Shown here piece after piece: positions 1-64,000 of a stretch of 64,000 nucleotides of DNA. Positions within the stretch are counted from its first letter, which is position 1. Every line of letters starts with the position of its first letter. The stretch is from a virus. Below the pieces are notes generated by a model. It was not told where the DNA came from. It saw only the letters and a list, made by a program, of their open reading frames with translations, and did no database searches. The stretch lies in the IMG/VR virus record IMGVR_UViG_3300032236_001232, positions 99,948 through 163,947 of that record, one strand, 5' to 3'. Both the position numbers and the translations under genes were made by a program.

Positions 1-237
1 TGTTCTATCTTCGTGCAACTCGGACATCTCTACGGCCAATCTATCGCTTAACATCTTGTCGATCGCCTCAACCATAACAGTCTTATCGTGACTGTATTTT
101 TGTGCGAATTCTTCACGAAGTTCAGCGGTGACTTGGTCGCGATTCTCTTGTAATTTTTGGGCAAAGGCGGTTTCTAACTCAGATCTTACATCTTCATTAA
201 TTAACCCACTTTCGACCAATTGTTTGAATGCGTCCAT
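1..237 (-). CDS. 22: Prohead core scaffold protein, gp22-like (partial)
   Basis: This is the N-terminal 79 codons of a gene that runs off the left edge of the window. The start is the ATG at 237-235, just downstream (in minus orientation) of the protease gene. The visible protein is rich in Glu, Gln, Lys and Ala with helical, coiled-coil-like spacing, beginning MDAFKQLVESGLINEDVRSE. In T4 the order is 20-67-68-21-22-23, and gp22 is the main scaffold of the prohead core, degraded by gp21. The assignment rests on the position directly after gp21 and on the helical charged composition. No catalytic motifs are expected. Confidence 0.75.
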   Translation of the reverse strand, partial: MDAFKQLVESGLINEDVRSELETAFAQKLQENRDQVTAELREEFAQKYSHDKTVMVEAIDKMLSDRLAVEMSELHEDRT

Positions 238-255
238 TTGCTTTTCTCCTCGGGC

Positions 256-885
256 TTATTTTAGACCTTTAATAATTTGAAGGAGACTTTCCTTCAAATA
301 TTTCTGGGCCTTTGGATCTTCTTTCGTTTCTTGTGCAACCTTAAATGCTTTGCTTCCTCCACGAGCATTCATTAAATGTTCGTAAACTGGAGTAGGATAA
401 GCACCGGGAGCACTGGGTTGGGCAACCACATCTACTGTGATAATCTCAAAATCGGATACATGGCCGTTCATGTCGTTGACATTGCCGCTACCACGAGAAC
501 TTACGCCAAGTTTTACACCGCTTTCAAGCATAGTACGAATTAAATTACCCATCGGCGTAGGAAGGATTTTCATCTTTCCATATCCATTGGGACCTTCCAT
601 CCACATATGAGTAATCATATGAGACACACGATCCAAATTCACTTTTAAATCATCGGGATGATCAACTTCGCCTAACACTGAATAACCATTTTGAATCTGA
701 TCATTCAGTGTTTTTACAGCACGTTCAATTTCATCCACTGGATAAACACGTTGGTTGGCATTGCGAATACCGCCTTGGATGGTAATACCTTTTAAGTAAA
801 GATTCTTACCATCCTTGTCGTCGCTTTCCAGAACAATGCCGCTCTGGTCGAAACTTAGATGCTCACGTAGATATGCCAACTTCAT
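256..885 (-). CDS. 21: Prohead core protease, gp21-like
   Basis: This 209-residue protein matches the T4 gp21 prohead protease family, a serine protease that cleaves scaffold and capsid proteins after Glu in short (I/L)-x-E type sites during head maturation. Family landmarks are visible: the conserved His region GEVDHPDD (His about residue 76), the Ser region GVSSRGSG (Ser about 129-130), and a downstream hydrophobic strand with an Asp, ITVDVVAQPSAPGA (Asp about 152). The length is close to T4 gp21 (212 residues). It lies between the core-protein gene and gp22, as in T4. The C-terminal tail is lysine-rich, as expected of a scaffold-bound zymogen. Confidence 0.92.
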   Translation of the reverse strand: MKLAYLREHLSFDQSGIVLESDDKDGKNLYLKGITIQGGIRNANQRVYPVDEIERAVKTLNDQIQNGYSVLGEVDHPDDLKVNLDRVSHMITHMWMEGPNGYGKMKILPTPMGNLIRTMLESGVKLGVSSRGSGNVNDMNGHVSDFEIITVDVVAQPSAPGAYPTPVYEHLMNARGGSKAFKVAQETKEDPKAQKYLKESLLQIIKGLK

Positions 886-896
886 CTGTTTCTCTA

Positions 897-1871
897 TTAG
901 GCGTTACGATTAGGAGCACCGTTCAGTGGGCTCTTAACATTACCAACACTGGTCTGACCAGCTTTGTCGCCTGTTCCGCTACCAACTGGACCTGGGGTCT
1001 TGTTGTTGCTAGGATATCCAGATCCCTGCTTGTTTAGAGCAGCACCATCTTTCATGCTGGCCTTAGAACTGCTGGCGATGTTTTTTTCAACACCTTTAGT
1101 AAACTGACCGCCACTCTTAACTAGACCGCCAACTTTACCGTGTGGTGATGTTCCGTCTTCGTCAGCAGTTGCACTCTTACCTAGGATGTTTTTAGCATCG
1201 GCACCAGTTGTAGGCTTGCCTTTACCGCTACTCACGACCGGCTTGGTATTAACACCACTAGGCATTTTCTCGCCTGTGTTAGCACCTGCTAGACCGCCTT
1301 CGGCAGCACCTTTCTTTTCAGCACCGTGTCCGTCACTAACGGCTTCACGATATTCACGTAAGCGGCGTCCTTCGAACATGCCCATTTCAAGCTCTTCGTC
1401 ATCTTCTTCGTCGCCAAACTCTTCGTCGCCCTCTTCATCACCGAACTCGTCGCCCATTTCTCCGCCCTGGGCTGCTTCTAATTCAGCAAAGGCTGCTTCT
1501 AGTTCTTCAATGGCGTTCTTGATATCAAACATGGCTTGATCTTCGTCACCTTCATCGTGGTCCATGTCGGCTTCGATGTCACTACCAAAATCATCAGTAG
1601 CATCGCCTTCTTCTCCGCCCATGTCGTCCTCAGCGTCCATTACGAAACTGTCTTCTAGTTCTTCGGAACCTTCATCCATTTCCTGCTCATCAGCAGACTC
1701 GTCCATTTCTTCGTCTTTTACAGACTCATCCATCTCATCATCCTCTTCGGCGATAAGATTTTCATAAATTGTTCTTGACTTCTCTACAACGATCTCATGG
1801 AAAAGTTCATTGGCTTTGTCCATCTCTTCGTTTACTAGATAGTCTAATAATTGTTCAAATTTCGTAGACAT
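897..1871 (-). CDS. Acidic prohead core protein (gp67/gp68-type)
   Basis: The start was placed at the ATG at 1871, which has a strong AGGAG ten bases upstream, rather than ten codons earlier. The 324-residue protein has a helical N-terminus (FEQLLDYLVNEEMDKANELF), then a long run of Asp/Glu with repeated EMDES/DEEMDE-like units (about residues 45-165), and then a Gly/Ser/Lys-rich C-terminus. The region NLIAEEDDE contains an I-A-E sequence that fits the gp21 cleavage consensus. By position (gp20, small gene, this gene, gp21) it sits where T4 has gene 68, but the acidic makeup resembles T4 gp67, the precursor of internal peptides. The exact T4 counterpart is unresolved. Confidence 0.7.
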   Translation of the reverse strand: MSTKFEQLLDYLVNEEMDKANELFHEIVVEKSRTIYENLIAEEDDEMDESVKDEEMDESADEQEMDEGSEELEDSFVMDAEDDMGGEEGDATDDFGSDIEADMDHDEGDEDQAMFDIKNAIEELEAAFAELEAAQGGEMGDEFGDEEGDEEFGDEEDDEELEMGMFEGRRLREYREAVSDGHGAEKKGAAEGGLAGANTGEKMPSGVNTKPVVSSGKGKPTTGADAKNILGKSATADEDGTSPHGKVGGLVKSGGQFTKGVEKNIASSSKASMKDGAALNKQGSGYPSNNKTPGPVGSGTGDKAGQTSVGNVKSPLNGAPNRNA

Positions 1872-1945
1872 ATTAAAAATTCTCCTATAGGTTAGCGGCA
1901 AGGCTATGTTATATTTAACACCGTTACAAATATGCTACACGAAAT

Positions 1946-2029
1946 AGGCCTAAAACGAGTCGTTTTGGCCTGAGATGGCAGAGTTTTACCTCTGGTTTGA
2001 CAAGTTTTTGTTAAAAAATTTAACAAAAA
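1946..2029. repeat. Three inverted repeats between core-protein genes
   Basis: The gap 1872-2045 holds three hairpins: 2005-2015/2019-2029 (11 bp, T5GTTAAA type, AT-rich), 1979-1983/1990-1994 (CAGAG/CTCTG), and 1946-1950 plus 1952-1957 paired with 1961-1966 plus 1967-1971 (AGGCC and AAAACG, 11 bp with one bulged T). Read in the minus direction they follow the gp67-position gene. They may end or stabilise the gp20-side transcript. A weak late-like GTTAAATA lies at 1919-1912. Confidence 0.6.
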
Positions 2030-2045
2030 TTTATATCAGTAGTTA

Positions 2046-2288
2046 TTAAGGTGCTGCTTCCGCTGGAGGAGCGGCATACATCTTTCTAACTAATCCCAAT
2101 TCTTTCTTAACTTCTTTACTATGAGATTCCGCAGCTTTGCGTATATTGTTTATCATACGCAAAGTTAGTCTACTTTTTCGCAGATCGCCTTGCCGCAACA
2201 CTGTGGTATCATTCTGACTGAGGTATCTGCCATCGTCCTGCTGATCAGCATGATCTCGATCAAAATAAATGAATTCCCTTAGTATCAT
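2046..2288 (-). CDS. Small prohead core protein at the gp67 position
   Basis: An 80-residue protein starting MILREFIYFDRDHADQQDDG. The upstream in-frame Met overlaps the portal gene, so the ATG at 2288 is preferred: it is 13 bases beyond the portal stop and follows a GAGATAAATA motif. It is charged, with a helical C-terminal half (KEVKKELGLVRKMY) and an Ala/Pro tail. T4 gp67 is also 80 residues and follows gene 20. A family with a similar DDxRYLSxxDTxVL core is common beside gp20 in marine T4-like phages, which supports a conserved head role. The function is assigned by synteny only. Confidence 0.72.
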   Translation of the reverse strand: MILREFIYFDRDHADQQDDGRYLSQNDTTVLRQGDLRKSRLTLRMINNIRKAAESHSKEVKKELGLVRKMYAAPPAEAAP

Positions 2289-2293
2289 GTCAA

Positions 2294-2301
2294 TATTTAT
2301 C
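2294..2301 (-). promoter_or_regulatory. T4-type late promoter GATAAATA, 5 nt before ATG
   Basis: GATAAATA reads 2301 to 2294 on the minus strand and ends five bases before the ATG at 2288. T4 late promoters are TATAAATA with initiation roughly six bases downstream, so transcripts started here would have almost no leader. The same 4-5 base spacing recurs before the starts at 18156, 35433 and 38762. Confidence 0.45.
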
Positions 2302-4038
2302 TCAAGGTGGGGTAGTTGCCCCAGCCGCTGCTGGTGGTGTTGGAGCGCCACCCGGTGCGGCATTTTCTTCACCTACCGCTGATGGTTCTGCGGTATTGGC
2401 TCCTAAACTGCTTAAATCGCCTGCTACAGAATTAGCACTAACTCCAGCACTGCGCATTTCTGCACTAGCGCTGAGTTTGGTATCCTCGTCGATGTTTTCT
2501 TCTTTCCACATGCGTTCATTCTCTGCCACCTCCTCGGCCGTCATTCCTAAGAAACGTTTCATAGCAAATCGCTTGCTAACAAACGGAACAGCTACCATTA
2601 CATTAAATGTATTAACACGGGCTGTGTCCATTTCTGCTTGCCGGTAGCTAGCAAAGTTCTGCGGTGGATTAAACTTAACATCGAAAATATTGCTGTCAAT
2701 ATTAATACCTTTGTTCAGTAAGTAGCGTTTGAATTCAGTGTCAAATGCTTCATGCATAAGGCTTTGTAGACGCTTACAATATTCGTTGAATCTTAATTCT
2801 TGAATATATGCTGTCCCGACTCGGCCATCATTGAAGTTACTACCACCATCATCGGAACCAGTTGGTAGATAACTACTAGGTATACGGAGAGCTCTAAACA
2901 ACTTATTGGTAAAATATTTAAGGTCATCAATTTCTCCTAAATTCTGACCGCCTTGAAGAATTTCAACTTTACTACCACGACCTTCTGCTGTTTGTGGGAA
3001 GAAATAATCTTCATTAATGCTTAGAGGATTATATCCAGCATCTACAACAGTTTGACTACCTCCTGTAGTGCTAGGGATACGGCGTTGATTAACTTCATTT
3101 TTAACACGTTCAACAAAACTCATAGCCAAATGACTAGGCATGTTGCCCACATCAATATAAAACACACGACGCTCTGGAGCACGTTGAATGCGATAGATTA
3201 GAATACTGTCTTCTAGTAGTTCTTTCTGTTTGAACACTTTGAAGATGCTTTCCATTAGGCTATTACCAAAAGGATAGTTATTATCTAGCCCTTCACTCAT
3301 GCTGATGTGTATTACATGTTTGGCATCGATGGCGTATTGATTTTGATTCTGTTGGAACCTGCTGCTGTTTGTGCTGGTAGGAAAAGCACCAACCATGCCG
3401 CGTGAGCCGCCAGCGCCGCCCTGCCCTGTTCCGTAACTACCACCAAATTGATTGCCACCGCCATGCACATTGCTAGGATTAATAGCAGTAGTGGCCAGTG
3501 TTTCTAAGTTAGGGTTAAAGTCTCTAATGATATATTGTTCAGGTTTCTTACCTTCACTTTCATTTACAATAACTTTATCTACTTTGGCAGGATCAACATA
3601 CATCCAAGCCTGTGTTTCTGGATCTCTAACAAAGAAACTGTCGCCATATTTGAAAGCATTACGAACTATTTTAAATATTCTAGTATGGAACTTGTTTAGT
3701 TTAGTCCACTGCTGTAGATATTTTTTAATAATCTTAATTTCAGTGCTGGTAGCAGACTCTTTAAAGAATACTTGAAATGGTGTGCCATTTTCTTCGTTGG
3801 CCTGTGTGCAGAATTCTGCCAGGATATCTAGGGCAGCGTTGACTTCGCTGTCCCAGTCCATGGTGTCATATTGACCGTAACGTTCAAGACGATTAGGATG
3901 TCCTGAATAGACATCAGGTAAGTAGCTGGAATAGTTAGTCCTGCTAGGGTTTGTCGAACCACCTGAGCTCATTGAGCCGCTAACTGGACTTAGTCGTCCA
4001 CCGGTGTTAACGGGAGTAAAATACTTTTTCCATGCCAT
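2302..4038 (-). CDS. 20: Portal vertex protein, gp20-like
   Basis: At 578 residues it is close to T4 gp20 (524). The portal forms the dodecameric ring at the unique head vertex, initiates prohead assembly and is the DNA gateway for the terminase. Family features visible include the N-terminal motif YGQYDTMDWDSEVNAALDIL, the region PERRVFYIDVGNMPSHLA, and GRGSKVEILQGGQNLGEIDD followed by KLFRALRIPSSYL. A Gly/Ser/Gln-rich loop (about residues 190-225) and an Ala/Pro-rich C-terminal tail look like lineage-specific additions. It starts three bases after the tape-measure gene stop, so the two are probably co-transcribed. Confidence 0.93.
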   Translation of the reverse strand: MAWKKYFTPVNTGGRLSPVSGSMSSGGSTNPSRTNYSSYLPDVYSGHPNRLERYGQYDTMDWDSEVNAALDILAEFCTQANEENGTPFQVFFKESATSTEIKIIKKYLQQWTKLNKFHTRIFKIVRNAFKYGDSFFVRDPETQAWMYVDPAKVDKVIVNESEGKKPEQYIIRDFNPNLETLATTAINPSNVHGGGNQFGGSYGTGQGGAGGSRGMVGAFPTSTNSSRFQQNQNQYAIDAKHVIHISMSEGLDNNYPFGNSLMESIFKVFKQKELLEDSILIYRIQRAPERRVFYIDVGNMPSHLAMSFVERVKNEVNQRRIPSTTGGSQTVVDAGYNPLSINEDYFFPQTAEGRGSKVEILQGGQNLGEIDDLKYFTNKLFRALRIPSSYLPTGSDDGGSNFNDGRVGTAYIQELRFNEYCKRLQSLMHEAFDTEFKRYLLNKGINIDSNIFDVKFNPPQNFASYRQAEMDTARVNTFNVMVAVPFVSKRFAMKRFLGMTAEEVAENERMWKEENIDEDTKLSASAEMRSAGVSANSVAGDLSSLGANTAEPSAVGEENAAPGGAPTPPAAAGATTPP

Positions 4039-4041
4039 ATA

Positions 4042-6108
4042 TTATGCCGCAAATAGGTTTCCGTTTAGGCCTCGGGTAGCAGTTAATGTGCGTTTACTAA
4101 CTTCTACCAGTTCTCGAACTGCCGATAGCATTTGACCATTAGTAGTATTTAACTGATTTATACTTTCTGCTAGCCCGTTCTGATTAGACACAGCAGACAT
4201 CATCGAAGTGAGATTGTCATTGCTAATAACATCGCCCCGAGCACCGAGATTTACTATTTCAGGACCACGTTCTCCAACTAGGTAAGATCCCGGAGTAGTT
4301 ACTCCACCCTTTTCTCTTTCCCCAGTTAATGGTGCTGCCGGTATCGCCGATTGCGACGGGGGTGAACTAAAAAATCTTTCATCGATTCCGTTTAAGATTT
4401 GTCTTACAATCCCTCCTGAATTTTCTGCACCACTAACAGCGCCGGGTGTTCCTTCACCAGCAGCACCTGGCTGATTCTCAAATAGTAAATTTGTCAGTGT
4501 TGGAATGGAATTCTTAATGTGGTCCATTACTCCATTCCACCCTGCTAACATATCTTTAAACAACTTTTCTTGAGCAGTTTTATCTCCGAGAGCAGCCGCT
4601 GTGGCAGTTTTTGCTAAGTCAAGAGCGTCGTTGACAAATTTTGTTATTTTTTCCCCAAGTTTGGTTGGATCCAACATGCCCTCTATTGCTGTCATTCCTC
4701 CTGCTTTATCAAACAACTGCTGTGTAAAAGATTCTATAGAAGTTATTATATCGGGTAATTTCTTAGCTAACGGTAATGCAATTTTATTGTTTAAAAACTC
4801 AGAAATACTGGTTCCTATTGTCAACGCACTTTTAAAAGTAGGTTCTAATGCTTTTAGAACCTTATTAGCATTGTCTATGGTTTGTTTTAACTGATCTGTT
4901 CCTATTGTTGCTTCTGTTTTTGATAGTTTCGAGCTGGCTACTAAACTATCTGTAATTTCTTTTATTTCTGCCGGGGTCTTGTTAGTTGTTGCAGTTAATG
5001 TTCTAACAATTTGCTCAATGGCTTTGCTAAGATCTGTGCCGCCTTGTAGTCCACCGGCGAGTAATACTGTCCTGATTTTATTAAAATCTTCTCGCACACC
5101 CGGAATCGAGTCTGCTAGAGATTTGCTAAATCTTCCTAGTGCATCCTCGTACTTAATGTTTCCATCTTTTGATATTGCTATTAATTCCTGCTGTCTTGCT
5201 ACACTGGCTTCTTGTGTAGCTGTAAACAATCTTGCCGCTTGAGTCATTGGTGGAAACCCAGCAGCCTGTGCTTTTAGTGCGTCTGCTCCTGCTTTACCGG
5301 TTACAGCAAGTTCTTGAGTCACTGCTGCTTGAAGTTTTTTAGCTTCTTCAGGATCGAGCGAAGCAAGATAATTTTGATATTGTGCTTCTGCCAGTTCCTC
5401 GGCAGCCTTTTCTGCCAATGCTTTTCTACTTTGACCTGTAAGATCGCTTAGGGCAGTTAATTGCACAGCATAATCAGCAGTAGCCTTTGCTATTTCTGTT
5501 TCACTCATCTGCCTGGCTTTGTTCATCGAACCTTGGCCACGCATAAACAATGCTGTCATCTCTGCTGCTTCTTGGAATCCAATACCAAGATTGGCCATCA
5601 TGTTGCTGGTCTCTGATCCCTTGGCCAGTAAAATGCCCTGTGTCCTAGCAAATGTTTCAGTTCCTGCTTGAACACCTCCACCAAAGGTAGTTAATATACT
5701 CGAGTTATCACCAACAACTTTTCCAAACTGATCAAGGCTAAGATAAGTTTTATTGGCAGTATCTCTCATGAGATCAAGTTTTCCGCCAAATGTCGCGCCA
5801 ACATTACTGAGAGTCTGCTGAGTTGCTATATTTTTTTCTAGTGTTGCTATAGCAGTGTTTAAAACAGAAGAAAAGGCTGCCCCTAGTGGCCCAAGTAAAC
5901 TGGCTACCTGCCCAACTGCTGCCCCCATATCCCCAAGACTTGCTGCCCCTGAAGCGGCCGATTTAGACATCGCAAATGATGAGGAAACAAACGTATTAAG
6001 TATATTAGAAATACCACTAGGGAGTTTATCAAGAGCAACCTTAGTCGCTATTGCAGCAGCTCCTAATCCTACTATTCCTGCTGTGGTAGTTGCTGCTTCA
6101 TCTGCCAT
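4042..6108 (-). CDS. Tail tape-measure protein
   Basis: A 688-residue, Ala-rich, largely helical protein with hydrophobic N-terminal segments (about residues 10-30 and 80-100) and long helical stretches (SETEIAKATADYAVQLTALS, KALAEKAAEELAEAQYQNYL). The C-terminal part carries GGVTTPGSYLVGERGPEIV (about residues 595-615), a motif typical of phage tape-measure proteins. The T4 functional equivalent is gp29 (590 residues). It sits head-to-tail with the portal gene and is divergent from the 6174 gene, whose frameshifted product looks like a tail-assembly chaperone. Such chaperones usually neighbour the tape measure. In T4, gene 29 lies in the baseplate cluster instead. Confidence 0.82.
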   Translation of the reverse strand: MADEAATTTAGIVGLGAAAIATKVALDKLPSGISNILNTFVSSSFAMSKSAASGAASLGDMGAAVGQVASLLGPLGAAFSSVLNTAIATLEKNIATQQTLSNVGATFGGKLDLMRDTANKTYLSLDQFGKVVGDNSSILTTFGGGVQAGTETFARTQGILLAKGSETSNMMANLGIGFQEAAEMTALFMRGQGSMNKARQMSETEIAKATADYAVQLTALSDLTGQSRKALAEKAAEELAEAQYQNYLASLDPEEAKKLQAAVTQELAVTGKAGADALKAQAAGFPPMTQAARLFTATQEASVARQQELIAISKDGNIKYEDALGRFSKSLADSIPGVREDFNKIRTVLLAGGLQGGTDLSKAIEQIVRTLTATTNKTPAEIKEITDSLVASSKLSKTEATIGTDQLKQTIDNANKVLKALEPTFKSALTIGTSISEFLNNKIALPLAKKLPDIITSIESFTQQLFDKAGGMTAIEGMLDPTKLGEKITKFVNDALDLAKTATAAALGDKTAQEKLFKDMLAGWNGVMDHIKNSIPTLTNLLFENQPGAAGEGTPGAVSGAENSGGIVRQILNGIDERFFSSPPSQSAIPAAPLTGEREKGGVTTPGSYLVGERGPEIVNLGARGDVISNDNLTSMMSAVSNQNGLAESINQLNTTNGQMLSAVRELVEVSKRTLTATRGLNGNLFAA

Positions 6109-6132
6109 TTAGTTTTTCCAATAAAGTGCTCA

Positions 6133-6140
6133 TATAAATA
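6133..6140 (+). promoter_or_regulatory. Perfect T4-type late promoter TATAAATA
   Basis: An exact TATAAATA lies 33 bases before the ATG at 6174, which also has GGAG seven bases upstream. It drives the plus-strand gp26-type gene and pairs with a divergent late promoter on the other strand. Confidence 0.75.
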
Positions 6141-6154
6141 ATCTAGTTAATATG

Positions 6155-6162
6155 TATTTATT
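6155..6162 (-). promoter_or_regulatory. Divergent late promoter AATAAATA
   Basis: AATAAATA on the minus strand, about 46 bases before the tape-measure ATG at 6108. Together with the plus-strand TATAAATA at 6133 it forms a divergent late promoter pair in a 65-base gap. Confidence 0.55.
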
Positions 6163-6173
6163 GGAGATAAGAT

Positions 6174-7046
6174 ATGACGATTCAGGCAAAAGTAAACCCA
6201 TTACTCGGCTATATGAGACAGCCGAAGATCTATGTTCGATTACCAAGTAATGGATTCTTTTGGGAAGAGGGCAGTATTGATGTGCCCGAAAACAACGAAT
6301 TTCCAGTATATTCGATGACAGCCAAGGATGAATTAACATTCAAGACTCCGGACGCCCTAATGAATGGGCAAGCGGTAGTTGATGTTATTCAAAGTTGTAT
6401 GCCTAACATAAAAGATGCATGGAAATGTCCCGGGATAGATGTTGACCTTATTCTAATCGCAATTAGAATCGCTACATACGGCGGGACCATGACCATCTCA
6501 CATCAGGTTCCCGGGACTGATGAAACCGTTGACCACAGTATCGACCTTACTGCTGTAATGGATCAGATATTATCTACAACAAATTGGAATGAAACCGTAG
6601 AAATTAGTCCAGATATTACATGTGGTGTTAAGCCGTTAACATATAGGCAAATGACCGATGTAGGTATTAGGACGTTTGAATCACAAAAGACCATGCAGTC
6701 CGTTGCTAATTCCGATTTATCAGATGAACAAAAATTAGAATTTTTTAATCAAGGACTATCAAAGCTAACTGATCTTACAGTAGAAATGATTGCGGCCAGT
6801 ATATTTTATGTAAAGACACCCAATAGTTTTGTTGAAAATCGACAATTTATTCAAGAATTTATTCAAAATGCTGACGCAGTGTTAACGCAAAAGATTCAAG
6901 ACCTTATAACTGAAAACAAAAAGACAGTGGGTATTCTTCCAATAACAGTGCATTCTACCGAAGAGCAGATTCTTGCTGGTGCTCCTGTATCTTATGAATT
7001 ACCTATCACAATGGATAATTCCAATTTTTTCGTTCAAGGCTCTTAA
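6174..7046 (+). CDS. gp26-type baseplate/tail assembly protein (frame 0 product)
   Basis: This 290-residue protein resembles the T4 gp26-like baseplate protein family of T4-like phages. Characteristic stretches are PDALMNGQAVVDVIQSCMPNI and DVDLILIAIRIATYGGTM. It has a GGAG ribosome site and a perfect late promoter upstream. Four codons before its stop is the slippery heptamer T TTT TTC (7025-7031), followed by a stem-loop, and a -1 frame ORF without its own start continues to 7261. By analogy with lambda G/GT, the short form and the frameshifted long form (362 residues) would act as tail-assembly chaperones for the tape measure encoded next door. The gp26 label is moderately sure. Confidence 0.8.
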   Translation: MTIQAKVNPLLGYMRQPKIYVRLPSNGFFWEEGSIDVPENNEFPVYSMTAKDELTFKTPDALMNGQAVVDVIQSCMPNIKDAWKCPGIDVDLILIAIRIATYGGTMTISHQVPGTDETVDHSIDLTAVMDQILSTTNWNETVEISPDITCGVKPLTYRQMTDVGIRTFESQKTMQSVANSDLSDEQKLEFFNQGLSKLTDLTVEMIAASIFYVKTPNSFVENRQFIQEFIQNADAVLTQKIQDLITENKKTVGILPITVHSTEEQILAGAPVSYELPITMDNSNFFVQGS

Positions 7047-7085
7047 CATTATCTAATGATGAGATTATCAAATTAGTTGAGAGCC
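7025..7085 (+). promoter_or_regulatory. -1 programmed ribosomal frameshift signal
   Basis: The heptamer T TTT TTC (7025-7031) is in the correct zero frame (codons 7026-7028 and 7029-7031). After a six-base spacer (7032-7037), GGCTCTTAAC (7038-7047) pairs with GTTGAGAGCC (7076-7085): ten base pairs including one G-U. This is the textbook layout for -1 frameshifting. Confidence 0.82.
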
Positions 7086-7261
7086 ATGAAAAAGAATCAA
7101 AGGTATTAAAGAAAGAATTATTTAAACTGTGTTGGTATATGAGAGGATCTATTACCATAGAGCAAGCCTTTCAATTAGATTACGAAAGTAGAGAAATTAT
7201 TAGTAGTATTATTAGTGAGAACTTAGAAACAACAAAGGAAAGCGGACTTCCTTTCTTTTAA
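7031..7261 (+). CDS. -1 frameshift extension of the 6174 gene (tail assembly chaperone C-terminus)
   Basis: In the -1 frame an open stretch runs from 7019 to the TAA at 7259-7261. It contains no ATG, GTG or TTG near its beginning; the first ATG is about 120 bases in. It can therefore only be expressed well by frameshifting at 7025-7031. The 76 added residues include a helical, charged part (NDEIIKLVESHEKESKVLKK), WYMRGSITIEQAF, and the ending ETTKESGLPFF. This layout of a compact helical domain with a short aromatic tail matches C-terminal extensions of tail-assembly chaperones. Relation to T4 gp51, which neighbours gp26 in T4, is possible but not shown. Confidence 0.75.
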   Translation, partial: RSRLLTLSNDEIIKLVESHEKESKVLKKELFKLCWYMRGSITIEQAFQLDYESREIISSIISENLETTKESGLPFF

Positions 7262-7711
7262 TACTGAGAAGTGAACTGCGTTCACTTGATATTTCGCGCG
7301 AAGCGCTCATATCATATGGTCTTCTTCGAAGAAGATATTAATATTATCCAGATTCATTGGTCACACTTCGCCCGCACAGGGCGAAGAATATTGAACATTA
7401 TCCGAGTTCTTATGTTCACTTAGTGTTAGAGCGTTACAGAGGCGGTCATCCGGTACCTCGAGCTCCGTCTTCGATATGACGGCAGCATAACAATATACAC
7501 TAACATATTGGTATGCCCAGGGTTTTTCTCCCTTCTTTTAGCCTATTTTAATATTTTCTAACAATCAAACAGCAGGTCTTGGCTGTCTACATCCTTGCGG
7601 GTAGTGATTGAGAACTCTTAGCGGCAAGAGATTTCCGTCCCTGTGATACGATTGTCCAGGTTTAGGGCACTTGAAGTTGGCCAGTGCAAGCCTTAATACC
7701 GCGTGATATGC
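7262..7711. ncRNA. Candidate structured RNA region between convergent genes
   Basis: This is the only gap over 300 bases. No convincing ORF is seen, but strong inverted repeats fill it. They are an 8-bp hairpin at 7269-7287, a GATAT..ATATC hairpin with a GCGC inner stem at 7288-7313, a 16-base palindrome at 7320-7335, an 8-bp CTTCGCCC/GGGCGAAG hairpin at 7366-7386, TGAACAT/ATGTTCA at 7392-7418, a branched fold at 7420-7503, a three-way junction at 7562-7610, CTCTT/AAGAG at 7615-7630 and GCACT/AGTGC at 7667-7687. A run of seven T at 7715-7721 could terminate a plus-strand RNA, and TTGATA-N18-TATCAT (7286-7315) could start it. The strand is not settled and no known RNA family was recognised. 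Confidence 0.55.
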
Positions 7712-8137
7712 CTATTTTTTTCTTATATGACTACCGTGAATACGGCAGTTTATGATGCCATTGTAATAATCGTCTGATTCCAATACTTTGCGTTCAAACT
7801 GTTCTCGGGCCTCGATGTAACTGGTTTCTGCCTTGCTGCCACAATAATAAAGTATTTCTCTTGTGAAATTTTCTTTGCCTAGTTTAGATATGTCTTCATG
7901 GAGATTAGGACTGCTACCCCAATATTCTCTCCAATCGCTGTCTATTTTACTTTTAATTCGTTTTTTCTTTTTAGTGCCGTTTTTTAATGTAACTGTTTTA
8001 TATGTAGTTTTGCTGAATTTACTTAATTTTTTGCCTATGTATTTTCTGCCGGTGACAGTGTTGGTTATGATATAAACATAACCAACACAATCCTCGGGCA
8101 GTTCATCAATAACTGTACCTTGATAGGTCCAGGTCAT
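7712..8137 (-). CDS. GIY-YIG domain protein, conserved in T4-like phages
   Basis: A 141-residue protein with the GIY-YIG core near its N-terminus: GYVYIITNTVTGRKYIGKK (about residues 19-37), followed by a basic stretch (KNGTKKKKRIKS) and SDWREYWGSS. A later helix carries a Glu in the region SYIEAREQFERKVL, consistent with the catalytic Glu of the fold. Proteins of this size and layout are widespread and apparently fixed in T4-like phages, unlike selfish homing genes. It may be a repair or processing nuclease rather than a mobile element. It is last in the gp55-gp47-gp46 operon, three bases after the preceding gene. Confidence 0.78.
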   Translation of the reverse strand: MTWTYQGTVIDELPEDCVGYVYIITNTVTGRKYIGKKLSKFSKTTYKTVTLKNGTKKKKRIKSKIDSDWREYWGSSPNLHEDISKLGKENFTREILYYCGSKAETSYIEAREQFERKVLESDDYYNGIINCRIHGSHIRKK

Positions 8138-8140
8138 TGA

Positions 8141-8368
8141 TTATTTTTTAGCTGCTTTTACTGGTGCTGCTTTCGCTGCGTCTTTTTCTGCCTTGCGAGC
8201 ATTCTTTTCAGCAGTGATTTCGTTGCGACGAGCCTTCACTAGTTTGCTGATATCGGCCAATGCTTTGCGAGCACGAGTTCCGGCAGCAGCGTTACCACTG
8301 GTGAATTTAGCATCTTCTTTGAGAAACTCATCAAATGCTGCTTGTAGATTTTCAACTGTCGATTCCAT
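8141..8368 (-). CDS. Small histone H1/Hc1-like basic protein
   Basis: A 75-residue protein with a helical N-terminus and the core GNAAAGTRARKALADISKLVK (about residues 24-44), followed by an Ala/Lys tail (KAEKDAAKAAPVKAAKK). This layout matches the short Hc1-like DNA-binding proteins found in T4-like phages, related to the chlamydial histone-like Hc1. DNA binding is inferred from the Lys/Arg-rich C-terminus. Its first 17 bases overlap the end of the upstream gene, suggesting translational coupling. Confidence 0.7.
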   Translation of the reverse strand: MESTVENLQAAFDEFLKEDAKFTSGNAAAGTRARKALADISKLVKARRNEITAEKNARKAEKDAAKAAPVKAAKK

Positions 8369-8666
8369 TTTTTCTTCCTTTTGGTCTTCCGCCAGGCTTA
8401 ATCCTGGGTTTTGCTTTTGCTCTCAATTCTTTGAGACGTTGTCTTTGAGCCTTGGTGTTTTCTTGATTTTCTTTAAAGCACTCTAATGCCAATTGAGCCA
8501 TTTCTCTTTCAAGTTTGATCATTGAATATAAACTGGTTCTAACTTGAGCAGTAGAATCTTTACCTCGATTCTCCATAAACACGCTATGATAGTTATGCAA
8601 AGTTACAAAGTGCTTTACATATTCTGAATACAGCACTCTATAACGATCAATTTTTTCAGTTAACAT
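8352..8666 (-). CDS. Conserved hypothetical protein
   Basis: A 104-residue protein that is predominantly helical in the first 75 residues (LYSMIKLEREMAQLALECFK) and has a basic, Gly/Pro-containing tail (KPRIKPGGRPKGRKNG). The tail suggests nucleic-acid contact. No enzymatic motif is visible. It overlaps the gp46 gene start-side neighbour by 11 bases and the Hc1-like gene by 17 bases, so it belongs to the same operon. Function unknown. Confidence 0.65.
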   Translation of the reverse strand: MLTEKIDRYRVLYSEYVKHFVTLHNYHSVFMENRGKDSTAQVRTSLYSMIKLEREMAQLALECFKENQENTKAQRQRLKELRAKAKPRIKPGGRPKGRKNGIDS

Positions 8667-10443
8667 AATCTAAACTGTTAGAATACGAAGTGAACCCATT
8701 CTCTTTGATAACCCTAAGCACGTTATTCACACGCCCGATCAATTCATCCTTATGACTGATTAAGTATATATTCTTATTTCGTTCTCTGGCCATCTTTTTT
8801 AGAACCGCTAGGGCACTTTCTACCCCTGCTGAGTCCATGCCCGCATCGACTAACTCGTCGATAAACAGTAGATTGATATGTTGATACAGTCCTTCCCATA
8901 CATCACGGAAGGCAAAACTCATGCTGAGAATCAATCTATTGCGTTCTCCGCGTGACAAATTGTCAAAATCTAAGTCTTGTCCTAACTGTGTAATCTCCAC
9001 TGTAAGGTCATTTTGAAACACAACAGTATGTGGTAATCCAAGTTTGTCAATATAATAACTTAATCGCTTGTTGAGATAGGACAAATTCTGATCAATAATA
9101 CGTTTTCTAATAAAACTATCTTTATTGGTCAACAGTTTATGTAAGAATTCTTGATGATCCTTTAATCGAGTAAGATCATTAATGGTGTCCCAGGATATTT
9201 CTTGGATAGCGGTATTCTTTAATTCTTCAATTTGTTCATCAAAGGGATTTAATTCCAATACCTTGCTCTCTAGTGACTTGGTTAATTGATCTAAATTATT
9301 CTTATGCCCTAGTGCTTCCGCCTCTGTATCGTAGAAAGGTTCTGGTCTGCGCCCTTGTTCGCCTATGTCTGAAAGCTCTTGCAGCACATTATCATAGTTG
9401 GTCTGACAAGTATCGAGATATACAACAGCATCTTCTAAATTCTTAGTTGCCGTTGTGGTCATTTCTTCATGTTTGTGATCATGAATATTCTGTTCACAAG
9501 CAGGACATTTTTTATCCAGTAGTGATTCCAATGCCTTACGATACCGTTCAACGGCTTTTTCGGCCTGTGTCACTGCTGTTTCATATGTGGCTTTTTGTTT
9601 ATTTAGATCTCTAATCCTGTTAGAGTTTTCTAGCCACTGCTTTAGTGTAGCATGAAGCAGTAGTTCGGCATCAATATCTACCGATTCAAGACTGACAATA
9701 GCAGCACCTAGTTTTTCAATCTCTTCATTCTTCTTTTTATTCCATGCTGCGCTCTTAATGCCTAAACTGTCAATGCTTTTTTGAACGTTTTCGTTGGCAG
9801 ATTTAATTGCTTCAATACGAAATTGTTCGGAACTGATTAAATCTTTAGTTTCTTTGACACGAGTTTTTAGTAGTTCGGCCTTTTCACTGAGCAGTGTAAT
9901 GCCCAACAATTGTTCAATTACTTCACGTTGATCAGCAGCCCGCATGGCCAAGAAAGGTTCTGTATAGGTATTCAGAGCAACTAGATGTTTGAACATGGTA
10001 TGAGTCATGTCCAACATCTGTTCAATAGACTTTTGTGTTTCTCTGCTGTCACCTTGGCTTTCGTCCTCGCCTTGATTATCCATACTGATCTCTCGATCAT
10101 CTACATACAATCTCAGCAAATTGGGTTTGCGTCCTCGTTCAATACGATAGTTTAGCCCATTCTTTTCGAACTCCACAGTGATCAACATGTTCTTACCGTT
10201 GATCTTGTTGATTAAGTTTTCTTTACGGATGTTGGTCAGTGCTTGTCCGTATAGGGCATAGCTGAGAGCATTGATAATTGTAGTCTTACCGGTGCCGTTG
10301 CGTGATCCAGTATCGTCGCCACCTAGGTCTAGGTTGCTGCCTAGCACCAATGTAAGAGATTCTTGGTCAAAATTTACTGCCTGGGTTTGATTACCCACGC
10401 TCATAAAATTCTTTACGGTTAAGTTTTTAATGCGGAATGTCAT
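8656..10443 (-). CDS. 46: Recombination nuclease subunit gp46 (Rad50/SbcC-like ATPase)
   Basis: At 595 residues it is close to T4 gp46 (560). With gp47 it forms the T4 Mre11/Rad50-type complex that resects DNA ends for recombination-dependent replication. Visible motifs are the Walker A GSRNGTGKTT (residues 46-55), a long coiled coil interrupted by the zinc-hook CPAC (Cys 313 and 316), the ABC signature LSRGERNRL, and the Walker B LLFIDELVDAG. The stop-start overlap with gp47 (ATGA type, four bases) indicates coupled translation of the two subunits. Confidence 0.96.
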   Translation of the reverse strand: MTFRIKNLTVKNFMSVGNQTQAVNFDQESLTLVLGSNLDLGGDDTGSRNGTGKTTIINALSYALYGQALTNIRKENLINKINGKNMLITVEFEKNGLNYRIERGRKPNLLRLYVDDREISMDNQGEDESQGDSRETQKSIEQMLDMTHTMFKHLVALNTYTEPFLAMRAADQREVIEQLLGITLLSEKAELLKTRVKETKDLISSEQFRIEAIKSANENVQKSIDSLGIKSAAWNKKKNEEIEKLGAAIVSLESVDIDAELLLHATLKQWLENSNRIRDLNKQKATYETAVTQAEKAVERYRKALESLLDKKCPACEQNIHDHKHEEMTTTATKNLEDAVVYLDTCQTNYDNVLQELSDIGEQGRRPEPFYDTEAEALGHKNNLDQLTKSLESKVLELNPFDEQIEELKNTAIQEISWDTINDLTRLKDHQEFLHKLLTNKDSFIRKRIIDQNLSYLNKRLSYYIDKLGLPHTVVFQNDLTVEITQLGQDLDFDNLSRGERNRLILSMSFAFRDVWEGLYQHINLLFIDELVDAGMDSAGVESALAVLKKMARERNKNIYLISHKDELIGRVNNVLRVIKENGFTSYSNSLDYVN

Positions 10444-11453
10444 AGATCGTTGTAGATATCCATTAGGATTTTTTTATCAAATTGGCCGCTGTCGATATTG
10501 ACCAGTTGTTCGGCAACAATAGTGTCAATACTTTCAAATTTAGTGTCGGGCGTGTCTTCGTAACTGCCTTCTAAGTTGCTTTTATCTTGGACCAGACCAA
10601 TTTCTCTGATGTCATAGTCTTTAATAAAGGTTTCTTTGATGTAGTTGGCTTCTTCAAAACTGATATCAATGTCGAGATTAACACGCAGATACATTTTGCT
10701 CAGCATGATCTCATCCTTGCGATCAATTAGTTCGCTAAGTTTGATAGTTCTAAACTTAGGAGCGTCAGGCCAGTTTTTGTATTCTGGCTGCCCACCCCAC
10801 TCTATCATCATCATGCCGCGTTCATCATCCCACGCATCGGAGAAGTTATGTGGGAAAGCATTACCAATATATACAACATTTTGATTAGTTTGGCGTTTGT
10901 GGAAATGGCCACTGAACACATATTCTGGCCCGACAAAGTCTTCTGCCCGTAGTTCGCCATGATCCGGCATTTGCACCATGGCATTCATAAAGAACTTGGG
11001 CAGTTCAAAGTGTCCAAACACATAGCGGCTTTTGATGTTGCGCATGGTTTTCCACTCATCACCCACTAGCCAAGGCACTAGAGTAACTTCATCTAGTGTG
11101 GTAACACCTTCAACTACAGTTACTCCGGGGATGTGTCTGCCAAAAATACTGCTGTGAATGTCTCGTTTGTCTTTATAGAACAGGTCGTGATTGCCTGGGA
11201 ACCAGAAAAACTGTTTAAAGGCAGCACCCAGTTTCTCTAAACACCTAATACTGGTGTCTAGAGTGTATAGGTTCATGCTGTTTCTGTTGTGCGACCAATC
11301 ACCGAGAAAGATTGCAGTTTCGCAACCTGCAGATTGAGCCTCTGCAATAAACCAGTCTACAAAATCTTCACAATCCTGTAGATGAATTACGCTATTGGAC
11401 TTGGCGCCCACATGAAGATCTGTCATACAGGCAACTTTCTTAAACAGTCCCAT
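10440..11453 (-). CDS. 47: Recombination nuclease subunit gp47 (Mre11/SbcD-like)
   Basis: At 337 residues it is essentially the size of T4 gp47 (339). Calcineurin-type metallophosphoesterase motifs are in order: DLH (Asp12, His14), GDWSHNR (Asp52), PGNHD (Asn88, His89), and FSGHFHKRQ (metal-binding His). It is the nuclease partner of gp46. Its start coincides with the end of a homing endonuclease gene (11453), so that gene sits exactly in the gp55-gp47 junction. Confidence 0.96.
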   Translation of the reverse strand: MGLFKKVACMTDLHVGAKSNSVIHLQDCEDFVDWFIAEAQSAGCETAIFLGDWSHNRNSMNLYTLDTSIRCLEKLGAAFKQFFWFPGNHDLFYKDKRDIHSSIFGRHIPGVTVVEGVTTLDEVTLVPWLVGDEWKTMRNIKSRYVFGHFELPKFFMNAMVQMPDHGELRAEDFVGPEYVFSGHFHKRQTNQNVVYIGNAFPHNFSDAWDDERGMMMIEWGGQPEYKNWPDAPKFRTIKLSELIDRKDEIMLSKMYLRVNLDIDISFEEANYIKETFIKDYDIREIGLVQDKSNLEGSYEDTPDTKFESIDTIVAEQLVNIDSGQFDKKILMDIYNDL

Positions 11454-12214
11454 TATACTTCCTTGGCTTTATATCCATTATAAAATTCTCCCTTGTTTGA
11501 CTTTTCTAAAACTGTTTTAGCCCACTGGCCTGTCTGTCTGTAAAATTCGGCTTTGCTGGTAAAGTATAACACTTTACCATCCTCAGTTTCAACCTCTAAT
11601 TTCTTCGAAACTTTTGCAGATCCCTTTGCTCCATTTTCCTTTGCAATTTTTCTGTGTTTTTCTTTATTATTATTTTGCCATTCAAGTAATTTACTAATTT
11701 TGTATTCTTTTGCTCCGGGAACAGATTTGTAATATTCTTTTAATGATGATGCTCTTCGAGCATTTACCTCGGGTGTAAATGCAGGTTTAAGCATCTCTTT
11801 TCTTTGTTCAGGAGTAGTATTAGCCCATTTTACTTTATTATATTCTGTAAAATGTTTTCCTAATGTTGATTTTATTGCAAGTATTTCTTCTTCAGTGAGA
11901 TTGATCCACCCATTGTGACCTAACCCATCACCGCCTCTACTAGAGTTTAATCCATTTTTATAAGAATCATGCAATTCAATATGTTTTATTTCTGCTATTG
12001 CTAACGATCCTAAAGATGTAAATCCTCGTTCAATAACTTCATATAAACAATTTTCAATACCATGTTGCTTCATGGCTACATGAATTTTTCTTTTAGTTTC
12101 TTTTTTAGCAGATCGGCAATGATCTTTCCATCTTGATTTCTTATATTCGAGTTCGGTGTCCATTCCAATATAGACTTGATTTAATGGAACAACTGTAATT
12201 TTGTATATAAACAT
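11453..12214 (-). CDS. GIY-YIG homing endonuclease (free-standing)
   Basis: A 253-residue protein with an N-terminal GIY-YIG nuclease domain (YKITVVPLNQVYIG, then a conserved Arg/His helix and GLNSSRGGDGLGH). A Lys-rich middle follows (about residues 130-215), then a small C-terminal DNA-binding-type segment (about 215-253) resembling NUMOD/helix-turn-helix modules. It is inserted between gp55 and gp47. It has its own perfect late promoter (12247-12240) and a ribosome site AGGA masked in a hairpin of the read-through transcript. The insertion between essential, conserved genes is typical of homing genes that spread with their neighbours. Confidence 0.86.
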   Translation of the reverse strand: MFIYKITVVPLNQVYIGMDTELEYKKSRWKDHCRSAKKETKRKIHVAMKQHGIENCLYEVIERGFTSLGSLAIAEIKHIELHDSYKNGLNSSRGGDGLGHNGWINLTEEEILAIKSTLGKHFTEYNKVKWANTTPEQRKEMLKPAFTPEVNARRASSLKEYYKSVPGAKEYKISKLLEWQNNNKEKHRKIAKENGAKGSAKVSKKLEVETEDGKVLYFTSKAEFYRQTGQWAKTVLEKSNKGEFYNGYKAKEV

Positions 12215-12220
12215 ATTTTT

Positions 12221-12258
12221 GATCCTAAATGTAAATTATTATTTATACATGTAGGATC
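12221..12258 (-). promoter_or_regulatory. Late promoter inside an SD-sequestering hairpin
   Basis: In the minus-strand RNA, GATCCTA (12258-12252) pairs with TAGGATC (12227-12221), and ATGTA (12250-12246) with TACAT (12233-12229), one mismatch apart. The 3' arm holds AGGA, the ribosome site of the 12214 start. The TATAAATA late promoter at 12247-12240 begins in the 5' arm, so late transcripts would begin downstream of that arm and leave the ribosome site open. Confidence 0.72.
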
Positions 12259-12268
12259 AAAATCAACA

Positions 12269-13177
12269 TTATACTTCTTCTTCTGGCAATTCTTCTTCGA
12301 TGCTGTCGTCTCTCTTAGGTTGCCTGATGTTTTTATACAGTTCAGCTTGACGAGCAGTTTCCTCTGCATATTCATGTGCGTGTTGTCTAGTAGAACTTGG
12401 AGTTAGTCCATTTTCTTCCAGCATATCATCGCGAATATTTTGATTCTTTTTCTCGATATTCAGCACACGAGTAAAAGAATTAGTTACCGCGGCAGTGTAG
12501 TAGGCAAATGGGTTTTCGCTTTTACTCTCATCAAACTGTAGACCAATTTGACTTAATTGTAGAATGGCTTGTCCACGCATTTCGTCAATGTAAGTATATC
12601 CACGCCAGTTGCTGCGTTGGGCATAGCGTTCGCTTAGTTTAATATACATGCGTCCCAGACCTTCTGTGATACGACCATGGTCTTTATTAAAATTACCTGT
12701 ATCAACTGGGCCCTTCCAGTGGCTCTTTCCTACACAGATCAGTTGATCTTGGTCGTCGTATTTCCAATGTTGGAATGGAGGGAAGTTTACTTTTTCGTGA
12801 CCATCGGCTGTGGTTTTGGTAGTTTTCTTTCTACCCGGGCTTAATGGGATATGATCAAAAGTCATTATGCGAATAACAAGATCAATTTTGTCAATGGTAT
12901 TAGGATCCTTTACACATTCTGCCAGTTTAATTTTCTTATCACCGGCGGCTCTTGCTAAGTTAAATGCTTCTAATCCTAATCTTTTAGCACGATTCTTTTT
13001 GGCTTCGTCGATTACAGACTGGTCAATGCTGGACAGGTTAGAAACGATAACGTCGTATTGATGGTATTCTGGTTTAGCAAAGCTAGAGTAAGAACATTTA
13101 CTTTTGTGAATTTCTATCAGTAAGTCTCGATTATTTAGATATTTTACCTTGCGTCCAGTGGTTGCGTCAATCGTCAT
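12269..13177 (-). CDS. 55: Late-transcription sigma factor, gp55-like
   Basis: A 302-residue protein whose N-terminal part has YLNNRDLLIEIHKSKCSYS and YHQYDVIVSN, characteristic of phage gp55 late sigma factors. Later come RGYTYIDEMRGQAILQL and NPFAYYTAAVTNSFTRVLN, which match the sigma region 2-like core-binding helices. T4 gp55 is shorter (185 residues); this one has an insertion around residues 95-150 and an acidic tail ending EEELPEEEV, which may replace the T4 clamp-binding C-terminus in part. It directs host RNA polymerase to TATAAATA late promoters and is first in an operon behind a sigma70 promoter. Confidence 0.88.
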   Translation of the reverse strand: MTIDATTGRKVKYLNNRDLLIEIHKSKCSYSSFAKPEYHQYDVIVSNLSSIDQSVIDEAKKNRAKRLGLEAFNLARAAGDKKIKLAECVKDPNTIDKIDLVIRIMTFDHIPLSPGRKKTTKTTADGHEKVNFPPFQHWKYDDQDQLICVGKSHWKGPVDTGNFNKDHGRITEGLGRMYIKLSERYAQRSNWRGYTYIDEMRGQAILQLSQIGLQFDESKSENPFAYYTAAVTNSFTRVLNIEKKNQNIRDDMLEENGLTPSSTRQHAHEYAEETARQAELYKNIRQPKRDDSIEEELPEEEV

Positions 13178-13202
13178 ATTTTTTATATTTTCCTTGTGAT
13201 TT

Positions 13203-13231
13203 ATAATAGCACAGCAATGTGTTTATGTCAA
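13203..13231 (-). promoter_or_regulatory. Sigma70-type promoter for the gp55 operon
   Basis: TTGACA (13231-13226), 17-base spacer, TATTAT (13208-13203) on the minus strand, 26 bases before the gp55 ATG. A near-consensus host promoter for the gp55-gp47-gp46 operon. Confidence 0.82.
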
Positions 13232-13265
13232 TACCACGGGTTATTAAGTTAGCAGTTTATTTAAC

Positions 13266-13273
13266 GGTAAATA
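13266..13273 (+). promoter_or_regulatory. Late promoter-like GGTAAATA
   Basis: GGTAAATA lies 19 bases before the ATG at 13293, which has AAGGAG as ribosome site. It differs from the T4 late consensus at the first positions, so this is a weaker call. It would start the long baseplate transcript. Confidence 0.45.
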
Positions 13274-13292
13274 CACAGTAAAGGAGTGGTTT

Positions 13293-14078
13293 ATGGCTAC
13301 CGGTGATGAAATTGTAGGTGTTATTGACAAGTTTGGAGGACGGGCCTTAGGTGATGCTGCCAGGAATGTTCAAGGGCTTACTCGCAGTGCTCAAGCATTG
13401 GTCAATAAAGTCAAAGGCATAGGTTTACCAACTGCTAAAGTTAACGTCACGGGTGTGTCTGGAAAAGCACTAGGTGCAGACATGCGGGTAAGGATTAAAG
13501 TTCCTGCTGATTATCTAGATTATGTTGGTGTAGGTGGGTTAGTAGATCCTTCTTTCTCTTTATATAATGTAGGCGGAATAATTTTTCCATATACTCCGCA
13601 GATTTCGTATGACAATAAAGCAGATTATGCGGCAGTGACTCCTACACACAGTAATTATACACAGTATTTTTATAAAAACAGTTCTGTAACTGATATCAAT
13701 ATCATAGGAAAGTTTACAGTTCAAAATGAAACAGATGCTTATATATTATTATCAACAATACATTTATTAAAAGCACTAACTAAAATGAGAGCAGGTGGGG
13801 AGGATAATAGCGGAGCACCTCCTCCTGTATGTAGATTATATGCTTATGGTCAGCAAATGCTTGATGAAACTCCTGTAGTTATTAAATCTTTTAGAATAGA
13901 ATTGCCAGATGGTGTGGATTATTTTACAGTGAATAAATCGGGTTCATCTAACAAAGCATCTGTGCCTACTTCTTGCACTATTACATTAAATTGTGCCGTG
14001 GTATATAGTAGGAATGAAATTAAAAACTTTACAGTTCAAAATTGGTTAGCAACTGGAAGGACTAAAGGATATCTATAA
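13293..14078 (+). CDS. Baseplate-tail tube junction protein (gp48/gp54-like)
   Basis: A 261-residue protein with the segment FPYTPQISYDNKADYAAVTP and then a beta-rich part (DINIIGKFTVQNETDAYILL) followed by a helix (TIHLLKALTKM). This resembles the tail-tube-like domain of T4 gp54 and gp48, which cap the baseplate and nucleate the inner tube. It opens the plus-strand baseplate operon and overlaps the gp53-like gene by one base (TAATG). Which of gp48 or gp54 it equals cannot be decided from sequence alone. Confidence 0.68.
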   Translation: MATGDEIVGVIDKFGGRALGDAARNVQGLTRSAQALVNKVKGIGLPTAKVNVTGVSGKALGADMRVRIKVPADYLDYVGVGGLVDPSFSLYNVGGIIFPYTPQISYDNKADYAAVTPTHSNYTQYFYKNSSVTDINIIGKFTVQNETDAYILLSTIHLLKALTKMRAGGEDNSGAPPPVCRLYAYGQQMLDETPVVIKSFRIELPDGVDYFTVNKSGSSNKASVPTSCTITLNCAVVYSRNEIKNFTVQNWLATGRTKGYL

Positions 14079-14377
14079 TGGCACTATACGATAACAACAG
14101 CCCTTATGCTAAGACAGATTATTCATTAGGATATTTGGATGTTCAAGTATTTCGAGATATTCCACAATCTGTCGATGATGTGCTATTCACAGTGGGCAAA
14201 GAATATGAGAATCGTCCGGACCTGTTGGCATATGATCTGTATCAAACACCTAGCCTCTGGTGGGTATTTGGTGTGAGGAATAAAGACATACTTCGAGATC
14301 CTGTTTTTGATCTAGTAGCCGGAGTAAAAATTTATGTTCCTACTCAGGCTACTTTAACATCTGCCTTGGGAAATTAA
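14078..14377 (+). CDS. 53: Baseplate wedge protein gp53-like
   Basis: A short, 99-residue gp53-type protein. The signature is YENRPDLLAYDLYQTPSLWW followed by VFGVRNKDILRDPVFDLVAG and KIYVP, the conserved wedge-binding and LysM-like core of gp53 proteins. T4 gp53 is 196 residues, so only the core is kept. In T4 it joins gp6 and gp25 in the wedge inner ring. It starts within the stop of the preceding gene (TAATG), so translation is probably coupled. Confidence 0.8.
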   Translation: MALYDNNSPYAKTDYSLGYLDVQVFRDIPQSVDDVLFTVGKEYENRPDLLAYDLYQTPSLWWVFGVRNKDILRDPVFDLVAGVKIYVPTQATLTSALGN

Positions 14378-14378
14378 A

Positions 14379-16610
14379 GTGGGATTTAATACAGTAAGAG
14401 GTGGGCATGGTGACACACTAATCCCTTCAATTGGTATAACAAAAACCCCCGAGGTTAGTAGAGATACGCCTGCTGTAGTTAAACCTGTTTCTAATATTTT
14501 AAACATTGAATCTTCGGGAAATACCAATGTTTTAAACAGTTACAGATCCTACACTTATAACTTTACCTTGTCTGCTGTTAGTATTAAAAAGGCTAACGAT
14601 CCTGAAAATTATAGAAAAAGTTCTCAAGATTTTGTAATTTTAAAATCGGGAGGAAAAGGATCTCAGGGATTAACCGGAGATGTAACAGGCTCCCCGATGT
14701 ATCGGACAGACACATCAATATCAACTGAAACCAGCGATGGCGATGGGTTCAAAGTTAGAAACAAAACCACTAAAGTTCTTACAGGGTTTGATCGACAATC
14801 GGCTCAAAAGTTAGTTCAAGAATTTAACAAAAAAAGCCCCGGTCGATTTGACATGTATATTGATAATGTTGAAATAACAACTATTATGGCACCTAACAAG
14901 GCTGGCGGTCTTACACTACCTACTAACGTATCTTTCGATGTCTTTGAGCCATATAGTATTAATGGATTTATTGAAGCATTACAAGTATCGGCACAGGCCG
15001 CAGGATACGACGTTTATTCTAATGCCAGTTTTTTATTGAAGATTGATTTTATAGGTTATAAAGACGATGTAGATCTTCCTAAACCTGAATCTATTCCTAA
15101 TACATCCCGATATTTTTTAATTCGATTTACAGGAATGAGTATAGAAGTAACAGAAAACGGGACAAAATATTCATGCACCGCCGTGCCATTTGCCGATAAG
15201 GGATTTGGCGAGGAAGGTAAGATTCAATCTTCGGCATCGATGACAGGATCTAAGGTCGGCAGTGCATTAAAAAATTTAATGGAAATTTTAAGTAACAGAA
15301 TTAATACCAGTGAAGCTACCAATAAGGATGACACTGAGTCGGATTCATATGAAATAAAATTTCCTAAATGGAACGCTGGTAGTGGATGGGATCTAAAAAG
15401 TGAAGAAGAAAACGAAATTGCTGGATTTGACATATCGTATGGACATAAAGGCGGTGATCTGGTTAGATTTATTCGGCACGATGCCGTTAGCACCACCACA
15501 TCAATAGCCGAAGCGTTAGGGACAACATCTACCGCTCCTACGATACAGTTTAAAGAAGGTGATAATATTCATGATATTATTACAGCCACTATAAGAGATA
15601 GTGCGTATGTCAGAACAAAATTAGATACCATAGGGCAAACTGGAAACCCTGATAGTTATGGCAGAGTTAAATATTTTCTTATCAGGCTACATGTTGAAAA
15701 TAAAGAAAAAATTAATTCGCCAAAGGGAAGACCTTATCAAAAATTCACTTATATAGTTACGGAACATTACGTTCATTATACTTTTATTCCTACATACGGA
15801 AATAGTCAAAATATAGATAAATCTAAATTAAAAACACTGGTATTAAGAGACTACAATTATATCTATACAGGAAAGAATGTAGATATAACTTCTTTCAAAT
15901 TGGATTACAATTATCTATATTTTGAAGCTATTCCTAAAGCATTAGGAAGAAATAACGATTCGAGCTTGGCCAATGCAACTAGTAAAAGCAACGCCAAGGA
16001 AGAGATCAGGACAATTCCGATAGATACTGAAGCCGGTCGAGCAGAAACCGCTTCAAATTCGGAAAGAAATAAAGTTCAGGTTGGAAATGAAATAACTGGT
16101 AATCAGCCCAACTCCGACCCATACACTGCTATGGCAAAAAATATGCACTTAGCCTTGGTAAATTCTGTCAGTAGAGTATCTGGGGATTTAGAAATTATTG
16201 GAGATCCTTTTTACCTTGTCACTGGGGGTATTGGAAATTATAATCCCAAGCCGAGTGAAACTCAACAGGGTGTTACCAAGGATAACGAAGCCGACAGGTT
16301 TTATGGTCAGTTATTAGTATCATTGACATTTAAAAATCCGATTGATATTGATGAAAGAACTGGTTCCCTTAAATTTGAACCAAGTTCGGCAGATGCCAGT
16401 GGAGTTTTTATGGTAACAGAAGCTACTAGTTCATTTAGAGAAGGATTATTCAAACAAAAATTAAAAATTATAAGGGTTCCTGGGCAATTGCCGGATGGAA
16501 ATAAAATTACCAATCCTGCAGATTCTAATATCACTGATCAAGATCCTTCTAAACAGGCAGCTCCTGTTGCTGATGTTAAGATAAATCCTTTCGGGGTGGC
16601 AGCAATTTAA
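14379..16610 (+). CDS. Large baseplate hub/structural protein
   Basis: A 743-residue protein starting at a GTG one base after the preceding stop; no upstream ATG fits better. Notable regions are SYRSYTYNFTLSAVSIKKAN (about residues 54-73), a domain around NVEITTIMAPNKAGGLTLPT, and FEPYSINGFIEALQVSAQAA (about 190-209), then a C-terminal domain with GDPFYLVTGG and KLKIIRVPGQLP. The position between gp53 and the gp5 spike, the beta-rich makeup and the size suggest a hub component that could do the job of T4 gp27. Direct relation to gp27 (391 residues) is not evident. Confidence 0.6.
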   Translation: MGFNTVRGGHGDTLIPSIGITKTPEVSRDTPAVVKPVSNILNIESSGNTNVLNSYRSYTYNFTLSAVSIKKANDPENYRKSSQDFVILKSGGKGSQGLTGDVTGSPMYRTDTSISTETSDGDGFKVRNKTTKVLTGFDRQSAQKLVQEFNKKSPGRFDMYIDNVEITTIMAPNKAGGLTLPTNVSFDVFEPYSINGFIEALQVSAQAAGYDVYSNASFLLKIDFIGYKDDVDLPKPESIPNTSRYFLIRFTGMSIEVTENGTKYSCTAVPFADKGFGEEGKIQSSASMTGSKVGSALKNLMEILSNRINTSEATNKDDTESDSYEIKFPKWNAGSGWDLKSEEENEIAGFDISYGHKGGDLVRFIRHDAVSTTTSIAEALGTTSTAPTIQFKEGDNIHDIITATIRDSAYVRTKLDTIGQTGNPDSYGRVKYFLIRLHVENKEKINSPKGRPYQKFTYIVTEHYVHYTFIPTYGNSQNIDKSKLKTLVLRDYNYIYTGKNVDITSFKLDYNYLYFEAIPKALGRNNDSSLANATSKSNAKEEIRTIPIDTEAGRAETASNSERNKVQVGNEITGNQPNSDPYTAMAKNMHLALVNSVSRVSGDLEIIGDPFYLVTGGIGNYNPKPSETQQGVTKDNEADRFYGQLLVSLTFKNPIDIDERTGSLKFEPSSADASGVFMVTEATSSFREGLFKQKLKIIRVPGQLPDGNKITNPADSNITDQDPSKQAAPVADVKINPFGVAAI

Positions 16611-16614
16611 TATT

Positions 16615-18147
16615 ATGGATTTTGTAGATACCAGAACTAGATCAAAATTAGGATCACCAGGTCCCTTTATTGGTATAATAACCAATAACTTAGATCCCAC
16701 CTTTATGGGCAGATTAGAAGTGGCGTTGATTAAAGGATTATACCCTGATCCGACCGAACAAGCAAACACTTATATTGTAAAATATCTCAGCCCATTCTAT
16801 GGAGCAACCTCGGACAAGTATCAAGGTCCTAATGGTGCAGATTTCAAAGATGTTCAAAAAAGCTATGGTATGTGGATGGTTCCGCCTGATATAGGAACTA
16901 GGGTATTGGTTATATTCATTGACGGAGATACTAACCAGGGATATTGGATTGGTTGCGTTATGGATCAATTTCAAAATCACATGGTTCCGGGTATTGCTGC
17001 CAGCGATACTGCGTTTACATCAGAAGAACAAAAAAGACAATATACAGATGGTCCATTACCTGTTGGCGAATTTCTTAAATCTACACAGATTGAAAATGCC
17101 GGACCTAATGTTAATAAGTTTAAAAAACCACTACATCCTTTTGCTGAACGACTTAGGGACCAGGGATTGCTAGCAGATGATATTAGAGGAATAACATCTA
17201 GTTCAGCAAGGCGTGAAGCACCTAGTAAAGTATTTGGTATCAGCACACCTGGCCCGCTTGACCCTAATGGTAAAAAGGCTGATGTTGGTTATAAAGGGCA
17301 CAGCAAGCTTCAACCAGTTAGTCGACTCGGTGGGACTACCTTTGTCATGGATGACGGCGACGAAAAAGGTGACAATGAGTTGATGAGGATTCGAACTAGA
17401 ACTGGTCATCAAATACTATTTCATAATACACACGATTTAATTTACATTGCCAATAGTCGAGGAACAGCTTGGATAGAATTAACCAGCGACGGTAAGATTG
17501 ATATATACTCTCGAGACTCTATCAGCATACATTCTGAAGCAGATTTTAATTTCAGAGCCGACCGAGATATTAATTTAGAAGCAGGAAGAAATATCAACAT
17601 ACACTCAGTTGGGGATTTCAATATCAATACTGATAACAATCATAATGTTATAGTAGGAGTTGATGGTAAAATTCAATTCAAAGGCAATTTAGACCAATCA
17701 GTAACCGGCAGCACAAAAATAAAATCTGATGCTGGGTTTGATCTCAAAGTAGTAGGAGACATTAAACAAACCGCCTCTGGTAATTTTAATATTGCAGCCG
17801 GAGGAAATAATAATTTTTCAGCCAATGGTAATACTAATATTTCTACACAGGGTCAACATTTAGAATCTGCCAAAGCAATTCATATGAATGGTCCTACGGC
17901 AGCCACAGCTTCTCCTGCCGCATCGGCTACAACACCAACTTCTTTAGACAAATACAGTTTGCCAAATACAGATCCTTCTGTGGGGTGGGCAGGAAAGCAT
18001 TATACAACCACAAACATGGTCAGTATTATGCAACGTGTTCCGGTGCATGAACCTTGGATACAACACGAAAATAACACAAATAGGGTTAAGGTTAACTCCA
18101 CTGCCACTGATGTGTTAACAGGAACAGCGAACAAAAAAGCTGAATAA
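16615..18147 (+). CDS. 5: Baseplate central spike, gp5-like, without lysozyme domain
   Basis: A 510-residue protein with the N-terminal OB-fold of gp5/VgrG proteins (GPFIGIITNNLDPTFMGRLE; MWMVPPDIGTRVLVIF; YWIGCVMDQFQNHMVPG). After a linker (about 150-230) come strand repeats typical of a triple-stranded beta-helix spike, with short alternating units such as DINLEAGRNINIHSVGDFNI and NFNIAAGGNNNFSANGNTNI (about 290-420). T4 gp5 has a lysozyme domain between these parts; no lysozyme motif is seen here. It forms the membrane-piercing needle below the hub. Confidence 0.85.
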   Translation: MDFVDTRTRSKLGSPGPFIGIITNNLDPTFMGRLEVALIKGLYPDPTEQANTYIVKYLSPFYGATSDKYQGPNGADFKDVQKSYGMWMVPPDIGTRVLVIFIDGDTNQGYWIGCVMDQFQNHMVPGIAASDTAFTSEEQKRQYTDGPLPVGEFLKSTQIENAGPNVNKFKKPLHPFAERLRDQGLLADDIRGITSSSARREAPSKVFGISTPGPLDPNGKKADVGYKGHSKLQPVSRLGGTTFVMDDGDEKGDNELMRIRTRTGHQILFHNTHDLIYIANSRGTAWIELTSDGKIDIYSRDSISIHSEADFNFRADRDINLEAGRNINIHSVGDFNINTDNNHNVIVGVDGKIQFKGNLDQSVTGSTKIKSDAGFDLKVVGDIKQTASGNFNIAAGGNNNFSANGNTNISTQGQHLESAKAIHMNGPTAATASPAASATTPTSLDKYSLPNTDPSVGWAGKHYTTTNMVSIMQRVPVHEPWIQHENNTNRVKVNSTATDVLTGTANKKAE

Positions 18148-18150
18148 ATA
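18143..18150 (+). promoter_or_regulatory. Late promoter AATAAATA 5 nt before ATG
   Basis: AATAAATA ends five bases before the gp25 ATG at 18156 and contains the gp5 stop codon TAA. No purine-rich ribosome site is present between it and the start. Confidence 0.4.
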
Positions 18151-18155
18151 TCATC

Positions 18156-18593
18156 ATGTCATACAAAACATTAGTAATTACTACTCAAGATTCTATATAT
18201 CAGCAGGCTGCAAAACAGGATCATTTTTACAAAGGATTCAGCACAGTCGATCCTACCAATAAGGGTAATAATCTCTATGACATTGATTTAATTAAACAAG
18301 ATATTATAAATCACTTCAACACCAAGCGTGGTGAAAGGGTAATGAATCCTGCGTTCGGTAGCATTATTTGGGACCTGATCATGGAACCGTTAACAGACGA
18401 AACGACAGATCTTCTCAAAAATGATATTAAAACTATCTGCACAGCAGATCCTAGGGCAATTCCTTTACAAATGGATTTAACAGAATATCAGGATGGGTAT
18501 CTATTAGAATTAACATTACAGATAGTAGGAACCGATCAATCTGCCAGTATGAGGGTATCATTTAATAGAGAAACCGGGATAGCCGTCCAATAA
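18156..18593 (+). CDS. 25: Baseplate wedge protein gp25-like
   Basis: At 145 residues, close to T4 gp25 (132). Family motif: LYDIDLIKQDIINHFNTKRG, then ERVMNPAFGSIIWDLIMEPL, the conserved core of the gp25/W-like lysozyme-like superfamily that is not enzymatic but joins sheath to baseplate. The EPR-type loop is represented by the RGERVMNP region. It sits directly before gp6 as in many T4-like baseplate operons. Confidence 0.92.
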   Translation: MSYKTLVITTQDSIYQQAAKQDHFYKGFSTVDPTNKGNNLYDIDLIKQDIINHFNTKRGERVMNPAFGSIIWDLIMEPLTDETTDLLKNDIKTICTADPRAIPLQMDLTEYQDGYLLELTLQIVGTDQSASMRVSFNRETGIAVQ

Positions 18594-18613
18594 TATATTC
18601 AGTTTATTACATC

Positions 18614-18621
18614 AATAAATA
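18614..18621 (+). promoter_or_regulatory. Late promoter-like AATAAATA before gp6
   Basis: AATAAATA lies 20 bases before the gp6 ATG at 18642, in the 48-base gap after gp25. A spacing that would leave a normal leader. Confidence 0.4.
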
Positions 18622-18641
18622 CGATATCTACTATTAAAACC

Positions 18642-21600
18642 ATGATCCCATCGACTAATAATAAACTGCTTGTAAGCGAAGATTGGAAAAAAATATATCA
18701 ATCTTTTAGAAATGCTGACTTTAAAAGTTATGATTTCGAAACACTAAGAAGAACGATGATTGCGTATCTTCAGGAAAATTATCCCGAAGACTTTAATGAT
18801 TACATTGAAAGCAGTGAATATATTGCGTTAGTGGATCTTATTGCTTATCTTGGGCAGAATTTAAGTTTTCGTATTGATCTCAATGCTCGTGAAAATTTCT
18901 TAGAAACTGCTCAACGCAGAGATAGCATTTTACGGTTGGCGCAGTTGGTTAGTTATGTTCCTTCTCGCAATACCCCTGCATCAGGATTTCTCAAACTAAA
19001 CTCAGTTGCTACAACTGATAATGTATTTGATGGTGCTGGCAATAATTTGGCCAATACCACAGTTTTATGGAATGATTCAACCAATTCAAATTGGTATCAG
19101 CAGTTCATAGGCATTATAAATTCTGCCATCCCTGGCACATTTGTTTTTGGAAAGCCTTACGATAGGGCTACAATTGATGGGGTATTAACAGAGCAATATA
19201 GAATCGCCAGCACCAATAGCGATGTCCCTCTATACAGTTTTACCAAAAATGTAAATGGAACGTCGATGAATTTTGAAATTGTTCCGGCAAGTTTTTCTGG
19301 AGCAACTTCAATTTATGAAGAATCACCTAAGCCTGCTAATACATTCAGTTTTTTATATCGTAACGACAATAAAGGATTTAACAGCGCCAATAATGGATTC
19401 TTTGTTTATTTTCGACAGGGTAGTTTGAATAGATCTACCTTCAGTTTAGATCGTCCTGTGGCTAACGAAATTATTGGAATTAATTCTACCAATATCAATA
19501 ACACCGATGTATGGTTATGGCAACTAGACGGAAACGGTAGTTATTCTACGCTATGGAAAAAGGTTCCCGATGTAGTTGGAAACAACATCATTTATAACAG
19601 CACTGCTAAAGATGAAAGAAATATTTACAGCGTTACTTCAAGAGATCAAGATCAAATTGATTTAAATTTTGCCGACGGTAGTTTTGGTAATTTACCTAAA
19701 GGCCAGTTTGTAGTTTATTATCGTCAAAGTAACGGCCTTACCTATGTTATCAAGCCAGAACAAATGGGCGGTATTGTTATAGAAATACCTTATACCAACA
19801 AGCAAGGTCAAAGTCATACCTTAACAATGAATATGGGCCTTCGGTATACAGTTACTAATAGTGCCGGTGCCGAAAGTAATACCAGTATTCAGAGCAAAGC
19901 ACCTCAAGCATTCTATACACAAAACAGAATGGTCACAGCAGAGGATTATAATATTGCTCCTCTAACATTGGGCAGTGATATATTAAAAGTTAAAAGTGTT
20001 AATAGAATCAGCAGCGGGTTGAGCAAATATTTTGACCTCAGTGACGTCAGTGGGAAATACAGCAAAACAAATATCTTTGCTGCCGACGGTATGATTTATA
20101 AAAACAATCACGAACAAATTTTTGAATTCAATGTTACCAATAGAAATGAAATACTATCGATTTTAAAACAAAAATTAGAACCTATTGTAGCATCTCCTGC
20201 TTTGCGTTCATTTTATTTTGATCAATACGAACGACCTGAATTATTAAGTTATAATCTATCTTGGCAAGTGCCTGTTATTGGGCAACCTCGAGGATATTTT
20301 CTAGGACAATCTGCAGAGTTGTCGGGCCCGTTAAATGTAGGATCGGTTACTTCAAACAACTTATCGTATATAACTACTGGAGCATTGGTAAAGTTTGCAG
20401 CGCCGGCTGGCAAGTATTTTTCTTCTTCGGGTAAGTTAGTTTCTAATTACGGAAGCAACACATCGAATTATATATGGGCTAAGATTTCACAGGTAATTGG
20501 AAACGGTTCTAATGACGGGCAAGGAGCATTAGATGACGGAACAGGGCCTATTGTTCTAAGTAATTACGTTGATAACAATGCTATTCCAGTTGAGATTATA
20601 CCTAATTTTATCAATGTGCTTACCACTGCTTTTGAAAATGAATTGGTAAGTCTGTGTATCAACAAAAGAAATTTTGGATTAAGTTTTGATAAATTAACCA
20701 GGTCTTGGAATATTATTGTAGACACTAATTTAGATTTAATCAATCCATTTAGTCTAATATATCAAGGCAATATAGAAAATGCTAACAAAGATGCCAGTTG
20801 GATGATAGCATTTACATGGACAGGAAGTAATTACAAAGTTAGATATAGAATAACAGATTATATTTTTGAAAGCAATAAAGAAACTGCTTTCTTCATAGAT
20901 AATGATTCTATAAATTATGATTTTGTCAATAATAAAGTTGTAAAAGATCAAATTAATGTATTATCAGTTAACACTGTTAATGCCGGAACATCCTCTTTAG
21001 ATAAAGATTATCAATGGCAGATTGATGGATCTGTTATTGAAACAGATGGATATGTAGAACCTAAAAAAGTTCGAGTAAGTTTCTATGATTATAATAGTTC
21101 TGGGCAGATAACCGACCCTGATTCATTCAGTAATATTGTAGATCCTAACGCAGTTAATTCCGGTAATAATCTGCACAATTTTGTTTACTTTAAAATTTCT
21201 TCAGATGGATTGCGGTATCAATTACAAGACAGTGAAATGTTTACACCATTTCCGACCCCGGAGAGTGTAACAACAACTCCTGCAGATGGTGACCTTTATT
21301 ATTTTTATGATCAAGCATACAATGTCGTAAAAAGTTACTCTGTCGCACTAGAAGGCACACTGGATCCGTGGGTGTATGAGCCAGATTATTTTGCCTATCC
21401 TGGAAGATCTAATTTAAAATTTCATTATATCCATAACAGTGCAGAGGACAGAAGAATTGATCCTAGTAAGAGCAATATTATGGATGTTTACTTATTGACA
21501 TCGTCGTATGATACTGCTTATAGGTCCTGGTTAATAACTGGTTCTGGAGCAGAACCAATGGCACCGACTAGTCAAAGTCTAGAACAAAATTATGGTGGGA

Positions 21601-22046
21601 AATTAGATTCAATTAAAACCATAAGCGATGAAATTGTTTTTCAGCCGGTGCGATATAAAGTTTTATTTGGAGATTTGGCAGATATCAATCTTCAGGCCAA
21701 GTTTAAAGCAGTAAAAAATCCAGCAATACCGGTTAGTGATAATGAATTGAAAAGCCGTATTTTAATTGCCATTCAGAATTTCTTCAGTTTAGAAAATTGG
21801 GATTTTGGTCAGAGCTTTTATTTCAGCGAGTTGTCTACATATATAATGAATGTTATGACTCCGGATATTACAAACTTTGTAATAGTTCCCAAGTCTAATA
21901 ATAATTTTGGAAGTCTTTATGAAGTTGCCTGTATGACAAATGAATTGTTTATCAACGGTGCCACAGCAAATGATATAGAGATAATTTCAGCAATCACAGC
22001 AAGTCAGCTAAAAACCAGTTCAATTGTGACCAGTAGTGGAAATTAA
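18642..22046 (+). CDS. 6: Baseplate wedge protein gp6-like
   Basis: A 1134-residue protein, larger than T4 gp6 (660). The N-terminal region is diagnostic: DFETLRRTMIAYLQENYPED, SSEYIALVDLIAYLGQNLSF and RIDLNARENFLETAQRRDS, followed by LRLAQLVSYVPSRN. The baseplate-J-like core follows, including NRMVTAEDYNIAP (about 428-440). gp6 dimers form the iris-like ring of the wedge and bind gp25 and gp53. The extra middle and C-terminal length (about 500-950) is beta-rich. It ends two bases before the next gene. Confidence 0.92.
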   Translation: MIPSTNNKLLVSEDWKKIYQSFRNADFKSYDFETLRRTMIAYLQENYPEDFNDYIESSEYIALVDLIAYLGQNLSFRIDLNARENFLETAQRRDSILRLAQLVSYVPSRNTPASGFLKLNSVATTDNVFDGAGNNLANTTVLWNDSTNSNWYQQFIGIINSAIPGTFVFGKPYDRATIDGVLTEQYRIASTNSDVPLYSFTKNVNGTSMNFEIVPASFSGATSIYEESPKPANTFSFLYRNDNKGFNSANNGFFVYFRQGSLNRSTFSLDRPVANEIIGINSTNINNTDVWLWQLDGNGSYSTLWKKVPDVVGNNIIYNSTAKDERNIYSVTSRDQDQIDLNFADGSFGNLPKGQFVVYYRQSNGLTYVIKPEQMGGIVIEIPYTNKQGQSHTLTMNMGLRYTVTNSAGAESNTSIQSKAPQAFYTQNRMVTAEDYNIAPLTLGSDILKVKSVNRISSGLSKYFDLSDVSGKYSKTNIFAADGMIYKNNHEQIFEFNVTNRNEILSILKQKLEPIVASPALRSFYFDQYERPELLSYNLSWQVPVIGQPRGYFLGQSAELSGPLNVGSVTSNNLSYITTGALVKFAAPAGKYFSSSGKLVSNYGSNTSNYIWAKISQVIGNGSNDGQGALDDGTGPIVLSNYVDNNAIPVEIIPNFINVLTTAFENELVSLCINKRNFGLSFDKLTRSWNIIVDTNLDLINPFSLIYQGNIENANKDASWMIAFTWTGSNYKVRYRITDYIFESNKETAFFIDNDSINYDFVNNKVVKDQINVLSVNTVNAGTSSLDKDYQWQIDGSVIETDGYVEPKKVRVSFYDYNSSGQITDPDSFSNIVDPNAVNSGNNLHNFVYFKISSDGLRYQLQDSEMFTPFPTPESVTTTPADGDLYYFYDQAYNVVKSYSVALEGTLDPWVYEPDYFAYPGRSNLKFHYIHNSAEDRRIDPSKSNIMDVYLLTSSYDTAYRSWLITGSGAEPMAPTSQSLEQNYGGKLDSIKTISDEIVFQPVRYKVLFGDLADINLQAKFKAVKNPAIPVSDNELKSRILIAIQNFFSLENWDFGQSFYFSELSTYIMNVMTPDITNFVIVPKSNNNFGSLYEVACMTNELFINGATANDIEIISAITASQLKTSSIVTSSGN

Positions 22047-22048
22047 TA

Positions 22049-25000
22049 ATGGCATCTAAAGATATTAAATCGGTCAATTTACTACCTGAATTTCTAAGGA
22101 CAGATAAGAATTCTAAATTCTTATCCAGCACCATTGATCAGTTGATCAATCCGGCGCAATTAGAAAGAATAGATGGGTATATAGGTTCTGCTATTACACC
22201 TAATTATGTTTCCACTAGCGATATCTATGTTTCAGAAACATCGCAGCTACGTAGAGACTACCAGCTCGAACCTGCTTGTATTGTAAAAGACAGTCTTGGA
22301 ACCATAAACGATGTAATAGGTATCGATGATCTAACTAACGAGATCAGTCTTTATGGCGGCCATGTTGATAATTTTGATAGATTATATAGAAGTAATTTTT
22401 ACTCCTATGATCCTCATATTGATTGGGACAAATTTGTAAATTATCAAAATTATTATTGGTTAGTAACCGGACCTGATAATTTTATCATTACTGGTAATAA
22501 TCTCAACATAACAACGGATATACTTGGGCAACCAGCATATACCTATAACGGAACTGCTCTGCTAAATGGTATGAAGGTTAGGTTCGAAGGAACAGTTTCT
22601 CCTGAGTCATATCTAGGGAAGGATTTTTTTGTCGAAGGTGTAGGAACTGGAATAAAATTAATACCTTATGATAATTTAAGTTCTTCGGAAGCTATTACTA
22701 CGCTGTATATTGAACACTTTGATGCCGATCCATTCGATGATTATCCTTTTGATGGATATAAAAATCTACCAGAAACACCTGAATATATTACAATTAATAG
22801 AGCCAGTAGAGATTTAAATTCCTGGTCAAGATATAATCGGTGGGTTCATAAAGATGTTATCCGGGTTAGTGCTGAGTCAACAAATCAACAACCGGTATAT
22901 CCAGCTAACAAAAGAGCAAGACGTCCTATTATTGAATTTAAGGCAGATTTAAAACTATATAATCACGGAAATGTAGGTATTCCTGATGTTGATTTAATAG
23001 ATACTGTAACTACTGATGCGTTTAGTATTGTTGAAGGCTCGGCTGGTTATTATGTTGATGGTATTCTGTTAGAACAAGGTCATACAGTTATTTTCACTGC
23101 CGATACAGATAGTCTAGTTCGCAGTAAAATTTATCAAGTTAATTATGTAATTATTCAAGATAGAACAAGATTAGTTCTACAAGAAATAGCCGCACCTATT
23201 GCTGGATCTATAACCAGTGCTGTATTAGGTGATAAAAATTCTGGAACAAGCTGGTGGTTTGATGGTGATTATTGGGTCTATGCTCAACAACATACTACAG
23301 TAAATCAAGCACCCTTATTTGAGTTGTTTGATAATAAAGGACATAGTTATAGTGACATTAATTATTACAAGAGCAATTTTGCCGGTAATAAAATCTTTGG
23401 ATACGAAATAGGAACTATATACGATCCTATTTTACAATTTAAAATAAAATATAGAAACAGCGTTGGAACAGGCAGCTATCTGTTTAAGAACTATTTCATG
23501 ACAGATACCATTTCCATATCAGTTGATAGCCAAACTACTGACATAATTTCTACAGGTATCACCTATTGTAAGTTTTCCACAGCCAACGGGGACACTTATG
23601 CCAATGTTTGGTCTTTAGCAGATCCTTATCCTATTCCTACACTGGTATCTCCTGTTACTGGTGATACTTATTACGAACCACCGTTAGGGTTAACCAATAA
23701 TCCGCTAAACGGCGCAATTTCCAGTTTAACTCTAAGCGAAATAGCAGATCATGTAAACAATTCTTACCGTAGATTAATTTCAAATGTAAATCCTTTAGCA
23801 TTTGCTCAATTGTTTATTGGTAAAAAAGAACACAGTTTAATTGATGCTATTGATTTAGCTGCCGAACAATATAATCAATACAAGTTAGCATTCTTAAAGA
23901 AAATAGCTCAAATTGATAATCAAACAGATCCTGTGGCCGCTGTTGATCAAGCTCTTAATGAATTAAATTCTGATAAAGACACATTAAGTCCTTACTATTG
24001 GTCTGATATGGCTCCATATGGAACAGACAAGATAACGAGAAAATGGACAGTTACCAATAGCAGAAATAAAATTTATTCAATCACGTCCGACTATGATCCA
24101 GCAGTGCTTTCTATGCGGGCAGTATTGGTCTATCTCAATAGAGTCCAACTACTACGCGATATTGATTATACATTTGAAATCAATGATTCCAGTGTTAAAA
24201 TATTAGTAGATCTTACAGTCGGGGATACCATTGTTATTGACGATTATACCAATACCGTGGGTAATTTTGTTCCATCAACTCCTACCAAGTTAGGTCTATA
24301 TCCAAAATATACTCCTAAGATTTTTAATGATAACACTTACGTAGATCAGGAAACTGTAGTCATTCAAGGTCATGATGGTAGTATAATGATTGCCTATAAT
24401 GACTATAGAGATGCTATAATTTTAGAATTTGAAAAACGAATCTTCAATAATATCAAGGCAGAATATCGCAGTGAGTTACTGGACTCTAACACCGTTATTC
24501 CGGGAGCATTTAGAAATACACAATTTACCGTTGACGAAATTAAAGCGATTATCAATGGAGAATTTAATAATTGGGCAGGAATAAATGGTATTGAAATTAC
24601 CAATAATTCCGCATTTGATACGGGTAATCCATTTACCTGGAATTATACAAATACCTATAATTCCAATATAGATGAAAATCTAATAGGTAGCTGGAGAGCA
24701 ATTTACAAATATTTTTATGATACCGATCGTCCGCACACTGCTCCTTGGGAGATGTTGGGTATTGCTATTAAACCTGATTGGTGGGACGATCTCTATGGTG
24801 TTGCTCCGTATACTAGCGGTAATACAGTGCTTTGGGAGGATATAGCAGCAGGTAGAATCAACGGAACTGTTAATACTTTATATGTTCGAGATGGTCTACT
24901 AGATCTATTACCAGTTGACGAGTACGGAGACCTAGTAGATCCTACCGAATTAATTGTTCAAGACAACAGCATAACGCCTACTAAAATTAACAGTCTGTGG

Positions 25001-28000
25001 GCGTTTAATGAACAAGGACCTGCTGAAACCGCATGGCGTCGTAGCAGTTATTGGCCATTTGTCTTACAAAAATTAATGGCATTGACCAAGCCTGCTGATT
25101 ATGCTGCATTATTATATGATCCTATAAGATTAACAAAAAATATTTCTGATCAATGGTCCTACGGTGATGATCACAAATTTTTAAGTCCCGGAATAGTTAA
25201 AATACACGGCAATAACGGTGATATAACAACTGGTTATTCGGTATTTGTTAGTGAGGCAGGTCGTCAAAGAACTGGCAACTATATTAATGAATTAAGCAGC
25301 GATCTTTCTTATGTTGATTTTAATTTATTCTATAAGGTCGGCGGATTCATTAGCAAAAATAAGATGCAGGTCATTATAGATGCAATTGACCCTACCAGTT
25401 CTAGTTCAGGGGCAATTCTTCCACCTGAAGATTATTCCCTTATATTAAACACCAGTAACCCAGTTAAGGTAACAGCGATATCTGGTATCATTGTTCAAAA
25501 ATCCAATGGAAAGTTTATAGTCAGAGGGTATGATAATTTCAGGCCTTACTTTAACACTTATTCACCTGTTCGCAATGCCACCACTCCGACTATTACAGTA
25601 GGCGGAGTTTCACAACCTTTTGTCATCTGGAAGTCCAGTTCCTCTGGGGGTGAAACTGGATTAACTGATGCTGAAATTACTACAGCACAATCGGCAACAT
25701 ACGGAGTGTTCTATCAAAAAGGACAAATAGTTTCTTATAGTGATAGATTCTATCGAGTAAAGATTGATCATAAGAGCGGTGATACGTTCAATGCCAACTA
25801 TTTTCAATTGTTGCCTTCATTGCCGATAGACGGCGGTGTTAGTGTTCAAACAGCCATTAGATATGATAAAAAATTAGTTCAGATTCCATACGGAACAAAA
25901 TTTGATAAAATTCAGGATGTTTATGATCTTATTATTGGTTATGGCACTTGGTTAGAAGATCAAGGATTTATTTTTGATCAATTCAATAATGATTTACAAA
26001 CGATATTAGATTGGAAATTTTCCGGCAAAGAATTTTTATTCTGGACTACACAAAATTGGGCAGACAACAGTGTAATTACACTAAGTCCATTTGCTGATCA
26101 AATTAAATTCTATTCTACTGACAGTGTAGTTGATAATATTTTCAATAATTTCTATCGTCGGACAATATTGCAAGTTAACGGAAAAGCCTTTAGGAATAGT
26201 AATCTCAGCGTTAATAGAGATAATGGCACTTGCACCATTCGCACCAGCAATACTCCACAGGGAATATACTTTGCTGTTCTCAACAACGTTCAGAAAGAGC
26301 ATGCCATGGTGTTTAAAAACACCACAATGTTCAATGATACTATCTATGATATAGAAACTGGTTACCGTCAACGCCGAATGAAGTTGGTTGGTTTTAGAAC
26401 TGCTGGTTGGAATGGGGATTATTTTAGTCCAGGATTTATCTATGATGCCGCTGTAGTTGAAGATTGGAAAACCTATACCGATTACAGATATGCTGATGTT
26501 GTTAGATTCAATGGCAATTATTATTCAGCCAATAAAAATATTGCCGGGACTACTGCGTTTGATTTCAACAAATGGACAGTTTTAAGATCTAAGCCATCTG
26601 CAGATCTTATTCCCAACTTTGATTATAAGATTAGCCAGTTTGAAGATTTTTATAGTTTGGACATAGATAATTTTGATCTTGCCCAGCAAAAGATGGCTCA
26701 GCATCTCACTGGATATACTCCCAGGGTTTATCTAAATAATATCTTCACTAATCCAATTAGTCAATATAAATTTTATCAAGGATATATCAAAGAAAAAGGA
26801 ACTCGTAATGCTATCACTAAATTAGCCAAAGCCAGTATTCATAATCTTCAAGGAGATATAGAATACAATGAAGAATGGGCATTTAGAATAGGGCATTATG
26901 GATCATACGAAACTTTTAAAGAACTAGAAGTATCCTTGGTAGAGGGAACCTTTATAGAAAATCCCCAGATTGTTAAGTTAATTGACTCTGTGCCATCAGT
27001 TCCTAATGATTTAATTTACTACAGCACAGCGACCAGTTGGTCAATTGTTCCTACAGAATATGTCGCTAGCACAACATTTGTTACCACATCCAGCACTGAT
27101 ATTTTTCAGTTGCCTATTGCCGGTTATGTGAATTTTGATGACATTGAGTATACAGCATATAGCGAAACAGATGTGCTGGCTATTGCACAATCTGATAAGA
27201 CAATCAAGCGTGGAGATACGGTTTGGGTAGCTGCTAAAAAGAATAACGACTGGGGTGTATTTAGATATTCGTTGTCCAAGTCTAGAATAATTGGAGCCAA
27301 AGTCGAATTTGGCACTACTGGAGAGCTTACTCTAATAACAGATAAAACACATTATTTGTCAACGGGAGACATCATTGCTATCTACGAATGTGATAGTAGG
27401 ATTGATGGAATTTATACAGTAAAATCAGTTAATAAATTTACTGAGTTCACTATTGATTATGCTGCGGCTAACTCTATTACGTCTTTAGCTTCGACGGGAT
27501 TACTTTTTAAATTTGTTAATTCTCGTTATAGTTTCTACGATCAATTACCATCTGATAATACATTATTACAGTTTCCAATCAATACCAAAGTTTGGGTAGA
27601 CGATGATGGAACTGGAAATTGGGTTGTATATCAAAAAGTAAAAAATTACAATAGATATTCAGTGTCGGGAGCAACTACAGCTTCGAGAGAAGAATTAGGA
27701 TGGAGTTTAACCAAGGCTAAAAATTCTAATATTTTCATGGCAGGAGCACCGGGATATAAGACTGCCAACAACACAGGAACAGTGTTTGTTTATGCGGAAA
27801 AGCCCAACGGGGTTGAGATTAAACTTAGATATGGACTAAACGAAAGCACAGCCATTTATTATTCTCCTGGTTGCGATGCAGAATTTGGTTATTCTCTTGC
27901 CTATGATGACAGAGACTTTATAGGATCTGCTGGGTCTACTGGGTATGGATTATTTTTTGCCGGAGCCCCTGGTGCTAGCGGAACTAGATCCAATGATGTT

Positions 28001-31000
28001 ACAGCAGTTAGATACGCATATTCTACAGGAACAACCAGTGCCTATGTTCAAGAAGGTGCTGTAAAAATAAGTTCAGTTGATCCTATAACAGCCCAGGAAG
28101 ATACTCAACATGTTTTACTAAGCCCTAACCCATCTAGCTACGAAAGGTTTGGACACAGTCTTTATATTCAACAAATAACTACAGACGACAGTAAGATTTT
28201 GTTAGTAGGCGCCCCTGAGATTTATAATCAAGGGACTGGTAATGTTTATGCTTATCGGGTAACCGCTAACACAGTTACAACTGGAACAGTTAATTTAAGT
28301 TATATCAAATCACTTAATACCGCAAGTGTAGTGTTAAGTAGTGGCGATCAATGGGGTTATTCAATCGGTGGATCTGATGCAGCAGATATCGTAGCAATTG
28401 GGGCACCTGGGCATTCTGTAGCAGGAATAGTTTCGATCTTTACTGGAACAGGACTAACTTATTCTCAGACCATTAATTCTCCATTTGGTAATCACGGTAA
28501 ATTTGGATCAGTGGTTAAAGTTTCCCCCGATGGATCTTATCTATTTGTTTCGGCTATTGATGCAAGAGGTCAAGATCAATCTTATGGAAAAGTTGCAGTA
28601 TACACATCAACTAACGGTTTATTTGTATTAGACAGTATATTAGATAATCCCTTACCTACAGTAGGAATGAAATTTGGTCAGGCCATTGATATTAATGATT
28701 CTAATACTGAGTTGGTTATTTCTGCTATAGGTAAAAATAAATCAATCGTTACTACTTTTGATACCTATAAGGATTTATTAGCAACTCAACCTGATCCTAC
28801 TACTCCTTATGCTAACAATCCTGATAGCATAGTCCTTGACAGTAACACAATATTTGATGCTGACTCTACCACATTTTATGATTCATCTACAGATTCCGGA
28901 GCAGCATACATCTATAATAGAAAAACAAATAAATTTAGATTAACCTATGAATTGGCACCAGTAAATGCCAGTTCCGGCACTAATTTTGGTTATAGTGTTG
29001 CGGTAAATGCCAACAGCATTTATGTTGGTGCACCGGCTTATAGCAGTGATGTTCCTGGAGCCTTTCATCAATTTTATAAGATTAATACAGAATCAGATAG
29101 TCTCCGCGAAATTAGAAAGCAAACTGAATTGGTAGATTTAAGCACCCTTCAAAAAGTTTCTTTAATTGACACATTTAATGAAGAAGTTGTAGAGTATCTA
29201 GATACCATTGATCCTGTAAAGGGTAGAATTGCCGGGCAAGCAGATCAGGACATAAGATACAAATCATTAACAGATCCAGCAATATATTCTGTAGGCAGCA
29301 GTTCTACAGTAACCGATCCTAACACCAATTGGTTAGATAGTCACGTCGGTGAACTATGGTGGGATCTTAGCACAGTAAAATATGTGTGGTATGAGCAGGG
29401 CGATGCAGCATATAGAAAAAATAATTGGGGGCGTGTATTCCCTGGATCCAGCATTGATATTTACGAATGGGTAGGAACTCCATACCTGCCTAGCGAGTGG
29501 AGTCAAATTGCAGATACAGTAGCAGGCTTATCTCAGGGAATTAGCGGTCAGCCAAAATATGCAAACGATTCTGTATATTCTATCAAGCAGGTTTATAATT
29601 CTGCTACCAGCTCGTTTGAGAATAGATATTATTTCTGGGTAAAAAATAAAGTAACATTGCCCGATGTTAAAAACAGAAGAATTAGTGCTGATCAAATAAC
29701 CAGTATTATTTCTAATCCAACATTATACGGATTAAAATACGCTGCCATAATTGGACAAGATTCGTTCGCATTATCCAATGTGGGCGATATGTTAATAGAT
29801 GACAGAATACATATTAATCTCACATACGACATTATCAATAATCCTATTCCTCTTCATACAGAATGGTTATTATTACAAGAAGGATTAGCTACAAGTCGTC
29901 CAAATACTTTATTAGAGAAAAAATTACTTGACAGTTTATTAGGGCACGATAGTCTTGGTAATCCAGTTCCGGATCCTGCATTATCACCAAGAGCTCGCTA
30001 TGGAATCAGTATCAGACCTCGTCAGACACTGTTTAAAAATCGTTCAGAAGCTATTAGAAATATTGTAGAGTTTTCTAATAGTGTATTGATTGAAAATAGA
30101 ATAACTGGTAATTACAGTTTTGCTAATCTGAATAAACAAGAAGCCGTGCCCGGTGTCAACAGTGGAAGATATGATGAAATCGTTGAAGACAACGAAGGAC
30201 TGTTGGTCATTGACAATAGAAGTTTTGTAAGAGCAGAGTTGTCTTGTAATATCGAAAATGGTAAAATAGTCAGCATTAATATTGACAATGCAGGACACGG
30301 TTATAAGATCAGTCCTCTAGTTAAATTACCAAATAATACAGATTCTTCTGCAGAGATCAAAACAGTTATTGATTCAAATGGCAGTGTAGTTGATACAGTC
30401 ATCGTAGATGCTGGTGCTAAATTTAGCACAGCACCGACACTGGAAGTTAGATCTTATACAGCAATCGTATTAGCCGACAATGAAAACAATGGTAAGTGGA
30501 GTGAGTTTGTCTACGATGTTCCTAATAAATCCTGGGTGCGCTTACATACACAGAAATACAATACCACATTGTATTGGACATATCACGATTGGGTCAGTGC
30601 TGATTACAACCCGTTTGTAGATTATGCTTACACTGTTGATGAAATATATCAATTAGAATCATTAGAAGATCTAAAGGCCGGCGATTATGTTAAAGTTAAG
30701 AATGGCGGATTGGGATATTATATTATAGTAGAAAGAGTGCTCGATGGCATGATGGGTGATTTCAGTGAGAATTTTAATATTGTTTACAGTGAAAATGGAA
30801 CAATTCAAATATTAGATACCGTTTGGAATTTTGCCAATAGTAATCTTAATTTTGATCAAACCAATAGTTATGATCAAACACTGTATGATCAAACACCTGA
30901 TATTGAATTAAATTATATTCTCTTAGCGTTAAGAGATGATCTATTTGTTAACGATTTAAAAGTTAATTGGAATCTATTATTCTTTAAATCAGTAAAATAT

Positions 31001-34000
31001 GCACTAAGTGAGCAGAAATTATTAGACTGGGCGTTTAAGACTTCGTTCATCAATGTGGTTAACAATGCTGGAACGCTAGACCAACGAACAGTATATAAGT
31101 TACAAAATGCCGAATACTTTGAAGATTATATTAAAGAAGTCAAGCCTTACCACACTAATATCAGAAGTTTTACCAGCAAATATAGTGTAGAAGAACCAAG
31201 CGCAACATTTACAACTGACTTTGATCTTCCTGCCTATTATGATCAAGCCGCTAACCAATTTACCAGTATAGAGATTCTTGCTAGTGAAAGTTCGTCGTTA
31301 TTTACTATAACCAACACTTTAACTAATGTGTATCCTTGGAAATCATGGACCGATAATTATCTAACCAGCGGGACTGTTCGCACGAATCTTATTGGGATGA
31401 AGTTTGACCGAATTAGTAGAGGGCCTGAAATTAGCAATGTTACAACTGTTGATAATTTTATCTGTAATGGTTCTGATAATGAATTTGTATTAACATGGGT
31501 GGCACAACCTAATAAATCTCTGATTACAATTACATTAGATGGTTCATTAGTTTTGGGGTCTGATTATACAGTGACTTACTATGACGAAGATTATGGTCAG
31601 TTTGCAGGCGAATACTACAAGAGTAGAAATAAAATTGTATTCTTAAATTATACACCAAATGATGGACAAATCTTAACGGTGTCTTACTATAAGAAAACTG
31701 ATTCATTAAATTCTATAGATAGAATTTTAAATTATTATACAGCAACTTCTGGTATGCCTGGGTTAGATCTCGGGCAGTTGATGACAGGAATCGTATATCC
31801 TAAAACACGAGTCGAAGGATTAATGTTTGATTATTCCACAGATTGGGATGTGTATAGAGGATTTGATACAACATCATATGCTGACAGTGTTGGATTTTAT
31901 ACCAGCACAACTGCTAGTTCTGCTTCTTCATTAATTGGAGGAACATGGACATCGATTCAATTGTCTAGCACAACTGGAGTTGCCTTGGGACAGTATGTCA
32001 ACGTAGCCAGCACATTAACACAAATCTTCACAACTGCTACAGTTAGAGTGGTTGGTATAAACACAACTACTAATATTGTTAAGTTTAATACCACAACATA
32101 CACAACAATTCCATTAGGTTCTACTATAGAATTTTGGACACTAGATTCTGAAATGAGTATTCTTGACAGTGCTATTGAAGGTGGCACATGGAATACTTCT
32201 ACAAGAATAGGTGCCTTAGGAATTAACCCAGAAGATATTATTATTGATGGTGATGGTTTTATTACTCCTAATACTAGCTATGCACCAGAAGAACTAGTTC
32301 CTGGCGAAGTTAACGAAAGTTTAGGAATAAATGTTTACACTAAAAATCCACAAGGTGGGCCCGTTGTTCTTAGCTCTTATGTTAATATTTCAGCAGGGAC
32401 AACTACTACCAGTGTGTTAGGAATTGTCCCTCCAAGTTCTGATAATATCATAGTATCGTTTAATAATACTATTTTTACCTATATTACAGGCACTAATTTT
32501 ACCGCTAATACTTACACTATTAATTGGGCAACTAATGAGCTCGTTGTTCCACCGCAGTCTGTTAGTGGCAATTTAGGTTATACTATTGTCAGCATAGGTG
32601 GTGGAAGACACGATCAAGAAGCCGGAGTGATAGATTCCTCCAGCGTTTCTGTTATTGGAACATCCACAGTTCAGGCACAGAGTTTATCCTCTTATCAAAC
32701 TGTGAAAAGTGCTTATGTAACAGTTAACGGGCAGAAAATTGAGTCCACAGGAACCGGTGTTTATTATGAATTAACTTATGCTAATTCAGTTAACCGTAGA
32801 GCTGCTGTTAATGTTTATAGATTGCCTATTGATAAAACCAATACTGTAACTGCATGGTTCTTTGGAACATATAACAAATATTTTAATGAAGTTAAGGAAG
32901 AAACATTTGCTATTACTGGTAGCACCTATTACACATTGTCTTATCCTCCGGGTAATATAGAGCCGGTAGCAGAAGAAGCCATTGTGGAATTATACGATCC
33001 TGCCACTGGGTATCGTAACATTCTCAGACCTCCACATACTGATTATTATAAAGTTGTTAATCTTTACAGCACTACATTCCCAATTAACAATACAGGAACC
33101 TATACTCTAGGTAGCAAGTTAAGAGTATATGTTAATGGTATTGAACTAAAACCAGGATTTGAATACAGTGTAGTAGGTGGAACACAGGTTGCAATTAATT
33201 TTGGTATCTGTCAGGTCAATGACGTAGTAGCCATATTATCGAAGCCGGCAACACCTAACTATGATTATGATATTGTAGGTAATGTATTATCGTTAGAGCC
33301 GGGATTCTCCACCAGTAAACAGCTCAAAGTTATCACTTATACTAACCATGATAACATGTTTATTAGAACAGAGCAATTCACGGGTCTTGCTGGTCGTAGA
33401 TATCAAATCAGCCGTCCGGCACTGAATGACAATTATGTCTGGGTTATTGTCAACGGTGTTCCTTTAGTTAATAAACTAGATTATGAAATACTGGATGATT
33501 TTGTAACAGTTCAAATAAGTTCGAGATTTGAGCATACAGCAAGCGATAACATAACCATCATATCGATCAGCGACTCACCGTTGGCTACCACTGTGTTGGG
33601 TTATCGTGTATTCAATGACATCTTCAACAGAACACATTTTAAGAGACTAAGCAAACAGAATACTACATACTTGACACGGCCATTATCGTTTACTGATACT
33701 GAGATATATGTAGCAGATGCCAGTGTATTAACTCCACCTCTAGTGTCTAAAAATATGCCCGGTGTTGTAATTATTGACGGTGAAAGAATTGAATTCTTTA
33801 CAGTTACAGGTAATGTTCTGGGGCAGTTACGCAGAACAACATTAGGAACAGCACCTAGCTTTCACAGTGAAGAAAATACCAAAGTTATTGATCAAGGGCT
33901 TGATCAAACAGTTCCGTTCAAAGAAAATATCTACAAACAGGTATTATTAACTTCAACATTGACTAATACCTATTCAATTAGCCCAACTAATTATGTTGTC

Positions 34001-34618
34001 AATACCGGAACATACCATCAATTTACCAATGATGGAATAACTTTTGTCGATGGTATTGATGCCAAGGATCAAGTTGAAGTCAATTACGGTGGTAGACGAT
34101 TAAGCAAGGTAGGAACTTTCTACCAAGATATTTCTGTATTCCCAGACACTCCTAAATTCAATTATCTAGGAACTGTTACATCGGTTAGTCTATTACCAGC
34201 AACCACAGCAATAGGTGATGGGTATATTGTAACCGATTCAAATCAAGTTTGGATTTATGAAAATTCCACTGAATTACAATCAGTAAATGGATATGTCTAT
34301 CATGGGCTGGATTATAGAGAGCCAGAGTTTACTATAGATATTGATTCACAGCAAATTACGTTAAATATTGAAAATGGAGTTCAGGAAGGGGTTAAACTTA
34401 CCTTGGTTAAACGTGAAATTTCTTCGGTATGGAATGATCAAATCAGTTCCGAATCGACTAAATCTTTAATGGAGAGTAGCACAACCCAGGCCAAGTTCTT
34501 ACAGGCCAGACCAGCCGAACTACCAGATAAGTATTATTATGGAGGTGATCCTGCCCTTGCAGGCGATGATGGATACGCTATAACCACTGATCAAGACCAG
34601 CCGCTAGAAGGATATTAA
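22049..34618 (+). CDS. Giant 4189-residue baseplate/tail structural protein with FG-GAP propeller
   Basis: One uninterrupted frame of 12.6 kb. The N-terminus ([40 protein letters not shown]) matches giant virion proteins that follow gp6 in marine T4-like phages, in the place of T4 gp7. Seven FG-GAP-like repeats ([12 protein letters not shown] type) occur at about residues 1896, 1969, 2051, 2114, 2161, 2221 and 2324, the number needed for an integrin-alpha-like beta-propeller. The C-terminal third (about 3000-4180) is rich in short beta units such as [14 protein letters not shown] and [14 protein letters not shown]. The likely role is the outer wedge and fibre attachment; a glycan- or protein-binding propeller is inferred. 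Confidence 0.8.
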
Positions 34619-34619
34619 G

Positions 34620-35414
34620 ATGCCAAAGATTTCACAATTACCTGTTATTACAACAGCAACCAATGAGACATATTTTCTTGTTGAGGATCACAGGCTGGCC
34701 AAACGTGCGTCGTATCAAGACATTCTAAATCAAGTATCTAGAGGTCCTAGTGGGCCAACTGGTCCAAGCGGAACAGGACCACAAGGTCCTAGCGGCCCGA
34801 ATGGAACAGATGGTGCTCATGGAGTAACCGGGCCACAAGGACCGCAAGGCGCAGTAGGCCCACAAGGTCCTATCGGTTATACAGGATATGCTGGTGCTCA
34901 GGGACCGCAGGGTGTTACCGGACCGCAAGGTCCTAGCGGTCCTAGCGGAGTTAGTAATATAGCAGGGCCACAAGGACCGGTTGGACCAAGCGGAGCAGGT
35001 GCCCAAGGCCCACAGGGTGTAACTGGCCCACAAGGACCAGTTGGTCCGACAGGAGCAGGTGCCCAAGGTCCGCAGGGTCCGAGTGGATCTTCCGGTCCAC
35101 GTGGATTTGTTGGTGCCCAGGGACCACAAGGACCCAGTGGAGTTAGTAATGTAGCAGGACCACAAGGACCCAGTGGACCACAAGGTGCCGGAGCCCAAGG
35201 TCCGCAAGGTCCTCAGGGAGCATCGGGTCCACAAGGAGTTAGTGGGCCAAGCGGTCCAAGCGGTCCAAGTGGAGCAAACGCTATAACAATAGTGTCGGTC
35301 CCTGCTAATAGCAGTAGTTCTGGAACAGTTGGGCAAATTGCCTATTCTGGGGACTTTGTCTATATATGTGTTGCTACCAATACATGGCGTAAACTCTATG
35401 CCACCACCTTTTAA
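34620..35414 (+). CDS. Collagen-like tail fibre protein
   Basis: A 264-residue protein with three parts. A short N-terminal anchor is [20 protein letters not shown] (residues 1-40). Gly-X-Y repeats dominated by GPQ, GPS and GAQ triplets run from about 42 to 215. A C-terminal knob contains [20 protein letters not shown] and WRKLYATTF. The anchor and the knob are both common in phage fibre proteins. The repeats would form a collagen-type triple helix as a rigid rod. The codon-level repeats are near-identical in places, so unequal crossover length change is likely. Confidence 0.88.
34737..35275 (+). repeat. Collagen-like Gly-X-Y coding repeats
   Basis: About 175 residues of imperfect GGACCACAAGGTCCT-like units coding for Gly-Pro-Gln-Gly-Pro-Ser triplets. 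Larger modules also repeat, such as the [15 protein letters not shown] type and the [11 protein letters not shown] type. The antisense frame is open but is only a shadow of the repeat. Confidence 0.85.
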
Positions 35415-35419
35415 TATAG

Positions 35420-35427
35420 CATAAATA
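35420..35427 (+). promoter_or_regulatory. Late promoter CATAAATA 5 nt before ATG
   Basis: CATAAATA ends five bases before the ATG at 35433, the same spacing as before 2288 and 18156. It sits in the 18-base gap after the collagen-like gene. Confidence 0.42.
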
Positions 35428-35432
35428 TCACT

Positions 35433-36062
35433 ATGAATAATACAGCAACCATTAGAAAACCCGACGAGCAAGGCGCTATCAGCATTCAAGGGCACATTAA
35501 AATTTTCGATCCTGTATCTAAAGAAGTTTTTATTGACAAGCGTAATGCCATCCATTATGAGAATTTTTCTCTAGCATTAGCAAGAAGTTTAAGTAGTCAA
35601 GGCTTTGGAACCATTGCTGAAATGGCGTTTGGTAATGGTGGAACACGAGTTGGGGAAACTGGTATCATTACATACCTAACCCCTAATACAGTTGGCACAA
35701 ACAGCGCTCTGTATAATGAAACTTATATCAAGACTGTAGATCCTAAATTACCAGAAAGTCTAGATCCAGCAAGAAATTTTATGGAAGTTAGACATGTTTT
35801 AGGAACTGCTTATAGTGATATTTTAGTCAGTTGTTTATTAGACTTTGGTGAGCCCTCTGGTCAGGCAGCTTTTGATAATGCCACCAATACCGATGGTCAA
35901 TTCGTTTTTGATGAGTTAGGACTTAAGGCCTACAGTCCAGAAGGTCCGGGGATGGGAGATTTATTAACTCATGTTATTTTTCATCCTGTTCAAAAATCAT
36001 TGAACAGAATGATACAAATTGATTATACAGTAAGGGTTCAAAGTCTTACTAACGGAATTTAA
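35433..36062 (+). CDS. Virion structural protein of the tail-fibre cluster
   Basis: A 209-residue protein of a family that often accompanies fibre genes in T4-like phages. It has IQGHIKIFDPVSKEVFIDKR and NAIHYENFSLALARSLSS near the N-terminus, and GDLLTHVIFHPVQKSLNRM near the end. It is mixed alpha/beta with no enzymatic motif. It lies between the collagen-like gene and three paralogous fibre genes, three bases before the next start. It is likely a fibre or baseplate attachment component. Not matched to a specific T4 gene product. Confidence 0.6.
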   Translation: MNNTATIRKPDEQGAISIQGHIKIFDPVSKEVFIDKRNAIHYENFSLALARSLSSQGFGTIAEMAFGNGGTRVGETGIITYLTPNTVGTNSALYNETYIKTVDPKLPESLDPARNFMEVRHVLGTAYSDILVSCLLDFGEPSGQAAFDNATNTDGQFVFDELGLKAYSPEGPGMGDLLTHVIFHPVQKSLNRMIQIDYTVRVQSLTNGI

Positions 36063-36064
36063 GT

Positions 36065-37420
36065 ATGTCCTACACGTTGAAATTTTCTGATAGCACTAAA
36101 ACCACAGACATTGTGGTTCCCGCCATGCCTCCTGGCATTAACACTGTTGACACCAGTCTAAGTTTAGTAGGACGGGGTTATCCTAATTATGGCGAAAAGG
36201 TAGCAGAAAATTTCCTACATCTGTTGGAAAATTTTGCCAGTTCAGTTCCTCCAGAAAACCCAATTGAAGGGCAGTTATGGTATGATACTAGTGATCCTAA
36301 TAATAAAGTTTTACGGATCATGGATGGAACTGTTTCCAGCACTCGTTGGCCCAGTGTTACAGGAATATATCAACAGTCTACCGATCCAAAGTTAGAAGCC
36401 ACACAAGGTCTTAAAACAGGTGATATTTGGGTTGACATAGGAAAAAATCAGCTTAAGATTTACAGTGCTGGAAATTGGACTACTGTAGGCCCTTCTACAT
36501 CAACTGATACAGGCGCTTTTGTTGCTACTTTACCTGCGGTTTCAGGCGGACCATACAATGTTATCTTAAACAAAGTAGACGGAGCAGTTATATCGGTTGT
36601 TGCAGGTGATGCATTTACTCCTAATCCGGTAATAGATGGGTTTACTTCATTGACTACTGGGACTAATTTAGTCACCGGTTCAATTCTTAATGGAACTGCG
36701 TTAGCCGCACTAAACTTTTCTATCAATGGCACATTGTATTCAGCATCGGGATTTTTAAGGAAAAATAATTCCGGTGGAGAAACAATTACGGGTAAAGTTG
36801 TATATAAAACACCCGCTGATCAATCAGCTGCTCTTGGTCGAGACGGAGTGGTAATCTACAAATCAGATGATTCAGCATCAAACTATACTCAATTTTATAA
36901 GAGTGTTAACGATGCTGTAATTCTTAACAACACCGCTGGTGGAAAAATAATTTTCAAAACCAAAGGTGTTACTGCCGGTCTAACAGAATCTGTATCAATT
37001 GAAAAAACATTAGTTAAAGTTGGTGTAACTACCGAAGCCTCTAGCACTACAACCGGTGCGTTAGTAGTCACAGGTGGAGTAGCTGTTGGCGGTAATCTTT
37101 ATATCGGTAATAAATTATACGTTAATGGTATTAATTTAAACACTGCTACTTTATCTTTATCAAATACAGCAGTATCAACATCAACTACAACAGGTGCATT
37201 AATTGTAGCCGGTGGAGTTGGTATTGGTGGTAGTTTGTATGTTGACGAAACAGTTGTAACAAAGACTTATACCGTAACAACATTACCGACTCCTTCTCAA
37301 GGAATGCGAGCATTTGTTAGTGATGCCAATACCAATACATTCTATAGTGTTGCTGTTTCTGGATCTCCGAACTACTATGTTCCTGTATTTTATGACGGAT
37401 CTAATTGGCGAATAGGATAA
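36065..37420 (+). CDS. Tail fibre paralog A
   Basis: A 451-residue protein. The N-terminal module has SLSLVGRGYPNYGEKVAENF, then PIEGQLWYDTSD and TGDIWVDIGKNQLKIY. This module is shared with the proteins at 37427 and 38762. The C-terminal part contains two near-repeats of STTTGALVVTGGVAVGGNLY type (about residues 338-362 and 377-400), common in phage fibre shafts, and ends in a small beta-rich tip. Virion attachment by the shared N-module and variable tips are inferred. Confidence 0.7.
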   Translation: MSYTLKFSDSTKTTDIVVPAMPPGINTVDTSLSLVGRGYPNYGEKVAENFLHLLENFASSVPPENPIEGQLWYDTSDPNNKVLRIMDGTVSSTRWPSVTGIYQQSTDPKLEATQGLKTGDIWVDIGKNQLKIYSAGNWTTVGPSTSTDTGAFVATLPAVSGGPYNVILNKVDGAVISVVAGDAFTPNPVIDGFTSLTTGTNLVTGSILNGTALAALNFSINGTLYSASGFLRKNNSGGETITGKVVYKTPADQSAALGRDGVVIYKSDDSASNYTQFYKSVNDAVILNNTAGGKIIFKTKGVTAGLTESVSIEKTLVKVGVTTEASSTTTGALVVTGGVAVGGNLYIGNKLYVNGINLNTATLSLSNTAVSTSTTTGALIVAGGVGIGGSLYVDETVVTKTYTVTTLPTPSQGMRAFVSDANTNTFYSVAVSGSPNYYVPVFYDGSNWRIG

Positions 37421-37426
37421 AATTGA

Positions 37427-38410
37427 ATGTCTTACACAATAAAAAACACTGACGGCACTACTCTGTTACTATTAGCAGATGGTACTGTAGATGAAATTAC
37501 AACCAGTTTAGCCTTAATTGGTAAAAATTATACTGGGTTCGGTCAAGAATATAATAACAATCTTGTTAAGCTATTAGCAAATTCAGCAAATAGTGCTAAT
37601 AATCCTCCACGTAGTCCTCTTAAAGGGCAACTGTGGTATGACACAACAGCAAAAAGAGTTAAGGTCTATGATGGAAGTTTTAAATCCATCAGTGGCGCAA
37701 TTATATCTTCCACTCAACCGTCAACATTGGTTGCCGGCGATCTATGGTGGGATAATACTAACGATCAATTAAAAGTTTATACAGGAAGCACTTCTACAGT
37801 AATAGGTCCTGCATTTTCTAAATTAATTGGTGATAACGGTTTTATTTTACCTGCAGTTAGTGTTAGAGATATTGATAACAATGTTAAAAACGTAACTTTA
37901 CTTAAAAATTATGGTGTGACATTAGGATATGTTGCATCGGATCCATTTGTTATCAGCACTATTACGAATTTTTCATACCTAACATCCGGCACTACGACCT
38001 CTACAGTTAAAGGATTGACTGTATTAGGTGATATACAATATAGTGGAAAAATTTCAAACAAGTATCTAACATTAGATTTAAACTTGAGTAATATTACTAC
38101 ATTGGACAACTTATACGAATCTAATTCTGTAAATGTAACTACTCAAAATTCTAGAATCGCACAGGTATTGAGATCAGTTTTTCCAATCAACACCGGGATA
38201 GATCCAATACCTAATTATTATGCAGCCACGTTAAAAGAAACAGGAGTCCCGGTTAATAGCGAAGTTAGAGTTTTATTAAGCTCAACTGCTAATTCTTATG
38301 TATATCAGATTAGACTTTTTACGGCAGATCATACTGGTGGATGGGTAGGTAAGAGCACTGGAGCCGCTTACACGGCCACTAATGTTATAAGTGAATTTTC
38401 AAGGATTTAA
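37427..38410 (+). CDS. Tail fibre paralog B
   Basis: A 327-residue protein with the same N-terminal module as its neighbours: SLALIGKNYTGFGQEYNNNL, then SPLKGQLWYDTTAKRVKVYD and AGDLWWDNTNDQLKVYTGS. It diverges after about residue 120, where a beta-rich domain of unknown type follows, ending WVGKSTGAAYTATNVISEFS. The start ATG is six bases after the preceding stop, without a strong ribosome site. It probably arose by tandem duplication with tip replacement. Confidence 0.68.
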   Translation: MSYTIKNTDGTTLLLLADGTVDEITTSLALIGKNYTGFGQEYNNNLVKLLANSANSANNPPRSPLKGQLWYDTTAKRVKVYDGSFKSISGAIISSTQPSTLVAGDLWWDNTNDQLKVYTGSTSTVIGPAFSKLIGDNGFILPAVSVRDIDNNVKNVTLLKNYGVTLGYVASDPFVISTITNFSYLTSGTTTSTVKGLTVLGDIQYSGKISNKYLTLDLNLSNITTLDNLYESNSVNVTTQNSRIAQVLRSVFPINTGIDPIPNYYAATLKETGVPVNSEVRVLLSSTANSYVYQIRLFTADHTGGWVGKSTGAAYTATNVISEFSRI

Positions 38411-38415
38411 AATAT

Positions 38416-38754
38416 ATGACCGTTATAACCGAAGTATTCAAATCAGACACTGCTCTTGCAGACGGAACTGTGGTTGCCATAGGTGGAACGGCGGAGATTG
38501 TTGCCTGCTCAAACGGGGACAGGGTAGTTGGTATAGTATCCGGCAGTAATCAAACCGATGTAACAGTGGTGATCAAAGGGCGAATTCAAATTAGATGTGA
38601 TTCTTCGGTTAATAAGGGAGATAGACTAGTAGCCGCAGATAATGGTAGAGCAAGGGTTACTCAACCCGGGCATCCAGAAGTATTTGCTATTGCCTTGGAA
38701 GATTCTCGATCAGGTAATTGGGGTAGGGATTTGGTCTCAGTATGGGTCTTATAA
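38416..38754 (+). CDS. Stand-alone fibre tip-like beta domain protein
   Basis: A 112-residue protein beginning MTVITEVFKSDTALADGTVV. Its body (GDRVVGIVSGSNQTDVTVVI, KGRIQIRCDSSVNKGDRLVA) parallels the C-terminal domain of the protein at 38762 (VIGIVSKNP, ALKGRVSCKICGTVEKGDLL). It therefore looks like the same beta fold, separated from or donor to a neighbouring fibre. It lies between paralogs B and C. A tip, adaptor or chaperone role is inferred. Confidence 0.62.
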   Translation: MTVITEVFKSDTALADGTVVAIGGTAEIVACSNGDRVVGIVSGSNQTDVTVVIKGRIQIRCDSSVNKGDRLVAADNGRARVTQPGHPEVFAIALEDSRSGNWGRDLVSVWVL

Positions 38755-38757
38755 ATA
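38750..38757 (+). promoter_or_regulatory. Late promoter TATAAATA 4 nt before ATG
   Basis: An exact TATAAATA ends four bases before the ATG at 38762 and includes the preceding gene's stop TAA. No ribosome-binding purine run lies between them. Confidence 0.5.
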
Positions 38758-38761
38758 AATT

Positions 38762-40009
38762 ATGCCTTATATTTTAAATAAAACTAATGGATCTAAACTT
38801 GCAGTATTGGAAGATGCCAGTTTAGATCTCACCACTAATCTAAGTTTTGTCGGCAGAAATTATTCTGGTTACGGCGAAATTATCAATGAAAATTTATTAA
38901 AGTTATTAGAGAATTTCTCTAATACCACACAGCCTAGTCGCCCAATAATGGGACAACTTTGGTTTAACAGCAGTAGTGATCAAAGAAGATTAAGTGTCTG
39001 TTATGATGGAAAAAACTTCAAAGGACTGGCAACTCTTAGGGTGCAGTCGGCTACTCCTACTACTTCAATTCAAGGTGAGTTATGGTGGGATACTGCTAAT
39101 AATCAACTCAAGGCATTTAATGGTGCTACCTATCTAACTGTTGGTCCTACTACAGTATCTTCTGCTAAATCATCTTGGACATTTACCGAAGAAACTTATA
39201 TTGATCCTACCAACACGCCATATAGTATTCCTTTTATCAAAGGTAATCTAAATGGTAGACCTTCTGTTGCTATCACAGCATTTACAGATTTGGTAACAAC
39301 TTCTACCATCAAAGTAACAAACTCTGATTTGATTAGTTCAACTGGAGAGAACCCTGATTTCTCCAACGGCATTAAGAAAGGTATAACACTAGCAGGATGC
39401 GATGTAAATGGATCAAGTAGAGCCAGTGATTATTACTTCTGGGGAACAGCCGCCGAAGCGCTAACAGCAGTTACAGCAACCGGTCTCACAGTTACTCCAA
39501 AAGTTTCTGGAACATTCTTTGTTCCTTTTGTAAACACCTATAGTGGTGGTGCTAGTTCAATTGGATCCACAAGTTCTTTTAGCTACAATGTGTCTACTGG
39601 AGTTTTGAATGCCACTGCTACTGCTGCCTACTACGCAGACCTAGCAGAACGTTATGCAGCAGATCGACCTTACGAAGTAGGAACGGTTTTAGTAATAGGT
39701 GGAGAAAAAGAGGTTACAACTACAGACATTAAGGCCAATACAGCGGTGATTGGAATAGTCAGTAAAAATCCGGCATATATGATGAATTCTGACGCCGGAA
39801 ACGACGAAACTCACCCCTTTATTGCCTTAAAAGGACGAGTTTCTTGCAAGATTTGCGGCACCGTAGAAAAAGGTGATCTATTGGTAACCAGCTCTATTCC
39901 GGGATATGCAGCAGCCTGGAGTCAAGGCGATAGTCCTAACGCTGTAATAGGAAAAGCCCTAGGATCGCAATCCGAGGGCTTTGGGGTTATAGAAGTTTTA
40001 GTAGTCTAA
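38762..40009 (+). CDS. Tail fibre paralog C with peptidase G2-like C-terminal region
   Basis: A 415-residue protein. The shared N-module is NLSFVGRNYSGYGEIINENL, followed by RPIMGQLWFNSS and QGELWWDTANNQLKAF. The C-terminal part has YYADLAERYAADRPYEVGTV, which matches the DLAE-Y-x-YE-GTVV pattern of fibre C-terminal domains that resemble the peptidase G2/chaperone-type domains, and then a beta domain like the 112-residue gene before it. It ends the plus-strand block, overlapping thyA by four bases at the 3' ends (convergent). Confidence 0.7.
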   Translation: MPYILNKTNGSKLAVLEDASLDLTTNLSFVGRNYSGYGEIINENLLKLLENFSNTTQPSRPIMGQLWFNSSSDQRRLSVCYDGKNFKGLATLRVQSATPTTSIQGELWWDTANNQLKAFNGATYLTVGPTTVSSAKSSWTFTEETYIDPTNTPYSIPFIKGNLNGRPSVAITAFTDLVTTSTIKVTNSDLISSTGENPDFSNGIKKGITLAGCDVNGSSRASDYYFWGTAAEALTAVTATGLTVTPKVSGTFFVPFVNTYSGGASSIGSTSSFSYNVSTGVLNATATAAYYADLAERYAADRPYEVGTVLVIGGEKEVTTTDIKANTAVIGIVSKNPAYMMNSDAGNDETHPFIALKGRVSCKICGTVEKGDLLVTSSIPGYAAAWSQGDSPNAVIGKALGSQSEGFGVIEVLVV

Positions 40010-40872
40010 ACAGCCATTGGTGCTGCTATAGCGCCGTGGCTGGTATATCCGATTAGTTCGATATCATCCATACCAAAATTGGTAATGACACTGATTGCTG
40101 GATTCAGTGTTAGAACAGGCAAAGCCATAGGCTCTCTGGACAATTGTTCTTTAACTTGATCGATGTGATTATTGTAGATATGAGCATCACCCAATGTAAT
40201 AATCAACTCCCCTACAGCTAAATTACAGACCTGGGCTATCATGTGCGTAAACAGTGCATAGCTAGCGATGTTGAATGGCACTCCTAAAAACATATCCGCA
40301 CTGCGCTGATACATCTGACAACTTAGTTTACCGCCACTAACATAGAACTGAGCCATCATATGGCATGGTGGCAATGCCATTAGATCCAGTTCACCTGGAT
40401 TCCATGCTGTAATAATATGTCGTCTACCGTAAGGATCAGATTTGATACTGTTGATCAACTCAGTCAGTTGATCGATGTGTTTGATTCCCATACGGTTTGC
40501 GCCAAACACCGGAGCTCTCCAAGTGCGCCATTGAACACCGTAAATTCTACCTAAATCGCCTTTAAACTTTTTTCTACGTTGCCAATAATCAGCACTTTCG
40601 TTATCACTCCAAATAGTTTTCTTGTCGCTATTTGGATCACCGTAAAGTAGTTCTTTCAGTTTTCGTTCATCACCGCTGCCTTCAATAAACCAAAGCAATT
40701 CGCTTACTACAGATCGCCAGGCGAGTTTTTTAGTAGTAACAGCTGGAAATCCTTCTGTTAAATCGAACCTCAGTTGAAGACCGAAAAGACTGCGGGTGCC
40801 TACACCTGTGCGATCAGGACGTAGGTCACCGTTTTCTAGAACATTTTTAAGAGCATCTAGATACTGTTTCAT
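40006..40872 (-). CDS. thyA: Thymidylate synthase (ThyA type)
   Basis: A 288-residue folate-dependent thymidylate synthase. It converts dUMP to dTMP using methylene-tetrahydrofolate for phage DNA synthesis. Motifs seen are RPDRTGVGTRSLFG with the phosphate-binding Arg (21), the active-site Cys170 in ALPPCHMM, the double Arg at 150-151 (DPYGRRHI), QRSADMFLGVPFNIASY, and LGDAHIYNNH. The length fits the family. The start overlaps the stop of the upstream gene by four bases (ATGA), so the two are translationally coupled. Confidence 0.98.
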   Translation of the reverse strand: MKQYLDALKNVLENGDLRPDRTGVGTRSLFGLQLRFDLTEGFPAVTTKKLAWRSVVSELLWFIEGSGDERKLKELLYGDPNSDKKTIWSDNESADYWQRRKKFKGDLGRIYGVQWRTWRAPVFGANRMGIKHIDQLTELINSIKSDPYGRRHIITAWNPGELDLMALPPCHMMAQFYVSGGKLSCQMYQRSADMFLGVPFNIASYALFTHMIAQVCNLAVGELIITLGDAHIYNNHIDQVKEQLSREPMALPVLTLNPAISVITNFGMDDIELIGYTSHGAIAAPMAV

Positions 40873-41441
40873 TCAGCCTCTACAGCGGCTTTCTTGCTCT
40901 TGCTTTTTGGTGGATCAAGTTCATCTGCCTTCTTGCGAAGTTGTTGAGCCTGTTTGAATAGGGCATCGGCACGAGACCGTAGTTCCCCAGCACTCATTTC
41001 TTCAACAACAGGTTCGACTACAGGTTCTGCAGTTTTAGCAGGTTTAGGATTGGGATTCTTACCATCTGTAACTGCTAGATCCTCTAATGCCACACCTTTT
41101 TGTTCAGCAATGATCACATTGAGTTCGTCAAGTGGAACACTGCTTTGAGGAGTGGGAGTTACTATGACTCCATTTGTGGGAACCTTTTTAAGGTGGTTAT
41201 TAATATGAAACCACTCTAGCATGTTACTGCCATCTGGAAACCTACGAACAGCAAGAATATCTGCCAATTCGTTTGCTGCCTGTGCTTCGTTGCCCTGGAT
41301 CAAATTCATAAGGCTATCGTGGTAAGTATCACCCAACACGTTAGTCCCAATCACTAAGGCACTGTAAGGATCACCTGGTAAAGTTCGATAAGCAATGACG
41401 ATCTTAGCGCCATTGTTTTTCATTTTTCCCACATGTTTCAT
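40869..41441 (-). CDS. Hypothetical protein with lysine/alanine-rich tail
   Basis: A 190-residue protein. The N-terminal domain (about 1-100) is mixed alpha/beta with AKIVIAYRTLPGDPYSALVI and MLEWFHINNHLKKVP. A Pro/Lys-rich linker (about 127-150) and a helical C-terminus (GELRSRADALFKQAQQLRKK) follow. The N-terminal part resembles a conserved T4-like phage family of unknown role. It ends in the start of thyA and lies in the operon led by the VWA gene. Confidence 0.6.
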   Translation of the reverse strand: MKHVGKMKNNGAKIVIAYRTLPGDPYSALVIGTNVLGDTYHDSLMNLIQGNEAQAANELADILAVRRFPDGSNMLEWFHINNHLKKVPTNGVIVTPTPQSSVPLDELNVIIAEQKGVALEDLAVTDGKNPNPKPAKTAEPVVEPVVEEMSAGELRSRADALFKQAQQLRKKADELDPPKSKSKKAAVEAE

Positions 41442-41453
41442 GTGAACTCCTAT

Positions 41454-41720
41454 TTAGGCTTCTTGGGTATCGGCAGGAGCTTCAGCAGGTGCCTCGGCGG
41501 GTTTTTGTGGTGCTACAGCATTAAGAAATGCGTTAACACGATCAAAAACTGAACCAACTGCGCTCATTTCTGCTGCTTGGAAAGCGCCGCGACGTGCTGC
41601 TGTATCTACAATGGCACGTAGGTTTTGAAGGTCGCTGATGCTGAGTTCAGGTGCAGGAGCGGCGGCTGGAACATCGCCACCAACACCGGTTTCTGTTGCT
41701 ACTTGTGCTTGATCATCCAT
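41454..41720 (-). CDS. Small conserved hypothetical protein
   Basis: An 88-residue protein with a single conserved helical core, LSISDLQNLRAIVDTAARRG, then FQAAEMSAVGSVFDRVNAFL, flanked by Ala/Pro-rich low-complexity ends. The same core occurs in small proteins of other T4-like phages. It begins one base after the end of the following 41722 gene, giving tight operon packing. Function unknown. Confidence 0.68.
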   Translation of the reverse strand: MDDQAQVATETGVGGDVPAAAPAPELSISDLQNLRAIVDTAARRGAFQAAEMSAVGSVFDRVNAFLNAVAPQKPAEAPAEAPADTQEA

Positions 41721-41721
41721 T

Positions 41722-42012
41722 TTAAAAATCTTCCTTGTTGTGTAAATAGGGACATCCTAATGACAGCATAGTGATCTCCCTGGGATCCTCTATGCCAATT
41801 ACCGTTACGTCAACGACTTTATTAAGTCGATCGACGCTTAGGCTTCGTTTAATTGCATACCTACTATTTAAGTTGTAGTTAATCCAATGGTCTAATAATT
41901 TGATATCTACAGCAGTGGATACAGTAATAGAACTAAAATGCTCGGGAATAAAGTTTAATTTTCTTACCCCCAAGGCACTTAACGGATTGACTTGTCCTCT
42001 ACTGAGAGCCAT
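41722..42012 (-). CDS. Small conserved hypothetical protein
   Basis: A 96-residue protein with strand-helix-strand character: FIPEHFSSITVSTAVDIKLL, DHWINYNLNSRYAIKRSLS, VVDVTVIGIEDPREITMLS. No catalytic pattern is evident. Its ATG overlaps the final base of the VWA metallopeptidase gene (42012), so it is coupled to that gene. It may be a structural or regulatory partner of the MoxR/VWA pair; this is inference from position only. Confidence 0.63.
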   Translation of the reverse strand: MALSRGQVNPLSALGVRKLNFIPEHFSSITVSTAVDIKLLDHWINYNLNSRYAIKRSLSVDRLNKVVDVTVIGIEDPREITMLSLGCPYLHNKEDF

Positions 42013-43271
42013 TAGGCAGCATCTTTGTAATAAGCGTATTGTCCAAACGGTGGCACAATAGTTTCGCTACCGTGGATAATAAACAGCGTATCGCAATAAT
42101 GTTCGTCACCCCACGAGCTATAAGGCAGCCCGTCTGTGAACATAATGAACTTCTTAGGCTCGATACCTTCTTCTTTCATAAAGGACCAATTGACTTCAAA
42201 GTCAGTGCCACCACCACCTTTGCATTCGTATTCCATAATTTCGTCGGCATTATCGCCGGAGAATTCGGCATAGCTATAAACACTGGTATCAAAACACCAA
42301 AGTTTAAGTTTAAAGTCTTGGTATTCTTCCATGATGCCTTTGATCTCGCTGATCATGTCTTTGCCCATTGCATCAGTAATACTGCCACTCATATCAATAC
42401 CGCAGGCTATGTCAATAGTCTCTTCATTCATCATACCGGGCAATACAGCACCGCAGTGTTGACTTTTGCGATTTGGACGATTAAAACTGAAGTTACTTTT
42501 GAGAATACTTTGGATATTCATACGCAACATCTGCCGCCAGTCCATCTTAGGCTCGGTAAAATCTTTGATCATACGAGCAATACCTGCCGGCACTTTACCT
42601 GCACCTGCTGCCTGTGCCGCGGCTACTACTGCTTCTTTGATCTCATCGCGGATTTGTTTTCGTTCCTCAGCGGTAAGGCGTGGTCGTTTTCCTTTGCCTT
42701 CTTGGTCCCCGTCGCCGTCGTTGTCGCCATCTTCGACATCGTCGAGATGCTCATCTAACAATTCGCCGAGATCTTCTACATTGATCTTTTCGGCTTTGTC
42801 GTATAGTTCCTCGTAGATCTCCTCGTAAGACTTGCCGCGATATTTGTTATCTTGGAAAATTTTAATCCAATCTGGCACTTCGCCAATACGCTCATCTTTG
42901 AGGATTTGATTAGCGGCATAATCGGCAGCAATATTACTCAATACAGCATGACGCCCATCACGGCGACCCATATGATCAAACACGTTATGAAGCACTTCGT
43001 GTGCAAAGCCAAACTCGGCTTGTTTTGGAGTCAGTCGATTTACAAAGTCGTTGTTGTAATAAAAACGACGACCATCTGTGGCCAGTGTAGAGCACCAGTC
43101 GGTGGCATCAATAAGTTGCATGCGAGTAGCAAGATTGCCAAAGAATGGATGACGGAGCAACAGCCCAATACGAGCGGTTACCAATTTTTCTACAATCTTA
43201 TTCTTTTCTGCCTGAGTAAAGTTCTTAGGAACAATCTTCTTGGTCTTCTCGGATTTCATCACTGATGCCAT
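42012..43271 (-). CDS. VWA-domain metallopeptidase-like protein (DUF2201 type)
   Basis: A 419-residue two-domain protein. The N-terminal metallopeptidase-like domain has HEVLH (His91, Glu92, His95) in the HExxH pattern. An acidic linker (about 165-195, EDGDNDGDGDQEGK) follows. The C-terminal VWA-like domain has the MIDAS motif DMSGS (293-297) and the strand KLWCFDTSVYSYAEF. This matches the DUF2201 family, usually encoded with a MoxR ATPase, as here (43364-44443). The pair would act as a chaperone-like machine on unknown targets. It has its own consensus promoter and a GGAG ribosome site. Confidence 0.87.
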   Translation of the reverse strand: MASVMKSEKTKKIVPKNFTQAEKNKIVEKLVTARIGLLLRHPFFGNLATRMQLIDATDWCSTLATDGRRFYYNNDFVNRLTPKQAEFGFAHEVLHNVFDHMGRRDGRHAVLSNIAADYAANQILKDERIGEVPDWIKIFQDNKYRGKSYEEIYEELYDKAEKINVEDLGELLDEHLDDVEDGDNDGDGDQEGKGKRPRLTAEERKQIRDEIKEAVVAAAQAAGAGKVPAGIARMIKDFTEPKMDWRQMLRMNIQSILKSNFSFNRPNRKSQHCGAVLPGMMNEETIDIACGIDMSGSITDAMGKDMISEIKGIMEEYQDFKLKLWCFDTSVYSYAEFSGDNADEIMEYECKGGGGTDFEVNWSFMKEEGIEPKKFIMFTDGLPYSSWGDEHYCDTLFIIHGSETIVPPFGQYAYYKDAA

Positions 43272-43303
43272 TGCTTTCTCCGTTGTTTAACTGTATATGA
43301 GCT

Positions 43304-43332
43304 ATTATACACACACTTATTTAATATGTCAA
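43304..43332 (-). promoter_or_regulatory. Perfect sigma70 consensus promoter
   Basis: TTGACA (43332-43327), 17-base spacer, TATAAT (43309-43304) on the minus strand, 32 bases before the VWA gene ATG. Exact consensus in both boxes and spacing. Confidence 0.9.
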
Positions 43333-43343
43333 GAGACAAATAA

Positions 43344-43357
43344 GGCCCTTTCGGGCC
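43344..43357. terminator. Hairpin with TTTC loop between moxR and the VWA gene
   Basis: GGCCC (43344-43348) and GGGCC (43353-43357) flank a four-base loop, followed by CTATTTTT on the plus strand and TTATTTG on the minus strand. In the minus direction it lies just after the moxR stop at 43364 and before the VWA promoter, a plausible though modest terminator. Confidence 0.6.
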
Positions 43358-43363
43358 CTATTT

Positions 43364-44443
43364 TTACTCCATTGCAGTGATAATATACTTGCCATACTTC
43401 TCGTGGAAGCGGTCGAAGTTCTTCAACTTGCTGGCATCGAATGGAAGTTTGTATGTGGTCAAGGCCGTTTTTGCACCCATCACAACCAATTCTGTTGGGA
43501 AATTATCCATCATAAACCCAAAGAAGCAATCTGCCATAGGATCCCAATCTTTAACTTTCTTCTCATATGCAGATTGCAGTTCGTAGCACATACTCACAGT
43601 CAGCGAATACATTGCCGAAATTTCTTTGATATTACAAACTTTGACCTTGCCGTTGAGAATCTCTGTTGGGTCAGGCATTTGCTTGGCAACCTTGCGATGC
43701 GCCATAAATTTAACAGCAAGGCCCTCGCCTACAGCACCGGCAACCAAATCAGTCAGTGTGCTTTCTGGCAAGTCGTCGTCCTGCAACAATTCGCTAACAA
43801 AGGACCAGCTACGCGGAGTAGCAAAGGAGCGGCTTGCACTTTTTGGATCAAAGTCATAAAGATCTTGTTTAGCAAAACCAATATAACCTACGACCTGTTC
43901 GTGAACTTTGTTCAGCGTAGCCCACTGTAGCCAATCTTCGTAGTCGCTACGCAATTCAATATGCAGGAAGCGATTTGCCAACGGAGCAGGCATACGATAA
44001 GTAACGCCCTTGTCAGTCTCGCGATTGCCTGCTGCCACAATGCTAACACCTTTAGGAAGAACATAGGTGCCAACGCGGCGATTAAGAATCAGCTGATATG
44101 CCGCAGCCTGCGTGGCCGGAGCAGCCGAGTTCAGCTCATCCAAGAACAGGATGGCGGTGCTGTCTGGATCTGTAGGCAGTTCTGCTGGAGGTGCCCAAGT
44201 CATAGTATTGGCAGCACTATTGTAATAGGGAATACCTTTGATATCGGTAGGTTCCCAAAGGCTCAGCCGAACATCAATGACCTCGCGATCAAACTCGTCG
44301 CCGATCTGTTTTACGATATCGCTCTTGCCGATACCCGGAGGACCCCACATGAATACAGGGCGTTGGATTTTAATGCACTTGCGAATGCTACGTTTGGCTT
44401 CGTTTGGGCTAACGGTGCGATTTGCGGAAATTTTCTCTGACAT
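43364..44443 (-). CDS. MoxR-type AAA+ ATPase
   Basis: A 359-residue AAA+ ATPase of the MoxR branch. Motifs: Walker A GPPGIGKSD (Lys40), Walker B AILFLDELNSA, sensor AAGNRETD, and the Arg-finger region MPAPLANRFLHIEL. MoxR ATPases usually work with a VWA partner to load metals, assemble complexes or remodel proteins; the partner is the next gene downstream. It has a consensus sigma70 promoter of its own, so it is probably expressed early. The target in infected cells is not known. Confidence 0.93.
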   Translation of the reverse strand: MSEKISANRTVSPNEAKRSIRKCIKIQRPVFMWGPPGIGKSDIVKQIGDEFDREVIDVRLSLWEPTDIKGIPYYNSAANTMTWAPPAELPTDPDSTAILFLDELNSAAPATQAAAYQLILNRRVGTYVLPKGVSIVAAGNRETDKGVTYRMPAPLANRFLHIELRSDYEDWLQWATLNKVHEQVVGYIGFAKQDLYDFDPKSASRSFATPRSWSFVSELLQDDDLPESTLTDLVAGAVGEGLAVKFMAHRKVAKQMPDPTEILNGKVKVCNIKEISAMYSLTVSMCYELQSAYEKKVKDWDPMADCFFGFMMDNFPTELVVMGAKTALTTYKLPFDASKLKNFDRFHEKYGKYIITAME

Positions 44444-44504
44444 TTAAAAACTCTCAAAGTTAGTATTGGTTAATGTCGATTGCCTACTGCTTCAACATGT
44501 ATCT

Positions 44505-44533
44505 ATTATACCTTAGTCAGCGGTTGCTGTCAA
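44505..44533 (-). promoter_or_regulatory. Perfect sigma70 consensus promoter for moxR
   Basis: TTGACA (44533-44528), 17-base spacer, TATAAT (44510-44505), 61 bases before the moxR ATG. The upstream part overlaps the 3' end of the preceding gene (stop at 44513). Confidence 0.9.
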
Positions 44534-44902
44534 GTCGCTGGCAATTTTTGCCCGTATTAGACGTTCAATGTTGCCTGAAAACAACACCAATTGAACAGCC
44601 AACCGGTCGTTGAATACATGAATGGCTTTGGGTGTGATATACCAAGGTGCGTCTATGTAGTTGTCTAGTAGGAGAATAAATTCGCTCTTATACTCAAACT
44701 TGGCGTCATATTTGACTTTGAGATCTCTAATTTTGGCTTGGCAAAGAGCAGTATATCCTGCTTCGGTTAGGCGTAGTCCACCTTTGGGTTTAACTCTTAA
44801 ATTTTGCCACCAAAGGCGTTTGCATTTTCTTAAATTTTTATCATCAACTGGCAGGCCTAGCTGTTCTGCCACATAGCGTGTTATTTCAATCTTTTGATTC
44901 AT
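44513..44902 (-). CDS. Hypothetical protein
   Basis: A 129-residue protein beginning MNQKIEITRYVAEQLGLPVD. The ATG at 44902 is preferred over an in-frame GTG five codons upstream; both overlap the preceding gene slightly. Charged, with KCKRLWWQNLRVKPKGGLRL and ICR-like winged helix spacing (LTEAGYTALCQAKI). The Trp/Lys patch and the helix that follows could contact nucleic acid. It was not recognised as a specific family. Confidence 0.6.
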   Translation of the reverse strand: MNQKIEITRYVAEQLGLPVDDKNLRKCKRLWWQNLRVKPKGGLRLTEAGYTALCQAKIRDLKVKYDAKFEYKSEFILLLDNYIDAPWYITPKAIHVFNDRLAVQLVLFSGNIERLIRAKIASDLTATAD

Positions 44903-45185
44903 TGGTGATCTTTTCACCGGTGGTTAGTTTGTATACAGAAAAATCTTCTGTGTTAAAAAGTTTATTCATTTTACTTGCGAGATTATGTGCATGTCCAGCG
45001 TTAGAAAAACTGACTTTTTTATATTTAGGACCTATATGTTGTGCTACAATGCTACTGGTTTTCAAGTTAATAGGTTTATCTTTATAAAAAACGGCCCAGA
45101 TTGCTTCTGCTTCAAGAACTTGTTCTACCTTAAATGTCTTTTTGCTGATATTTTCTAATATTACATTAGGTTTAGGACGGCTCAT
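44886..45185 (-). CDS. Hypothetical protein
   Basis: A 99-residue protein starting MSRPKPNVILENISKKTFKV. A GTG two codons earlier (45191) has closer spacing to the GGAG at 45200-45197 and is an alternative start. Mixed alpha/beta with HIGPKYKKVSFSNAGHAHNL. No family recognised. A late promoter and a hairpin that brackets the ribosome site precede it. Confidence 0.58.
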   Translation of the reverse strand: MSRPKPNVILENISKKTFKVEQVLEAEAIWAVFYKDKPINLKTSSIVAQHIGPKYKKVSFSNAGHAHNLASKMNKLFNTEDFSVYKLTTGEKITNESKD

Positions 45186-45220
45186 ATACACATGTCTCCA
45201 AAATGGTATGTGTATTTATT
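45186..45220 (-). promoter_or_regulatory. Late promoter in the 5' arm of a start-site hairpin
   Basis: On the minus strand AATAAATA spans 45220-45213. ATACACAT (45215-45208) pairs with ATGTGTAT (45193-45186), 8 bp, with the GGAG in the 14-base loop and the ATG right after the stem. Late transcripts would begin around 45207, without the 5' arm. Confidence 0.55.
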
Positions 45221-45231
45221 ATATTTTAAGT

Positions 45232-45453
45232 CTAAAAAAACCCGCCGTTCATTTTAACTTCAATATCGCCCGATGGAATATTGGTCATTACTTGGTCCAA
45301 TTCACCTGCTAAACGGGTCATTACTACACTTAGGCTATTCTGTAGATCGGTTACTTCTTTGATAGAAAGAGTAAGGTCTCGTTGATTGCTTTTAATGGCA
45401 ACACGAGCACGATTTAAGAAATCTTCAATAGGCAGTGTGTTTAGTTCTTTCAT
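45232..45453 (-). CDS. Small conserved hypothetical protein
   Basis: A 73-residue helical protein: LPIEDFLNRARVAIKSNQRD and EVTDLQNSLSVVMTRLAGEL, ending in GGFF. Small proteins of this layout are common in T4-like phages. It overlaps the preceding gene by four bases (ATGA). The seven-T run near its stop encodes the Phe-Phe ending and is not read as a terminator. Function unknown. Confidence 0.62.
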   Translation of the reverse strand: MKELNTLPIEDFLNRARVAIKSNQRDLTLSIKEVTDLQNSLSVVMTRLAGELDQVMTNIPSGDIEVKMNGGFF

Positions 45454-45935
45454 GATTTATTTGCAATATTTAACCGAATTTTCATCTCTTCTTCGGTTTT
45501 AAACGGACCTTGAAATGGATATCTCTGTAGTGTAATTAGTTTAGGGCAATATGCTTTTGTCCAGCCTTTGCGAAATTCAATTAGATAATATCCGGCGCAA
45601 TACCTACTTTTACTTTTGAGATTTTTAACATATAGCGGTAGACGATTTTTTAAATTGAATACCGGGTCGTAAGGCTTGGTTTTACAGGGATAATCATAGA
45701 TAGAATAGTTCTTATTCTCTTCTTTATCTGTTTTTATTTTTTTGATATTGTCTTCGAATAGTGCAATACCCAGTTGAGATTTAACTTCGGACAGATTTTT
45801 AAAAGAGATCTTTTGACCATTTCTTAAAAATGCGTAACCTTTTTTTTCCTTGGAAATACTGCCAATTTTCTCAGTGCCGTATTTGACTAACCATTCTTTA
45901 TTTGGGATTAGATTTTTTGCTGTTGATGATGTCAT
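45450..45935 (-). CDS. Conserved hypothetical protein
   Basis: A 161-residue basic protein with EWLVKYGTEKIGSISKEKKG near the start and aromatic/Cys-containing strands toward the end (KSRYCAGYYLIEFRKGWTKA, YCPKLITLQRYPFQGPFKTE). This C-terminal pattern is shared by hypothetical proteins next to the exonuclease gene in T4-like marine phages. It overlaps its neighbours by four bases at both ends. No enzymatic motif is visible. Confidence 0.65.
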   Translation of the reverse strand: MTSSTAKNLIPNKEWLVKYGTEKIGSISKEKKGYAFLRNGQKISFKNLSEVKSQLGIALFEDNIKKIKTDKEENKNYSIYDYPCKTKPYDPVFNLKNRLPLYVKNLKSKSRYCAGYYLIEFRKGWTKAYCPKLITLQRYPFQGPFKTEEEMKIRLNIANKS

Positions 45936-46924
45936 TGAGCATACCTTGCGTTAAGTGGTTCTGCATAACTTTCTACTTGTTCACTGATCTTTTGCAAGTC
46001 AAAAGCCGCACAGAATTTAAGTAATCTTATTCCTACCTGTGGAATATTTTTTGCCTTTTCAATTTCTTGATCTATCGTTTCTTGAATAATCTTTCTAATC
46101 TCGGGTGGTTGAGCAGTAAGATCGCATAGTTGGACATTACGTTGGTAATCGTCTAACACACGATGTTCAACACCTTCATGATCAACCCATCGTTGTAGCA
46201 TCATGTTGTTCCAGTTATATCCGCGAGTTGTTCTATCGGCAAATGCTTCTCGCAGACCAACTTTATTCTTACTGCCTTTTTCTCTCACACCGGGATAGGC
46301 ACTAAAGATGTTATCGCTAGTATCGCCGCGCATACATTTTTCAAATAGTAGCCACTCTGGCTCGGGTGCAGGTTTTACTGCTTTGGTCTTTTTATCGATT
46401 ACCGGTTTACCCTTCTCATCGTAGTATCCTTCGTGAGTAGTGGTAACACCCATGATGCCGTTATATTGACGCACATTAGGCGCAATAAGCTGAGCAAAGT
46501 CGCCGTCTGTGCTGATGATTACATGATTATCGTTGGGATGACTTTGAATCCATCCAGCAATGAGATCATCTGCTTCCAATTGTGGATTATGTAGAACGCT
46601 GGTATTAGTTTTGTTTAGAACAAAGTCTTTAAACTGATCAAATGTTTCCCAGAATACACGCTCTTCTTCTGCTTCTCGTGGGCTGTGTGCTGCACGAGCT
46701 TCTGCCCTTTGCCGTTTGTAAGGAGCATAATGATCCTTGCGCCAACTGCGTCCTTCTAAGCAGAAGATGACATGGTCGCCTTTAAAGTCTCTCCATGCCT
46801 TGCGAACACTACTCAATACAGTATGAATGCTCATACCAATCTTATCATTGAGATCTCCACGGACCACATGTCTGGCCCTAAAAAATGTATTTGCAGTATC
46901 GACTAGAATATAAGTTTTGCTCAT
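45932..46924 (-). CDS. 5'-3' exonuclease / RNase H family protein
   Basis: A 330-residue protein of the FEN/5'-nuclease family (T4 RNase H is 305 residues), which removes RNA primers and flaps during lagging-strand synthesis. Acidic metal-ligand motifs are in order: ILVDTANTFFRAR (Asp8), LEADDLIAGW, STDGDFAQLI, and CMRGDTSDNI followed by the helical-hairpin type KGSKNKVGLREAF. The arch region is basic (WRKDHYAPYKRQRAEARAAH). It overlaps the 46924 gene by one base. Confidence 0.92.
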   Translation of the reverse strand: MSKTYILVDTANTFFRARHVVRGDLNDKIGMSIHTVLSSVRKAWRDFKGDHVIFCLEGRSWRKDHYAPYKRQRAEARAAHSPREAEEERVFWETFDQFKDFVLNKTNTSVLHNPQLEADDLIAGWIQSHPNDNHVIISTDGDFAQLIAPNVRQYNGIMGVTTTHEGYYDEKGKPVIDKKTKAVKPAPEPEWLLFEKCMRGDTSDNIFSAYPGVREKGSKNKVGLREAFADRTTRGYNWNNMMLQRWVDHEGVEHRVLDDYQRNVQLCDLTAQPPEIRKIIQETIDQEIEKAKNIPQVGIRLLKFCAAFDLQKISEQVESYAEPLNARYAQ

Positions 46925-47289
46925 TAATAAATCTCAGTTCGCCCATCATCACGAAGAGCGCGATTAACGTAACCAGAACCACGTCGGTTCATATCGACAC
47001 CTTCCTCGGTTCCAACATTGCGGCACAGTTCGGTAAACCAGGAATCCACAATAGCTTCATCTGTTTCTCCGGTGTATCCAGCACTGCGTAATTGTAGCAC
47101 AAAGTATTCATTCCAGTCAAGTTCGAAAAATCCATTGCGAATGTTTTCTTTGTTAACATGAGTGGTTAATACGGCTACCCAGGGCTCTTTATTAGCAGTG
47201 GCAATTTCCTTGGCAGTAGGAGCGGCCTCTGGTTCGGGTGCAAGTTTCCCTTCAACTTTCTTTTCAAATAGTTTTTTAAACCATTCCAT
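46924..47289 (-). CDS. Conserved hypothetical protein of T4-like phages
   Basis: A 121-residue protein starting MEWFKKLFEKKVEGK at 47289, where the queE stop and the ATG overlap (TAATG) and GGGGG lies seven bases upstream. The earlier in-frame Met is less likely. A conserved block EPWVAVLTTHVNKENIRNGF, then FELDWNEYFVLQLRSAGYTG, recurs in this family. Function unknown; it travels with the exonuclease gene. Confidence 0.7.
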   Translation of the reverse strand: MEWFKKLFEKKVEGKLAPEPEAAPTAKEIATANKEPWVAVLTTHVNKENIRNGFFELDWNEYFVLQLRSAGYTGETDEAIVDSWFTELCRNVGTEEGVDMNRRGSGYVNRALRDDGRTEIY

Positions 47290-48152
47290 TATGTCCCCCA
47301 CTCGTTTTTAAATAAGGGAACTTGAAGCCTATCGCTGTATCGTAGTCCATTTTTCATTGCCAGCATGGCTACATTTTTATTGTTCATGGAATAGATACTT
47401 TCTACCCCACCAATTGGCATTAGATAAACATGCCCTTCAAACCCTGCACCACGATAGGCAGCAATAGCACGTTGGGCATCAGCAAAGTCTTGTTCTGTGG
47501 CAATGACAAACTTTAGATAGGTTGTGCCATAGGTTTCATATTCATAGACCACTTTAGGTTTAATAGCATCTTCCCATGCTTCTCCGCTACAAGGCAGTTT
47601 AGCACTGACACTAAATGTAATTTCTCTATGAAAATCACTATCGTGATAACATTCCCATTTTCTTAAATATTCTTTAAATTTTGGTGTAAGTGTTTGGGTG
47701 CCATTGGTCTCAAATGTGATTTCTTTAAGCCTTGCCATCTTAGGATGATCTAACAAGTCTGGATATTGTTTTTGCCATCCCAGCAATGGTTCTCCACCGG
47801 TGATAACCAAATGTTCGTCACGCCATTCACCGTGTGGAAGAATTTCCATAATGCGATCTACAATAGCATCTGTAGTAAGTAGCGGGCTCAACTCTTTAAA
47901 TGCTGGATCCCAACTGGCATAACTGTCGCAACCTGTGCTCACAAGGGGAAGTTCTTTGTAATCTTTGTAAGGAGTATTGCCGTGAGCAAATGCTACGTTT
48001 ACTCGCTCTACACTTTTCCCTCCACGTGGCATACCAAATCCGTCGCAGGTGAAGTTACAGCCAAAGGTACGAAGGAACACGCTAGGCACTCCCATATATC
48101 GGCCCTCTCCCTGAATGGAGTAGAACAGTTCGCTTATTTTAAGTTTGCTCAT
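47289..48152 (-). CDS. queE: QueE-like radical SAM 7-carboxy-7-deazaguanine synthase
   Basis: A 287-residue radical SAM protein related to QueE, which turns carboxy-tetrahydropterin into 7-carboxy-7-deazaguanine, a precursor of preQ0 and queuosine. Seen: YSIQGEGRYMGVPSVFLRTF (substrate-binding N-terminus), Cys32 and Cys36 (GCNFTC), GGEP in LVITGGEPLLGW, and FETNGTQTL. The third cluster Cys of CxxxCxxC is absent at the usual place; Cys75 in STGCDSYAS may serve. Together with dpdA it suggests DNA modification with a 7-deazaguanine base. Confidence 0.87.
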   Translation of the reverse strand: MSKLKISELFYSIQGEGRYMGVPSVFLRTFGCNFTCDGFGMPRGGKSVERVNVAFAHGNTPYKDYKELPLVSTGCDSYASWDPAFKELSPLLTTDAIVDRIMEILPHGEWRDEHLVITGGEPLLGWQKQYPDLLDHPKMARLKEITFETNGTQTLTPKFKEYLRKWECYHDSDFHREITFSVSAKLPCSGEAWEDAIKPKVVYEYETYGTTYLKFVIATEQDFADAQRAIAAYRGAGFEGHVYLMPIGGVESIYSMNNKNVAMLAMKNGLRYSDRLQVPLFKNEWGT

Positions 48153-48414
48153 AGATATTTGACCATTGTTTTAGTTTTTCAAATTTGGCCAGTTTGGCCT
48201 TCTCAATATTGAGTTGATTAATTACTCCATGCATTTCTAACAGAGTAATCATTGCTACTAAATCGCCTAGCTCTTCTTCCAGGTGTTCTCGGTTACTTTT
48301 TGGTTTGCCTGGTTTGATATTGTCCAACCCAAACCTAAAACACTTGCTGATTGCCTGAGTAACTTCGGCACACTCTTCTTGAGTAATCAACAAGATTTCA
48401 TCAATTTTATTCAT
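48139..48414 (-). CDS. MazG-like nucleotide pyrophosphohydrolase
   Basis: A 91-residue single MazG-like domain. Conserved acidic metal ligands appear in EECAEVTQAI and EELGDLVAMI (the ExxE...ExxD pattern), between helices of the all-alpha NTP-PPase fold. It would hydrolyse dNTPs or alarmone-like nucleotides. The start could also be the ATG at 48426; neither has a clear ribosome site. It is first behind a sigma70-type promoter and overlaps queE by 14 bases. Confidence 0.85.
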   Translation of the reverse strand: MNKIDEILLITQEECAEVTQAISKCFRFGLDNIKPGKPKSNREHLEEELGDLVAMITLLEMHGVINQLNIEKAKLAKFEKLKQWSNIYEQT

Positions 48415-48445
48415 AAATGATACCATGTATTGTCTGTGAGTAAAT

Positions 48446-48474
48446 AGTATACGCTATTATTTAGGCTGTGTCAA
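48446..48474 (-). promoter_or_regulatory. Sigma70-type promoter for mazG-like/queE operon
   Basis: TTGACA (48474-48469), 17-base spacer, TATACT (48451-48446) on the minus strand. Its -35 box ends four bases before the divergent radical SAM ATG at 48478. Confidence 0.85.
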
Positions 48475-48477
48475 CTG

Positions 48478-49347
48478 ATGTCCGAATTAAAAACTCAAAT
48501 CACCTGGTATCTCAACGATTACTGTAAATCAGAATGTAGTTATTGTCCTATTGCTTCAAGGGGAGGTGGGCTGCCTCCTGCTACTGTTGACTACGTTCGT
48601 ATAACCAATCTACTGATAGATCATTACGCTAATCTTGGCAGAACAATAGATTGGACATTTGACGGTGGCGAACCGTTGGATATGGACGGAACAGTGAGGA
48701 TTCTAAAATTATGTAAAGAGGCCAATGGAAATATAGAACTTCGCACAGGTGGTGGGCAATTATGGATGGATTGGTGGGCGGTTGAACCACAGGTTGATCA
48801 ACTGAGATTAAGTTATCATTATTGGCAAAATCCCAGTTTAATAAAATATATTGTAGAACTGTTCTTATCAAAATCAAAACCTATTGATGTTATTGTTCCT
48901 ATTCGTCCTGATTATTTCGATGAAGATCTTGAGCGAGCATTGGCAATAGAGCGCGAGTATAAGTTTGTTGTAAGTAAATCTGTTTTGTATAAAAACGCAA
49001 TGCACGATTCTGGTATATATCCTTATACTGATGATCAGTTAGATATAATACAAGGTCGAAAAGCAGTAGAGCAAAAAATACATTTTCAATCAACTACTTG
49101 GTATGACCGATACAAAGAAAAATACAATAATAATCCAGTTTATACCGGAATGCGTTGTAATGTAGGAATTGAGCGATTAATAATAAACTACCATGGATGG
49201 GTAGCAGGAGGTGATTGTAATAATCAACCTTTAGGAAACATTTGGTCAGAGTGGTGGGCCCCGCCAAAGGAGCCCCAGATATGCTCTATGCAGGCCTGCG
49301 TATCACAGGCCGATCAACAAATTACCAAATTCAAAAACGTTGATTAA
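48478..49347 (+). CDS. Radical SAM protein with extra C-terminal cysteines
   Basis: A 289-residue protein with the radical SAM signature CKSECSYC (Cys16, 20, 23) and FDGGEP (about residue 61). Four more Cys near the C-terminus (227, 247, 269, 274) could hold an auxiliary iron-sulfur cluster, as in SPASM or twitch-type enzymes. The middle contains the acidic/aromatic segment QLWMDWWAVEP. The substrate is unknown. It is the only plus-strand gene between 40 and 64 kb and overlaps the convergent subtilase gene by 17 bases at the 3' ends. It has no clear ribosome site, and AGTAAATA at 48439-48446 might be a late promoter. Confidence 0.82.
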   Translation: MSELKTQITWYLNDYCKSECSYCPIASRGGGLPPATVDYVRITNLLIDHYANLGRTIDWTFDGGEPLDMDGTVRILKLCKEANGNIELRTGGGQLWMDWWAVEPQVDQLRLSYHYWQNPSLIKYIVELFLSKSKPIDVIVPIRPDYFDEDLERALAIEREYKFVVSKSVLYKNAMHDSGIYPYTDDQLDIIQGRKAVEQKIHFQSTTWYDRYKEKYNNNPVYTGMRCNVGIERLIINYHGWVAGGDCNNQPLGNIWSEWWAPPKEPQICSMQACVSQADQQITKFKNVD

Positions 49348-51358
49348 ACATAACACCAGCAACGTTGTCACTAGCACCAACCTGTCCACGATAGTTTTGA
49401 CGATTCTCTACAAATGCCAGAACATTTGAACGGTCTTCATCTTTAAACTTGTAGTAAAGTCCTACTCGTGTTTCGTGAACATCTGCTGCCAGATTTTGAC
49501 GGCTGTTTTGAACAACATTAAAACTGCTGTCTAGTCCTACTGGAGCAGCAACATCTGCCATAGCACGATATACTGATACAGGCTGGTATACCATAAGGCC
49601 TACAGAGTTTTTAGCATCTACCTTGTGCTCTGCACCTACAGTCCAAGTATAGCTAAGAACATTACTGAGGTTGCTAACAGTATCGCTAGAGCTGGCAGCT
49701 AAGGTAACTCCGTGTGTGACATTGGCATAGAAATTGGTCTTGCCAATAGTGCGATCAATTCCAATACCGGTAAAGTATGTTGAGCTCATCTTGTTATCGC
49801 CGCCGCCACTGAAGCTGTTCAGGGCGTTGCCTAGCCAAGTATTGTTCTCTACAAACATACCCGAAGTGAATTTAACATCGGCATAATCATTACGCAGACG
49901 ATAATTCATTTCAATCATACCAGGATTATTCCCTACAAGATTGAAATTGGTATTGCGATAAAGATTAATTTCAAAATCGCCAGACTGATTATGAACATAG
50001 TCGGTATAGTTGTTAAATTGGCTGTAGTTATTACCGGTAGTATATGGCATTGCTGCCTGTGCTACATTAAAATAACTCTGATTATTGTAGGCAGTTAATG
50101 TTTTACCTGGAAGATAAAAATCACGTTGGAAACTGTCAACTACCATAAGACCGCTGACTTTACCTGTGCTAGCACTACCGCTGGTAACCAATACAGGTTG
50201 AACGGCAGTAGTTGTTGGACCGCTGAGCCGACCGGTAGTAGGAATACCCAATGTTCCAAACGGGCGGGTGGCCTTGTCGAGGTCCATTAGTCCTTGGCCA
50301 TACAGTTCCGGTTTGTATCCTGGAAGATTTTTATTAGCCGTAACAAACAGCAGTTGAACAATGTTAGCGCCAGTCATCTGCGGCCACATTTGGTGAATAA
50401 TGGCTACACCACCGCTAATAGCAGGAGCAGCCATTGAAGTCCCAGTCATGTTACTGAATCCGGTGTTGTTCAGGCTGAGTGGAACAGTTGAGCTAATTCC
50501 AGTTCCTGGAGCCAGGAGGTAGAACTGGCTCATACGATACCGGTCCTGACACACATTGGCAACTACTACTTGGCAAAGTGTGGCAGCAGCATTACTACTG
50601 GGTCCCAAGCCGGTATTACTTTGTTCGTTCCAGTTTCCGGCAATAATAACTCGGCCGCCTAATAATAGGTTTCCGCTTTTATCTGTAGCAGTTGCCATTT
50701 GTGCTAGTCCGCCTGACCATGCTGTTCCGTCGTTACCGGCAGCTAGAACCAAGACCATGTTGCCTTTCATAGCATCCACCCATTGTTGGGTATTTGATAC
50801 ACCTGGCAAAGATCCGGTATTGGTATACACAGTGGAATAAACACCGGGAGCAATAAGTTTCGCTCCAATGGTAGCAGCCGATAATGTTGAGCTGAAACTC
50901 ATATTAGCAACATCGGCATTATTGTTATTGGCCCACTGAACACCATTACCTAGAGTAGTGGTAGTGGCTGATCCATTATTGGTAACTTTGCCAATAAGCA
51001 GAGTAGCATCAAATGCTACTCCCTCTACACCAACTCCATTATGTGCTGCGGCAGCAATGCCTGCCACATGGGTGCCGTGTCCGATGTTATCAACAATGCT
51101 GCCACTACCGGAAAAGTCTTGGATTAGTTTAATACGCTTGTCAAATTCGGTATTTTTGGCATCAATACCAGAATCTAAAATAGCAATTACACTGCCTTTA
51201 CCTGTAAATCCACGGCTCCATGCAGTGCTGGCGTTAATGGATTGTAGAGTTCGACTTTTGTAGTATTCGCTAGTTTCCCATACTGACGTTTGGGTCTGAG
51301 CAATCGCTCCTGTTGAAAGAACAAGGGCGATGCTGGCAGCTAATTTTTTGAGTTTCAT
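49331..51358 (-). CDS. Secreted subtilisin-like serine protease with beta-rich C-terminus
   Basis: A 675-residue S8 peptidase. A signal peptide (MKLKKLAASIALVLSTGAIA, cleavage likely after residue 20) leads to the protease domain with Asp62 (LDSGIDA), His94 (GHGTHVAG), Asn209 (AAGND) and Ser308 (GTSMAAP). The C-terminal 230 residues have alternating hydrophobic/aromatic strands and end in Phe (GVMFNQRF), like outer-membrane beta-barrel or autotransporter C-termini. It has a sigma70-type promoter, so it is probably made early in infection. Cargo gene from a bacterial host lineage is likely. All catalytic residues are intact. Confidence 0.9.
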   Translation of the reverse strand: MKLKKLAASIALVLSTGAIAQTQTSVWETSEYYKSRTLQSINASTAWSRGFTGKGSVIAILDSGIDAKNTEFDKRIKLIQDFSGSGSIVDNIGHGTHVAGIAAAAHNGVGVEGVAFDATLLIGKVTNNGSATTTTLGNGVQWANNNNADVANMSFSSTLSAATIGAKLIAPGVYSTVYTNTGSLPGVSNTQQWVDAMKGNMVLVLAAGNDGTAWSGGLAQMATATDKSGNLLLGGRVIIAGNWNEQSNTGLGPSSNAAATLCQVVVANVCQDRYRMSQFYLLAPGTGISSTVPLSLNNTGFSNMTGTSMAAPAISGGVAIIHQMWPQMTGANIVQLLFVTANKNLPGYKPELYGQGLMDLDKATRPFGTLGIPTTGRLSGPTTTAVQPVLVTSGSASTGKVSGLMVVDSFQRDFYLPGKTLTAYNNQSYFNVAQAAMPYTTGNNYSQFNNYTDYVHNQSGDFEINLYRNTNFNLVGNNPGMIEMNYRLRNDYADVKFTSGMFVENNTWLGNALNSFSGGGDNKMSSTYFTGIGIDRTIGKTNFYANVTHGVTLAASSSDTVSNLSNVLSYTWTVGAEHKVDAKNSVGLMVYQPVSVYRAMADVAAPVGLDSSFNVVQNSRQNLAADVHETRVGLYYKFKDEDRSNVLAFVENRQNYRGQVGASDNVAGVMFNQRF

Positions 51359-51406
51359 CTAAGTTCCTTACTATGTAAGACTATTTAATGGAGTTAACGT
51401 AGGACT

Positions 51407-51435
51407 ATTGTAGCAAGAATGTGTGAACAAGTCAA
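51407..51435 (-). promoter_or_regulatory. Sigma70-type promoter for the secreted protease
   Basis: TTGACT (51435-51430), 17-base spacer, TACAAT (51412-51407) on the minus strand, about 48 bases before the protease ATG at 51358, which has AAGGAAC as ribosome site. Confidence 0.8.
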
Positions 51436-51436
51436 G

Positions 51437-52636
51437 TTAATACTTGGATTGACGCGAATGTTGTCTGTAATCGACACTGTCTCGACGCCATTCTTCACCT
51501 TTCCCTTCGATGATGTCCAGTGTGCGGTCGATGCAGTCATTGGTCCAATCACTGATCTTACCCTGATTTGGGTGTTCGTGTTTGAGAAGGTTTTCTAATT
51601 TTTGAATAGCATCCTCAATACTCCAAGGAACATAAAGACGTTCGTGGTCATTGGCAAAGGTTTCTGGAAAACTGCGATATGCCGGAAACAACACATTACA
51701 TCCAAGTGAATCGGCCTCGCTAACTGTATTGCTGGTCCAATCCTGTAAAGCACAGTTAAACAACACACGAGTGTCATTTAGGATACGATAGTATTCGTTC
51801 TTCTCCAAATCCTCGTAGATTGTCAACAATCCACGGGTTTCTAATTCTCTTGCTCTTTCTACATATCGAGCACCGTTTGAACGCAGGCGACTTCCAGAAA
51901 GAATACAGAATTCTACTGGTTCTCGACGTTGGGCTTTGGCAATATCATTAGGATACCGACGGAACCATTCTTCGATTAGATCCATGTAGAAGTCTGGTTG
52001 TTTCTCCTGGTCCCACCGAGCAGAAAACGCCACACGATGAGTTCTATTCTCAAACGGTGTCACATCATCTACCCGGCTCATTACTTCTTGTTTCCCAAAT
52101 GCCAACCCGGAGATATTGTAGATTGGAGCAGTCCAGCCAGCAATCTTCATGTGCATGACCATTTCTTCGTTACTGGCCAGCACACCGTCTACAAACGAGT
52201 CAACCATTTTCTCATAGTGTCCCATCCACTTTGACATACCCCAGACATGAACAAAATCATCTGGATCAATAGACTGAGCAAGACAGCGAACAAAAATGCG
52301 AGGGCGATGCTCACTACCGATCTGATTGAGGATGTATGGTAGGCTTTCGATGCCTGGCTGAAACATGTCTTCAAAATAGACAACATCTTCATTACTGCAT
52401 TCTCCTGCCTTCATCATTTTAACTAGATTCATTAGTTGCGACATACCAAAATATGTGCGACCATGAGCATCGAGAACCTGACCAGTAACGATTGCTTGAT
52501 CACTGCTGAGTGTTTCTCCGGGAACGATTTGGTAGTCAATACCGCGTCGTTTGAATACAGTTTCGTTCCAATCTTGGAGTTGTAAAGTATATCTGGCCTT
52601 GTAGGGTTCTAGCCCCATATACCAAAGTTTTCTCAT
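51437..52636 (-). CDS. GT-B type glycosyltransferase
   Basis: A 399-residue protein with a two-Rossmann layout. The C-terminal half holds HRVAFSARWDQEKQPDFYMD, then VLFNCALQDWTSNTVSEADS and LGCNVLFPAYRSFPETF, where the E in SEAD matches the sugar-nucleotide-binding EX7E region of GT4-type enzymes. The N-terminal half ends with VDGVLASNEEMVMHMKIAGW. It could glycosylate virion proteins, DNA or the host surface. It overlaps the small gene upstream by four bases (ATGA). Confidence 0.78.
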   Translation of the reverse strand: MRKLWYMGLEPYKARYTLQLQDWNETVFKRRGIDYQIVPGETLSSDQAIVTGQVLDAHGRTYFGMSQLMNLVKMMKAGECSNEDVVYFEDMFQPGIESLPYILNQIGSEHRPRIFVRCLAQSIDPDDFVHVWGMSKWMGHYEKMVDSFVDGVLASNEEMVMHMKIAGWTAPIYNISGLAFGKQEVMSRVDDVTPFENRTHRVAFSARWDQEKQPDFYMDLIEEWFRRYPNDIAKAQRREPVEFCILSGSRLRSNGARYVERARELETRGLLTIYEDLEKNEYYRILNDTRVLFNCALQDWTSNTVSEADSLGCNVLFPAYRSFPETFANDHERLYVPWSIEDAIQKLENLLKHEHPNQGKISDWTNDCIDRTLDIIEGKGEEWRRDSVDYRQHSRQSKY

Positions 52637-52854
52637 GCTTGATCGGCCTGCTGGCGATTGTTGCCGCGACGATTGTTTTCGTAGCGACTACGGCGTTTGA
52701 ATTCCTTGTAGTCGGGACTGCGATAAAGGTCCTTCTCGTCATAACGCATGAGATTAAAGCGGCAAACGTCAAGCCATTCTTCGAGATCATCAAAGATCTT
52801 GCTGACTTCGGGTTTCATACGAAAAGATTTAGTAATATAAGCGGGATGTGCCAT
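52633..52854 (-). CDS. Small conserved hypothetical protein
   Basis: A 73-residue protein with FRMKPEVSKIFDDLEEWLDV, CRFNLMRYDEKDLYRSPDYK and a basic, Asn/Arg-rich end (RYENNRRGNNRQQ). Conserved in T4-like phages as a short protein of unknown role. It overlaps the glycosyltransferase start by four bases. Confidence 0.63.
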   Translation of the reverse strand: MAHPAYITKSFRMKPEVSKIFDDLEEWLDVCRFNLMRYDEKDLYRSPDYKEFKRRSRYENNRRGNNRQQADQA

Positions 52855-52886
52855 GATAAAAATAAAAAGAAAGTTTAAAAATATTA

Positions 52887-53264
52887 TTAAGGTTTATACT
52901 CAATAATTCCGTCGGATTCTCCGTCTTCGGAGACCACAATTTCATAATACCGTTGCCCGTATTTAGGAAGTAGATGATTTTCTAAAATATCTGTAGCAAT
53001 CATCTCACAACTTTTGTGATTTTGATTTCCAGATTTAATAAATTCTTGTAATGCCCATTTGACTAAGAAAAATTCCAATTCACGATCTAGATGTTCAACT
53101 GAAATTTTCACTTCTACTTTGAACATATGACGATGTTCATTTTCAAGAAACTGAATACGAGGATCAATTGTTCCAGCATTTGGATAATAATGAAACCCTT
53201 CAAATTCTGTGCGAACTTTGATAAAAGTCATCTTGCAAGGGCGAACATCTTGTCGAATAATCAT
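52887..53264 (-). CDS. QueD-like (6-pyruvoyl-tetrahydropterin synthase fold) protein
   Basis: A 125-residue protein that fits the T-fold of QueD/PTPS by pattern: an N-terminal His in FEGFHYY, HRHMF as metal ligands, KVEVKISV, a Ser-Cys-Glu helix (KSCEMIATDIL) and a final VSEDGESDGIIEY. It is shorter by a loop and has no Cys before HRHMF, the place of the QueD nucleophile, so activity is doubtful or different. The start at 53264 overlaps the upstream stop (ATGA). A later Met at residue 12 lacks a ribosome site. Confidence 0.55.
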   Translation of the reverse strand: MIIRQDVRPCKMTFIKVRTEFEGFHYYPNAGTIDPRIQFLENEHRHMFKVEVKISVEHLDRELEFFLVKWALQEFIKSGNQNHKSCEMIATDILENHLLPKYGQRYYEIVVSEDGESDGIIEYKP

Positions 53265-53446
53265 TCTGGAGTCGCTTCTTTTTTAGGTGAGATTTTAGGT
53301 GACTTAGTCTTGGGTTTTTCTGGGAGATTGTCTTTCATCATATTATACATCTCCCACAGTTTCCAGTCAATGCTTTCCAGCAGTTTAAGCATACGCTCGT
53401 CTGTGCTGGCTTCAGGAACACCTTTGGTAATTTTACTAGTGATCAT
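53261..53446 (-). CDS. Small lysine/proline-rich hypothetical protein
   Basis: A 61-residue protein with a helical first half (DERMLKLLESIDWKLWEMYN) and a Lys/Pro/Ser tail (KPKTKSPKISPKKEATPE). Both ends overlap neighbours by four bases, typical of a coupled operon gene. Function unknown. Confidence 0.55.
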   Translation of the reverse strand: MITSKITKGVPEASTDERMLKLLESIDWKLWEMYNMMKDNLPEKPKTKSPKISPKKEATPE

Positions 53447-53961
53447 TTTAGGATTTCGTCCTTGTTATATTGTTCCCAGCCTGTAAATTTACTACGATCC
53501 ATAAGAGTGTGTAGGCTGTGACACCACACTCCGGGATTGGTTGCGTTAAAATCTCGATCGTCGATTTTAACCATTGTATTGTAATTCCATAATTTCACGT
53601 ATGGAATGCTAATACGAATTTGTGGAATAAAATTGTTGTATTCGCAAAGTCCGCTATCATTAAATTCTTCAACAGCACTAATCGGAATATCTAGGCTACA
53701 GAGGTAATCCTTATTAAGGAAATCGCTAATCATTTCCTCCCAGGCCCGCCAGTATTCTGGATTGTCTGCAGGTGGATTGAAACTGTGATTGGCACCAAAG
53801 AAAATATGTTCACACCCTAGCAGATGTGTGTGAATATCTTGAAACTTTTGCAAGCCCACAACAAATAGTGTTTTCTTACCCAAAGCAGGGGTATGTTCTA
53901 CCTCCACTCCGGTAAAAAAGTTTACATCCTCAGTGGATTCGGTTGCGTATGTTCTTTCCAT
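53443..53961 (-). CDS. Conserved hypothetical protein
   Basis: A 172-residue protein with TLFVVGLQKFQDIHTHLLGC, EHIFFGANHSFNP, YLCSLDIPISAVEEF and IPQIRISIPYVKLWNYNTMV, and a Trp/His-rich end (PGVWCHSLHTLMDRSKFTGW). The family is common near the deazaguanine genes in T4-like marine phages. It heads the operon with 53261 and the QueD-like gene behind a sigma70-type promoter. No enzymatic motif is recognised. Confidence 0.65.
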   Translation of the reverse strand: MERTYATESTEDVNFFTGVEVEHTPALGKKTLFVVGLQKFQDIHTHLLGCEHIFFGANHSFNPPADNPEYWRAWEEMISDFLNKDYLCSLDIPISAVEEFNDSGLCEYNNFIPQIRISIPYVKLWNYNTMVKIDDRDFNATNPGVWCHSLHTLMDRSKFTGWEQYNKDEILK

Positions 53962-53967
53962 GTATCT

Positions 53968-53996
53968 ATTATAGTAGAATTGATAAAATTAATCAA
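53968..53996 (-). promoter_or_regulatory. Sigma70-type promoter for the 53443 operon
   Basis: TTGATT (53996-53991), 17-base spacer, TATAAT (53973-53968) on the minus strand; the ATG is at 53961, so the transcript leader would be very short or the start close to it. Confidence 0.75.
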
Positions 53997-54013
53997 TCGT
54001 AAATTTTACCAAT

Positions 54014-54403
54014 TTATTCATCGATCTCTACTAATTTTAGTGGACCGTAGAACCAATATTCGGTATCGTCATTGACCCACCCATCTCCTTCTAGTCCTTC
54101 AAAAAAATCTTCATCCCATAATTCCTGAATTCGTTCTTGTTCTTCTTCGTCCATATCTTCAGGGAAGTCCCATACTACCCAACAACCGTCGTCGAGTGTG
54201 TCTAATTCCCAGTCGTAATCGGAATTGGTAAGATCATATCCGTCTTCATTGTCAAGATCGATGTCGGGTTGTTCATCACTTTCGCACGAAAAGGTTCCCC
54301 AACGGTATCCCTCTTCTTTAGTAACGGTAACACCCTCTTTGGTCCAAAACTGTTTCTCTACAGCATTTTTCTTTGATGCGGTTGTTAGTTGCCATGTTGG
54401 CAT
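54014..54403 (-). CDS. Very acidic conserved protein (possible DNA mimic)
   Basis: A 129-residue protein that starts with a short basic segment (MPTWQLTTASKKNAVEKQFW) and then becomes strongly acidic: ESDEQPDIDLDNEDGYDL and EDMDEEEQERIQELWDEDFF, ending YWFYGPLKLVEIDE. The family is conserved across T4-like marine phages. About a third of residues are Asp or Glu, which would suit a DNA-mimic inhibitor or a clamp- or polymerase-binding adaptor. That role is inference. It starts at the end of dpdA in a tight operon. Confidence 0.66.
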   Translation of the reverse strand: MPTWQLTTASKKNAVEKQFWTKEGVTVTKEEGYRWGTFSCESDEQPDIDLDNEDGYDLTNSDYDWELDTLDDGCWVVWDFPEDMDEEEQERIQELWDEDFFEGLEGDGWVNDDTEYWFYGPLKLVEIDE

Positions 54404-54404
54404 G

Positions 54405-55967
54405 TTATTCTCCTAATAGTCCTTGTTCAAGTGCCCGAAGTTTTTCATCTTCGGGATTTTCTAGCCAAATATCATCTGCTCGTGTAACTTCTTCGATAGA
54501 AAAAAGACTACCAAACATATTATCACTTTGACCATTTGTTGTATTTCTAGCACCGGCAATGCTGGTTAAAAATGCCTTGGCATTGGGTTGTTCAAGCATA
54601 CCCATAGCCTCTGTGAGATTTTTAGTTGCAAAAAGTTCTTCAACGAACCGATCAAAATAAAGAATGCTTCGAGGAATCCATTCGCTAAATTGGTTGCTAT
54701 TGAGGTTTTTAGCGTTGAGTTTATTCCATTCGCGCCAATCTGGTTTATATTTGGTGCATTCAATATCAGCCAATTGATTGGCTCGTTGAACTGCTGCAAT
54801 ATGGCAATAAACATTATGCCCCATCATTAGTGCGTAGGCAAAACTATCCCAACTGGTAGCACCTTCTTTTCCTATTTTGTTTAGCATTCCCGGAGCATAA
54901 TGGCAAATATCGCCCATTACTAACCTGCGGCCGATTTCCGATTCGAATGGGAATGGGATTGTGGACTCTGCAAGTGCTTTGTTATCTGGTGCCTTGTCCA
55001 TAACAACACTGAACTTTTTGGACGTGTGGATTGCGTTGGTGTAAGTGAGTCCGTGTGCAGTTGCGACAAACGGTGAGGCGCAGTCAAAAGATATGGTAAG
55101 GTTTTCATTGATATGTTCTCTGATTCGTCGTTGAATTGAAGTTAAATAGCAAGCCCAATCTAGTTGAGCAGTTCCGAGAAAGTGTATCCAATCTTTTCCT
55201 TTAAGTAGTCCTTCTTCACGCAGGATCATTATGCGTTTCAGTGTCATGTCCATCTTGCTCATATTGACACCACCAAATGCCCAGCCTTCAAAAGCCTGGT
55301 CGCCGTAGATGTTATTGTCGCTGTATTCCTTAACACCTTCATACCATGTTTCTGCGCTGAGCCAATCGCTGCCCTGTAGAACATTTAGGTATTTTGTTTT
55401 ACCTTGACGATTCTTTATAAAAAATTCATTGTTGAATCGAGTCTTTAACAAGCAATCGTCTGGACTAGTCAAACCGGTTCTTACTCTGTTATTTTTATCA
55501 CAGGCCCAGATAGGAACGTCCAGTGTCATTGACCAATCTGCTGTTGCTTCTAACCAATTAACAATTTCACTGCGTGTTTTATTCGCCGATGCTCCTTCAA
55601 AGTCTTTCCAGTCAAATTTAAGAATACCTTTACCAATTTGGTATCCGCCGGAATCACCGAGAACCATGGTATTAGCACGATCTCGTTGTTGCAACATTGA
55701 ATCATCAGTAAAGGCTTTTTTAAGGTCCAACTGAGCATGACCTGCAGAGTATAGGGCATATTTGTATGTAAAATATCCCTGTTCGAGATTAAGAAAATTC
55801 ATACCCTCGATACCGCGATCAAACCCTATAGGCATACGGTCTTTGGGTATATATTCGCTGAGTCGTTGTTTGGCTACATAAGTGCTGTAGAACGAACTGA
55901 TAGCCGGAAGGAAGCAGGCGTAATCTTTATTCAAGATACTTAAATCTATCGGTGGTCTATTTTTCAT
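54405..55967 (-). CDS. dpdA: DpdA-like DNA-guanine transglycosylase
   Basis: Start chosen at the ATG at 55967 (520 residues), 11 bases inside the end of a homing endonuclease gene; the longer frame is an overlap artefact. It belongs to the tRNA-guanine transglycosylase superfamily. Landmarks are [11 protein letters not shown] (Asp105), [11 protein letters not shown] (Asp150), [19 protein letters not shown], and SFDCASPF with Asp295, matching the FDC nucleophile region of TGT. The zinc CxCxxC site of bacterial TGT is absent. This is the pattern of phage DpdA, which swaps guanine in DNA for a 7-deazaguanine. Confidence 0.85.
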
Positions 55968-56634
55968 TTCGTTTTTGTTCCCATAATTTTTTTCTTGCTT
56001 CGGACATTTTTCTTTTAGTCTCGTCTGACATTTTTCTTCCTTTAAGTGTAGCACTTATTTTTTCTTTTATCAAGTCCGGCACTACTTTACCTTTCTGAGA
56101 CGCACTCATTTTAGCACGAGTTTCATCACTTACTTCTACACCTAGCCTACTTCCAACTTGAACACCTTTTTTGCCTTTATTCCAAGGAATATTACCTTTA
56201 CCGGCATCACTTAGTTTGCGTTTATGTTCTTCAGATTTTGGCACCCCTTTAAGACCGGAAGATACCTTATCACCGTGATTCTTAGGAATACCTTTATTAG
56301 CATCGCTTATTTTTTTTCTGCCTTCCATTGTTAAATACGATCCTATTTTTTTGCCACGATTCCAAGGAATAATACCTGCTGATCCATCTCCACCGTCAGT
56401 TCTATTATGAAGTATACCAGTTCCTAAATCAACACGACCATACCATCTTATCATTCTGCGTTCAATAGAAAATGCTCCGAGTTCTGTTAAATTTGTTTCT
56501 AATATAACAATTCTATTTAGATCTTTAGGAACAATAACAGAATGGTCTTTATCCCATGCTCTGTTATCTTTTCCCTTACCGATGTAATATGGTGTTAAAT
56601 CCTTGGTTCTTAAGTAAGCATAAACATAAAACAT
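55957..56634 (-). CDS. GIY-YIG homing endonuclease with NUMOD3 repeats
   Basis: A 225-residue protein. The N-terminal GIY-YIG domain has [19 protein letters not shown], the catalytic Arg/Glu region [11 protein letters not shown], and HNRTDGGDG. Several NUMOD3-type DNA-binding motifs follow, each with a K-x-SDAGKG or MSEARK-like core (about residues 105-220). It is a mobile homing gene sitting immediately upstream of and overlapping dpdA. Its own late promoter lies in the arm of a hairpin around its start. Confidence 0.92.
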
Positions 56635-56667
56635 AATAATCTCCTATATGTTTATTTATGCTTACTT
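56612..56667 (-). promoter_or_regulatory. Late promoter and 13-bp hairpin around the homing gene start
   Basis: On the minus strand AAGTAAGCATAAA (56667-56655) pairs perfectly with TTTATGCTTACTT (56624-56612). The loop holds AGGAG (56645-56641) and the ATG (56634-56632). The late promoter CATAAATA (56660-56653) is within the 5' arm, so late transcripts lack that arm and cannot form the hairpin. Confidence 0.75.
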
Positions 56668-56681
56668 GCGATATATTCCTA

Positions 56682-57053
56682 TTAGATAGAGTTGTTTTCT
56701 TTACTCAATATAATTGTTGCTTTTAACTGATCTTTGGCTCGCTTTACATTTTCATATGCTGCCTTTACAGCAGGATGATTCAATGATAAACTTTCTAATT
56801 CCATTTCCTGTTGGCGTTTTTCTCTGGCCCAGTCTAAAATACCGATTGCCTCGTTATCTAATTGTATACTGGCATGGGAACTTTGTAAAGGTTGCCACAT
56901 AGTACCGTCGTATACTTCTATATTATAAGTGGAGCCATTATATCGCATCATTCCTGCACTCTGTGCGCCACTATAAGGGTCGATGTAGGTGGTGGCAGGT
57001 TGTCCACCACTTACTGTAAGATATTTGCCAGAATGGAATAAACTTTTTATCAT
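56682..57053 (-). CDS. Conserved hypothetical protein (structural-like)
   Basis: A 123-residue protein: GKYLTVSGGQPATTYIDPYS near the start and YNIEVYDGTMWQPLQSSHA, similar to short beta-rich units found in fibre-associated proteins, followed by a helical C-terminus (AAYENVKRAKDQLKATIILS). It is conserved in T4-like phages. It overlaps the clamp gene by four bases. Function unknown. Confidence 0.6.
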   Translation of the reverse strand: MIKSLFHSGKYLTVSGGQPATTYIDPYSGAQSAGMMRYNGSTYNIEVYDGTMWQPLQSSHASIQLDNEAIGILDWAREKRQQEMELESLSLNHPAVKAAYENVKRAKDQLKATIILSKENNSI

Positions 57054-57784
57054 GCCTGTGCTGGAATAATGTATTTGTAGACTGCAAGTCCGCTATCTAG
57101 CGTAATCTGCATAGCACCTTCATTGCTGAAACTGATCTTAGCATTGTTAGCATCGGCAATTTTAAAAATGCCCAGCACAGATGCCACCGGCCATGTCCAG
57201 GACTTGGTGATTTTACCTGTAACACCGGTAGCAAATATAAATTCTCCGCCGTGTGTGCTAACATCGCCGAATGTAAATTTCAATTTGTCTCCATCGACCT
57301 TGGCCAAAAAGGTAACATGTTCTGTATTGGCACCAGCCTGGAATTGAAATCTCTGAATAGCACTAACGGTTGGCTCAACTTCTACATCCCATTTGACGCC
57401 ACGGAATTTAACAGTTTTAAGTTTCTCGTTGATGATGTCCTGGTTCATAAAACGGTAATCGTTTTTAAAATCACCATCTGCATTTTCAAAGTGGAGACCG
57501 ACTGGAACCAATTCTCCATTGCGAGTTTCGCGAACTACTTCAATAGTAGCATCCTGTTGATATTCTTTACCGTCTACTAGATAACGAAGTTTTTCCAGTT
57601 GAGGCATACCAAATGTGCCAATCATTTCTGGTTGTGGATCAGTAGTTTCGGCATACATGATTACGGTGCGGTCTTCTGCCATGGAATCAATGAGTGTCTG
57701 CTTATCGGTTCCTGTGACTTTAACAATGTTTAAGAAGCCAAGTTTTTGAGTATGGGCAACGATGTCTTTGAGTAGGTCTAGCAT
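57050..57784 (-). CDS. 45: DNA polymerase sliding clamp, gp45-like
   Basis: Start at the ATG at 57784 (244 residues), with AAGGAAA upstream; a longer in-frame version begins in the polymerase gene end and is unlikely. gp45 is the trimeric ring clamp for gp43, and it also activates late promoters with gp55. Landmarks are the N-terminal DLLKDIVAHTQKLGFLNIVK, TFGMPQLEKLRYLV, VKFRGVKWDVEVEPTVSAIQ, GGEFIFATGVTG and the C-terminal SGLAVYKYIIPAQA. Its size is close to T4 gp45 (228). Confidence 0.9.
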   Translation of the reverse strand: MLDLLKDIVAHTQKLGFLNIVKVTGTDKQTLIDSMAEDRTVIMYAETTDPQPEMIGTFGMPQLEKLRYLVDGKEYQQDATIEVVRETRNGELVPVGLHFENADGDFKNDYRFMNQDIINEKLKTVKFRGVKWDVEVEPTVSAIQRFQFQAGANTEHVTFLAKVDGDKLKFTFGDVSTHGGEFIFATGVTGKITKSWTWPVASVLGIFKIADANNAKISFSNEGAMQITLDSGLAVYKYIIPAQA

Positions 57785-57803
57785 GATATATTTCCTTTGT
57801 GTT

Positions 57804-57832
57804 AGTTTATTTAGATTTTGAAGCAAAGTCAA
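57804..57832 (-). promoter_or_regulatory. Sigma70-type promoter before gp45
   Basis: TTGACT (57832-57827), 17-base spacer, TAAACT (57809-57804) on the minus strand, about 20 bases before the gp45 ATG. The -10 box is the weakest of the set. Confidence 0.6.
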
Positions 57833-57840
57833 GGCAAAAA

Positions 57841-60513
57841 TCAATCAAATGAAAAAAGATTACCAAATGTGTTGTTCTGTGTAGTCGAGTCTAAATCCCA
57901 TTCCAGAACTCCAATGAGATTATCTAATTTGTTATTGATGATAGTGGCTTCCATTTCACCGTGATCAAATGGCAATTCTTGAAACCATTTAGGCAAACGC
58001 AGTTCATCGACAGGATATGCCACGCTGGTATATCCTAATGGATTATCTCTCAGTTTGCACACGATTACTTTCATGCCATCAACAATATTCATAGAATATT
58101 TGTCGCCGTTCATTCGTTTGAGCGTATTCCAATTAATACTGGCTCTAACATGACCGGGCATATTGGCCTTGCCTTGTTTAGCTTCTTTAGCTTGATATTC
58201 GGTGATGTTGTTAGCTCGTTTAGGACTGCCTTTTTCCCAACCGGGTCGAGTTTTAAAATCTGTTCTAAATTCGCTAATTCTCTCTAAGATTTCTTCTTCT
58301 TGGGCACCGTTTAGCACTTTAGTCAAAATCTCTTCCAAGAACTTTTGCATAAATTCTGGAGTATCACTGCGTTTAAGATCTAGACCCATGGCCTTAATCT
58401 TTCCTGGCCTTCCTTCCACATCGAGTCGCTTGCCTTCTTTATCATAGTTAAGAACAGCATAGCGTTTCTTAGTAATGAATAGTCCCTTAATAGCAACGAT
58501 CTCTCGACCGGCTTTAATAACTTCACCACGTGTTTTAGGACAATGAAATGCCTCCAACATAAAATCTGCAAATGTTGAGTTTACTTCATCGGCTACCGTA
58601 TCGTATAGTTTGACCACGGTGTCTTTGTCCCAGGCAATTTCGCCTTTGGCGATTTCATTCTTCAGTGCAGTATATGCTGTAAAGTAAGCACTATCTGTAT
58701 CACCGTAAATAACAGCCTTGCCTACATGGTTATAGTCGCCAGTTATGACTTCGTTAATTTTGCCAGCCATGTGTCGGGCAATTGAACGCCCGGTAAGGGT
58801 GGTAGACTGACCGATGCGATTATCAAAGAACCTACAACCAGCGTTAAGAATAGCACCGTATAGACTGTTAAGATTAATTTTCTTAACCAGTTGTCGTTTG
58901 TCCCAGTATTCTTCTTCAATTTTATTCTCCGCTTTAATAGCGTCTTTTAGTTTGGCCTGCATTTCTTTACGTTCAGCATACCAGCGTTTCAGCAGTCCGG
59001 GAATAATACCTTCAAACTCGTGGGTGAAGATTGTGCCATTGGCAGAAAGCATCCATGGTTTACCACCATTAAAAACCATTTCGTAGATTTGAGCACCGCT
59101 CATGATCTCAGTTCTGCCATCTTCCCAATCAACCACAATGTCATGACTGCGATCTTGTGCCATAACAAATTCGTATTCATTAGTGCCGAATTTACCTTCC
59201 CATGCAGCAGCAAAACTAGAGCCCTTGGCCATTTTAACGTCAATTTCTTCTTTCGTATAATCCATGCGTAATTGACCGATGATGGTTTCTGGGCCCATAT
59301 TGAGTGCTCGAATTACTGATGGATACAGACTGTTAATGTCCATACTACCAATCCAGTCATGTAGACCTTTTTTAGGATATGCTACATAAGCACCTGCCGC
59401 TTGTGTATCTGTTCCATCTTCGCTACGTCTGGGTCTGCTGGGCACCATCATTCCACGACGATGTGCTTCATTAACAATGGCCTGTTCAGTTACAGCCACA
59501 GCACCCATAGTGGTCTGTAGCAGCACAGTATTTTCATGTGCAATAGTATTGGCTAGATCCAGGAACTTGAGTTTTTTGTCGAGTTTGTCCAGAAGTGCGC
59601 AGTCTTGCCTGTTGTATTCAATGAATTTGCGGAAGTCGTTGTTGTAGAGTTGGTCCAGAGATCCTTCGTAGACTGTTTTGTTTTCACCGATTTCCATTTC
59701 TCCAATGGCATCCAATCGGTATGTGTGACGCTCTTCATATGTATATTTCCTGTAAAGTTCCAATGAATCTAAATGAACGCGACCGACTAGGTCATATGTA
59801 ACAGCAGTTTTTCCATACTTTTCATATTCACGTTTTTTAGGCATCTGATCCCACAGACAAAACCTGCGAGTATCCTCTTTGCTTAAAACCTTGGTGACTC
59901 TATTTACCGTATATGGTATATCAAATCCTTCGCTGTTCCACCCACTAAGAACATCTGCGTCTTCGATAAGATTAAGGAATGTATCTAACATTTCATATTC
60001 TGTTTCAAATAGGATAGTGTTAGGGAATTCTTTAACCTGTTCTTGTGCCTCTGCTATAGTCAGTGTTTTAGGCGGAACAGCCAAACATACCAGCGTATCT
60101 AGCCACTGTAGATGAACAGCAATGGCAGTGATGGGCATAAAAGCATCATCAGGCGATGCATATCCCCGTTCTGGATCAAAGTCCACCTCAATATCGAAAA
60201 ATGCTACGTTTAGTTTTGGAGCATCTCTATCCAAGTAGTTTTCTTCAAGGCAGCGAAATATAGGATTCATGTCGCTTTCATACAAGCGATGATTGCTGTG
60301 AATCTTTTGTTCTTTGGTAAATTCTTTGAAACTTTTAGCCGTTACCTTATTCAACGGCTCGTTATGGATGCTGCGATATTTTCCTCGAGCATCTGGATAA
60401 TAGAAAATGTATCGGGCGGCGTATTCTTGATAGATACGACCTTTTTTTGGATCTCTTTCAATGACCTGGACAATATCTCGGTCACGATCCCAGCGGGCAT
60501 CAACATAGCTCAT
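57841..60513 (-). CDS. 43: DNA polymerase, gp43-like (family B)
   Basis: Start at 60513 (890 residues), where AAGGAG lies eight bases upstream; T4 gp43 is 898. Exonuclease motifs are FFDIEVDF (Asp/Glu), SGWNSEGFDIPYT and YNRQDCALL. Polymerase motifs are GSMDINSLYPSVIR, NSLYGAILNAGCRFF and VIYGDTDSAYF. A clamp-binding-like C-terminus NNTFGNLFSFD ends the protein. It is a single uninterrupted gene, without intron or split as seen in some T4-like phages. Confidence 0.98.
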   Translation of the reverse strand: MSYVDARWDRDRDIVQVIERDPKKGRIYQEYAARYIFYYPDARGKYRSIHNEPLNKVTAKSFKEFTKEQKIHSNHRLYESDMNPIFRCLEENYLDRDAPKLNVAFFDIEVDFDPERGYASPDDAFMPITAIAVHLQWLDTLVCLAVPPKTLTIAEAQEQVKEFPNTILFETEYEMLDTFLNLIEDADVLSGWNSEGFDIPYTVNRVTKVLSKEDTRRFCLWDQMPKKREYEKYGKTAVTYDLVGRVHLDSLELYRKYTYEERHTYRLDAIGEMEIGENKTVYEGSLDQLYNNDFRKFIEYNRQDCALLDKLDKKLKFLDLANTIAHENTVLLQTTMGAVAVTEQAIVNEAHRRGMMVPSRPRRSEDGTDTQAAGAYVAYPKKGLHDWIGSMDINSLYPSVIRALNMGPETIIGQLRMDYTKEEIDVKMAKGSSFAAAWEGKFGTNEYEFVMAQDRSHDIVVDWEDGRTEIMSGAQIYEMVFNGGKPWMLSANGTIFTHEFEGIIPGLLKRWYAERKEMQAKLKDAIKAENKIEEEYWDKRQLVKKINLNSLYGAILNAGCRFFDNRIGQSTTLTGRSIARHMAGKINEVITGDYNHVGKAVIYGDTDSAYFTAYTALKNEIAKGEIAWDKDTVVKLYDTVADEVNSTFADFMLEAFHCPKTRGEVIKAGREIVAIKGLFITKKRYAVLNYDKEGKRLDVEGRPGKIKAMGLDLKRSDTPEFMQKFLEEILTKVLNGAQEEEILERISEFRTDFKTRPGWEKGSPKRANNITEYQAKEAKQGKANMPGHVRASINWNTLKRMNGDKYSMNIVDGMKVIVCKLRDNPLGYTSVAYPVDELRLPKWFQELPFDHGEMEATIINNKLDNLIGVLEWDLDSTTQNNTFGNLFSFD

Positions 60514-60583
60514 AATTTTTCTCCTTTTGTCTTTTGCGGCAGACAAATACCCTAGCGATCATTTGTGGCTGATCTAACCTTAA

Positions 60584-60883
60584 TCAATGTGTATTTATTA
60601 ACAGTCTTACCAGGCCTGTGGAATCAATGGTGACAAGCAGGCAGTAGTTAGCCAGCATACCAAATGAGCGCCTAGTCCAAGCAGCCCAGGCATAGATAGC
60701 ACAACCAGAAATCCAAAGAGGGTACATGTAAATAAAGGGAGGGGATGGTACTGTTCCAGCCATCGCAATAGCACACCCAATACTAATAGCCCAAGCAATG
60801 AGCTCCATAATAAACCTAAAACGATTGGATTCATAATCATTCCTAATCCACTCCAGGGTCGGCCTGAACAGAGTATTAATCAT
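60584..60883 (-). CDS. Small membrane protein of T4-like phages
   Basis: A 99-residue protein with two or three hydrophobic segments: MELIAWAISIGCAIAMAGTV, PFIYMYPLWISGCAIYAWAA, and MLANYCLLVTIDSTGLVRLL. A charged N-terminus (EWIRNDYESNRFRF) precedes them. The family, with GCAIAMA and WAAWTRRSFGM signatures, is conserved in T4-like phages. It starts directly after AATAAATA that overlaps the dsbA stop. Inner-membrane location is inferred. Confidence 0.75.
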   Translation of the reverse strand: MINTLFRPTLEWIRNDYESNRFRFIMELIAWAISIGCAIAMAGTVPSPPFIYMYPLWISGCAIYAWAAWTRRSFGMLANYCLLVTIDSTGLVRLLINTH

Positions 60884-60886
60884 TAT

Positions 60887-61162
60887 TTATTCATCATCTT
60901 TGCGTCGATTGGCATGACCACTGATATCCACAATGGATTCAAGATCGTCAAATTCACGGAATACTTGATCCCACGTGTCTTTCTGTGCAATGCGAATTGC
61001 TTTTTTGATCACACTGGGTTTTACTTCCAGTTCTTCGGCTACTGCTTTGATAGTATCATTAAGACCTTCGGTGAGATCTTGGATTTCCTGCATGACTGTA
61101 ACCCCTTCGGCAACGATCTGCTTGATCTTAGCCTGTTCGGGCGCACCATATGCTTTACTCAT
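60887..61162 (-). CDS. dsbA: DsbA-like double-stranded DNA-binding protein
   Basis: Start at 61162 (91 residues), with AGGAG nine bases upstream. The conserved core is APEQAKIKQIVAEGVTVMQE, LTEGLNDTIKAVAEELEVKP, and SVIKKAIRIAQKD, as in Phage DsbA family proteins. In T4 DsbA binds DNA and affects late transcription near late promoters. T4 DsbA is 89 residues. The gene has a sigma70-type promoter. Confidence 0.82.
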   Translation of the reverse strand: MSKAYGAPEQAKIKQIVAEGVTVMQEIQDLTEGLNDTIKAVAEELEVKPSVIKKAIRIAQKDTWDQVFREFDDLESIVDISGHANRRKDDE

Positions 61163-61184
61163 AGAATAATTCTCCTTATACACT

Positions 61185-61213
61185 AGTATAAGAGATTATT
61201 TGTCTGTTGTCAA
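61185..61213 (-). promoter_or_regulatory. Sigma70-type promoter for dsbA
   Basis: TTGACA (61213-61208), 17-base spacer, TATACT (61190-61185) on the minus strand, about 22 bases before the dsbA ATG. The -35 box overlaps the end of the deaminase gene. Confidence 0.85.
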
Positions 61214-61717
61214 GAATGTATTGGCAAATGTTTCGCAAAGTCTGCGTATATCAGGATTGGCAGATTCTTCTAAGGTGAACTCACGTTCATCGTGTTGATC
61301 ATCGCCCTGTGTAGGATCCATGTATCCACAATAGACTTTACGGACCGGGCTGCGGTTGATTAAATCGGTGCAGCTTTCCTTGTAACGATCATCTGCAGTT
61401 ACATCGTGCAATTCATTACAAGGACTCAATGTAGTGATGATGATACTGCCCTCTGGTATCTCACCATATTCTCTATGGTATTTGTCTATGGCCACACGTT
61501 CGGCATGAACTCGTGTTCCGTCGTCGGCAGGTTGATTTATTCCAAATACAGGACGATTGTCTGGATCCAACACACAAGCGGCAACCATGCCGTAGTGATC
61601 GGCATCCTTTTGCTGTCCGTGAACTATCATCTCGCACAGTTCAACTAGGATATGATCCAGTTTTTTTAGATTATGTATTTCATATCTATCTGGATCATAG
61701 ACTTCGTTTATTTTCAT
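61196..61717 (-). CDS. Cytidine/deoxycytidylate deaminase-like protein
   Basis: A 173-residue protein of the zinc deaminase fold: MVAACVLDPDNRPVFGI, then HAE (His71, Glu73), and TLSPC (Cys100) with Cys116 as a possible third ligand; the spacing PC-x15-C is longer than the usual PCxxC. It could supply dUMP for ThyA or act on other bases. The N-terminus MKINEVYDPD contains an I-N-E that fits the gp21 cleavage pattern and may be a head-targeting leader. It overlaps the next gene by four bases. Confidence 0.72.
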   Translation of the reverse strand: MKINEVYDPDRYEIHNLKKLDHILVELCEMIVHGQQKDADHYGMVAACVLDPDNRPVFGINQPADDGTRVHAERVAIDKYHREYGEIPEGSIIITTLSPCNELHDVTADDRYKESCTDLINRSPVRKVYCGYMDPTQGDDQHDEREFTLEESANPDIRRLCETFANTFLTTDK

Positions 61718-64000
61718 TTTTTCTGAATCTGATTATAACGAGCTACATCGGCCATATGACGTTTTTTCTCATCAGTTTTGTTTCTAAACTGTTTATATTT
61801 GACAGGATCTGCATTTACAAAATCATCACGCCATACTTCGGGGGTATCATTTACACTGAGTTTTTGTTCTAGTGCAGCAGATAGAGATTCCATGTAAGTA
61901 TCTTCGTTGGTAGGTAATAGTGATGGCCCAGGAATCCACGCATCCAATTTCTCATCATATATATGTGTTTTTGGGTGTGGTGAATTTCTTCCAGGAATAG
62001 CACCCTGTGGAAGAGTTTGTGCCGATTGTTGAGATTGTTGTTGCTGATACATAGCCTGTGTCTTGGCCTGTTGATCTGCTGCGAATTTTTTTGCCTCGTC
62101 GGGAGTCAATCTAGCCGGTGGTAATTCCATTTTAAATTCTGAGACCTTCTTAGGTAGTCCGGCATGTTTAGTTTTGGCAAAATCCTTTGCATCACTCTTA
62201 CTCATGCTTTTAGCAGTTTTCTTTAGTTCGGCACTGGCTCCTGGAATCTTCTTGCCTTTCTGCATAGCGTGAACCATACCGAAGAACTTTTGCTGTTGCT
62301 GACTAACTGCCTTTTCGCTTAGTTCGAGACTTTCTTGAGCATCACCGCCGACTAGGTCACCTGCTTTTGCTGGTCGTTTCATGCTGCCCTTAAGATGTGC
62401 TGCTGGGCCTAGTTTGTTTTTATCACTGCCTGCAAATGCACTCTTTGGTAGCATGGCTTCAACTGCATCCTCTTCTTTAAACCGTTCTTGGCTGGTAAAA
62501 ATATCGCCGAACTTATTGCCCAACATACTGACCAGTTTTGCTTTTTGTTTTTGATCTACAGTGATGCTATCACCTTTGATATTAAATCCTAAATTCATTC
62601 CACGTAGTTGTTGAGCAAATCTTGGATCTTTAAACCGATAGGTAGTCATTCCTGGCTGTTCTGCGGATTTGCCACCCATTTGTGTTTGTGGTTTTACACC
62701 AACTACTTTACGTGCTGCTCCGGTTTCGGGATCAATGCGTAGCATATTACCGCCGGTTGTTTCACCGTCATCTTCCTCATCATCCTCCGGTGCCTGATAT
62801 ATTTTCATACGACGATCATCACCATTTTCGATGTAATCTCGTAGGTGTTTAACATCTTCACCTTGATCGCTACGTAATGCGGAACTGTGAATAATAAATT
62901 CTGCTGCTTCGGCGCCCACAAAATCTACATCTCTAAAAATGGTTCTTAGTTGTTGGATAGTGGATCTAAAATCGTTAAACAAGAAATCGATCTTTAGTTT
63001 GGTTTTAGCACCTGATTTATCTCTCGTGCCACGCTTGCTGATCTTGTGCATAACATCCTGTGGGAATGATCCAAAGTCTCCAAATACGTGAGTAGCACCG
63101 GCGTTATCTGCTTTGACAATAATGAATAACTTACCACTTGGACGATCCAGTTCGGCTAGTTGGGATTCCGCCACACCATCTTGACCAAATGGAAACACTT
63201 GAATCCATTTGCTGCCCTGTTTTTGTATCCACTTATTAGGGTTGAATTTGCTACGAATGATATTTTGATCTCTAAGAACTTGTTCTACACTATCTCTCCA
63301 TCCTTGATTAAGAGATTCTCTTCTTCTGGCATGTAATATGGATCTTTTTCTAATGGTGCCGTCGCTGTCATCCCAACGATACATTACATCGCCTTCGTCC
63401 CATTCGTCATATCTTTCCTTCACATCTTTCGTAATAACCTTAGCGTTGCCAACCATTTGGTCTTTTGGTTCAATAGGGGGAGTTTTTCTATCCTGTTCTT
63501 GACGACGCTTTGCTGCCAAATCGGCCACTGAGCCTTTGCGTGGGGGTTTACCATAACTAAATGGACCTGCTTCCGCCATATCCTGCTCACCGTGACTGAC
63601 ACTACCATCTTTATTCAACTGTAGGTTGAGATCGTATTGTTTGTTGTCGTGGCGTATTCTCGCCAAACGCCCCTCTTTGAATCCTTTGGCAAAGTAATGT
63701 TTATACATGCCACCATGTCGTTTATGCCAGTGTCCAATTTCCATTGCTCGTTCTAATGTAGCAACCATTGCAAGACTTACACCTTTTGTAAAGCCTTCCT
63801 CATGTGCCATCTTGGCCATATCTGGGTCAAAACCATCGCCGTCATCACCACCGAACCCATCTGGTGCGAATTCATTCAAGCCTTCCGCCACACCTTGGTC
63901 TTTCAACTTGTCTTGAATTTTCTTATAGCGTTGGAAGTTAGCATCTTTATCTGCATCAGTTTTGCCAAACTTTCCAGCATCCATCTTTTTATCAATCTCA
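61714..64000 (-). CDS. Large multi-domain protein with DUF3008-like segment (partial)
   Basis: The frame stays open to the window edge (codons GAG ATT GAT AAA AAG before the first ATG at 63984), so the true start lies outside. At least 761 residues are visible. Numbering from 63984, repeated x-A-E plus small-residue sites occur at GVAEG (34), DMAEA (138), GVAES (273) and LAEL (278), consistent with gp21 cleavage. A DUF3008-like segment, QQQQKFFGMVHAMQKGKKIP to DFAKTKHAGLP, spans 561-611. Gln-rich linkers follow. Several small basic domains that could be packaged and processed in the head are inferred. No enzyme motif was recognised. Confidence 0.7.
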   Translation of the reverse strand, partial: EIDKKMDAGKFGKTDADKDANFQRYKKIQDKLKDQGVAEGLNEFAPDGFGGDDGDGFDPDMAKMAHEEGFTKGVSLAMVATLERAMEIGHWHKRHGGMYKHYFAKGFKEGRLARIRHDNKQYDLNLQLNKDGSVSHGEQDMAEAGPFSYGKPPRKGSVADLAAKRRQEQDRKTPPIEPKDQMVGNAKVITKDVKERYDEWDEGDVMYRWDDSDGTIRKRSILHARRRESLNQGWRDSVEQVLRDQNIIRSKFNPNKWIQKQGSKWIQVFPFGQDGVAESQLAELDRPSGKLFIIVKADNAGATHVFGDFGSFPQDVMHKISKRGTRDKSGAKTKLKIDFLFNDFRSTIQQLRTIFRDVDFVGAEAAEFIIHSSALRSDQGEDVKHLRDYIENGDDRRMKIYQAPEDDEEDDGETTGGNMLRIDPETGAARKVVGVKPQTQMGGKSAEQPGMTTYRFKDPRFAQQLRGMNLGFNIKGDSITVDQKQKAKLVSMLGNKFGDIFTSQERFKEEDAVEAMLPKSAFAGSDKNKLGPAAHLKGSMKRPAKAGDLVGGDAQESLELSEKAVSQQQQKFFGMVHAMQKGKKIPGASAELKKTAKSMSKSDAKDFAKTKHAGLPKKVSEFKMELPPARLTPDEAKKFAADQQAKTQAMYQQQQSQQSAQTLPQGAIPGRNSPHPKTHIYDEKLDAWIPGPSLLPTNEDTYMESLSAALEQKLSVNDTPEVWRDDFVNADPVKYKQFRNKTDEKKRHMADVARYNQIQKK

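Follow-up and report, generated by a model that had tools for sequence, protein, structure and literature searches.

The locus and its features

The window, a stretch of 64,000 nucleotides (positions 99,948 to 163,947 of the 164-kb IMG/VR virus record IMGVR_UViG_3300032236_001232), carries a gp26-type gene that is overlapped at its 3' end by an open reading frame (ORF) in the -1 frame and is adjoined by a divergently oriented gene for a probable tape measure protein. The features of the locus are the following.

4042..6108, minus strand: probable tape measure protein, divergent neighbour; 688 aa, VGERGPE near the C-terminus, match to phrog_14121 (2.6e-7)
6174..7046, plus strand: short-form gene (TAC-N), gp26-type, PF12322 T4_baseplate / phrog_150; 290 aa, assigned by profile and fold matches
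7019..7261, plus strand: -1 open frame; from 7025, putative TAC-C of 78 aa, FFRSRLL...CWYMRG...GLPFF
7025..7031, plus strand: predicted -1 frameshift site, slippery heptamer T TTT TTC, assigned by sequence and by conservation in 94/94 clade loci
7032..7037, plus strand: spacer of 6 nt, assigned by sequence
7038..7047, plus strand: 5' arm of the stem, GGCTCTTAAC, spanning the zero-frame stop TAA at 7044-7046
7076..7085, plus strand: 3' arm of the stem, GTTGAGAGCC, pairing with 7038-7047

The 290-aa protein matches the PF12322 profile with 37.7 bits (cut-off 24.5; E 2.3e-9) and phrog_150 with 5.2e-12, and over its whole length its fold matches those of T4-like baseplate hub assembly proteins (46 viral models at E <= 0.001), the best match being a "Baseplate hub assembly protein, bacteriophage T4-like" with a TM of ~0.85. 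A preliminary description of this DNA had placed T TTT TTC in register four codons ahead of the stop of this gene, and the coordinates re-derived from the sequence agree: the heptamer follows the X XXY YYZ pattern, T(7025) TTT(7026-7028) TTC(7029-7031), and is followed by GTT CAA GGC TCT TAA, that is, by four sense codons and the zero-frame stop. The 6-nt spacer and the 10-bp stem described there were both recovered; one of the stem's pairs is U-G, and the 62 nt downstream fold with a z-score of ~ -5. The -1 frame is indeed open to 7261 and lacks a usable start, as its first ATG, at 7139, lies inside the conserved domain and no ATG, GTG or TTG precedes it. Its product reads FFRSRLLTLSNDE...CWYMRG...GLPFF, and the protein sequence across the slip would be ...SNFF-RSRLLTLSNDE.... 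The heptamer is the sole homopolymeric A/T heptamer in the 164-kb record that is linked to a -1 extension of more than 50 codons.

In the gap past the -1 ORF, short perfect inverted repeats are clustered at 7269-7420 (AAGTGAAC/GTTCACTT, TCTTCTTC/GAAGAAGA and CTTCGCCC/GGGCGAAG). Just downstream of the frameshift locus, a Polynucleobacter-1 RNA (RF01718, an Rfam sRNA family) is located at 7559-7692 on the minus strand (106 bits, E 8.8e-24); it is also present in the equivalent neighbourhood of 9 of the 13 tested relatives from the window's clade (L003, L006, L008, L013, L024, L030, L038, L041 and L087) and seems to be an RNA carried by these jumbo phages. Other genes of the window include one resembling GIY-YIG homing endonucleases (7712-8137, minus strand; PF19835 SegE_GIY-YIG, E 4.4e-32) and a 4189-aa ORF (22049-34618, plus strand) that matches phrog_10938, "virion structural protein", with 1034 bits.

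Conservation of the slippery site

Two independent similarity queries of IMG/VR, one with the -1 ORF and one with the gp26 protein, supplied the relatives of the window; the slip site is covered by one of the six search peptides of the gp26 query and by none of the -1 ORF query. In the resulting clade, TTTTTTC is in register in 94 of 94 distinct loci (the window counted), and the distance to the zero-frame stop varies. The heptamer is likewise in register in all 74 loci of the P-SSM2-like set, retrieved with P-SSM2 as the query, and in all 66 loci retrieved with phiM12 and GAP32 (55 with TTTTTTC and 11 with TTTTTTT). The clade comprises 53 clusters at 70% identity, and clustering at 50% protein identity, carried out separately inside each of the three locus sets, yields 16 clusters for the clade, 1 for the P-SSM2 set and 19 for the phiM12/GAP32 set. 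All 234 distinct metagenomic loci, many of them less than 50% identical, thus combine an in-register TTTTTT[C/T] with a conserved -1 ORF, and such agreement among the compared sequences excludes a chance origin of the arrangement. Because TTC is the minority Phe codon outside the site (21% of Phe codons in the window clade and 15% in the P-SSM2 set), T TTT TTC would rarely be expected from codon bias. Named phages with the signal include GAP32, 121Q, PA5oct, CBB, BF, XbC2, Atu_ph07 and Phosso, as well as P-SSM2, S-PM2, KVP40 and Aeh1, so that it spans jumbo phages of the Rak2/GAP32/PA5oct/Atu_ph07 type, cyanophages, KVP40 and Aeh1.

Two exceptions were observed. Vibrio phage D531 (L252) and Aeromonas phage phiA8-29 (L253) possess a gp26-type gene and a -1 ORF, and the heptamer is replaced by CACTTTTCA and GACTTTTCA, respectively; the second ORF of D531 has a TAATG start, and that of phiA8-29 has no start nearby. 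A search of IMG/VR for relatives gave none for D531 and, for phiA8-29, phiA8-29 itself only.

Candidate stimulatory RNA elements

At least 8 of the 10 pairs of the window's stem are kept in 25 of 73 clade loci, where C-G pairs are exchanged for A-T or T-A; these compensatory changes occur within a subclade, and the stem is not universal. Given its retention in these 25 loci, the other loci of the clade probably use other structures, and across the clade the 62 nt downstream of the site fold better than shuffled sequences (mean z -1.6). An SD-like stimulator was sought in the window clade, and none was found there. All 22 representatives of the P-SSM2-like phages carry a strong SD-like sequence 7-9 nt ahead of the heptamer (median -9.8 kcal/mol), and a hairpin follows downstream (mean z -2.7). 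The P-SSM2/S-PM2-like cyanophages (L151, L152 and L160-L239) present a dnaX-like three-part cassette, in which the hairpin starts ~5 nt past the heptamer.

Selection on the -1 frame and alternative readings

In the clade, pN/pS amounts to 0.33-0.54 for the -1 frame; for the zero frame it is 0.54-0.99 and for the +1 frame 1.15-1.8, most values of these two frames lying at 0.8-1.8. All are rough because synonymous sites are near saturation, and the low -1 values persist in the nine loci without a start codon ahead of the conserved centre. Directly past the slip, FFR is invariant and RxRLL is nearly invariant in the -1 frame of the clade, upstream of any start. These substitution patterns indicate purifying selection on the -1 frame. 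The alignment of related loci proposed in the preliminary description accordingly recovers the heptamer and a -1 ORF under such selection, also where it lacks a start codon, and the window's stem in about one third of the clade.

Independent downstream starts, which the preliminary description had named as a refutation of frameshifting, do occur in part of the relatives, as an ATG is found close to the junction in 74 of 74 P-SSM2-like loci and in 19 of 94 window-clade loci, but every ATG-bearing locus of these two sets retains the heptamer. Taken by themselves, these ATGs would suit a separate small gene coupled to the upstream one by a stop-start overlap (ATGA or TAATG); the downstream ORF is so annotated in Phosso, 121Q, BF and RHph_I1_9 ("baseplate hub assembly catalyst", short gp51), and D531 combines TAATG with the absence of the heptamer. 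Such a separate gene is nevertheless very unlikely, since the first 10 codons lack ATG, GTG and TTG in 45 of 94 clade loci and in 41 of 55 marine loci, the -1 residues are conserved ahead of any start, and the SD-like element of the P-SSM2-like phages, situated 7-9 nt before the heptamer, is by inspection ~24 nt from the ATG.

Bacterial RNA polymerase slippage usually needs longer runs than the one present here. The seven-T runs of phiM12, HTVC008M, Melnitz-3 and others would be compatible with polymerase slippage and with shifted transcripts that give the long form, but in the window and most of its relatives the run is of exactly six T with C as the next base, the form predicted for tandem tRNA slippage, and the register, the downstream stem and the SD-like element fit ribosomal slippage, which makes a transcriptional origin of the long form extremely improbable. 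Conservation of FF merely as protein, with the -1 ORF as a decaying or non-functional overlap, has a negligible probability and is, as far as sequence tells, refuted by the conservation data: FF is also kept in several T4-type gp26 without a -1 ORF, but there, as in T4 gp26 itself, it is encoded by TTC TTT, versus TTT TTC or TTT TTT after T in 234 of 234 one-gene loci, and purifying selection acts on the -1 frame.

The neighbouring tape measure candidate

The statement of the preliminary description that the gene sits next to the tape measure finds moderate support, in that the adjacency holds and the identity of the neighbour is probable. Besides the 688-aa protein's own match to phrog_14121, the phage BF member of this family matches three tape-measure PHROGs at ~3e-6; the 688-aa protein is the sole carrier of a VGERGPE-type motif among the record's ORFs of at least 300 aa, and the divergent neighbour is kept in 61 of the 87 loci with enough flank. 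Virion mass spectrometry of phage CBB detected the corresponding neighbour, CBB_251, with 29 peptides, and the gp26-type CBB_250 does not appear in the virion list between CBB_247 and CBB_251 (PMC5259590). The record of PA5oct similarly has an ESI-MS/MS tag on the neighbour and none on gp26. These virion lists indirectly support the combination of a tape measure with a non-virion chaperone, and the 688-aa neighbour is probably the tape measure.

Relationship to T4 gp26 and gp51

T4 gp26 and gp51 both match PF12322 and are thus paralogs, gp51 consisting of a complete PF12322 domain (residues 1-201) and a tail. Named T4-like phages have -1 ORFs that are homologous to this tail and align with it from the FF slip site onwards (hhalign 96.8%, E 2.5e-10); the matches of the tail to the -1 domain of the jumbo phages (26%, E 7e-4) and to that of the window clade (probability 5.8%, E 0.0066) are weak. 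In a direct profile comparison of the window-clade -1 domain with the cyanophage -1 ORFs, the match was too weak as well. The tie of the window clade to the gp51 tail consequently runs via intermediate families, the direct match being so weak.

The T4 genes and the window's gene belong alike to the PF12322 family, and the gp51 tail has homologs in the -1 domains of T4-like relatives; the T4 genes differ in being two separate genes with no frameshift and no heptamer, and in the two-gene phages the heptamer is absent and the -1 frame is closed. In a gp26/gp51 tree, rooted at midpoint only, the one-gene and two-gene families are split with 97/96 support, gp51 forms a single group (100/99), and next to the two-gene branch lie two frameshift types, KVP40 and Aeh1, which belong to the ICTV family of T4. 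The midpoint-rooted topology fits a single duplication in the T4 lineage. The proposal that gp26/gp51-type proteins are a frameshift pair describes the short and long forms across T4-like relatives, but T4 itself uses two genes.

Proposed mechanism and comparison with phage lambda

The gene very probably gives rise to one tail-building helper protein in two lengths, and it is highly likely that a jumbo T4-related phage encodes its tail assembly chaperone in this way, the two forms arising by a -1 slip. From the signal and its register, the -1 ORF, the selection acting on it, the conservation, the gp26/gp51 paralogy and the homology of the gp51 C-terminus to the -1 ORFs of T4-like phages, all read from sequence, we infer frameshifting and its rate, the chaperone function and the binding partners. 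Most ribosomes would stop at 7044-7046 and produce the 290-aa TAC-N, and a fraction would move one base backwards on U UUU UUC, assisted by the stem 6 nt downstream, and produce a TAC-NC of ~362 aa with a C-terminal domain that lacks its own start codon. If lambda gpG/gpGT is taken as the model, both forms would coat the neighbouring tape measure protein, aid polymerisation of the tail tube protein around it and then leave. In T4, the same pair would be made from two genes after duplication, gp26 corresponding to the short form and gp51, as an in-frame fusion, to the long form.

The slippery heptamer of lambda is G GGA AAG. The design that the preliminary description likened to lambda G/GT agrees in the predicted production of two products from one gene by -1 slippage near the 3' end, in the absence of an own start for the long-form domain and in the proximity of the probable tape measure; it differs in the heptamer, T TTT TTC, and in the orientation of the tape-measure gene, which is divergent in the window and downstream in lambda. 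Fold and sequence searches of the gp26 and gp51 models against PDB for lambda/HK97-like chaperones gave nothing significant, and with no such match the protein is best described as working like gpG/gpGT and not as its homolog.

Discussion

Vladimirov and colleagues reportedly described frameshifting in several T4-like groups, genes 26 and 51 being distinct in the T4 group. For T4-like phages, the core idea appeared in print earlier (Vladimirov, Gautam & Davidson, Virology 2022, 566:9-15), in a study whose title and use are confirmed as reference 76 of PMC12846349, and in the record of phage Konradin (MN648195) gp26, gp51 and gp28 are annotated as "tape measure protein assembly chaperone"; both precede the preliminary description, and its suggestion is not novel. 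That gp26/gp51-type proteins are chaperones made by frameshifting is nonetheless supported, with the qualification for T4, by the conserved heptamer, the register, the -1 ORF and its selection. The chaperones reportedly described in the 2022 study resemble the window's gene in the gp26/gp51 type, the poly-T slippery site and the TAC-N plus TAC-NC products, and the window clade differs in its strongly diverged C-domain. The window is a distant further case of an already-known chaperone type.

Earlier observations can be read along the same lines. A review on T4 counts gp26 and gp51 among the chaperones of hub assembly; it describes gp51 as essential, as having an unknown function and as not present in the finished particle, and it also cites a study that locates gp26 in the hub (PMC3004832). 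In a comparison of 26 T4-like genomes, Sullivan et al. (2010) found the cyanophage gp51 truncated to ~20% of the normal length with a conserved C-terminus, and gp51 missing in Aeh1 (PMC3037559); the short cyanophage gp51 and the "missing" gp51 are explained if these are -1 ORFs, one of which is present in Aeh1. Tail assembly chaperones with a poly-T -1 site have also been described in phage Adele of the Vandenendeviridae/Andersonviridae, which are similar in having an overlooked downstream frame adjoining the tape measure and different in their GTTTTT motif (PMC12846349).

We lean slightly towards a scenario in which a one-gene UUUUUU[C/U] frameshift was ancestral to all T4-related contractile-tailed phages, jumbo phages included, and was replaced once in the T4 group by the duplication that gave genes 26 and 51, the C-domain of the window clade (CWYMRG) being strongly diverged or different and lying beyond the 2022 set. 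The additions offered here are the extension to jumbo lineages and the window clade and the survey of 234/234 loci. They would identify, at the level of mechanism, a gene whose product is named a baseplate hub protein in databases; the downstream "hypothetical" or "short gp51" ORF would usually be half of a longer protein, and the long form would have been missed by annotation pipelines in many genomes. T4 offers the natural comparison between a chaperone pair made via recoding and one made via gene duplication.

Follow-up and report, generated by a model that had tools for sequence, protein, structure and literature searches.

An Exported Subtilase with a Putative Outer-Membrane β-Barrel Domain in a T4-like Jumbo-Phage Lineage

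The Protease Gene and Its Genomic Setting

The stretch of DNA analyzed here (the window; 64,000 nucleotides) corresponds to bases 99948-163947 of a virus record of 163,947 bases. It encodes a portal protein, a head maturation protease, baseplate proteins and a late sigma factor, as well as a family B DNA polymerase, a thymidylate synthase, an SbcCD-like nuclease and a virion protein of 4189 amino acids. The DNA polymerase is most closely related to that of the Sinorhizobium phage Phosso (469 kb; 50% identity), followed by those of the CBB/GAP32 jumbo phages (about 43%), and the relatives that possess the protease gene described below include contigs of 335, 213 and 201 kb. Hence, the 164-kb virus record is a fragment from a T4-like jumbo-phage lineage.

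Between a glycosyltransferase-like gene and MazG/QueE genes, in a region populated by nucleotide and queuosine genes, lies an intact gene for a protease of the S8 family (Table 1). Its dN/dS ratio relative to the nearest relative (L001) is 0.056, in both domains of the encoded protein, and ranges between 0.056 and 0.076 for the closest relatives. The gene is under strong purifying selection; a chance open reading frame is therefore ruled out, as it also is by the conservation of the sequence, and the protease gene is real, conserved and selected. A function as the prohead protease was considered as well and rejected; the phage possesses a separate head maturation protease, and the S8 enzyme is consequently not needed for this task. 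A divergent gene for a radical SAM protein (48478-49347, plus strand) converges on the protease gene, the two 3' ends overlapping by 17 bases; the radical SAM gene is itself variably present in the genomic slot that harbors the protease.

Table 1. Positions of the protease gene, its predicted elements and further features referred to in the text.
Feature	Position	Strand	Basis or remark
S8 protease gene	49331..51358	minus	intact open reading frame, 675 aa, ATG start
Sec signal peptide, residues ~1-20 (MKLKKLAASIALVLSTGAIA)	51299..51358	minus	by eye from the translation
Subtilisin catalytic domain, residues ~30-365	50264..51271	minus	PF00082 match, invariant residues
C-terminal domain, residues 366-675, putative outer-membrane β-barrel ending in Phe	49331..50263	minus	alternation, homology
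Shine-Dalgarno-like AAGGAA	51365..51371 (approximate)	minus	directly 5' of the ATG, read from the sequence
σ70-type promoter TTGACT-17-TACAAT, extended TGn	51407..51435	minus	kept in L001-L003
Terminator-like stem-loop, weak candidate	49351..49379	minus	overlaps the 3' end of the protease gene
Head maturation protease	256-885		separate gene in the same window
Larger relatives, 1290-1330 aa	L068, L069: 2932-6948; L070: 3061-6951		lipobox, Thr-rich, divergent C-terminal domain

The Catalytic Domain and the Export Signal

An initial reading of the DNA, made from the sequence alone, had proposed an exported, full-length S8 protease with an intact catalytic triad, and both parts of this proposal are borne out. 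Residues 53-356 match the Peptidase_S8 family of Pfam (PF00082) with an E-value of 1.8e-38 and a score of 133 bits (cut-off 21.8). The catalytic triad is formed by D62, H94 and S308, with N209 as the oxyanion residue; the three triad residues are invariant in an alignment of 16 relatives, and the triad motifs are present in the full-length members of the family. The protein thus exhibits the D-H-S triad, in its S8 context, by which peptidase family S8 (subtilases) is recognized.

The proposed signal peptide was likewise confirmed, as judged by eye: it is of the Sec type, with the predicted cut between MKLKKLAASIALVLSTGAIA and QTQ. Loss of this signal among the relatives was looked for and did not occur, since an export signal can be discerned by eye in all relatives whose 5' end is complete. 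It is of the Sec type in most of them, while the larger proteins of L068-L070 possess a lipobox (LTGC, followed by GGGGGG) and a Thr-rich stretch of several hundred residues ahead of the S8 domain.

The C-Terminal Domain

The same reading had described the C-terminus as outer-membrane-like and ending in Phe, a description that is supported by two properties of this domain of about 310 amino acids. The first is a two-residue alternation of hydrophobicity that exceeds that of shuffled sequences (z = 2.5 for the family and 2.6 for the single sequence), a moderate signal that was obtained with a home-made hydrophobicity scale and from which about a dozen candidate strands can be drawn. The corresponding z-scores are -1.2 for the S8 domain, 3.4 for the C-terminal domains of sphingomonad proteins and 1.6 for a known PF03797 barrel; stretches of the 4189-aa virion protein, which served as a tail-fiber control, score about 0 (range -0.7 to 0.6). 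The second is the C-terminal Phe, found in all full-length relatives, with one further residue following it in a few of them. At the third position from the C-terminus, where the textbook β-signal has an aromatic residue, members of the main clade often have Lys, Gln or Arg.

Searches for PF03797 gave no match, up to E = 1, in 16 family members, nor in the virus record, and an hhalign comparison of the C-terminal domain with one PF03797 barrel (E = 0.18) did not yield a usable alignment. No credible match to a solved structure was obtained when the PDB was searched with the C-terminal domains. Homology was detected to sphingomonad proteins: the full-length protein aligns collinearly over both domains with an S8 protein encoded on a Sphingomonas plasmid (hhalign; E = 2.9e-28, 530 columns), and the C-terminal domain on its own aligns with a profile of four sphingomonad sequences (probability 90, E = 1.6e-6), at an identity of only about 17%. 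The domain common to the phage and sphingomonad subtilases is unannotated and was missed by the family libraries searched. Judging from the alternation, the terminal Phe and this homology, we suggest that it is a putative outer-membrane β-barrel.

If the C-terminal domain were not a barrel, the enzyme might instead reside in the periplasm or elsewhere in the envelope and cut host defense proteins located there; a signal peptide and S8 activity require no barrel, and the domain matches no barrel family. We consider such an anti-defense protease unlikely in view of the barrel-like alternation, the conserved terminal Phe and the homology to subtilases of the surface type.

Phylogeny and Origin

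Two scans of viral contigs revealed relatives of the protease in about 45 uncultivated viral contigs. In a catalytic-domain tree of 41 sequences, for which plasmids provided the bacterial sampling, all phage members of the family form a single clade (support 99/99) that is apart from the S8 proteases of the Bacillus, Moorella and Phosso phages. This clade groups, with modest support (93/71), with the sphingomonad proteins, and both together group with proteobacterial autotransporter subtilases (97/92). A long branch (0.79) leads to the phage members, and the acquisition of the S8 gene by phages therefore looks old. Two motif scans of 84,980 genomes, which relied on short family motifs that distant homologues could escape, turned up no close homologue in bacteria, and a recent bacterial donor was rejected on the basis of these scans. 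The search for a donor among bacterial S8 autotransporters that the sequence-only reading had recommended thus narrowed the origin to Gram-negative surface subtilases, and a recent donor did not emerge from it.

A match in the record of Pseudomonas phage Y5 (OQ572407.1; L033), which is labeled 'UNVERIFIED', is a GC-rich, EprS-like autotransporter subtilase of 1013 amino acids. It probably represents host chromosome rather than phage DNA and was set aside as a phage relative.

An Optional Gene in a Variable Slot

Of the 14 DNA-polymerase relatives whose downstream sequence extends for 9 kb or more, three carry the S8 gene at the same place; many relatives have kept the flanking genes and are devoid of the S8 gene, and one relative of 331 kb lacks any S8 gene. 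The slot is occupied in relatives by genes for an epimerase, UDP-glucose/GDP-mannose dehydrogenase, IMP dehydrogenase, GTP cyclohydrolase or Bax1-I, and in one contig (L109) an epimerase gene adjoins the S8 gene. The S8 gene is found elsewhere in the L012 lineage, near helicase and primase genes, and beside virion structural genes in L070. The Bax inhibitor-1 family membrane protein is encoded at positions 14813-15508 of L152 (a Pfam match) and, as a look-alike, at 10572-11267 of L132. The slot is variable and the S8 gene a piece of optional cargo, and since only a minority of the close phage relatives carry it, it is not essential to the phage.

The presence of nucleotide-sugar genes among the occupants of the slot mildly favors a role in surface modification. 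They sit less well with an auxiliary nutrient enzyme, a surface protease that would free peptides from the surroundings or from neighboring cells and thereby feed the infected cell. Export of the protease, its status as optional cargo in large environmental phages and the IMP dehydrogenase and GTP cyclohydrolase genes in the slot of relatives would all be compatible with such a function. Beside the S8 gene, however, neither a peptide transporter nor a partner peptidase was noted, and an anchored enzyme would be a poor scavenger, so that we regard this explanation as not very likely.

Promoter and Timing of Expression

The σ70-type promoter with a 17-base spacer that had been proposed upstream of the gene is indeed present. 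Its position is conserved in the three closest relatives; farther out in the family, for instance in the L006 and L012 lineages, the promoter is not evident. The T4-type late promoter TATAAATA occurs three times in the window, in each case just 5' of a gene start, among them that of a baseplate-hub gene; none is found upstream of the S8 gene. Given the σ70-type promoter and the lack of TATAAATA at a gene of a phage in which this element marks other gene starts and that encodes its own late sigma factor, expression of the S8 gene in the early or middle phase of infection is plausible for the window lineage. The early expression originally proposed can be upheld in this weaker form, as early or middle.

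These features bear on two further explanations. A role in lysis, with the exported protease weakening the outer membrane or proteins of the envelope as infection ends, would fit the predicted outer-membrane location; the σ70-type promoter in place of a late one, the accessory distribution and the fact that no lysis cassette was recognized beside the S8 gene make it highly improbable. A virion-associated or tail protease serving entry, in which the N-terminal hydrophobic segment would be no export signal, finds a precedent in the S8 proteins with Ig-like domains known from large phages (Phosso) and in the virion structural genes neighboring the S8 gene in L070. The conservation of two types of export signal (Sec and lipobox) speaks against it, as do the location of the window-lineage gene among nucleotide and queuosine genes without a late promoter, the many relatives that possess the flanking genes but no S8 gene, and the Phosso protein itself, which has a different architecture and no signal peptide. 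We deem a virion function improbable.

Proposed Function of the Protease

We consider it likely that the gene encodes an exported, outer-membrane-anchored surface protease that acts during infection. The build of the protein is well supported, whereas its location, the timing of its synthesis and its substrate are inferred. In the scheme we envision, the protein would be made from a host-type promoter early or in mid-infection and exported by the host Sec pathway, for which the signal peptide is seen in the sequence. Its C-terminal domain would insert into the outer membrane as a β-barrel, so that the subtilisin domain could be presented outside the cell or at the outer membrane and cut surface proteins in the manner of NalP and SphB1. 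These two bacterial proteases are lipidated, stay on the cell surface for a while and process other proteins located there (PMC9977779, PMC9289746). Since the phage enzyme is built like proteases that bacteria display on their outer surface, the carrier viruses probably make the host reshape its own surface during infection.

As to the purpose of such a surface protease, it is possible, and we propose this tentatively, that surface receptors are removed or remodeled, by which rival phages would be kept out (superinfection exclusion) and progeny would not be lost on their own host. We would rank receptor trimming first, nutrient release second and envelope anti-defense third. The initial reading had likewise named superinfection exclusion, and had listed cleavage of competitor proteins and release of nutrients as further uses that the enzyme might have. 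Somewhat more speculative is the suggestion that these proteins form a phage-specific class of minimal, stalkless autotransporter-like subtilases with which jumbo phages shave receptors and exclude competitors by proteolysis.

The known ways in which phages remodel the cell surface involve, for the most part, small lipoproteins, exclusion proteins of the inner membrane and enzymes that modify sugars. A conserved, exported and apparently outer-membrane-anchored protease in a jumbo-phage clade would add proteolysis to these modes and, as a single gene, is accessible to expression in a laboratory strain. The view that jumbo phages alter the surface of their host to fend off rivals has been put forward (PMC7824862); no exported subtilase is found in that account or in the other literature searched, nor did the latter contain a phage-encoded subtilase autotransporter.

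Comparison with Known Subtilase Systems

The S8 proteases of other phages (Bacillus SP-15/BSP14, Moorella MTATph1, Sinorhizobium Phosso; PHROG 3677) have the S8 catalytic domain in common with the protein studied here but belong to separate branches of the tree, and those of the Bacillus phages, SP-15 and Phosso lack a signal peptide as judged by eye. The C-terminal domain was not found in isolate phages. The Phosso enzyme (PV764938.1, 73446-77309; L092) comprises 1287 amino acids with putative Ig domains and probably represents a different, virion-type use of the S8 fold.

Closer in architecture are the sphingomonad proteins annotated as 'S8 family serine peptidase' (Erythrobacter, Sphingosinicella and Sphingomonas plasmids; L074, L077, L075, L078), for which no functional study was found in the literature searched. 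They show the same order of two domains and share motifs of the C-terminal domain with the phage protein; being bacterial, they differ from it in origin, and the Erythrobacter and Sphingosinicella proteins contain, unlike the window protein, a lipobox and a proline-rich linker.

The type Va subtilisin-like autotransporters (NalP, SphB1, EprS, Ssp; group 15 in PMC9289746) resemble the phage protein in their signal peptide, their N-terminal S8 domain and their C-terminal outer-membrane-like domain, and they are near to it in the catalytic-domain tree; the lipobox of some phage members recalls the lipidated NalP and SphB1. In contrast to them, the phage protein is phage-encoded and has no match to the PF03797 translocator. 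Type Va subtilases also possess a β-helix of about 200 amino acids between protease and barrel (PMC9289746), for which the phage protein offers no room: its catalytic domain ends near residue 365, about 310 residues remain, and only some 40 lie between the domains. Further marks of the type Va group are an outer-membrane barrel of 12 strands and display of the passenger at the cell surface; in the phage C-terminal domain, the alternation is significant and allows about a dozen candidate strands to be drawn, and surface display is what we would predict for its S8 domain. Its identification as a classical type Va autotransporter was therefore rejected for want of both the PF03797 domain and the β-helix. 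By analogy, the phage protease probably works like these autotransporters, though on the tests made it is not one of them; surface subtilases as such are known, and it is the phage variant of this kind of enzyme that is new.

Follow-up and report, generated by a model that had tools for sequence, protein, structure and literature searches.

A hairpin with a late-promoter-like box in its 5′ arm was found to enclose the start of a free-standing GIY-YIG homing-endonuclease-like gene of an uncultured T4-like phage, and we consider it probable (about 85%) that this arrangement acts as a late-only expression switch of the kind known from I-TevI, SegB and MobE. The window, that is the whole 64,000-nt stretch of DNA that was analysed, corresponds to positions 99,948-163,947 of the virus record. 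The homing gene lies on its minus strand together with an adjacent DNA polymerase gene, two smaller ORFs and a dpdA-like gene. The features concerned are as follows:

54405..55967, minus strand: dpdA-like gene, so labelled from TGT-like motifs only
55957..56634, minus strand: GIY-YIG homing-endonuclease-like gene, 225 aa, with NUMOD3 repeats (Pfam NUMOD3, 3e-18; PHROG homing endonuclease, 2e-19)
56612..56667, minus strand: hairpin around the GIY-YIG gene start, from sequence and fold; 5′ arm 56667-56647, 3′ arm ~56635-56612, with a 3-nt bulge
56660-56653, minus strand: late-promoter-like box CATAAATA in the 5′ arm, from sequence, one base off TATAAATA
56645-56641, minus strand: Shine-Dalgarno AGGAG, largely within the apical loop when read-through RNA forms the hairpin, from sequence and fold
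56634-56632, minus strand: ATG of the homing gene, from sequence
56682..57053, minus strand: upstream ORF, 123 aa, which abuts the dpdA-like gene directly in empty-site relatives
12269..13177, minus strand: gp55-type late sigma factor (PHROG sigma factor for late transcription, 3e-88; T4 gp55 match, 5.7e-7)

The GIY-YIG motifs (FYVYAYLR...TPYYIGKG) were read directly from the 225-aa protein, for which the Pfam search gave no GIY-YIG hit at 1e-3; together with the matches listed above, they suggest that the product is a homing endonuclease.

The perfect 13-bp stem of the hairpin is formed on the minus strand by AAGTAAGCATAAA (5′ arm, 56667-56655) and TTTATGCTTACTT (3′ arm, 56624-56612), and the 3′ arm consists of the first codons of the gene (MFYVYAYL). 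Both the stem and the box in its 5′ arm were located exactly where the original prediction, made from the letters of the window, had placed them. In the computed fold the stem continued inward by eight more pairs around the bulge to give 21 pairs in total, with an energy of -21.3 kcal/mol and a z score of -5.97 against dinucleotide shuffles, none of which was equally stable. When perfect stems (13 bp or longer, loop up to 60 nt) were counted over the whole 163,947-nt record, two were obtained, while nine of ten shuffles contained none and the remaining one contained a single stem. No matching model was returned when Rfam was searched with the hairpin. It had also been predicted that the stem encloses AGGAG and the ATG; both are indeed inside, and the fold refined this picture, with AGGAG placed mostly in the apical loop and the AUG and codons 2-8 mostly paired in the stem. 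With AGGAG in the loop, repression would work via the AUG.

The gp55-type sigma factor of the window points to late transcription of the T4 kind. The 8-mer TATAAATA was the most start-enriched in the record (P 1e-10): only nine occurrences were found, well under the mean of its anagrams, and seven of these nine were located 12-60 nt 5′ of a called start, compared with 7% for the anagrams. The box in the hairpin arm, CATAAATA, is a one-base variant of this motif and is also the box of T4 segB. In T4 late promoters the RNA start is taken as six bases past the box, and the late RNA in our opening-cost calculations was started at the same distance; the predicted late RNA would begin at about 56647, just 5′ of AGGAG, with a leader of 13 nt. 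The late box itself begins at -13, about one helical turn 5′ of the RNA start (PMC2988020). As a separate observation, the gp55-type protein is 302 aa long, against 185 aa in T4.

The effect of losing the 5′ arm was computed as the energy needed to open the ribosome footprint, and this measure was preferred because the average unpaired probability responds weakly when AGGAG is in the loop. For the window gene the opening cost fell from 12.3 kcal/mol on the full RNA to 4.0 kcal/mol on the late RNA. The corresponding values were 13.7 and 4.7 kcal/mol for a second homing gene of the window (described below), and 17.1 and 6.1, 18.9 and 5.8, and 17.8 and 2.7 kcal/mol for T4 I-TevII, segB and e, respectively. 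The opening cost of the window gene ranked only 34th of the 152 starts in the genome, which speaks against the switch. No such drop was observed for likely late genes of this phage such as those with starts at 78756, 58690 and 118589 of the record; a difference of 8.6 was obtained for the likely late gene at record position 106121.

We propose that read-through RNA from upstream early and middle genes would carry both arms and fold, burying the start codon, and that the endonuclease would then not be translated. Later in infection, an RNA polymerase carrying the gp55-type factor would recognise the box in the 5′ arm and start RNA just 5′ of AGGAG; such late RNA would be free of the 5′ arm, the start would be open and the enzyme would be produced late.

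Homologs were collected in a viral contig scan, which yielded around 24 loci of the same family (more came from later scans). All placed copies of the homing gene were found at one and the same locus, flanked by the dpdA-like gene on one side and the polymerase-side ORFs on the other. Comparison of 15 distinct start regions, window included, showed the helix to be kept in all 15, with 86.9% of cells paired, versus at most 53% for slid versions. The box [TC]ATAAATA was present at the same spacing, about 26 nt 5′ of the ATG, in 13 of the 15, and locus L011 carried GCTAAATA instead, an Aeh1-type box that fits the Aeh1 consensus (PMC2988020). A close homolog that keeps the promoter and lacks the hairpin, the observation which the original prediction had named as speaking against it, was looked for, and every promoter-bearing homolog was found to keep the helix. 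Predicted switching was weaker in L018 and L022.

These data also bear on the possibility that the hairpin represses translation and the box in its arm is a non-working late promoter, leaving the gene near-silent or opened by another factor. The departure of the box from TATAAATA by one base would fit such a reading, as would locus L024, where the helix is kept and the box has decayed to TATTAGTA. However, the fixed spacing of [TC]ATAAATA and the Aeh1-type replacement in L011 argue against it, T4 segB has an identical CATAAATA at the same place, and TATAAATA lies between the arms in the second gene of the window as well as in two further families of homing genes. We thus regard a silent box as improbable and a working late promoter as the better reading.

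Since the 3′ arm lies within the conserved MFYVYAYL codons, the stem could in principle be a non-regulatory by-product of conserved GIY codons, or of an insertion palindrome. Against this, synonymous variation in the first eight codons was depressed in the hairpin family (P 0.007), whereas hairpin-less relatives encoding the same residues showed no depression (P 0.52), their codons varying freely. Moreover, the untranslated 5′ arm is conserved as well, and in L045, whose arms are GC-rich (GCAGGTAGGCG/CGCCTACCTGC), it has changed together with the coding arm through two two-sided (matched) changes. A by-product is accordingly hardly credible. The covariation count over the 15-sequence alignment gave one two-sided pair, no better than shuffles, and was uninformative because both arms hardly vary. 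In a separate observation, L045:2978-3010 contains a damaged homing gene that has lost all sequence between its two arms (promoter, ribosome site and start codon), with a bare GC-rich palindrome left; this loss reflects either a true deletion or a collapse during assembly.

The inverted repeat might alternatively serve as a DNA operator through which the endonuclease represses its own gene, in the way that I-TevI binds over its late promoter. Such a role appears very unlikely as the main function: the long complementary arms lie on either side of the start and run into the codons, each family achieves the same effect with a sequence of its own, and the synonymous constraint tracks the RNA arm. 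An operator could nevertheless act alongside the RNA switch, which we continue to favour.

The homing gene was absent from 75 of the 80 dpdA-like loci examined, and the site was occupied in all placed close homologs; such sporadic occupancy of a defined site is as in GIY-YIG homing endonucleases. In the 75 loci without the homing gene, no [TCG]ATAAATA was found before dpdA. In L091, which is close to the window on both flanks, dpdA follows directly on the upstream ORF, and L079 retains only a 3′ remnant of the homing gene, with box and hairpin both lost. Gain and loss of the homing gene are therefore accompanied by gain and loss of the promoter and hairpin, and comparison of the loci indicates that the switch is a property of the inserted gene. 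A requirement of the dpdA-like gene for promoter and hairpin was considered and rejected, as loci without the homing gene have no box.

The dpdA-like gene had no family hit in Pfam, PHROG or NCBIfam. It begins (ATG, 55967-55965) inside the end of the homing gene, with an 11-nt overlap, and a clear ribosome site specific to it is lacking, so the inserted cassette may also have shifted this neighbour to late expression, its translation being little coupled on early RNA and linked to that of the endonuclease on late RNA. We hold this to be unlikely; if true, a selfish gene would have changed when a likely DNA-modification gene is expressed. A QueE-like radical SAM gene was also observed at window positions 47289-48152 (minus strand; NCBIfam matches below cut-off, best 9e-15), and its presence along with the dpdA-like gene hints at 7-deazaguanine DNA modification.

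The original prediction had further described a second GIY-YIG gene in the window with the same arrangement built from a different sequence, and this was borne out by the following features:

11453..12214, minus strand: second GIY-YIG homing-endonuclease-like gene, 253 aa (PHROG homing endonuclease with GIY-YIG motif, 3e-8)
12217..12262, minus strand: second hairpin, TTTTGATCCTA (12262-12252) pairing with TAGGATCAAAA (12227-12217), over the Shine-Dalgarno AGGA
12240-12247, minus strand: late promoter box TATAAATA, between the arms of the second hairpin

The second gene also matched NCBIfam grpIintron_endo at 2e-10, under its cut-off. Its three homologs (L082-L084) keep box and stem, with a two-sided change in L082/L083. 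No sequence similarity was detectable between the two GIY-YIG genes (best E 0.42) and their arms differ; the earlier description of them as unrelated is right for the subfamily and does not extend to the fold, both being in the GIY-YIG group. Because of the undetectable similarity and the different arms, it is reasonable to infer that the same logic was assembled more than once, and the proposed convergent selection for late-only expression, itself deduced from sequence, gained support. It was also observed that the gp55-type sigma gene lies directly upstream of the second homing gene, which is inserted right behind the very factor expected to read its promoter.

Further independent cases were found in the L191-L197 family (L193 excepted) and in cyanophage Sf-CH5 (L210), bringing the same logic to at least four differently built hairpins, the two in the window included. 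In a survey of genes behind [TC]ATAAATA, the median switching was 6.8 kcal/mol for homing genes versus 3.3 kcal/mol for others (P 2e-4, for sequences that are non-independent), and several homing genes in the same survey stood behind the box without the hairpin arrangement. The arrangement is common but not universal among homing genes.

This switch has been described for I-TevI, I-TevII, I-TevIII, SegB and Aeh1 MobE, and related start-site hairpins are known for genes e and soc (PMC2988022, PMC3014915); the design is already known from T4-type phages and the arrangement is not new. The window gene shares with these systems a stable hairpin over the ribosome-binding region of the read-through RNA, a predicted promoter positioned such that late RNA loses the 5′ arm, and gp55-type late transcription, here through the gp55 homolog. 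The closest likeness is to T4 segB, also a free-standing GIY-YIG homing gene, whose CATAAATA lies 30 nt 5′ of the ATG; this box is part of the 5′ arm of a hairpin in which AGGAG and AUG are buried and whose 3′ arm holds the first codons (PMC2988022). The two differ in sequence and locus (the tRNA region in T4, beside the dpdA-like gene here), and the Shine-Dalgarno is itself paired in segB but mostly in the loop here. T4 I-TevI, I-TevII and I-TevIII have the same promoter placement, yielding late RNA without the 5′ arm of the hairpin at the ribosome-binding site, and I-TevII matches the window gene in its box at -26 and its 13-nt leader. These three are intron-encoded, whereas no intron is evident for the window gene, and in I-TevI early silencing also protects intron splicing. 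Aeromonas phage Aeh1 mobE is likewise a free-standing homing gene, with a ribosome-binding-site hairpin shown to reduce translation (PMC2988022, PMC3014915), but it is of the HNH and not the GIY-YIG type and has another target gene. In T4 e and soc, start-site hairpins repress translation of early RNA, and the structure at e carries late promoters in its 5′ portion (PMC3014915), but these are phage late genes and not homing genes.

What is added here is the occurrence of the switch in uncultured phages, where it was built repeatedly and shows clear gain and loss alongside the gene. Its presence on free-standing, intron-less genes bears on why homing genes are kept late, because the splicing argument made for I-TevI is inapplicable to them.

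Some additional elements were observed near other GIY-YIG genes. In L030, L033, L056 and L070, TGATAAATA was located a few bases 5′ of the ATG, and neither a hairpin nor a clear ribosome site was seen. In L035, L042, L044, L057, L068, L073 and L074, a structured-looking common element (GTAGTTCGCGG...CCCAACTACTCTAA...GGAGCA-CAGCATG) was seen just 5′ of the GIY-YIG match, and no Rfam match to it was obtained at five loci (L044, L057, L068, L074 and L208). In the window, a SegE-like GIY-YIG gene (7712-8137) contains a perfect 12-bp hairpin, GTGTTGGTTATG/CATAACCAACAC (8058-8088, minus strand), which lies inside the coding sequence over the GIY codons, about 50 nt past the start, without a late promoter. 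Just downstream of this gene, at 7559-7692 on the minus strand, Rfam gave a match to the Polynucleobacter-1 RNA (RF01718; 106.4 bits, E 4.7e-22), an orphan RNA family found here in a phage genome.
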